Below the pieces are notes generated by a model. The model worked only from the letters and a program-made list of their open reading frames with translations, searched no databases and was not told the origin of the DNA. Positions 1 through 25,514 of a stretch of 25,514 bases of DNA are shown here, one piece after another. The DNA is from a virus, in the IMG/VR virus record IMGVR_UViG_3300037116_000145, positions 1 to 25,514 of that record. One strand, given 5' to 3'. Position 1 is the first letter of the stretch. Each line of letters begins with the position of its first letter. A program made the translations under genes and the position numbers.

Positions 1-403
1 ACAACAACCCTCTCACCTTGCCGGTTTTATGACAGTGATCAACGCCAAGTACACCGTGTTTTTCACCAGCAGCGGGCGCATGGCACGAAGCGCACTCGTA
101 GTTTTGCGCCGTAGCCATGGCGTCATATTGGGCCTGAGTAATCCCATATAACCGTACCAAGTGCTGTTCCCGATGTTTCTCAGGGTGGGTTACACGATCG
201 GCAGCGGCCCATCGTTTCCACTTAGCACGCAGCCGATCTCTATTTTTGCTTCGATACACCTTTTCATAGCTAAGCCGTTGCTCTCGGTTTTTCGTTCTCC
301 ATACCTTCTCTGTCGCCCGGTCTCGCTCCCGCAACCTGTCGTGGTTTTTAGCGCGATAAGCGCGCATGTACGCAGCACGTTTCGCCGGGTCTTTATGTGA
401 CAT
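1..403 (-). CDS. Endonuclease VII-type HNH nuclease, partial (C-terminus beyond window)
   Basis: The frame reads leftward from an ATG at 403 and is still open at base 1, so only the first 134 residues are visible. The N-terminal two thirds is very basic, with repeated short Arg/Lys/Tyr-rich units (for example YRAKNHDR and YRSKNRDR). The last part holds CASCHAP followed by GVDHCHKTGKVRGLL, the zinc-binding and His-Cys core of phage T4 recombination endonuclease VII (Pfam Endonuclease_7). That family cleaves branched DNA and helps clear junctions before packaging; many phage members are free-standing nucleases of unknown target. GGAG lies upstream at good spacing. The gene follows the capsid gene but is separated from it by a terminator at 413-446, so it may be expressed separately. 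Family assignment is firm; the biological role is not. Confidence 0.85.
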   Translation of the reverse strand, partial: MSHKDPAKRAAYMRAYRAKNHDRLRERDRATEKVWRTKNREQRLSYEKVYRSKNRDRLRAKWKRWAAADRVTHPEKHREQHLVRLYGITQAQYDAMATAQNYECASCHAPAAGEKHGVLGVDHCHKTGKVRGLL

Positions 404-412
404 GACACTCTC

Positions 413-446
413 CAAAATAGAACCGCCGGGGTTTTACGCCCGGCGG
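413..446 (-). terminator. Intrinsic terminator after the capsid gene
   Basis: Read leftward, a perfect 8-bp GC stem (CCGCCGGG / CCCGGCGG at 439-446 and 423-430) closes an 8-nt loop and is followed by TTCTATTTT. It lies 25 bases past the capsid stop codon and just before the ribosome site of the nuclease gene, so it probably ends the capsid transcript. Confidence 0.75.
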
Positions 447-471
447 TGAAGTGTGTCAAGTGGTAGATTAG

Positions 472-1482
472 TTAGGCGGCGGGCGTGACCTGGGCCTGAA
501 CTAATGCTTTTCCATCAACGACTTGGTAACCATAAACCTGGAGACCTCTCAAAATTTGCCCAAACGTTAATTCGGAGCGCAATGTTTCGACTTTACTGAT
601 CTGACTGGCGAACGTCAGGCCGTGCGCGTGTCCGGCGAAAATTGGCCACTCACCCGCGTTGAACTGCGCGCTGTCCGAGCTATTGTTCGGCAGCAAGTTG
701 CTGATGTAGATCGTGAACCGATCCACCATGCCCAGGCGGCCGTTGCGCAGCATCGAGACACTGTCGCCAGACAGGTATGCCTGACGGAGTTCCGACTGCT
801 TGATCTGGCGGCCTGCCCAAGCCGGCATAACCACCCAGCGCCCGACTTCCGGGATATTCTGTTCGTCTAGGGTCTGGCCCATACGCATGAGCACGTCGAG
901 TAGCTCGACCTGCCCGGCGCCCGGGTTGCGACCGACGACGGCCAGCGGCGTGCCCTGTACGCCCAGGTTCAGCGAGCCGGTGATGACACCCGCGGCCGAA
1001 CCCTGGTTCTGAGCAGCCATAGCGCCGACAAGGCCCGTAAGAACGTCCTGGTCGACAACGATTTTCAGTTGCTGCGCCGCATCGTCCGACCACATGGAGA
1101 GAATGTTCAGATCGCTCTGAATTTCCATGACGTCGTCGAGGATCAGCGAGAAGTACTTGCCGTTTCCGATATACAACTCGACCGTGCCGCCAGTCGGGCG
1201 ATCGAGCCCGAGCAAGCCGTCCGCATCGTAGTTGTGGATCGTGATGGTGGGCTTCGTTCGGATTTTGACCCGATCGCCCTTGTTCTTGATTTCGCCCTCG
1301 TAGTCCGTGTTGCTGATCGCAGCAAGGACCGTGCTGGCGTAGAACTTCTCCACAAGCTTGCCAGACCAGATTTCCGGGATAAACCCGGTCGCCTGGAGGC
1401 TATTGCCCGAGGAACCTACCGGGTAGATCGCCGGCGTAGAGCCAGCGGTTGCGCCCGGAAATGCGCCTGTCGGAATGCCCAT
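472..1482 (-). CDS. Major capsid protein (HK97-fold type)
   Basis: This 336-residue protein would form the shell of the phage head. The N-terminal part has the pattern of P22-type or N4-gp56-like coat proteins: FIPEIWSGKLVEKFYAST, then a strand-rich stretch GDRVKIRTKPTITI, and a later segment around residues 210-225 (PEVGRWVVMPAWAG) typical of HK97-fold capsids. The C-terminus (LRGLQVYGYQVVDGKALVQ) is also like these coat proteins. It lies directly downstream of a scaffold-like gene, the normal order in phages. GAGGGTG precedes the ATG. No protease gene is visible in the window, and no N-terminal delta domain is obvious. The exact capsid subfamily could not be fixed by eye. Confidence 0.85.
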   Translation of the reverse strand: MGIPTGAFPGATAGSTPAIYPVGSSGNSLQATGFIPEIWSGKLVEKFYASTVLAAISNTDYEGEIKNKGDRVKIRTKPTITIHNYDADGLLGLDRPTGGTVELYIGNGKYFSLILDDVMEIQSDLNILSMWSDDAAQQLKIVVDQDVLTGLVGAMAAQNQGSAAGVITGSLNLGVQGTPLAVVGRNPGAGQVELLDVLMRMGQTLDEQNIPEVGRWVVMPAWAGRQIKQSELRQAYLSGDSVSMLRNGRLGMVDRFTIYISNLLPNNSSDSAQFNAGEWPIFAGHAHGLTFASQISKVETLRSELTFGQILRGLQVYGYQVVDGKALVQAQVTPAA

Positions 1483-1524
1483 AGCACCCTCACCTGTTGT
1501 GGGGCGCGATCTTAGGCGCCCCGG

Positions 1525-2640
1525 TTACCGGATACGGCCCTCTCGTTGAGCCGCGAAAATCTTTGCCTCGTCTGCGTCTTTGACCTCGGGGCGGCCATTG
1601 TAGAAGCCCCTTCGGACGTCCGCATAGAACGCGGCTACTTGTTTGTGGGTGTAGATTGGCTTATCGACGGGCACTTGCGTATCGCCAGTTGCCGGCCTTG
1701 CCCTGCCAGGAGCCGCAAGACTTTCCAAAGTGACCGCTGCTTGTCGAGGCGCCGGGGTCCCCCCTTGCGGCTCGGGCTGCGGGTTTGGCGCGTTCGCGTT
1801 ACCCGTGGCTGCTTCCTCTGAGAGAAAGCCCTTGAAGAACTGAGCGACCCGAGGGGCATTCGCCGCTTGGAACGCTTGGTTCAGTAGGTTCTGACGTACA
1901 GCCCCCGAGTAAATATCTCGTGAACGAAGCCACTGCACGAAGCGCGGGGACACGTTAATTTCTCTCCATGTTGGCACAGAGGTGTCCAAGGCGGTGTAAA
2001 GCGCTTGTCGAGCAAGCCGCGTTTCCCTTTGACGAAGCTCAGCATTTTCGTTGTTGAGCCGCTCCAGTTCAGGGCTCACAGCCTCCATCGCCGCACGCTT
2101 GGTAAGATCAATTAAATCGGTGCCATAGTTCTTGACATCGTCGTCAGTGACGAGTTTGGTTGCCGGCTGGGGCTGGTTCTTAGGCGCCGGCACGCGCTGT
2201 TGCGCGTCCGGAATGAGGGTTTGGGTCCGGATCAGTTCGTTGCCCAATTCCGACATTTGCTCCTGGAGGGAGCCGATCGTTTGCTGGGACTGATCGTACC
2301 GGCCCTTCATCGAATTATAGCGGTGCTCCCACTGCTCGGGCGACACGGGCTCGTTAACTACAGGAGCGGGCGGCGCGGCGGGGGCGGCCGGCGCGGCAAC
2401 AGGTTGAGCCTGCGCGGCAGGGTCACCTTGAACTTTGGGGTCTCCCTGGACCGCGGGATCACCTTGGACAGCCGGGTCACCCTGGACGGCGGGGTCCTTG
2501 GGCGCGTCCTTGGGCGCGTCCTTATAGAAGCTTTCGGCCAGGGCCGCGGCGCGCCTCACGCTGTCGGGGATTTTGACACTGTCGTCGACGGGGGCAACCA
2601 TACGGTTGGGGGCGTCTCTGGTCACGTCTACGTTACTCAT
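1525..2640 (-). CDS. Putative capsid scaffolding protein
   Basis: A 371-residue, highly charged, low-complexity protein directly upstream of the capsid gene. Residues 41-78 hold tandem units (DAPK twice, then DPAVQG-type units about five times), followed by an Ala/Pro-rich linker. Residues about 105-150 and 190-215 are predicted coiled coil (YNSMKGRYDQSQQTIGSLQEQ; ELERLNNENAELRQRETRL). The C-terminus is basic (KIFAAQREGRIR), as expected for a scaffold tail that contacts the coat protein. Position, coiled coils and basic tail support a scaffold that guides procapsid assembly and is then lost; no sequence motif proves it. The start overlaps the preceding gene by 4 bases (ATGA), indicating coupled translation. 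Confidence 0.65.
   Translation of the reverse strand: MSNVDVTRDAPNRMVAPVDDSVKIPDSVRRAAALAESFYKDAPKDAPKDPAVQGDPAVQGDPAVQGDPKVQGDPAAQAQPVAAPAAPAAPPAPVVNEPVSPEQWEHRYNSMKGRYDQSQQTIGSLQEQMSELGNELIRTQTLIPDAQQRVPAPKNQPQPATKLVTDDDVKNYGTDLIDLTKRAAMEAVSPELERLNNENAELRQRETRLARQALYTALDTSVPTWREINVSPRFVQWLRSRDIYSGAVRQNLLNQAFQAANAPRVAQFFKGFLSEEAATGNANAPNPQPEPQGGTPAPRQAAVTLESLAAPGRARPATGDTQVPVDKPIYTHKQVAAFYADVRRGFYNGRPEVKDADEAKIFAAQREGRIR
2407..2520 (-). repeat. In-frame tandem repeat in the scaffold gene
   Basis: Imperfect 18-bp units coding for DP(A/K)VQG are repeated about five times, preceded by 12-bp units coding for DAPK. Unit count probably varies between relatives by slippage. Confidence 0.8.
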
Positions 2641-2906
2641 GGCACTTCCTCTCTTTGCGCACGCGGCACAGGCGGCGTGGGCTTCTCAGGTCGGGGTAAA
2701 TTACATTCCTTAAGAACTTGTTCTAGCGCGATGATCGCCTGGGCGCGCCCCTGCGCCACAAGCACTTCACCTACCGGGGCCATTGTTACCGCCGCGGTAA
2801 GTTCGTCTTTGTAGATAGCCAGTTCTCTGAGGAACTCTTCAAAGGCTTGGGGGGAGGCATTTCGCAGCCGAAGTGCACGCTCGCCCAGCGGGGACAGGGC
2901 AGCCAT
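2637..2906 (-). CDS. Small helical protein of unknown function in the capsid operon
   Basis: An 89-residue protein, mostly predicted alpha-helical, with a Pro-rich C-terminal tail (PRPEKPTPPVPR). I do not recognise a family. Its stop overlaps the scaffold start by 4 bases, and its ATG follows directly after the stop of the preceding small gene, so it is part of the same coupled head operon. A role in head assembly or as a minor head component is inferred from position only. Confidence 0.7.
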   Translation of the reverse strand: MAALSPLGERALRLRNASPQAFEEFLRELAIYKDELTAAVTMAPVGEVLVAQGRAQAIIALEQVLKECNLPRPEKPTPPVPRAQREEVP

Positions 2907-3155
2907 TTAGCCTCCGATGCCGGGCCAGTTCCCTGTGCCAAGACCGCTGCCACCAGGAGGAACTGGGGACGGCGGCGCCGGCTGGGGGGAAGCCATTGGC
3001 GTTGCTTTGGAATAGTCGTTGATGGAAGTCGCGGCCGGGTTCTGCGTCATCTGCGTAATCGCTTGGCGATTAGGCATGGGGGCTTGCTGCGAGCCTTTGC
3101 CTGCGTTCTTAACCTTCTGCGTACCCGGCCCGCCGGCCATCTGTTTCTTGAACAT
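2907..3155 (-). CDS. Small Gly/Pro-rich unknown protein
   Basis: An 82-residue protein starting MFKKQMAGGPGTQK. The ATG at 3155 is preferred over an upstream in-frame start because AAGGG lies just before it and the upstream extension would overlap the neighbouring gene. The C-terminal half is Pro/Gly-rich and probably unstructured. It belongs to a run of four small genes before the scaffold gene. No family recognised. Confidence 0.6.
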   Translation of the reverse strand: MFKKQMAGGPGTQKVKNAGKGSQQAPMPNRQAITQMTQNPAATSINDYSKATPMASPQPAPPSPVPPGGSGLGTGNWPGIGG

Positions 3156-3165
3156 GATTAGCCCT

Positions 3166-3387
3166 TTATGACATATCAGTTTGGCCAGTGTTCCCAAAGT
3201 TAGAACCGCCGAGGTTCGGCGCTGGCACAGTATCTGCCTTCCCATACTGGCGCGTAGAGGCCGCCATGGGCTTGATGCTTGGCGCCCGGATGCCGGGTGG
3301 CCGGGACCCTAGCACAAACGAAGTACGTGGGATGGACGGCCCCGGAATAGCGGCACCCCCTTTGCCACCTGACTTAAAGCCTGCCAT
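3166..3387 (-). CDS. Small Gly/Pro/Ser-rich unknown protein
   Basis: A 73-residue protein starting MAGFKSGGKGGAAIPGP, low in complexity and probably disordered. A G-rich ribosome site (AAGGGGG) precedes the ATG. It ends 10 bases before the next small gene. No family recognised; membership of the head operon is inferred from spacing. Confidence 0.6.
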   Translation of the reverse strand: MAGFKSGGKGGAAIPGPSIPRTSFVLGSRPPGIRAPSIKPMAASTRQYGKADTVPAPNLGGSNFGNTGQTDMS

Positions 3388-3396
3388 GTGACCCCC

Positions 3397-3666
3397 TTAG
3401 CGGGCGCTGGTAATGCCGTCGCGAGCCGGCAGGGAACCCGAGAAGCCGAACATTTTGCCCTTGCCACCCGCGGCGAACTTCTCGCCAGGACCGCGATCGT
3501 CGGGCTTGCCCGTCGACGGGGACTTATCCCCAGAAGTACGGGAACCAGCTTCCTGCTCGCCGAACATTTTCGTGTCCCCGCCTTTGGCAAAGGTCACGTC
3601 ATGGGACTTTTCGGTGGCCTCGGCGCCAGCATCGCCACCCTTAAAAGACTTGGATTTGTCGGCCAT
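3397..3666 (-). CDS. Small KMFG-motif phage protein
   Basis: An 89-residue hydrophilic protein. The ATG at 3666 has a strong AGGAG site and is preferred to an in-frame start 45 bases upstream. It carries two copies of a short Gly-rich motif, FAKGGDTKMFG near residue 25 and FAAGGKGKMFG near residue 65, separated by a charged linker. I recall similar short Gly-rich KMFG proteins in head modules of uncultured phages, but their function is unknown. It is the first gene after the sugar cassette and may begin the head-gene part of the transcript. Confidence 0.65.
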   Translation of the reverse strand: MADKSKSFKGGDAGAEATEKSHDVTFAKGGDTKMFGEQEAGSRTSGDKSPSTGKPDDRGPGEKFAAGGKGKMFGFSGSLPARDGITSAR

Positions 3667-3740
3667 TGTAAACTCCTGGATGCGGCGAATAGGTCGCCCT
3701 AATCTCCGCATAATCTAAACAGCCAAGAGTAACCGAATGC

Positions 3741-4958
3741 TTAATCGAAAACGTACAGCGTCGGGATCGCGGTGACGAATTTTCCCATGTACTTCATATC
3801 GCGCAGCTTCTTCGCGATAGGGGCTCTCAAGTTCCACGGGAAAATAAGGATTGCCCCCGGGTTGACGTCGATCAGTGCGTGCACTGGCAAAATCGGTATC
3901 TGCACGCCGGGGATGAACTTGTTGATTTTCGCCGGGCTGTCCTCCACCGTGAATGGCAGTAGCTCCGGGCCGACCCCGCAGTAATTCAGCAACGTGGTCG
4001 CCTTGGCCGGGGCACCGAACCCAAACACCAATCCATCGTTCTCGATCAAGAACTCAAGGAGGGCCAGCTTAATCTGGACCGCCTCTTTCGCGAAGCCGGT
4101 ATATGTCTCCAGCTTTTTAATACCTGCGGCTTCCTCAACAGCCAACGTAGCAACAAGCCGCATGGTGGGCGCATGGTGATATTCCGCGTGACCAACAAAC
4201 AAACGCAGAGAACCGCCGTGTGTTGGTAGATGCTCAACGTCGTACATCATCAGACCGTGGGCCTCAAAAATAGGCAAGAGAGCCGCCAGCGACAAGTACG
4301 AAAAATGCTCGTGGTAGATGGTGTCGATCTGGGAGTATTTGATCAGGTTGGTGAGGTGCGGGAACTCGAATGTGATTGTGCCGCGGGTCGCCAGAAGCAC
4401 CTTGAAGCCCTCAACGAAGTCGTGGATATCCGGAACGTGTGCCAGCACATTGCAAGCGTGGATCAGGTCCGCGCGGCCGGCGCCGTACTTGACGATCCGG
4501 TGCGCGGTATCGGCGCCAAAAAACTTGACCAAAGTTGGTACGCCCTTCGCTAAGGCTTCCACCGCAACATTGGCCGCAGGCTCGATCCCCTGAACCTTTG
4601 TACGGCCAACGAAATGTTGCAGGAGATAGCCGTCGTTGCTTGCCACCTCGACCACAAGCGAATTGCGATCCAGCTTGAACCGATCAATCATTTCGTCGGC
4701 GTAGGTCCTCGCGTGCTCCACCCAGGTCGGGCTCACCGAAGAGAAGTAGGCGTACTCAGTAAAGATCGTCCCCGGCGACACGAACTCTGGTAACTGCACC
4801 AGCCAACATTGATCGCACACGTACACTTTCAACGGGAAGGTGGTCTCCCCTTGCGATAGCTCGGCTTCTGTCTTGAACGAGTTGCTGAGGGGAGATCGGC
4901 CGAGATCGGCGAAGACGTGGGTAAGCGGGGCGTAGCAGCCGCGGCATGTGTGGGTCAT
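3741..4958 (-). CDS. NDP-sugar C-methyltransferase (TylC3/NovU type)
   Basis: A 405-residue SAM-dependent enzyme of the family that adds a methyl group to carbon 3 or 5 of an NDP-keto-deoxysugar. An N-terminal zinc site uses Cys5, Cys8, Cys48 and Cys51. The SAM-binding motif I is VVEVASNDGYLLQHF (about 102-116), followed by IEPAAN. YHEHFSYL (about 215-222) matches the catalytic Tyr/His region of TylC3-type enzymes, and the C-terminal C-methyltransferase domain includes FGFGAPAKATTLLNY. Length matches the family (about 400). The ATG at 4958 is chosen because it overlaps the preceding stop as ATGA and starts right before the first Cys pair. A 4,6-dehydratase that could make its keto-sugar substrate is encoded at 6985-8013. 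Assignment to the family is firm; the sugar is unknown. Confidence 0.88.
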   Translation of the reverse strand: MTHTCRGCYAPLTHVFADLGRSPLSNSFKTEAELSQGETTFPLKVYVCDQCWLVQLPEFVSPGTIFTEYAYFSSVSPTWVEHARTYADEMIDRFKLDRNSLVVEVASNDGYLLQHFVGRTKVQGIEPAANVAVEALAKGVPTLVKFFGADTAHRIVKYGAGRADLIHACNVLAHVPDIHDFVEGFKVLLATRGTITFEFPHLTNLIKYSQIDTIYHEHFSYLSLAALLPIFEAHGLMMYDVEHLPTHGGSLRLFVGHAEYHHAPTMRLVATLAVEEAAGIKKLETYTGFAKEAVQIKLALLEFLIENDGLVFGFGAPAKATTLLNYCGVGPELLPFTVEDSPAKINKFIPGVQIPILPVHALIDVNPGAILIFPWNLRAPIAKKLRDMKYMGKFVTAIPTLYVFD

Positions 4959-5656
4959 TGGGCATCCCAACATATGAGTAGGGGAAACTCCTGCACGCGA
5001 AGTCCGGCGCTGTCAAGCCACAGCGACCAGATACGCTCCGACAAGAACGCCATGGCCCGCTGGGGGTACTCTGGCGTCACGGCGTCCTTCGACAACACGA
5101 TTGGCTCAAGTTCTTTGCGCACCTTATCCCAGAACCGCATCCAACGAAGAAACACATAGTCACGGCAGACGAAGTGCATGGGACGGATATACGGCGTGTC
5201 GAAGTTGAAATCGCCGTGGTTCTCCATAACGCTTTGAAGCGCATTCCAATCTTCTTCTGACCGCGATATGCAATAGTCCGTTGCCATACCGTGGTTATAC
5301 GAGCAGTTGAACGGCGCCACGGTGAGGACGTCGGCGGTGGAGAGCAGCTTGGTGAAGAAGGGACTACGTTGCTCGGCAAGCCAGCACTGATACGCTTGAA
5401 AGTCTACAAGTGAAACCTGATGCCACCCGGGCGGTCGGGCCTCGTGAAAGTCGATATGCTTGCGGTAGCCGTGGAAACCGATGATAGGCGGCACAGGCAG
5501 CTTAAAAGCCGTGTACGGCGCGCCCATGTCGCAGTAGCTTTTTGGTAGCGGATCAATGTCATCGCGTCCGATGACAAACTCTTGCGTTAAGCCGCCGTAC
5601 ACGCCGGTTGGCTTGTGATCCTTGACGTGGTTAATGCTCCACAAATCCATCTGCAT
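4955..5656 (-). CDS. DUF4422-type glycosyltransferase-like protein
   Basis: A 233-residue protein. The start at 5656 (MQMDLW) follows AAGGA and lies one base after the previous stop; the longer frame upstream only overlaps the neighbour. The segment PPIIGFHGYRKHIDF matches the HYRRYF-type core of DUF4422 proteins, and the C-terminal RAMAFLSERIWSLWL followed by VQEFPLL matches the conserved end of that family (FLAERL...VKELPV). DUF4422 proteins occur in capsule and exopolysaccharide clusters and are thought to be glycosyltransferases. The stop overlaps the methyltransferase start by 4 bases. Acceptor and donor are unknown. Confidence 0.7.
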   Translation of the reverse strand: MQMDLWSINHVKDHKPTGVYGGLTQEFVIGRDDIDPLPKSYCDMGAPYTAFKLPVPPIIGFHGYRKHIDFHEARPPGWHQVSLVDFQAYQCWLAEQRSPFFTKLLSTADVLTVAPFNCSYNHGMATDYCISRSEEDWNALQSVMENHGDFNFDTPYIRPMHFVCRDYVFLRWMRFWDKVRKELEPIVLSKDAVTPEYPQRAMAFLSERIWSLWLDSAGLRVQEFPLLICWDAQ

Positions 5657-5657
5657 T

Positions 5658-6332
5658 TCACAGGTCCTTAAAGTCGCGAGCGCCGCGGTCGTGAACGAGG
5701 ACATTTTCCAGGTTGCCGCGGTACGTCGTGTGGCCCCACTCGTGGGGCGAAAGAACACGATCCTTCTCAACGACAAGAACAGCTTTTCCAGAGGCCAAAA
5801 CTTGGCTCGTGAGGTTGGTGGGGCCGTGCTCGAAATCGAGGTAGCCCAGCTTGGACGTCTTGAAATCGAACTGCCCCACCACGCTCTGGTAAAACTCGCG
5901 ATCAATAAGGATAGCCGTATCCCGAATGTGCAGCGTGGCCTCTTTAGAACCAGTGCAGCCGACCAACCCTATATTCGGCGAATTGGTGAAGGCCGCGTAC
6001 AACTTCGCGAGCCAATCATCGTGCATGATCTCAGTGGTCGAGACGAGCGTGCAAAGCAGCGGCTCTTTAACATGGTTGCAGGCTTCCTGAAAGCAGCCGC
6101 CACCGTAGGAATTGAACTCTATGTAGTCCAAAATCTCAACAGGGTTCAGCCTGGAAAACAATTTTCTGGCCAACACCAAATTATCTTCGTTCTCGAACTC
6201 TTTGAAAATGATATAAAGTTGGTGATCAATCCCAGCGGGATGCTCCTTGTATGACAAGGCAAAACGAACGAAGCGGGTGCACCAGTTCGGGTCCGCGCCG
6301 CGGGCGATGTAGACAACACCGATATCGCTCAT
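5658..6332 (-). CDS. Putative GT-A glycosyltransferase
   Basis: A 224-residue protein with an alternating strand/helix pattern like a GT2-type GT-A fold: IGVVYIARG at the N-terminus, then HQLYIIFKEF, then a central LLCTLVSTTEIMHDDWL that stands where GT2 enzymes carry their acidic metal motif, and an LVGCTGS segment afterwards. No classical DXD is present, so metal use is uncertain. GGAG precedes the ATG, which overlaps the upstream stop by 4 bases. The context of sugar enzymes on both sides supports glycan assembly. It could also be a related non-catalytic protein. Confidence 0.6.
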   Translation of the reverse strand: MSDIGVVYIARGADPNWCTRFVRFALSYKEHPAGIDHQLYIIFKEFENEDNLVLARKLFSRLNPVEILDYIEFNSYGGGCFQEACNHVKEPLLCTLVSTTEIMHDDWLAKLYAAFTNSPNIGLVGCTGSKEATLHIRDTAILIDREFYQSVVGQFDFKTSKLGYLDFEHGPTNLTSQVLASGKAVLVVEKDRVLSPHEWGHTTYRGNLENVLVHDRGARDFKDL

Positions 6333-6988
6333 AGCGCTGTCTCCGCTGTATCGTAGGCGCCGCCCATTATAACACGCAGGTGCAACTCTCGCATGGTCTG
6401 TGGATCATAGTCGCCTGTGTTCTCAGACAGGTGCACTGTGACAGCACTTGCAGTATACGGCTGCTCGATCGATCGATATCGTTCATCGTGCACCGCAGCT
6501 AGACCTACCTCGCGACACGCAGAACCAACCCACCGGTCTTCAAAATCCGGATAGGCGTCGTACGCGCGTACGGCTGCCATCCCCTTACGTGAAAGCCAGT
6601 AGGCTGATCCGCCGCCAATGTGGTGTTCATCGTAGGTGTGAAAACCCCAGTAGTCGTCACCGGCCTTCTCGTGCGCAGCTAGATTACGCAGCAAGCGCGG
6701 CACGATGATGTAGCAGTCCGTAGGCGCATAGCAAACATGGGTGTAGCCCTTCTTAAAGGCCCAGTCGATCGCCTCTTTGGTTTTGAAGGAAGTGTTGATC
6801 AGTCCGCTGTCCGCGTCGATACGCAACTCGTCCGGCAGGATAGCCTCGAACTTTCGCGTGCGATCGAACACAAAGCGGTGCTCCAGGAAATGCCCCCATG
6901 TATAAATATATGTTCCGCGGCATGTATCGTTAGCACCGTTGTCGTGATCTGGCTGCCACGTGGATACCAGGAGGATCGGCTTGATCAT
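6329..6988 (-). CDS. Putative glycosyltransferase, GT31/fringe-like pattern
   Basis: A 219-residue protein. The ATG at 6988 overlaps the dehydratase stop (ATGA) and is preferred over a start 15 bases upstream. Features resembling beta-1,3-glycosyltransferases are KTKEAIDWAFKKGYTHVCYAPTDCYI, where PTDCY takes the place of the DXD region, and GGGSAYWLSRKGMAAV, which resembles the GGAGYVLS acceptor-side motif of GT31 enzymes. Followed by FEDRWVGSACREVGL, again like the ED.. .G motif of that family. Fold-level assignment only; substrate unknown. Confidence 0.6.
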   Translation of the reverse strand: MIKPILLVSTWQPDHDNGANDTCRGTYIYTWGHFLEHRFVFDRTRKFEAILPDELRIDADSGLINTSFKTKEAIDWAFKKGYTHVCYAPTDCYIIVPRLLRNLAAHEKAGDDYWGFHTYDEHHIGGGSAYWLSRKGMAAVRAYDAYPDFEDRWVGSACREVGLAAVHDERYRSIEQPYTASAVTVHLSENTGDYDPQTMRELHLRVIMGGAYDTAETAL

Positions 6989-8013
6989 TTGGGGTCCAAC
7001 CACTCCGGGTTACGCTCGTACCACGCAACGGTTTCTTTGAGCGAGTACTCAAACGAGTGCGGCGACGTCCAACCAAGCTGGGCCAGCTTTGAACCGTCAA
7101 GCCCGTAGTGCGCGTCGTGTCCGGGCCGGTTATTCCTACAGTCGACCCGCTCGTATAGAAGTGGCTTGCCGATCGCCTCGGCGATCATCTTGGCCATTTC
7201 CAGGTTGTCAACTTGCTTGTCACCCACTACGTTGAACCGGTCAGGCCTGTCCACCTCCCCAGGCACGTGCCGAAGAGGCTTTAGCATCTCAAAAATATAG
7301 ACCATAGCATCAGCGGCGTTGCGCGAGTGGATGTAGTACCGTGAGCCAAACCCCTTCTCGGGACCGAAGTGGTGTATCTTTACTGTCTCGCCGGCGCGCA
7401 CCATCCGCTGCACCATCGCCGGGAATTTAGCTGAACTTTGGAGTTCGCCGAAGTTGTTCATTATGTTGATCAGCGTAAGCGGCACGCCGTAGCTGCGCCA
7501 GTACGCAATGCCAACAGCCTCCTGGCACGCTTTCGACGCCGAGTACGGATTGCTCGGAACGATCGGGTCCCACTCCTTGTGGGCCGTCTTTCCATCGGTG
7601 GGGCCGTAAACCTCGTCAGTGGAAATTTGCATGAAATTTTCCAGCGTGTACGGGTATTTTCTAGCGTACTCCAGCATGTTGACCATGATCGCCGTGTTCC
7701 CAGTTATTGTCTCTCCGGGGTCCAATAGCGACACGTCGACGTCCGACACCGCTGCCAAATTGATAATATAATTAACCACGCCCATTTGGCGTTGGAGCAT
7801 TTCCGAAATCGGCGCGCGCAGATCATGCGTGAAGATTTTGAACCGGGTAAGCGTCTCCGGATGCTTCTTCGTGACGCGGTACACGCGGTCGGTGAGGCCC
7901 TTGTGCCGGAAGCTGTCCAGGCCGATAATCTCCCAGTCCGTATTGACCAAAAGGTGCCGTAGCACGTGGCAGCCGATCGAGCCGCCGATACCCGTGATAA
8001 GAACGCGTTTCAT
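6985..8013 (-). CDS. NDP-glucose 4,6-dehydratase (RmlB-like, SDR family)
   Basis: A 342-residue extended short-chain dehydrogenase. It has the NAD-binding GxxGxxG at residues 8-14 (GIGGSIG), the catalytic STDEVYG at 131-137 with the Asp-Glu pair typical of 4,6-dehydratases, and the YxxxK pair Tyr157/Lys161. NNFGE around residue 190 corresponds to the substrate-loop NNYGP of RmlB. These enzymes turn an NDP-hexose (usually dTDP-glucose) into the 4-keto-6-deoxy sugar, the branch point to rhamnose, anthrose and C-methylated sugars. The ATG at 8013 has GGGAG upstream and overlaps the preceding stop. No RmlA, RmlC or RmlD partner lies in the window, so the nucleotide sugar must come from the host or from genes elsewhere in the phage. 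Confidence 0.9.
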   Translation of the reverse strand: MKRVLITGIGGSIGCHVLRHLLVNTDWEIIGLDSFRHKGLTDRVYRVTKKHPETLTRFKIFTHDLRAPISEMLQRQMGVVNYIINLAAVSDVDVSLLDPGETITGNTAIMVNMLEYARKYPYTLENFMQISTDEVYGPTDGKTAHKEWDPIVPSNPYSASKACQEAVGIAYWRSYGVPLTLINIMNNFGELQSSAKFPAMVQRMVRAGETVKIHHFGPEKGFGSRYYIHSRNAADAMVYIFEMLKPLRHVPGEVDRPDRFNVVGDKQVDNLEMAKMIAEAIGKPLLYERVDCRNNRPGHDAHYGLDGSKLAQLGWTSPHSFEYSLKETVAWYERNPEWLDPK

Positions 8014-8690
8014 TGGTAGCTCCCAAATTGCGAGGCGTTGTGGTCTGCGGCGTACCACCTAAAGCCGGTCTTTTTAAGGAGCGGCTCAACGCGCGCCATC
8101 ATATTTACCTCAAACGGAACTTGCTTCATCACGCGAATATATATCTTAGTCATCGCCTGCATGCACTCAACGAGACAACGCATATCCTTACGCGGCACGA
8201 CCATAAGCGACCCGAGAAAGCGCCAGCTTGGATAATCATCTGAAACCGGATCAACAGTCGCCGGCCAGCACCCGGGAAACGTGAAGTCATCCCTACGGAC
8301 ACGATGCAGGAAGGCGCGGATTACTTCTGCGTTCATACCGGGCTGCGAAAATACCCCATAATCGACCCAGATAAACGTGTCAGTATCTTGGTCCTCTTCG
8401 GATGCCCTCCGCAGCCATTCAAACTTCTGGTGCTGGATACAATGAAATTCTAGGCTGTTCTTTTGCGGGTTGTCGGCTTTAGCCCATGTTAGCGGCGGCT
8501 GCATCGGAGGCAGGCTCTCGATGAACTTGGTCAACCACAGATCGCCGACGCGCTCATAGTAGACCGCAAGGGGATGATCGCCAAGTGCATCGCTCAACCG
8601 CTGGCCAAGCTTCTCGTATGCGGCCGGCGAGCGCGTGTGATCTTCTAATCTTACATAACCGGTCACAACTCTGGTCTTTAGCTTTCCCAT
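8010..8690 (-). CDS. HtrL/YibB-like putative glycosyltransferase
   Basis: A 226-residue protein starting TRVVTGYVRLEDHTR, with KNSLEFHCIQHQKFEWL in the middle and DTFIWVDYGVF near residue 110. The opening VTG segment, the HQKF-type helix and the FIWVDxG motif recall HtrL/YibB proteins, found in lipopolysaccharide and capsule loci and believed to have a GT-A-like fold. The match is by memory of motifs and is moderate. The ATG overlaps the end of the large fusion gene by 13 bases, and the stop overlaps the dehydratase start by 4 bases, which ties it to the cassette. Confidence 0.5.
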   Translation of the reverse strand: MGKLKTRVVTGYVRLEDHTRSPAAYEKLGQRLSDALGDHPLAVYYERVGDLWLTKFIESLPPMQPPLTWAKADNPQKNSLEFHCIQHQKFEWLRRASEEDQDTDTFIWVDYGVFSQPGMNAEVIRAFLHRVRRDDFTFPGCWPATVDPVSDDYPSWRFLGSLMVVPRKDMRCLVECMQAMTKIYIRVMKQVPFEVNMMARVEPLLKKTGFRWYAADHNASQFGSYQ

Positions 8691-10678
8691 AGCATTCTCT
8701 CGATCGCTTTGTGGTTTATTTTACCGATGCGCGCCGAGCTATCCTTGTGACCATACGATATCACAATATCCGACGTGGACGGGTGCCAGCACATGCCGGC
8801 AGCAAACTCGATCTCTTTGTCCTCGAACACGAACGGCTTCGTAATCTTCAAAATCTTAAATCCAGGGTCCATGGACACGAACCGGTGCGAGTAGTAGCGC
8901 ACCTGCGTACCTGGGATGAACCGCGCTTCGTGAACTAGGCAAAGACGTTTACCCTGGAAGCAAATTACCTGCGAGCCACCGCTGAGGTTGCCAACGTCGT
9001 ATGGCACGTCAACCTTTGCGATGGTTTGTCCCGAGTGATCGACCACTTCACCAAGGCGATACAAAAACCGCAGTGGCCCGTTGTGGTCAGCATAAGGTTC
9101 AATTGGCATCCAGTTTTTCTCGTAAAGCCGCAGCGTGCGCACCATGCGTTTAACGTCGGTCAGATACCGCGGATTGTCGCTGTCGCCGCGCTCGATGCGC
9201 GCTATAACTTGCTCGCACATGCCCTCGACGTTCATTTCCCGTACGCACGCCGATATACAGAGATCGCCGCGGAACGAGAACAGCCGCATGTCCTCAAAGC
9301 CTATAACCGCGCCAAACAGTGGCGCGGGCGAATTACCGGGCGGTAACACTTCCACCGGCGCGCCCACGATATCAAGATCATCGTTCAAACGAGCGAGGAA
9401 GTTTCGCGTTCGTATCGGGTTCTCGGCATTCAATTCACCCATGGGCTTGTCACTGATGAAGTACCTGCCCATAAGGTCCATCTTATAATTCACACAGCGG
9501 ATGATAGCATACAGCTTATCGTCATGCTGCGTCACCGACGGGTTCATCGCCGTGTAACCCTCGGACGCCTGAAAGTTGATCAGCTTGGTCTCGAACGCCG
9601 GCAGCTTGTCCATGTAGTGATAGATATTCGTGCGAGCCAGATCGCGTGATGCCCCATAAGGACCCGCTTTGAGTGTCAATTCGTTGCAAACCTTGAAACC
9701 GTTCTCGCGCTCAGCAGGATCATAGAACGCGCATATAGCGTACTCGTCCTTTAGGCCGCACTGCTGCATATAGTCATTGACGAACAGGCTATCCTTGGAT
9801 GGAGGAATATCCATGCCCGGTTTGGAGTACAGCAGCGACGTGTGATTTTCGCCCTTCTCGCGGAAGTGCTTAGCCAGATCGAACAGCGTCTCTGGGCGCG
9901 ACGGCCGCAAGTTATACGCAATCTGCATGTTGCGTATAAAGCCCGCTTCGTTCTTCAATTCTAAGAGGCACTGGGCGTAGTTTTGCTGGGCGCTCCAGAC
10001 TTCTTCGTCCCAGCCTCCCGCTTCGACGCGCCTCTTGTACCACGTGGCCGCATCGTTCGGCCGTCCCGCGTCACGAAAGGACTGGGCGAGGTAGTACATG
10101 TATCGCGCGTTGGCCGGTTCTTTACGGAGCCCTTCTTTGAGCAGCTTGATATCTCGTTTGAACTTGTTGGGGCGGTTGGCGCCGTCAGCGTGGTCGAGGA
10201 AGCCCGCTTTCGTAGGTGGGACTGTATCCACCATAGCGCTGTCATAATACTCGTGCGTACAGCCACGATAGACCCCTTTATCTTGCACAGAAACAAGTCT
10301 AGTATTATTGTAAACTACTGCTCCAGCGCGTTGATACATACCATAGACTGGTGCAGTTAAGTTACTGGCCCAAGTCTTGTCTAAAGCGCCCAACTCCATG
10401 TCGGCGTCGACAAGCAGAATATAGTCAAAGCCACCCATCGCTCTTGCATCAGCTAGAGCAAAGTTACGCGCCTGTGACCAGTCTATGAACTCACAATGCG
10501 AAATGCGCCCCGGAACGCCCGCATCGGCAAAAAACTTTTCTATCTTAGTAACCGTGTAGTCTGTGCTGCCTGTATCTGTTATAGCCCAGCAACTAATATA
10601 TGGAAGCACAGATTTAAGCATGCGCTCGATGCGCGCGCTTTCATCTTTGACAATGGAATTTAGGCAGAGACGAGACAT
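8678..10678 (-). CDS. GT2 glycosyltransferase fused to TPR and GH130-like propeller
   Basis: A 666-residue multidomain protein. Residues 1-165 form a GT2 domain: NSIVKDE near the start, DTGSTD at 35-40, DWSQARNFA at 66-74 and the metal-binding DADME at 91-95. Residues about 175-280 are helical repeats of TPR type (LLKEGLRKEPANARYMYYLAQ). Residues about 370-660 are strand-rich and contain GFEDMRLF at 460-467, the GxEDPR-type motif of five-bladed propeller glycosidases and phosphorylases (GH130 group), and a C-terminal IEFAAGMCWHP that resembles the closing blade of the same group. GT2-TPR proteins include enzymes that glycosylate peptides. AGGAA precedes the ATG. It is the first gene of the coupled sugar cassette. 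Whether the propeller is catalytic or only binds glycan is open. Confidence 0.8.
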   Translation of the reverse strand: MSRLCLNSIVKDESARIERMLKSVLPYISCWAITDTGSTDYTVTKIEKFFADAGVPGRISHCEFIDWSQARNFALADARAMGGFDYILLVDADMELGALDKTWASNLTAPVYGMYQRAGAVVYNNTRLVSVQDKGVYRGCTHEYYDSAMVDTVPPTKAGFLDHADGANRPNKFKRDIKLLKEGLRKEPANARYMYYLAQSFRDAGRPNDAATWYKRRVEAGGWDEEVWSAQQNYAQCLLELKNEAGFIRNMQIAYNLRPSRPETLFDLAKHFREKGENHTSLLYSKPGMDIPPSKDSLFVNDYMQQCGLKDEYAICAFYDPAERENGFKVCNELTLKAGPYGASRDLARTNIYHYMDKLPAFETKLINFQASEGYTAMNPSVTQHDDKLYAIIRCVNYKMDLMGRYFISDKPMGELNAENPIRTRNFLARLNDDLDIVGAPVEVLPPGNSPAPLFGAVIGFEDMRLFSFRGDLCISACVREMNVEGMCEQVIARIERGDSDNPRYLTDVKRMVRTLRLYEKNWMPIEPYADHNGPLRFLYRLGEVVDHSGQTIAKVDVPYDVGNLSGGSQVICFQGKRLCLVHEARFIPGTQVRYYSHRFVSMDPGFKILKITKPFVFEDKEIEFAAGMCWHPSTSDIVISYGHKDSSARIGKINHKAIERMLWES

Positions 10679-10686
10679 GGGGGTTC

Positions 10687-10719
10687 CTCGTGCTGCGGTT
10701 TTTTAGATCACAGCACGAG
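10687..10719. promoter_or_regulatory. Perfect 9-bp inverted repeat ahead of the GT2 fusion gene
   Basis: CTCGTGCTG at 10687-10695 and CAGCACGAG at 10711-10719 are perfect complements around a 15-nt loop. It lies between a collagen-like gene and the GT2 fusion gene. On the leftward RNA the second arm ends inside the GAGGAA ribosome site of the fusion gene, so the hairpin could limit its translation. There is no T-tract on either side, so a terminator is unlikely. Confidence 0.5.
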
Positions 10720-10732
10720 AAAAGTCAAGCGA

Positions 10733-11341
10733 TTATCCGCCGCCGACTACACCGGGCGAGATCAAGATCGCCGGACCCGTGAACCCAAGAGCCGGCGACC
10801 ACCAAACTGCGCCAGGAATTTGCGGATCGACAGTCGGCATCTGAAAAGTCGTGTTCACGACTGCGCCAGGATTACCTTGAGCACCAACGACACCAGCAAC
10901 GCCAGTGGGGCCAGCAACACCGGTGTTACCATGGAAGCCGGTCGGACCAGTCGGGCCGCCTACGCCAGTCGGACCAGTGATACCGGTCACGCCTGTCGGG
11001 CCGGTCGGGCCCGTCCAAGTCGACGGACCAGCAATGCCAGTGCCACCGGCAGAGCCGGTTATGCCTGACGGACCAGTGGGGCCAGTCGGGCCAACGGCAC
11101 CAAGATTACCAACTGGACCAGTCGGGCCAGTATTTCCCGGAGGGCCGCCTGCGGGACCAACAGGACCCACGCCAGTCGCACCCGTCGCGCCAGTATTGCC
11201 CGTAGCACCTGCGGGGCCAACGGCGCCCGCGGGACCCGTGATACCGCTGTTGATCGCGTGCGCAGCCTGCTGGAGGATGCTCGGGATCAAACCGTCATCA
11301 TACGTGTCCGGTGCTGTGGTCGGGTCTGGAGTGATTGCCAT
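10733..11341 (-). CDS. Collagen-like fibre protein 3
   Basis: A 202-residue protein. The start at 11341 (MAITPD) follows GGGGACC and lies one base after the preceding stop. After an N-terminal helix ([11 protein letters not shown]), residues about 34-155 are Gly-X-Y triplets, many of them GPT or GAT, which form a collagen triple helix in phage and bacterial fibres. A non-collagen C-terminal cap follows, with [19 protein letters not shown]. The cap and the N-terminal helix resemble those of the two proteins encoded just upstream, so these are paralogues. Likely a virion surface fibre or fibrous tail part; the Thr-rich Y positions are candidate glycosylation sites given the neighbouring sugar genes (inference). 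Confidence 0.85.
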
Positions 11342-11342
11342 C

Positions 11343-11948
11343 TTAGGTCCCCGGTCCATGCGATACGGTCAGAATGCCGCCATTGCTCCAAAGCTGGCCA
11401 GTAACGCCAGGGCTGGTTGTCTGTGGCGTGAAGACACTAACATTCACGCCCGTGTTGCCGGCAATGCCGGTCGCCCCTACGGCGCCAGTCGGGCCAGTTG
11501 CACCGGCGAAACCTGCCGATCCAGTCGGCCCAGTAAAGCCCGCGGGACCTGAGAAGCCTTTTGCGCCCTGAGAGGGGCCTTGCGGACCCGCCGCGCCTGT
11601 GGCGCCAGACACGCCGCCAGTAGGCGGGGGCGGTCCAACCTGTCCAGTTGGGCCGGCAGTGCCAGTCTGGCCGGGCGCTCCCTGTAAGCCGAGACCACCG
11701 GTAGCGCCTTGAGCACCAGAGGGGCCTGTGGGCCCCAGAGGACCAAGTACACCACCAGCTTGGCCAGTAGGGCCAGTGATACCTGTCGGGCCAGTCGGAC
11801 CTTTCGATCCACCGGCCGCACCCGTAGGACCAGCAGGGCCAGTCGAGCCACCTACAGTGCCGCTGTTAAGCGCGTCGACCAGGAACTTGAGGTAGCGCCC
11901 CCAAAAGTTAATGTCGGCATTGTGAACTTCTGGGACATTATAGGCCAT
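11343..11948 (-). CDS. Collagen-like fibre protein 2
   Basis: A 201-residue protein with an N-terminal segment [16 protein letters not shown], then about 125 residues of Gly-X-Y triplets (GPTGPTG is frequent), and a C-terminal cap [20 protein letters not shown]. The cap is nearly the same as that of the preceding protein, which shows a gene duplication. GGGGACG precedes the ATG, and the upstream stop is two bases away. Likely trimeric fibre; location in the virion is inferred from the phage context. Confidence 0.85.
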
Positions 11949-11950
11949 GA

Positions 11951-12607
11951 TTACGTCCCCGGTCCCTGTGAAATCGTCAGAACGCCGTTCTTATTCCAGA
12001 CCTGTCCGGTCGCGCCACCGGTTACACCAGGGCTCGACGTCGGGGGAATGAGCAGTGTGGTGTACGTGCCAGTCGGTCCTATCGGACCAGTCGCGCCCGC
12101 GAGCGCGCTCTGCGGACCAGCCAAACCCGTTACGCCTGTGGGACCAGTCGGACCCGTGTTGCCAGTGGGGCCAGTCGATCCGGCAGCACCGGTAGCCGCG
12201 CCAGTAGGGCCAGACGGACCAGTACCAGCATTGGCTAGACCTTGCGGACCCGCGGCGCCGGCAGGTCCTTGGTTGCCGGTAATGCCAGTCGCACCTGTGT
12301 TACCAGTCGCACCTTTGGTGCCGACGTATCCTTGGTTGCCCTGCGCTCCAGTCCCATACCCGAAGGGGCCTGTGTTTCCTGTGGGGCCGGGACCAGCGGG
12401 GCCAGTCGGACCCGTGCTAACCGAACCAGTGTTGCCCACCGGGCCTGTCAAGCCGCCAACCAGCGCACCGGTGGGGCCTGTCCCCCCTATAAGAACGCCG
12501 GCATCGATCGAGGAAACGACGTTAGCCAAAACAGGACCGATCGCGTTACGGTCATAGTCGCCATTGGGAGCGGACAAGAGGCCAGTTGCGCCGGTGAAGC
12601 CAGCCAT
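11951..12607 (-). CDS. Collagen-like fibre protein 1
   Basis: A 218-residue protein. The N-terminal segment [14 protein letters not shown] is followed by collagen-like triplets from about residue 40 to 175, rich in GPT and GNT, and by the cap [19 protein letters not shown] that ends [13 protein letters not shown] lies upstream of the ATG. It is the first of three tandem collagen-like genes and follows the sulfotransferase gene by 30 bases. Confidence 0.85.
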
Positions 12608-12637
12608 GTGGAGCGTCCTTCAAATATAAAGTGAACC

Positions 12638-13435
12638 CTACGGCGCAGGAGTTACCGGTTTATTAAGCCAGAATGGTTTTGGCAGTGAGTTGAAAATGTC
12701 GGGCGGCAAAACCGTGTCCCGCGGCTCATACACAACTTTTTTCTTAAGGTTATGTAAGCCGGGCGTCGACAGGTCCTTATCAAAGGTTGCTGCACCAGGG
12801 ATCGGTTCGATATTGTCAAAGTCGTAGGCAAACGGCTCAAGTTCCAAAGCCAAATGGAGATCGCGCATTATATCGACCGGGAACCGTGCAAGATCGTCAT
12901 ATGTGATCAAGAGCAGGCGGTTCTTGTGCGGACCATAGAATGCTTCGCGTAGCGAGTTGTACGCGAAGCCAAACACAGCATCAGGCTTCATATACATCCT
13001 GACACGATCATAAATGTTAAGGTTGGTCTGGCCATTAAGTATCGCGCCAGTGCCCAAAGGGTCCTTCTCGCGCAAGTACTCTAGACTGTCGATGATCGCG
13101 GCCGGTGCGCGAACGCAGCATATAACTTTACACTCAGGAAATAGCTCCATGAGCAGTGGCATATTAGCGGTCCACCGGCGATTGTTGTCAAACACGACCC
13201 GCGGCGCGCCTTTATAATAGGCGTGAAAAACAGCGCGCAGCATGTCGGCGCGCTGTTCGGGCGTAATGAAACTGGCCCCCTCATTGTCATGGCCGATCGC
13301 TTGCTGGAGCGTAGTAATAGCATAGCCTACCGGCGTCTGAATGCTAGCAATGAACTCAGGGTTCTGACACAAGATCGACGCTAGCAGTGTAGACCCACTG
13401 CGCGGCAGGCCGCTTATAAAGTGCACTTCTTCCAT
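12638..13435 (-). CDS. PAPS-dependent sulfotransferase
   Basis: A 265-residue enzyme of the sulfotransferase superfamily, which moves sulfate from PAPS to a hydroxyl group, often on a sugar or tyrosine. The 5'-phosphosulfate loop is FISGLPRSGSTLL (residues 6-18), and the 3'-phosphate-binding strand and helix are VICCVRAPAAIIDS (104-117), with Arg109 and Ser117 in the expected places. Length and motifs suit the Sulfotransfer_3 type. AGGA precedes the ATG 3 bases after the previous stop. It sits between the beta-rich fibre gene and the collagen-like genes, so a fibre glycan or fibre residue is the likely target (inference). No sulfate-activation genes are in the window; PAPS must come from the host. 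Confidence 0.85.
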   Translation of the reverse strand: MEEVHFISGLPRSGSTLLASILCQNPEFIASIQTPVGYAITTLQQAIGHDNEGASFITPEQRADMLRAVFHAYYKGAPRVVFDNNRRWTANMPLLMELFPECKVICCVRAPAAIIDSLEYLREKDPLGTGAILNGQTNLNIYDRVRMYMKPDAVFGFAYNSLREAFYGPHKNRLLLITYDDLARFPVDIMRDLHLALELEPFAYDFDNIEPIPGAATFDKDLSTPGLHNLKKKVVYEPRDTVLPPDIFNSLPKPFWLNKPVTPAP

Positions 13436-13438
13436 GGG

Positions 13439-14746
13439 TTATCCTGTTAGGTACCACGTACTTGCTGAGACATTGTACGTTAGCGCAAATACAGTGCCGG
13501 CAGGAAATGTAGAGGGCGCCCCTATGACTGTACCGCCAGAAAAAGTTAATCCGGCAATGTTATAGCTGCTGACATTTGAGAACGCAATACGGGGTCCTTG
13601 TATGGTGTAGTTGGAGAAGGACGGGGCAAGCGTAAGAATGGACATTGACGGCAACGCCACAGTGAGGGACGTTAGCGCACTGGATGGATTAAGAACGACG
13701 ATGGAGTTTTGTGGCGCTACCGTTACAGTGCCGCCACTCGTTGGTACTTCAATAAGATCAGTGACCATATTGAAGCAAGAGGTAAGATCGCATAGCCCAC
13801 CGCCGCCGCCCGGCAAGCTGCTTAGAGCGACGGCCTGTAGGTCGATTACACTGCCCTTAACAGCTAACGCTCCTAAAGTCGCCGTCGCCGCTCCCGAGAA
13901 GCTGACGCCGGCTGACCCCAAGTAAATCTGTCCTATGTCTTCTGCGAACAGAAACGCGCCGGCGAACGAAGGCGCCCCAGACATTGTAACGCCGCCGTAA
14001 ATCTGACCAAACGAACCTTGTGTAGCCGCTATCCCCCAAAGAAATGTTCCGGTAAATGTTGCTTCAAACACATTTACGGTAGCGCCAGCGTTGCCAATTC
14101 CAACGGCACAGAAAGTAGGGCCGCCAGATGACGTGTTGCCTGTGAACAGAACGTCGCCAACCCATGTTCCAATGTTTATGACGCCGGCTGGGCAGAATGT
14201 TTCCAGGCACACGCCTACACCGTTATCAACTAGATTGATGCTGTCGATAAAGAGAGGCGCCCCCATCGCAAACGGAACCTGCGTGTTTCCGTCAGGTGTT
14301 CCATAGCAGAAATTGTAGCCTGTAGTAGTGCCAGAGCCTGAGCCGTATAGATAAACTCCGGAACCTCCAATCCATCCGTTAACTGCGAACAGGCTGTAAG
14401 GGCCAGCCCCAACACAGGTTATCTGGAGGCTGGATTGACCAAGATCGAGAGCGCCGGATAGATAGTTCCACGCGTACTGAAGGGTATTGAACGGACCGGC
14501 GCCAGGAGCGTCAACTCCTAAAACAGCATCAACGGTATAAGACGCGTTAGTGGTGAGCAGCGCGCGCCCAACAAAGGCCGAACCACTGCCCGTGGGGCCT
14601 GTCCCGCCCGCGCCCGTTCCACCACCGCCGCTAGCCGCGCCAGTTGGGCCGGTAGGGCCGGGTCCGCCCGCAACCGCACCAGCCTGAATGGCGTCCCAGC
14701 ACTGCTCAACAGCGCCACCAGGATAATACTGGTTAAGGCCAGCCAT
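13439..14746 (-). CDS. Beta-rich fibre/spike protein with a collagen-like neck
   Basis: A 435-residue protein. The N-terminal segment VEQCWDAIQAG resembles the N-terminal helices of the three collagen-like proteins and is followed by a short collagen-like neck (GPGPTGPTG to about residue 55). The rest is Gly/Ser/Thr-rich and strand-rich with repeated turns, consistent with a right-handed beta-helix or similar stacked fold, and ends in SASTWYLTG, a style common at the ends of phage fibres. No enzymatic motif is evident. It lies two bases after the preceding small gene. Likely a tail fibre or head decoration fibre that binds the host; specificity cannot be read from sequence. Confidence 0.7.
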   Translation of the reverse strand: MAGLNQYYPGGAVEQCWDAIQAGAVAGGPGPTGPTGAASGGGGTGAGGTGPTGSGSAFVGRALLTTNASYTVDAVLGVDAPGAGPFNTLQYAWNYLSGALDLGQSSLQITCVGAGPYSLFAVNGWIGGSGVYLYGSGSGTTTGYNFCYGTPDGNTQVPFAMGAPLFIDSINLVDNGVGVCLETFCPAGVINIGTWVGDVLFTGNTSSGGPTFCAVGIGNAGATVNVFEATFTGTFLWGIAATQGSFGQIYGGVTMSGAPSFAGAFLFAEDIGQIYLGSAGVSFSGAATATLGALAVKGSVIDLQAVALSSLPGGGGGLCDLTSCFNMVTDLIEVPTSGGTVTVAPQNSIVVLNPSSALTSLTVALPSMSILTLAPSFSNYTIQGPRIAFSNVSSYNIAGLTFSGGTVIGAPSTFPAGTVFALTYNVSASTWYLTG

Positions 14747-14748
14747 GA

Positions 14749-14982
14749 CTAGTCTTTCTTTATAAATTGCCCAGAAGCATTGCGCTCTAAAATAGCACTC
14801 GCCACGTCCCGACTAAGTTGCTTACCGGCGCTCTGATGCGGTACGGTGGACAAATCTTTGGGCGAGTTCAAAATAAGCGTAGCGCCCCGCATGAACTGGC
14901 CTTCTTGGCGCTTCAATGCCGCACGGAAAGCAGCAAGGCCGCTCATGTCATCGTTGTAGTGTCCGGGACGATCATGTGCCAT
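14749..14982 (-). CDS. Small unknown protein after the portal gene
   Basis: A 77-residue basic protein (MAHDRPGHYNDDMSG). Its ATG follows the portal stop with no gap, and GGAG lies inside the end of the portal gene, so the two are translationally coupled. The middle is helical, and the C-terminus ends ASGQFIKKD. No family recognised; head-tail connection is possible by position only. Confidence 0.65.
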   Translation of the reverse strand: MAHDRPGHYNDDMSGLAAFRAALKRQEGQFMRGATLILNSPKDLSTVPHQSAGKQLSRDVASAILERNASGQFIKKD

Positions 14983-17295
14983 TTATCCAACTCCGGGGGA
15001 CACAGGTAGAGCACCGGGACCCGGGGAAGGGCCAGTAAGCGATGTAGTAGGCGCCATGGCGCCGGGGCCTTGAGCGTGGCTGGTTACCTGTCCGGGCTGC
15101 TGGCCCTGGCCTACCCTAGCGCCGGGTGTTTGTCCAGGCTGTCCAGGCTGTCCAGGCTGCCCTTGACCCCCGCCGGGAGTACCCACGTGCGCGGGAGGTC
15201 CTTCTGTCATGCCCTCTTGTGGCGCCAACTGACCGGCAACTAACTCTGTAGTAATACGCTGAATGCCAGCCTCGACACCTTGCTGAACGCCCTTAGTGAT
15301 CTGCTCCTGAACGCTGCCAGGACCCTGCTGCTGTGCCTGCTCCGCGGCTACCATCTTGTCAATAACGTCCTCGGGCGGCACAATCTCTTCGCCGTCCATA
15401 CCGATCGTCGTCGACACGTTGCGCAGGATGGCGGCGCGGCCCTTGAGCCCGACGATCTTCATGTCGGTCGGGTTGATCGTTGCCTGGAGGAACTCGATCT
15501 GGCGCTGGCGCAGGGTCTCGCGCTGGATGGCGACATTGACGCCCTGGACGCTGATCTTTTCCTCGCCGGTGAGCAGGCCTGTGGTATCTGTGAGCATGAT
15601 TAGGTCGGCAAGCTGCAACAGCGCGGGCTCCAGCACATCACGGTCAATGTTCGCGGAAACAGTTTGCAATATCTTTGACGCATTTCCCATGAGCATCGCC
15701 AGCCCCGACGCGGTACGACCCGCCCCGCCAGCGCCCGCTTGGCCACCTACGTATTTCGGTATCGCTGAAACATCGTCCGCAATCGATACAAATTGCTGAA
15801 ATACTTCGATCAACTGCTGGGAGTTGCTCGTTGGCATAAAGAAGTCGATCGGCGGCTGCGTTCCGTTCGGGCTCATTGGGTCGCTTCGGACGTGCCAGCG
15901 CTTCCATGGGTAAAGGTCCTCACCTGTTTCATCCGGGGACAGGCGATCATCGTTAACGACCACCTGGGGACCAGACGAGATCGAAAGATTGTTAACCAAA
16001 CTGCGTAGCGTCGCGTTCGCAACCTCTTGTAAATCCTGCAACAAATCGCTCAAGCCGTTGCCAACTGGGGTTCCAGGGACCTTCTCGAAACTTGTCATAA
16101 AATACGGGTGCCGCTGGCGCGGGGACGGCGACAGGTGCGCCTTGATCACGTGGCTGCCGATGCACCAAACCTGCACGCCATAGTCGCGCAATTCGTCTGG
16201 GACGGCAATGCCATAATCTTGCAGGAGTTGACCCTGCACGTTGCCATTGAACTCCATCATGGAAATCATGGCAGATCGGTTCCATGCCGGGTTCTCGCGG
16301 CTTTCTAGCACCGCGCGCTCGGCATCGGTCGTATCCCAGTTATCATATAAGCCGCCGCGGCCGTACTCTTCAAGGACTGCCCGTATTTCATCCACGTCGT
16401 AGCCTGGGAGATCAAGCAGGTCATTCAGTTCCGCACGTGTCACACGTAACTTCTCGATAACATTGGCATTTTCAATGTCAGCGACGCCCGGCGTCCACCA
16501 TACATCGAACGGCGACACGCGGCACCACGTCAGTTTTGGCTTTTGCTGCACCGCCGGCTGGCCGCCGCCCGGGGGCCAAACCACTTCGGGCATGATCTTG
16601 ACCACAGGGCCCTTGATAGCGGCAAAGGGGAACGTCGGCAGGTCAACCAAGAACTCCGCGAGCGCGTGATAGAAGCCGCCGTCCCGCAGCAGGTCCTCGA
16701 TCTTGCTCTCGCTGTCGCGCGCCTGCTGTGTGGCCTTCTTCTTGGCAGCATCCTGCGCGCTTTCGAGCAACGCCGTCTTTCTAGCTTGAACATCCGTGGG
16801 GTTGGGCGGTTGACCGCCTTTATGCTGAGTGACCTGCTGGGTCTCCTGCTGCATCAATTGATCGATGTTTTGCAGGATGTTCGGCGGGATCGTCGGGTTC
16901 GAGGACGGCCGTATCGCCCACGGCTGATCCTGCCCGAGGTAAATGTCCCGCAGCAGGGAGCTAGCGGCGCGGCACTTCTGCGCGATCAGGCGCGCATACA
17001 CCTCGCTGCCACCGAACTTGCGAATTTCCTGTAGCTTGTTTGTGTCATACTGGCCGTTGAACGTACGAAGCGCCTGCAAAAGACGCTCACTCCAGCCGGC
17101 CGCGGTGTTGCGGTGGTTGCGGAAAATCTCGAACTGGCCCTTGATATAGGAGACAAGCTGCTGAGGGCTCTGAGGCTGCTGCGCGGCGGTTGTGGCATCA
17201 GCTTTTTGCTTCGCGGCCGCCGTAAGCTGCGCTTCAAGTTGCGCGGGCGGTGTGACTTGCAAAACGCCCGAGTGACTAAGGCCCATATCGCTCAT
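14983..17295 (-). CDS. Portal protein
   Basis: A 770-residue protein, long as in podovirus-type portals, that would form the dodecameric ring through which DNA enters and leaves the head. The N-terminal half has the usual mixed helical body (ERLLQALRTFNGQYD, then YARLIAQKCRAASSLLRDIYLG near residue 95-120). The central part includes VSPFDVWWTPGV, HPYFMTSFEKVPGTPVGNGLSDLLQDLQ and the long helix region AGRTASGLAMLMGNASKILQ, a combination typical of portals. The C-terminal 80 residues are low-complexity Gln/Pro/Gly, with a triple QPG tandem at about 713-722. CAGGAAA precedes the ATG. It is transcribed away from the terminase genes, from a divergent 100-bp region. Confidence 0.9.
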   Translation of the reverse strand: MSDMGLSHSGVLQVTPPAQLEAQLTAAAKQKADATTAAQQPQSPQQLVSYIKGQFEIFRNHRNTAAGWSERLLQALRTFNGQYDTNKLQEIRKFGGSEVYARLIAQKCRAASSLLRDIYLGQDQPWAIRPSSNPTIPPNILQNIDQLMQQETQQVTQHKGGQPPNPTDVQARKTALLESAQDAAKKKATQQARDSESKIEDLLRDGGFYHALAEFLVDLPTFPFAAIKGPVVKIMPEVVWPPGGGQPAVQQKPKLTWCRVSPFDVWWTPGVADIENANVIEKLRVTRAELNDLLDLPGYDVDEIRAVLEEYGRGGLYDNWDTTDAERAVLESRENPAWNRSAMISMMEFNGNVQGQLLQDYGIAVPDELRDYGVQVWCIGSHVIKAHLSPSPRQRHPYFMTSFEKVPGTPVGNGLSDLLQDLQEVANATLRSLVNNLSISSGPQVVVNDDRLSPDETGEDLYPWKRWHVRSDPMSPNGTQPPIDFFMPTSNSQQLIEVFQQFVSIADDVSAIPKYVGGQAGAGGAGRTASGLAMLMGNASKILQTVSANIDRDVLEPALLQLADLIMLTDTTGLLTGEEKISVQGVNVAIQRETLRQRQIEFLQATINPTDMKIVGLKGRAAILRNVSTTIGMDGEEIVPPEDVIDKMVAAEQAQQQGPGSVQEQITKGVQQGVEAGIQRITTELVAGQLAPQEGMTEGPPAHVGTPGGGQGQPGQPGQPGQTPGARVGQGQQPGQVTSHAQGPGAMAPTTSLTGPSPGPGALPVSPGVG
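15131..15157 (-). repeat. 9-bp tandem repeat in the portal C-terminus
   Basis: Three perfect copies of TGTCCAGGC on the plus strand code for repeated Gly-Gln-Pro units on the minus strand. Confidence 0.85.
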
Positions 17296-17395
17296 GTGAT
17301 TTCCTGCGGCAGCAAACGCGCGAGCCTAACCCCGAGCCGTTAGTCATCCGTTAACAGATTGACATCGATCAAAGGGGTGGTGTAGAGGATCGTCC

Positions 17396-17977
17396 ATGAG
17401 TGAAGACCTAATCGATGCAGATTTTGTTACCGCCCCGGTAACGACCGGGCTGGTCGAAGCCGAAGTGCTCGACCCGCGGTTGACCGAAGAAGAACTTGTG
17501 AAACTCGCCAGAGAACTGGTAAGAGGGATCGCGGACCCAAAGGACTGCTACCGAAATGCCCATATCACGAGCGCGCAGTTCGATCGCTTCATCCTCACCA
17601 ACCGGTTCTTCAAGCGCGCGTACGAAATCTATCTTGTCGAGTGGAACGATGGCTCGAATACGGCGCTACGCCTCAAATATCAATCGCAAGCCGGCATGGA
17701 AGCGGCGCTCCCCACACTTGCGGCAAGGATGCTCGACAACAAAGAGCCGCTCTCCAGCGTCGTGCAACTCGGCACCCTCTTCGCCAAGATCGCGGAAGTC
17801 GGCAACGAAAAAGCGCCGCAGACGGTCCCCGGCGAAAAATTCACCATCCAAATCAACCTTGGGGCCGATGGCAAAGGCGCGAACAACATCGAGACGTACC
17901 AGGAGACTATCGGAAGCGGACCGACGCTTAAGCAGATTGAGGGCATTGCGGAAGTACAACCACTCGGCAAAGGGTAA
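17396..17977 (+). CDS. Putative terminase small subunit
   Basis: A 193-residue mostly helical protein upstream of the large terminase. Residues 25-75 (TEEELVKLARELVRG to SAQFDRFILTNRFFKRAYE) look like a helix-turn-helix followed by the helical oligomerisation segment of phage small terminases, which recognise the packaging site. The C-terminus is less ordered. GAGG precedes the ATG. A good -35-like TTGACA lies at 17359-17364, but no convincing -10 follows. The role is inferred from fold pattern and location; an alternative is another DNA-binding protein. The last 40 bases or so overlap a second, out-of-frame repeat-coding frame (17937-18200). Confidence 0.6.
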   Translation: MSEDLIDADFVTAPVTTGLVEAEVLDPRLTEEELVKLARELVRGIADPKDCYRNAHITSAQFDRFILTNRFFKRAYEIYLVEWNDGSNTALRLKYQSQAGMEAALPTLAARMLDNKEPLSSVVQLGTLFAKIAEVGNEKAPQTVPGEKFTIQINLGADGKGANNIETYQETIGSGPTLKQIEGIAEVQPLGKG

Positions 17978-18200
17978 AGCCGCCAAAGCGCGCTATCTCC
18001 ATACGCCAAAGAAACGCCTCACCGATTTACGCTATCGTCACTCGCCGCTTGGCAAGGAATGCTCGTTTCGGTATAACTCGTCCATCCCGAATATCAACAG
18101 ACGTTGGAGATTTGAAAATGCCGGTCGCTCAAAAATCAGACAAAGACAGGCTGCACGACGCCGCGGAAATAGTCCGCAAACTCCAACTCCAGATCACTGA
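17937..18200 (+). pseudogene. Cryptic frame with 13-residue tandem repeats (nuclease-like remnant)
   Basis: In the frame offset from the putative small terminase, bases 17952-18107 code for four consecutive 13-residue units: KYNHSAKGKAAKA, RYLHTPKKRLTDL, RYRHSPLGKECSF and RYNSSIPNINRRW. The pattern [RK]Y-x-x-[ST]-x-x-G/K is like the basic repeats that precede HNH or endonuclease VII domains in many phage nucleases, but no nuclease domain follows; the frame ends at 18200 inside the metallophosphoesterase gene. There is no ATG; TTG codons at 17937 and 17946 are possible starts and GAGGG lies beside them. It may be the relic of an inserted nuclease gene or a tiny overlapping gene. Confidence 0.45.
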
Positions 18201-19224
18201 TAACCGACGCACGATCACGCAGCTCCGGCGCGACAACGACACCGCAGAAAAGATACGCAAGGAGATTTTCGAGTTAGCCGAGCACACGCCAGAACCGCCA
18301 GCATGGCTCACCGGGCGCGGGATCAAGAACGGCGAGCGCGGCGGCCCGGTGCTGATGGTAAGTGACATTCATTATGGCGAAGTAATCGACCCAGATGAAG
18401 TCGGCGGTGTGAACCAGTACAACCACAAGATAGCCGCCAAGCGGCTGAAAACACTAACTGAGGTCACGATAGACCTGTGTTCCAATCACATGGGCCGGGC
18501 AAACGTAGCGTACCCGGGTTTGGTTATGTGCCTCGGAGGGGACCTGATTGGCGGCGACATACACGAAGAACTAAGCTGGACCAACGATCGCACTTCGCAC
18601 CAAAGCGTTAATGACCTGACCGATCTTCTATCTGGCATGATTGAGGCGTTCGCTACCAAGTTCGGTCGCGTATTTATCCCGGCAGTCGTGGGCAACCACG
18701 GCAGAAGCACGCTCAAGGGGCACTACAAGCAGCGCGCCTATACCAACTACGACTGGACGATAGCGTGCAACCTTGAACGGGTTTTTCGTAAAGACAAGAA
18801 TATCCAGTTCCAAATCCCTAGCGGCGCGGACGCGCGTTTCAACGTATTCGGGACAAGGTTCCTCCTGACCCATGGCGACACGCTTGGGGTCCGCGGCGGC
18901 GATGGCATCATAGGACTGCTGGGGCCGCTCGCGCGCGGTCGCCTTAAAGTGGGGCAATCAGAAGCCGCCATTGGGCGCGACTTTGATATGCTTCTGTGTG
19001 GCCACTACCACCAACTTACGTGGCTCCCGAACTTGATTTGTAATGGGTGCGTCAAAGGATACGATGAGTACGCCCGGTTAGCGCTGCGCGCACCGTACAG
19101 CCCGCCCGCACAGGCTCTATTTTTCACGCACCCAGAACACGGCGTAACCGCCCGTTGGCCAGCGTTCCTTGAGCCTAAGAAAGTGATCGCCCAGGAAAAC
19201 GTGTGGACTTCATGGCAGACCTAA
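18118..19224 (+). CDS. Calcineurin-like metallophosphoesterase
   Basis: A 368-residue protein with all five metal-site blocks of the metallophosphoesterase fold in order: SDIHYGE (Asp83, His85), LGGDLIGGD (about 139-147), GNHGR (192-196), THGD (251-254) and GHYH (295-298). An extra N-terminal coiled coil of about 50 residues (DKDRLHDAAEIVRK onward) precedes the domain. The family hydrolyses phosphodiesters or phosphomonoesters, including nucleic acid ends. The ATG at 18118 follows TTGGAG and is chosen over an upstream in-frame start that lies in the cryptic repeat region. Its position between the two terminase genes suggests a role in packaging or in DNA processing, which is inference. Confidence 0.85.
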   Translation: MPVAQKSDKDRLHDAAEIVRKLQLQITDNRRTITQLRRDNDTAEKIRKEIFELAEHTPEPPAWLTGRGIKNGERGGPVLMVSDIHYGEVIDPDEVGGVNQYNHKIAAKRLKTLTEVTIDLCSNHMGRANVAYPGLVMCLGGDLIGGDIHEELSWTNDRTSHQSVNDLTDLLSGMIEAFATKFGRVFIPAVVGNHGRSTLKGHYKQRAYTNYDWTIACNLERVFRKDKNIQFQIPSGADARFNVFGTRFLLTHGDTLGVRGGDGIIGLLGPLARGRLKVGQSEAAIGRDFDMLLCGHYHQLTWLPNLICNGCVKGYDEYARLALRAPYSPPAQALFFTHPEHGVTARWPAFLEPKKVIAQENVWTSWQT

Positions 19225-19295
19225 CCTTGTACCCCAAATGGCCCTGGGCGATACCATAGAGGGCGTCTTGAAAGCAGTCGCATACTTGGTGGAAA

Positions 19296-20753
19296 ATGAG
19301 TAATTTATCATACAAGGCGCCGCCGACTTGTTCTTCCTTTATGAAGAGTGAATCGTTCGGCAGGATCATCGCTGGACCCGTTGGGTCCGGCAAAACGACG
19401 GCGTGTGTCATAGAAGTTATGCGGCGCGCACTTATGCAAAAGGCAGCCGAAGACGGCTTTAGATACACCCGCTTCGCAATTGTACGTCAAACTTTAAAAC
19501 AGCTTCGCGATACGGTTCTTAAAGACGCAGAAACATGGCTGTCCGGGCTAGGCATATGGCGCGTGAGCGAAAGCACTTTTCATTTGAAATTTAACAACGT
19601 CGTGTCAGAACTCATTTTTATTCCACTGGAAAATGCCGAGGATCAGGCCCGACTGCTCAGCATGCAATTGACGGGCTGCTGGCTTTCGGAAGCCACTGAA
19701 ATGAACCTAGATGTAATTGGGCCTATCTCAGGTAGGTTAGGGCGCTATCCGTCGGGAAAACGAGGTACTCCAACGTGGTTTGGGGCTTTGGCAGACACCA
19801 ATATGCCAACTAGCGGCTCACCTTGGCATCAGTTCATGGAGAACCTACCACCGAACTGGTCGAAGTGGATACAGCCGTCCGGGCTCTCGCCAAGCGCGGA
19901 GAATTTGAACTGGCTCGTACAAAACGATAAAACTATGTTGTTGCCGTTCGATCACCCGGATCGTCTCGCCCAGGGCAGACGTTATTACGAAAGGTTTGTA
20001 GAGACCTACGGCGAAGACAGCGACTGGGTGCGGCGCTACGTCAAAGCCGAGTACGGCGACGATCCATCGGGCATGGCAGTCTTCAAGGAAAGCTTTAGGT
20101 CAGACTTTCACATCGTGGATGATACTTTGCTCATACCCGGCTACCCGCTGTTAGTTGCTCAAGATTTCGGTCGCAACCCTTGGAGCCTTATATGCCAGCC
20201 CGATCACATGGGCAGGCTGCTCGTTCACCAGGAGGTGCCCGGCACGAACACCGGGCTAGAGAAACATGTCAACCAAAGCCTCAAACCCATCCTCATGTCG
20301 GACCGGTATTTGGGATACAAAGTGGCCTGCGTCGGCGACCCCGCGGGAGCTGCAAAGGGAAGCGTCTCTGAGGAAAGTAACTTTGACGCTCTTAACCGTC
20401 TCGGACTGCCCGCTATTCCCGCGTCCACCAATGACATTGACCCCCGCATACGGGCGGTGGAGGCGCTCCTTGGGCGCCAGACGAACGGCGGTCCTACTCT
20501 GGTTATTAGCCGTGCAAGATGCCCGATGCTATGCCGTGCCATGGCAGGAGGCTATCGCTTTGCTAAAACGAAACAGGGCGCCCTCAAAGCGAAGCCGGAC
20601 AAAGACGACAAGGAAGGCTTCTCGCACGTCGCGGACTGCCTCCAGTACGCGTGCCTAGTCGTGCACGGCGGCATGATGCCGTACATCAGCACGAGACTTT
20701 TTTCCAAGAAGAAAGCTTCAAAGCCGCGCCCGAGCAATCGGGGCTGGACTTGA
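19296..20753 (+). CDS. terL: Terminase large subunit
   Basis: A 485-residue packaging motor. The ATPase domain has Walker A GPVGSGKTT (27-35), and the strand LTGCWLSEATE (125-135) stands at Walker B, with Ser where many terminases have Asp before the catalytic Glu. The RNase H-like nuclease domain begins with LLVAQDFGRNP (Asp290), continues with ACVGDPAG near residue 336 and ends with FSHVADCLQYAC, which carries the last metal-binding Asp. The start at 19296 overlaps a 21-codon frame and has GGTGG just upstream. It would cut concatemeric DNA and drive it into the portal. The stop abuts the stop of the convergent gene with no spacer. Confidence 0.93.
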   Translation: MSNLSYKAPPTCSSFMKSESFGRIIAGPVGSGKTTACVIEVMRRALMQKAAEDGFRYTRFAIVRQTLKQLRDTVLKDAETWLSGLGIWRVSESTFHLKFNNVVSELIFIPLENAEDQARLLSMQLTGCWLSEATEMNLDVIGPISGRLGRYPSGKRGTPTWFGALADTNMPTSGSPWHQFMENLPPNWSKWIQPSGLSPSAENLNWLVQNDKTMLLPFDHPDRLAQGRRYYERFVETYGEDSDWVRRYVKAEYGDDPSGMAVFKESFRSDFHIVDDTLLIPGYPLLVAQDFGRNPWSLICQPDHMGRLLVHQEVPGTNTGLEKHVNQSLKPILMSDRYLGYKVACVGDPAGAAKGSVSEESNFDALNRLGLPAIPASTNDIDPRIRAVEALLGRQTNGGPTLVISRARCPMLCRAMAGGYRFAKTKQGALKAKPDKDDKEGFSHVADCLQYACLVVHGGMMPYISTRLFSKKKASKPRPSNRGWT

Positions 20754-21131
20754 TTACTGCCCGGCGTCGTAGTCAGCCGTATCGTGAACAGTATTAAGCG
20801 ATGCCTCGGCATGGGCAACGGCAATCTTCTCACGGGCTTCAATTTTGGCGGCGCGCACAAGTTCAAGAGCCTCAAGTTCTGCTATGATAATTTTCTCTTT
20901 TGCCCGCAGGGCTAAAATTCTTTTTGCTTTTTTGCTCATGTTTCGGTTTGCTAGCCAATGCCTAACGGTCTGGCTCTCGTAAACTTGGATGGCGTACCAG
21001 ACCATGGCAACCAGTCCAGCCAAAGCCGGAAGAATACCAGCAAGCGACCCAGCCAACGCAAAAAATGAAATAACGTGCCCAGTTATATGAGAGAGATCGA
21101 GTTGGTCTTCCATCTGGTTGTTCCAGGCCAT
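20754..21131 (-). CDS. Holin-like small membrane protein
   Basis: A 125-residue protein. The ATG at 21131 (MAWNNQ) follows GGTGG and is preferred over a GTG 18 bases upstream. Residues about 19-51 are hydrophobic and can form two short membrane spans (VISFFALAGSLAGILPALAG and LVAMVWYAIQVY). The WYAIQVYES signature resembles the membrane part of small phage holins. A charged coiled coil of about 45 residues (KAKRILALRAKEKIIIAELE) follows. A role in lysis, making holes in the inner membrane, is likely by topology and phage context. No endolysin or spanin is recognised in this window. Confidence 0.5.
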   Translation of the reverse strand: MAWNNQMEDQLDLSHITGHVISFFALAGSLAGILPALAGLVAMVWYAIQVYESQTVRHWLANRNMSKKAKRILALRAKEKIIIAELEALELVRAAKIEAREKIAVAHAEASLNTVHDTADYDAGQ

Positions 21132-21190
21132 AGCACACCACCAATACACTCAATCATATATTCGTGATTGGCTAGCATACTATTAAGAAA

Positions 21191-21790
21191 TCAGGGGAGG
21201 TGCAATTCAGGTGGGTGCATTAACTCTAGCGCCGCCGCCTTGTTGGCCGCGTCCATGAAATATCCGTGCCCCCACATGGTCTCGATCTTAATACCGTGCA
21301 CTTTCAACCTCTTGCGCATCTTGCAAATGATAACATCCACCATCTTCGGGTCGGTCTCTTCCTGGATATCCGGCTGGTTGGGGCGCACTGCGCGTCTACT
21401 CTCGACTGCATGATGCAGTGTAGCCTTGTCTGCTTCGTCGCGCTTGAGCAGGATAAGCATAAAACTTGCTTCAAGCTTTGTGAGGGTGAACGCGCGCATC
21501 ACCCGGAACGTCAGGTCATCATCACTCTGCGCAGCAACTGCGCTCGGTAATCGGTCAGCCCGGCGCGCGGTTGGCGGCCAGTCGTCGCGTGGAATTTCAG
21601 TGATCTGTCCGTCCGCAAGAGCCGCTTCCAGCGTGTTGCGAACAATCTCGCTTGGGCTTCCGAAAGACCTTGCGATAACGCATACCGGTACGCCTTCGGC
21701 CGCGAAGCGGGCAGCGATAGCGGCGGACGCTGGCAAAAGTGTGAGGGGGTCATCTGGGTCAGTTTCTTCCGGGGTCAAGTGATCACTCAT
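21191..21790 (-). CDS. CtrA-like winged-helix regulator with N-terminal HTH-like domain
   Basis: A 199-residue protein. The ATG at 21790 with AAGAG upstream is preferred over a TTG 24 bases earlier. Residues 102-179 are an OmpR/PhoB-type winged helix: LTKLEASFMLILL, then the recognition region DPKMVDVIICKMRKRL and the wing IETMWGHGYFM. The last parts closely match the C-terminal domain of CtrA, the alphaproteobacterial cell-cycle regulator (KIIDVFICKLRKKL and ETVWGRGY). Unlike CtrA there is no receiver domain; instead residues 20-72 form a small helical domain ending EIPRDDWPP. It may bind CtrA-like sites in phage or host promoters. It follows a hairpin and an AT-rich promoter-like segment. 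Confidence 0.75.
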   Translation of the reverse strand: MSDHLTPEETDPDDPLTLLPASAAIAARFAAEGVPVCVIARSFGSPSEIVRNTLEAALADGQITEIPRDDWPPTARRADRLPSAVAAQSDDDLTFRVMRAFTLTKLEASFMLILLKRDEADKATLHHAVESRRAVRPNQPDIQEETDPKMVDVIICKMRKRLKVHGIKIETMWGHGYFMDAANKAAALELMHPPELHLP

Positions 21791-21837
21791 GTTTATTCTC
21801 TTGGGGCGTTCCAAGGTTGCTGAAACCTTTCCACCCT

Positions 21838-21865
21838 CTTATAAGATTATGAATAAAAAGTAAAC
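21838..21865 (-). promoter_or_regulatory. Possible promoter of the CtrA-like regulator
   Basis: Read leftward, an AT-rich stretch has a TATAAG -10-like box (21838-21843) and a weak TTTACT -35-like box (21859-21864) with a short 15-base spacer. It sits about 50 bases upstream of the regulator ATG and just after the hairpin at 21873-21933. Confidence 0.3.
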
Positions 21866-21872
21866 GCTAGCC

Positions 21873-21933
21873 CTGCCGGCCCGCGCCCCTTTGCGCTAGG
21901 ACTTACTGTACGCCTAACGCCGCGAGCCGGCAG
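21873..21933 (-). ncRNA. Long two-part RNA hairpin, probable terminator or structured RNA
   Basis: On the leftward RNA, a 13-bp outer stem (21921-21933 with 21873-21885) continues without a gap on the 5' side into an 8-bp inner stem (21913-21920 with 21893-21900). The apical loop is 12 nt, and a 7-nt bulge AAAGGGG lies on the 3' side. The only two non-Watson-Crick pairs, one in each stem, are G-U on the leftward RNA but would be C-A on the rightward RNA, which supports leftward transcription. TTTACTTTTTATTC follows eight bases later. It lies after the stop of the gene at 21961 and before the regulator gene, so it may be a terminator; the long bulged shape could also be a separate RNA. Confidence 0.55.
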
Positions 21934-21960
21934 AGCCCGCAGAAGTATGCGCGGCATTTC

Positions 21961-22623
21961 TTAAGGCCCCGTATCTGTACTGAGCAGCGTGCCGCCCTGG
22001 CCTATTACAGCGTACGTTGGCTTGTAGAAGCCAAAGCTAATTGGCATGATGTTGACGGCGTAGTTCCCGATGACCGACCCTCCGAGGGCACCCAGGTCAC
22101 CGTCCTTGGTAATGTAGGGCTCTGGCAACCCAATGTTCGGACTAAGTGGCGACGTTACCGTGCTAAGACCAGCACCCATAGCGAGCGGCGTTATAACGGC
22201 CTGCGCGTGCCACGCCGAAAGACTTTCCTGTGTCCCTGAGTTGTAACACAGCAACGCAAGCGTGCCCGGCCTCCCAACAGAAAGCCTAAACGTCGTGCTG
22301 TCCTCGGGGAGATAGTACCCACTGAACGAAATGCCGCCTGCCAGTGTGATCAAAACATTGTGTTCTAAGATAAAGCCCCCTGTGGTGGAGACTATTGGCG
22401 CATTTATCCCAGGATTGGCGCCGATTTTCCATACACCCAGTATGAATTGAAAGATATTCCCGGTAGGGCCTTGATCAGCGCCGCCCGCGGGAAGCGGATA
22501 CCCCCAGTCCAGCGTGAGCGCTACCTTGTACGGGACAAACTTGGCGGGTGGGCCACCGGTCGACCCAGGAAAGCTGATCCCCACGATCTGGGACGTGAAT
22601 CCAAAAAGATATATCGAAGCCAT
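21961..22623 (-). CDS. Unknown beta-rich protein
   Basis: A 220-residue protein rich in Gly, Ser, Thr and Pro with a strand-and-turn pattern and few charged residues (MASIYLFGFTSQIVG; ITLAGGISFSGYYLPEDSTTF; TPLAMGAGLSTVTSPLSP). AGGAG precedes the ATG. It could be a virion surface or receptor-binding component, but no family is recognised and it is far from the known structural genes. It is the last gene of a leftward group that begins at the promoter near 23000. Confidence 0.65.
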   Translation of the reverse strand: MASIYLFGFTSQIVGISFPGSTGGPPAKFVPYKVALTLDWGYPLPAGGADQGPTGNIFQFILGVWKIGANPGINAPIVSTTGGFILEHNVLITLAGGISFSGYYLPEDSTTFRLSVGRPGTLALLCYNSGTQESLSAWHAQAVITPLAMGAGLSTVTSPLSPNIGLPEPYITKDGDLGALGGSVIGNYAVNIMPISFGFYKPTYAVIGQGGTLLSTDTGP

Positions 22624-22637
22624 GGGGTGGTGGTCTC

Positions 22638-22811
22638 CTAGTGAACCGCGGGGTAGATGGCCTTAAAGAACCCTGGCGCCTCGGCAATAACGTCCTCGTC
22701 TGACATACTTGCCCACTGCGATACATGGATGACGCGACCGTCCTGGTCTTCAACTGTGGTCACGTGGAAGTCGTCCACAGGTTCTTTCGCGATGATCTTG
22801 AAGTTCGGCAT
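22638..22811 (-). CDS. 57-residue acidic protein
   Basis: A 57-residue protein starting MPNFKIIAKEP and ending FFKAIYPAVH. The sequence has VTTVEDQDGRVIHVSQW, a short strand-turn-strand pattern, and an acidic centre. AAGGTG stands 6 bases before the ATG; this ribosome site lies in the 66-bp direct repeat. The stop lies 14 bases before the next ATG. No family recognised. Confidence 0.65.
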   Translation of the reverse strand: MPNFKIIAKEPVDDFHVTTVEDQDGRVIHVSQWASMSDEDVIAEAPGFFKAIYPAVH

Positions 22812-22877
22812 ATTTACACCTTGTTACCCAAAGGTTTACGAAAGGTAAAGAAGTCATTTTTCCCAAAATATATGCGC
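22812..22877. repeat. 66-bp perfect direct repeat, copy 1
   Basis: Identical over 66 bases to 23249-23314. Read leftward, this copy contains the end of a 31-residue gene and the ribosome site of the 57-residue gene. Copies are 437 bases apart. Confidence 0.95.
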
Positions 22878-22949
22878 AAGGTGAAAGAGTAGCGCCCCGA
22901 AAAACACGCCAAGGGCGGCCGCAGCAAGATATATGAGGGGGCGTCGCAT
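22854..22949 (-). CDS. 31-residue membrane peptide
   Basis: A tiny gene with a strong AGGAG site 7 bases before the ATG. The product starts MRRPLIYLAAAALGVFFGALL and is one hydrophobic span with a basic N-terminus and a short tail HIFWEK. The stop lies inside the 66-bp repeat. Topology and ribosome site make it likely real; the function is unknown. A phage membrane peptide that alters host envelope or lysis timing is possible. Confidence 0.55.
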   Translation of the reverse strand: MRRPLIYLAAAALGVFFGALLFHLAHIFWEK

Positions 22950-22995
22950 ATGAAAACTCCTAGGGTGGAAGGTTAGAGGGTCAGAGACCAACACC

Positions 22996-23024
22996 TTCAT
23001 ACCCCAGGAGCTAGGCCAAGTCAA
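22996..23024 (-). promoter_or_regulatory. Sigma70-like promoter, leftward
   Basis: TTGACT (-35, 23019-23024) and TATGAA (-10, 22996-23001) on the minus strand are separated by exactly 17 bases. It lies just past the stop of the 59-residue gene and about 47 bases before the 31-residue gene, so it probably drives the group 22949 to 21961. Confidence 0.5.
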
Positions 23025-23033
23025 CGCGATGTA

Positions 23034-23213
23034 TTACCCTTCAATCGGTTGCCCGAACACCTTCCATCCAAGAAGGACAAACAGGATCAGTTCTAAAAGT
23101 GACCCCACGCCGGCCGCGGTGTGCGTGTATGGTCCGAACGGCATGAAGAAGGCACCGAACGCTGACAGCACCCAGAGTAGAACCAGTATCCAGTATAGAA
23201 GTCGCATGGTCAT
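23034..23213 (-). CDS. 59-residue two-span membrane protein
   Basis: The ATG at 23213 follows GGAGA. The product has two hydrophobic segments, MRLLYWILVLLWVLSAFG and LLELILFVLLGWKVFG, joined by a short loop with FMPFGPYTHTAAG. A longer in-frame extension upstream would run through the 66-bp repeat and lacks a ribosome site. It could be a holin or an envelope-modifying peptide; no family recognised. Confidence 0.6.
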   Translation of the reverse strand: MTMRLLYWILVLLWVLSAFGAFFMPFGPYTHTAAGVGSLLELILFVLLGWKVFGQPIEG

Positions 23214-23248
23214 GGGAAGTCTCCGGGGTTTGAAGTAGAAAGTAGAAG

Positions 23249-23314
23249 ATTTACACCTTGTTACCCAAAGGTTTACGAAAGGTAAAGAAGTCATTTTTCC
23301 CAAAATATATGCGC
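23249..23314. repeat. 66-bp perfect direct repeat, copy 2
   Basis: Second copy of the repeat at 22812-22877. Here no start codon follows the AAGGTG site directly; the next gene begins at 23213 with its own ribosome site. Confidence 0.95.
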
Positions 23315-23355
23315 GAGGGGGGTTTGCCGCGCCGCAAGGTAAGGGGCTTGTCCAG

Positions 23356-23433
23356 CATGGTGGGGGATCGTTTCCCACCATGACAGACAAACCCTGCGAT
23401 GGCTTCACCCTGACACGTGTTACCGTGTCAGGG
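23356..23433. promoter_or_regulatory. Two perfect hairpin-forming inverted repeats
   Basis: The first is CATGGTGGG/CCCACCATG (23356-23364 and 23374-23382, 9-base loop). The second is CCCTGACACG/CGTGTCAGGG (23408-23417 and 23424-23433, 6-base loop). Neither is followed by a clear T-tract. They occupy the gene-poor stretch 23214-23469 together with repeat copy 2; possible operators or RNA processing signals. Confidence 0.5.
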
Positions 23434-23469
23434 GATGGTCACGTCATCTTCACGGTCGTGTGTGCGATC

Positions 23470-23676
23470 TTATGCTAACGTGACGTTAGCCGAGACCTTG
23501 AACGCGCCGACGCGGGTGAACCCGCCAGTGCTGGCAACCATGGTCGCTGGCACGGTCTCGGGCTTGATGCCCTTCTCAAGGGCTTTCGCCAGGGCGGAGT
23601 TGGACTGATACGGCTTGCCGCTCGTATCGATCGTGATAATCAGCTTGTCGCCCTTAACTTCGGTTTGAATGGACAT
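23470..23676 (-). CDS. 68-residue unknown protein
   Basis: A small protein with a strong AAGGAG site. It begins MSIQTEVKGDKLIITIDTSG and ends GGFTRVGAFKVSANVTLA. The pattern is a beta hairpin, a short helix (NSALAKALEKG) and two strands, with VAST-type strand ends like some small phage accessory proteins, but I cannot assign a family. The last codons form a short inverted repeat (23474-23490). Confidence 0.65.
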   Translation of the reverse strand: MSIQTEVKGDKLIITIDTSGKPYQSNSALAKALEKGIKPETVPATMVASTGGFTRVGAFKVSANVTLA

Positions 23677-23867
23677 GACGTTGCTCCTTCATGCTGCCTC
23701 GGCGGGATGCCTCGGTCGCTATCGCCGCGTCGCGCCGCGGCTTTTGCCGCTAGTATAACCCGCTCCTGCCACAATCTCGCCCAGGTTAACGTCGCGCCAG
23801 GAAACTGGATTAGCGAGGCAAATCTTTACACATTATGGGTTGTAAGCCCATTTATCGTGCAACTTGC

Positions 23868-23978
23868 CTAATAGTGGATAATTTTCTTGTCCATTTGTTC
23901 TTTAATGGTATCAAGGTGTTGAGGTCTAATGGGCCTAAATTCGCGATTTTTCATTTTATATGAGCTTAGGGTCGGCAT
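23868..23978 (-). CDS. Possible 36-residue peptide
   Basis: An ATG at 23978 preceded by AAGGTAA opens a 36-codon frame (MPTLSSYKMKNREF... ending DKKIIHY) that is hydrophilic and gene-like despite AT-rich DNA. The same frame is also open for about 30 codons before an upstream TAG at 24009, so this may be the end of a broken older gene. No family recognised. Confidence 0.4.
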   Translation of the reverse strand: MPTLSSYKMKNREFRPIRPQHLDTIKEQMDKKIIHY

Positions 23979-24037
23979 AGGGCTTACCTTGTCACCTTCG
24001 ATTTCGGGCTAACGTATATTAGGCAGGTTGCATAGCG

Positions 24038-24061
24038 ATGTAATTAGTTGAGTAATTACAT
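24038..24061. promoter_or_regulatory. 9-bp inverted repeat, possible operator
   Basis: ATGTAATTA and TAATTACAT are perfect complements around GTTGAG. It lies about 55 bases upstream of the rightward promoter. The AT-rich palindrome and short spacer suit a repressor site better than a terminator. Confidence 0.4.
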
Positions 24062-24114
24062 ATTCTTTTCTAGGGAGGGTATAAAGGTAAAAATCAATAG
24101 GCCCATTACCTAAT

Positions 24115-24143
24115 TTGACAAGCCTTTGAAAAGGTGACAAGAT
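24115..24143 (+). promoter_or_regulatory. Rightward sigma70-like promoter
   Basis: A perfect TTGACA (24115-24120) is followed 17 bases later by CAAGAT (24138-24143), a weak -10. It lies 28 bases before the ATG of the first gene of the rightward run. Confidence 0.45.
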
Positions 24144-24170
24144 CAAACGCTCGCAACTGGAGAACTTAAA

Positions 24171-24467
24171 ATGACCACAATCATAAACGCCTCTATCGCT
24201 CGCCTCGGCTTCCCTGGACACGTTAATCATTACGCAGTTCAAGCGCTTGCACCCATCAGCGATCACAACTTTGTTACCTTGCAAGGCGAAACAGTGGAAG
24301 CTGTTGATAAAGCGGAGCTAATACGCATTCTCGCCGGTAAACACGGCGAAGTGAAGGTTATCTTCGATCGGCCACGAAATCACGTGCCGACAATGCAAGA
24401 AACGCGAGTAGTGAATGAGCGTGCTTGGGAGCAGTACAAGGCGGCAGGGGGGCTGGTCAATGAGTGA
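24171..24467 (+). CDS. 98-residue unknown early protein
   Basis: The first gene of the rightward run, with GGAG upstream. It starts MTTIINASIARLGFPGH and includes a helix-rich middle (AVDKAELIRILAGKHGEVKVIFDRP) and a C-terminal helix ERAWEQYKAAGG. No motif of known function. Because it follows the promoter directly, it is probably expressed early. Confidence 0.65.
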   Translation: MTTIINASIARLGFPGHVNHYAVQALAPISDHNFVTLQGETVEAVDKAELIRILAGKHGEVKVIFDRPRNHVPTMQETRVVNERAWEQYKAAGGLVNE

Positions 24468-24675
24468 TCTTGCAGCGTTCTATCGCGCGCTACCCAAGCC
24501 AGAACCGCCCAGAAGCGTGGCGTGGGCGGCGGCGCTGGCAGAGCATTATCGCAATATCAAGTATCCAGCACCCAAGCTTGCGCCAGTACGCCTCAGCGGC
24601 AGCGCAAAGCACCGAGCATGGCAACAGCGCCAGGAACTGGTCAGGATCAGGAGCAGGATTAGCAAGATGCCTTAA
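24460..24675 (+). CDS. 71-residue basic unknown protein
   Basis: The ATG at 24460 overlaps the preceding gene by 8 bases and follows a G-rich site (GGGGGG). The product (MSDLAAFYRALPKPEPPRS) becomes strongly basic at the C-terminus (WQQRQELVRIRSRISK), so it may bind nucleic acid. No family recognised. Confidence 0.55.
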   Translation: MSDLAAFYRALPKPEPPRSVAWAAALAEHYRNIKYPAPKLAPVRLSGSAKHRAWQQRQELVRIRSRISKMP

Positions 24676-24822
24676 CGTGGCCTTGTGCCACAAGGGTAAA
24701 CGGGCGGCGCGACGCGGCGAAATCGACGCCCGAACCGCGCCCGAAATCCGCCTCGGACGCGTCCCTGTTACAGCGGCGGTAACACAAGGCGCGCCTTCCG
24801 CGCGCCGTAGGAGCAAAACATC

Positions 24823-24999
24823 ATGCCCCGAAAACAGTCGGCGATCTACGATCAATGCCAACCTGCCGAGTTGGCGCTTGAGTGGGTACTACCTCACCCG
24901 ATCACGCTGGACGAGCACGAAAGGTTGTCACTTGGTGACGCTGAGCGCAAGGCGATCAGTGAGGTGTTATGCCTCACCATGGAGGTGCGTCATGGGTGA
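24823..24999 (+). CDS. 58-residue unknown protein
   Basis: AGGAG lies 9 bases before the ATG. The product begins MPRKQSAIYDQCQPAELALE and has a charged helical second half (ERLSLGDAERKAISEVL). The preceding gap 24676-24822 holds a GC-rich hairpin (GGCGCG/CGCGCC, about 24788-24806) just before the ribosome site and no convincing gene. It overlaps the next gene by 8 bases. Confidence 0.6.
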   Translation: MPRKQSAIYDQCQPAELALEWVLPHPITLDEHERLSLGDAERKAISEVLCLTMEVRHG

Positions 25000-25153
25000 G
25001 ATCGCAGTAGTGCTTTTCGTACTCTTCGTGCCATATGCGTTTGGCTATTTCTTAGGCTTTAACGCAGGTGTTGAGAGGATGCGTGAGCAGCACGACTACT
25101 CAGCACAGGTTGATGCCTTCTTTAAGTCGCTAACGGGAGGGCACGATGCGTAA
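24992..25153 (+). CDS. 53-residue single-span membrane protein
   Basis: GGAGGTG precedes the ATG. The N-terminus MGEIAVVLFVLFVPYAFGYF is one membrane span, followed by a hydrophilic tail (GVERMREQHDYSAQVDAFF). It overlaps the genes on both sides by 8 bases, indicating coupled translation. Function unknown. Confidence 0.65.
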   Translation: MGEIAVVLFVLFVPYAFGYFLGFNAGVERMREQHDYSAQVDAFFKSLTGGHDA

Positions 25154-25355
25154 ATCCAACCAGGAGCACTTCTCGCAGATGGTGCGCTACGCCACACGCA
25201 GATATACCCTTGCTTGGGCCAAAGGCGATCACAAGTCGGCCGAGCGCTGGTACTTCGCTGCTGAACGTGCTAGGCGCAAAGCGAACAGCGCGGTTATCGT
25301 GCGCCAGTGCGGCCACGAGATCGGCCACAGCCAAGAGTGGAGCATAAGCCAATGA
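25146..25355 (+). CDS. 69-residue basic unknown protein
   Basis: GGGAGGG precedes the ATG. The product is helical and basic (MVRYATRRYTLAWAKGDHKSAERWYFAAERARRK), with a TPR-like Trp/Tyr/Ala pattern, and contains CGHEIGHSQEW near its end. One Cys and three His there could bind a metal, but the motif does not match a known family. It overlaps neighbours by 8 and 4 bases. Confidence 0.6.
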   Translation: MRKSNQEHFSQMVRYATRRYTLAWAKGDHKSAERWYFAAERARRKANSAVIVRQCGHEIGHSQEWSISQ

Positions 25356-25444
25356 CACTCACAGCGAAGATCAAGCTGCTGGGGACCGACCTGGGAAAAC
25401 TCCAAGCGTGGCAGATCATGATACTCGTTGGTGGTCTGAGGTGA
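25352..25444 (+). CDS. 30-residue peptide
   Basis: A tiny frame (MTLTAKIKLLGTDLGKLQAW, then QIMILVGGLR) coupled to the preceding gene by a 4-base overlap and with GTGGAG upstream. The spacing pattern matches the rest of the run, which makes it plausible; the function is unknown. Confidence 0.45.
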   Translation: MTLTAKIKLLGTDLGKLQAWQIMILVGGLR

Positions 25445-25448
25445 CAAG

Positions 25449-25514
25449 ATGGCAGGGGCTAGCACACTCATGGATTTGTTGATACCCAGTGTCAAAGACC
25501 GCGCTGAAATGCTT
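25449..25514 (+). CDS. Start of another small gene, cut by the window end
   Basis: GAGGTG lies five bases before an ATG at 25449. Only 22 codons are visible (MAGASTLMDLLIPSVKDRAE onward), open to the end. Product unknown. Confidence 0.5.
   Translation, partial: MAGASTLMDLLIPSVKDRAEML

What the first reader, a model, noticed from the sequence alone, without database searches (positions are those of the whole stretch)
8678..10678. GT2-TPR-propeller fusion protein
Residues 1-165 are a GT2 domain with DTGSTD and DADME; helical repeats follow; the C-terminal half carries the GFEDMRLF motif of GH130-type five-bladed propellers. GT2 linked to TPR-like repeats is known among peptide glycosyltransferases, but with an added phosphorylase-like propeller the protein could both build and trim or sense a glycan. 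I do not know of a characterised enzyme with this order.
Basis: partly seen in the sequence, partly recalled or inferred. Interest (0 to 1): 0.68.

Follow-up and report, generated by a model that had tools for sequence, protein, structure and literature searches.

The report
Phage enzyme that sugar-coats collagen-like fibres
A virus of bacteria carries one protein that joins an enzyme able to put a sugar on a protein to a second sugar-handling propeller domain, next to genes for collagen-like fibres, so it probably starts and extends sugar chains on the virus's own fibres; many related viruses share it, and no database family covers the second half.

Summary
Residues 1-165 are GT2 with intact DTGSTD/DAD motifs, about 170-305 are TPR-like, and 355-664 form a five-bladed propeller. 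A 52-sequence AlphaFold model of the propeller has mean pLDDT 89; its top 41 PDB matches are all GH130 or GT108-type mannoside enzymes. The fusion is not an assembly artefact: about 68 of 80 fetched viral loci carry it. The propeller occurs in more than 590 viral stretches and no Pfam, NCBIfam or PHROG model covers the fused form. In 110 non-redundant propellers the GH130 catalytic Asp (D463) and sugar-binding residues are invariant, and the Glu that GH130 hydrolases carry at the 566 column is absent. Collagen-like genes sit upstream on the same strand in 30/47 fused and 14/37 non-fused loci; tail-gene control loci have 0/55. The window's version lies in an 11-kb collagen-plus-glycan island that a related Rhizobium phage lacks. 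Best reading: an SgtA-like GT2-TPR half puts the first sugar on Thr of GPT-rich collagen-like fibres and the GT108/GH130-like half adds or exchanges the next one. Trimming by hydrolysis and pure sensing are unlikely. Biochemistry is untested.

The parts
8678..10678 (-). ORF, 666 aa, GT2-TPR-propeller fusion
   Evidence: syntenic full-length relatives
10184..10678 (-). GT2 (GT-A) domain, residues 1-165, SunS/GmaR-like
   Evidence: PF00535; profile match to SunS 9e-15 and GmaR 2e-14; DTGSTD and DxD kept in 51 of 53 fusions
10400..10408 (-). DxD metal/nucleotide-sugar motif, D91-A92-D93
   Evidence: D91 and D93 in 51 of 53 non-redundant fusions
9764..10171 (-). TPR-like helical region, about residues 170-305
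   Evidence: TPR_16/TPR_14, designed-TPR and OGT-TPR profile matches, helices 170-274 in the model
8687..9616 (-). Five-bladed GH130/GT108-type propeller, residues 355-664
9278..9301 (-). GFEDMRLF, residues 460-467; D463 aligns with the GH130 catalytic Asp (Asp104 Uhgb_MP, Asp142 BT3780)
   Evidence: E462 and D463 invariant in 110 of 110; aligned with GxEDPR in hhalign
9104..9121 (-). EKNWMP, residues 520-525; K521-N522 placed by strand order at the GH130 R150-N151 / K199 site
   Evidence: K521, N522, W523 invariant in 110 of 110; placement inferred from blade topology, not supported by hhalign in that stretch
9056..9058 (-). R541, inferred equivalent of phosphate-binding R168
   Evidence: R or K in 46 of 53 fused, W in 54 of 57 non-fused
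8981..8983 (-). S566, at the column that holds Glu in GH130 hydrolases and Gly in phosphorylases
8930..8932 (-). H583, equivalent of the phosphorylase His (YHGV)
   Evidence: 110 of 110; aligned
8741..8743 (-). D646, equivalent of the -1 sugar-binding Asp (YYGAAD)
   Evidence: 110 of 110; aligned
10733..11359 (-). Collagen-like protein a, immediately upstream
   Evidence: runs of up to 17 G-X-Y triplets
11343..11948 (-). Collagen-like protein b
11951..12607 (-). Collagen-like protein c
12638..13435 (-). Sulfotransferase
   Evidence: PF13469 6e-14; kept in L004 and L005
13439..14746 (-). Putative structural protein, GPTGPTG near the N-terminus
   Evidence: function not tested
8010..8690 (-). 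226-aa protein overlapping the end of the fusion gene; next to it in the syntenic relatives
   Evidence: no Pfam or PHROG match
6985..8058 (-). NDP-sugar 4,6-dehydratase/epimerase-like enzyme
   Evidence: PF16363 3e-40, phrog_540
6329..7003 (-). 224-aa protein, possible glycosyltransferase by eye only
   Evidence: syntenic in L002-L004; no family match
5658..6332 (-). 224-aa GT2-like protein (weak)
   Evidence: PF13712 0.0045; syntenic
4955..5905 (-). DUF4422 protein
   Evidence: PF14393 1.4e-7
3741..4973 (-). Sugar C-methyltransferase-like protein
   Evidence: PF08484 3e-43, PF08421 9e-22

Best explanation
A phage-encoded enzyme with two active sites that glycosylates the phage's own collagen-like fibre proteins. 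The GT2-TPR half works like SgtA/SunS/GmaR: the TPR region holds the acceptor polypeptide and the GT-A domain puts the first sugar on Ser/Thr, here probably Thr of the G-P-T triplets encoded just upstream. The C-terminal propeller is a viral branch of the GH130/GT108 mannoside-enzyme fold. It keeps the catalytic Asp and sugar-binding residues plus a positively charged pocket, and most likely adds the next (beta-linked, mannose-like) sugar from an activated donor, a sugar phosphate or nucleotide sugar. Neighbouring enzymes (dehydratase, C-methyltransferase, sulfotransferase, other putative transferases) make and decorate the glycan. Shown computationally: domain identity, residue conservation, recurrence of the fusion, linkage to collagen-like genes. 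Inferred: substrate, order of reactions, donor, and synthetic rather than degradative direction.
For: Fold. N-terminal half: SunS and GmaR matches, DxD kept. Fusion recurrent and single-sided on the propeller tree. Invariant N379, R394, E462, D463, K521, N522, H583, E624, D646 in 110 of 110; GH130 counterparts of several of these bind the sugars or act as general acid (PMC4599007). At the 566 column, where hydrolase-type sequences have Glu, phage proteins have Ser/Arg, and 109 of 110 carry exactly one basic residue at 541 or 566. Collagen-like genes upstream on the same strand: 30 of 47 fused and 14 of 37 non-fused loci; NrdA control 0/80; tail-gene control 0/55 against 15/32, Fisher p 2e-8. 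Thr in 57% of Y positions in fused-clade repeats. Precedent: C. difficile SgtA, GT domain plus TPR, 358 aa, puts O-GlcNAc on Thr in BclA3 collagen repeats and is encoded next to bclA3 (PMC7157674). The island is absent from Rhizobium phage RHph_TM3_14A with the same backbone order.
Against: No biochemistry. Propeller sequence similarity to GH130 is weak: PF04041 touches 17 of 52 members, best E 4e-4; the PDB search by profile reaches only E 0.4. Phosphate-binding K212 is not conserved and R168 only partly, so donor and direction are not fixed. The N-terminal half of the full model is low confidence (mean pLDDT 63). Bacterial collagens are often Thr-rich at Y anyway (PMC8968730), and collagens near non-fused propellers are GXQ-rich. 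About a third of fused loci show no collagen-like gene within 4 kb upstream. The cassette could instead modify host surface sugars.
Confidence: 0.55

Rival explanations
1. The propeller is a reversible phosphorylase or trimming enzyme: it removes or exchanges the sugar that the GT2 half or a partner adds, recycling sugar-1-phosphate or proof-reading the glycan.
For: Closest folds include mannoside phosphorylases; phosphorylase His and a basic pocket residue are retained.
Against: K212 is not kept and R168 only in the fused branch; GT108 enzymes with the same fold are dual transferases/phosphorylases (PMC8950772); a trimming role fused to an initiating transferase is hard to motivate. Hydrolysis is disfavoured by the missing Glu.
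Confidence: 0.2
2. The propeller is a glycan-binding or docking module without catalysis.
For: It is joined to many different partners: GT2-TPR, TPR tails, methyltransferases, apparent radical SAM/SPASM domains, GT25, as a targeting domain would be.
Against: The general-acid Asp and the mapped sugar-binding residues are invariant in 110 of 110; a binding-only module would be expected to lose the acid.
Confidence: 0.12
3. The cassette modifies host surface polysaccharide (O-antigen or capsule), and the collagen-like genes are bystanders.
For: Phage glycosyltransferases are often read this way (PMC7029224); dehydratase and C-methyltransferase also occur in O-antigen loci (own knowledge).
Against: TPR-type GT2 enzymes of known function act on polypeptides (SgtA, PMC7157674; SunS and GmaR matches); the gene follows the collagen-like genes in the syntenic loci; upstream collagen link in both fused and non-fused propellers with 0/55 in the tail-gene control.
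Confidence: 0.13

Closest known systems
C. difficile SgtA (BclA3 O-GlcNAc transferase)
   Same: GT-A domain plus TPR, about 350 aa, gene next to a collagen-like gene, acts on Thr in collagen repeats (PMC7157674)
   Different: no propeller, single function; direct sequence comparison not made here
SunS (S-glycosyltransferase) and GmaR (flagellin transferase), GT2
   Same: N-terminal profile match 9e-15 and 2e-14
   Different: no propeller; different acceptors
GT108 (Leishmania MPT/MTP) and GH130, including Uhgb_MS mannoside synthase
   Same: five-bladed fold, EDxR acid motif, mapped sugar-site residues
   Different: about 14% identity; phosphate site only partly kept; EKNWM motif and invariant E624 not seen in the GH130 set compared; not fused to a peptide glycosyltransferase in the entries seen
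Mimivirus L230 (collagen lysyl hydroxylase-glucosyltransferase)
   Same: one viral protein with two enzymes acting on viral collagen (PMC9614988)
   Different: different domains and chemistry (hydroxylysine, Glc)
Propellers in pithoviruses, Solivirus, Indivirus, EsV-1
   Same: propeller TM-score 0.6-0.85, often within longer proteins, some named for sugar enzymes
   Different: eukaryotic giant viruses; function unknown

Membership tests
GT2 peptide glycosyltransferase with TPR (SunS/SgtA type) | GT-A core with DxD | tested here: met
GT2 peptide glycosyltransferase with TPR (SunS/SgtA type) | C-terminal TPR-like helices | tested here: met
GT2 peptide glycosyltransferase with TPR (SunS/SgtA type) | sugar transfer to a polypeptide | not testable with these tools
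   needs an assay
GH130 (PF04041) | five-bladed propeller fold | tested here: met
GH130 (PF04041) | invariant catalytic Asp in the EDxR motif and sugar-site residues | tested here: met
GH130 (PF04041) | sequence over the Pfam gathering score | tested here: not met
   window: no match; best member E 4e-4
GH130 phosphorylase | full phosphate-binding set (R150, N151, R168, K212, H231 of Uhgb_MP) | tested here: inconclusive
   His kept; K521-N522 and R541 by inferred placement; K212 not kept. The list of these residues is from own knowledge.
GH130 hydrolase (BT3780 type) | Glu pair as catalytic base | tested here: not met
   no Glu at the 541 or 566 columns in 110 propellers; the 566 column holds Glu in hydrolase-type sequences; the 541 placement is inferred
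GT108 | five-bladed fold with GDP-Man transfer or phosphorolysis | tested here: inconclusive
   fold matches; activity not testable; no sequence-level comparison made

The most novel reading that the evidence does not exclude
The propeller founds a new, mainly viral glycosyltransferase family that extends O-glycans on collagen-like fibres, and the fused protein is a single enzyme that both starts and extends a protein-linked glycan, a module reused by phages and giant viruses.
Probability: 0.4. Interest if true: 0.78.

Novelty: new variant of a known kind. Interest (0 to 1): 0.62.

Why it matters
It links a large unnamed viral propeller family (over 590 viral stretches against 10 loci in a collection of 84,980 cellular genomes, same pattern) to collagen-like virion proteins, gives a testable enzyme for phage fibre glycosylation, and offers a bacterial-virus parallel to mimivirus collagen glycosylation. 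It would also extend the GH130/GT108 fold to protein glycan synthesis.

Tried and rejected
Single-sequence Pfam, NCBIfam and PHROG scans did not name the propeller. The PDB search by profile was too weak to decide; fold comparison was needed. Assembly artefact rejected by syntenic relatives. Hydrolase rejected on the missing Glu. The 541/566 switch looked like repeated covariation, but fused and non-fused propellers are two sides of one branch, so it reflects few events. hhalign places EKNWM one strand away from where strand order puts it; the placement used here is an inference. Paper searches for GH130 in phages found nothing relevant. Structure prediction of the whole protein with 5 sequences was poor. 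The gene-order greedy ORF call first missed collagen-like genes hidden behind long antisense ORFs and was replaced by a six-frame repeat search.

Full report
What is there. The window is a 25.5-kb virus record. The ORF is on the minus strand, 10678 to 8678, 666 aa. GT2 and TPR signals appear in Pfam, and the N-terminal half as a profile matches SunS (9e-15) and GmaR (2e-14).

The C-terminal half is a propeller. No Pfam, PHROG or NCBIfam family names it for the window protein. From 52 relatives AlphaFold2 gives mean pLDDT 89.4, pTM 0.90. Foldseek lists GH130, Uhgb_MS and Leishmania GT108 enzymes for the first 41 places. hhalign of 102 phage sequences to 20 genuine GH130 proteins (fetched, aligned) gives probability 95-97.5% over about 260 columns. 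Pfam GH130 itself gives only weak matches to 17 of 52 members, best E 4e-4, so this is a related but separate family. In a library of predicted viral proteins the same propeller occurs in pithoviruses and other giant viruses.

The fusion is real and common. Five relatives of P0001, four full length, came from one scan. A scan with the N-terminal half gave 80 loci, about 68 with GT2-TPR and propeller in one frame, several of the rest cut by contig ends. On a tree of 110 non-redundant propellers the 53 fused ones fall on one side of a branch, with low support (SH-aLRT 54): one origin is allowed, not proved. Elsewhere the propeller stands alone (about 325 aa) or is joined to TPR, methyltransferase, apparent radical SAM/SPASM or GT2-GT25 domains. 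Only 10 cellular-genome loci were found.

Active sites. In 110 propellers N379, R394, E462, D463, K521, N522, W523, G567, H583, Y596, E624, G628 and D646 never vary. D463 aligns with the GH130 general acid, and N379, R394 and D646 with residues that bind the sugars in BT3780 (PMC4599007). GH130 hydrolase-type sequences carry Glu at the column of S566 and lose the His of H583. Phage propellers have Ser or Arg at 566 (Ala or Gly once each) and always the His. Position 541, which strand order places at phosphate-binding R168, is Arg/Lys in most fused proteins and Trp in most non-fused ones; 109 of 110 have exactly one basic residue at 541 or 566. This reads as a site for an anionic donor or leaving group, not for water activation. 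The 521 and 541 placements are inferred; the blades around 379, 394, 463, 566, 583 and 646 are supported by hhalign. The GT2 DxD is kept in 51 of 53.

Surroundings. Upstream are three collagen-like genes and a sulfotransferase; downstream a 226-aa protein, an NDP-sugar dehydratase, two 224-aa proteins, a DUF4422 protein and a C-methyltransferase. The order collagen-like genes, fusion, 226-aa gene, dehydratase is kept in L002-L005. The backbone (terminase, portal, scaffold, capsid) matches Rhizobium phage RHph_TM3_14A (capsid 68%, portal 57%, terminase 49%), which has only small genes between portal and scaffold: about 11 kb of the window is an island.

Link to collagen. Collagen-like runs (8 or more G-X-Y) lie upstream on the same strand in 30 of 47 fused and 14 of 37 non-fused loci. 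NrdA loci have 0 of 80, loci around a tail-pin gene and its relatives 0 of 55 against 15 of 32 non-fused propeller loci (p 2e-8). The control loci were not made non-redundant, so the p-value is a guide. The window repeats have Thr in 48 of 110 Y positions. Thr at Y is common in bacterial collagens generally, so it permits O-glycosylation but does not prove it.

Mechanism. C. difficile SgtA, a GT-A domain plus TPR of 358 aa encoded beside bclA3, puts O-GlcNAc on Thr in collagen repeats (PMC7157674). The N-terminal half has the same architecture and neighbourhood, so initiation on the collagen-like proteins is the best reading. The propeller most likely adds the second sugar, by analogy with GT108 (PMC8950772) and Uhgb_MS. 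Mimivirus L230 shows that a two-enzyme viral protein acting on viral collagen exists (PMC9614988).

Limits. No enzymatic data; donor, acceptor and order unknown; the full-length model is weak outside the propeller; the literature library is open-access only.

Noticed in passing
L017 3367-5217; L038; L041; L057; L070: The same propeller is joined to what look like C-terminal radical SAM/SPASM domains (read by eye); the gene next to the stand-alone propeller in L009 is confirmed by Pfam as FkbM plus radical SAM plus SPASM.
   Followed up: partly
L091 1477-4017: Actinomycetota MAG contig with propeller, GT2 and GT25 in one ORF; GT25 is the family that includes collagen galactosyltransferases (own knowledge).
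   Followed up: partly
L258, L272, L274: Longer fusions with extra N-terminal regions; L272 and L274 carry additional GT2 domains.
   Followed up: partly
L015 / L211 propeller ORF: Fusion ORF broken within the propeller (545 aa, then a separate 95-aa ORF): frameshift in the assembly or in the gene.
   Followed up: no
L006 9932-12753: Two propeller ORFs in tandem, overlapping by four bases, each with a C-terminal helical tail; the first has a weak TPR signal.
   Followed up: partly
window 18049-19224: Plus-strand gene between the terminase genes that resembles a metallophosphoesterase by eye; conserved in L005.
   Followed up: no
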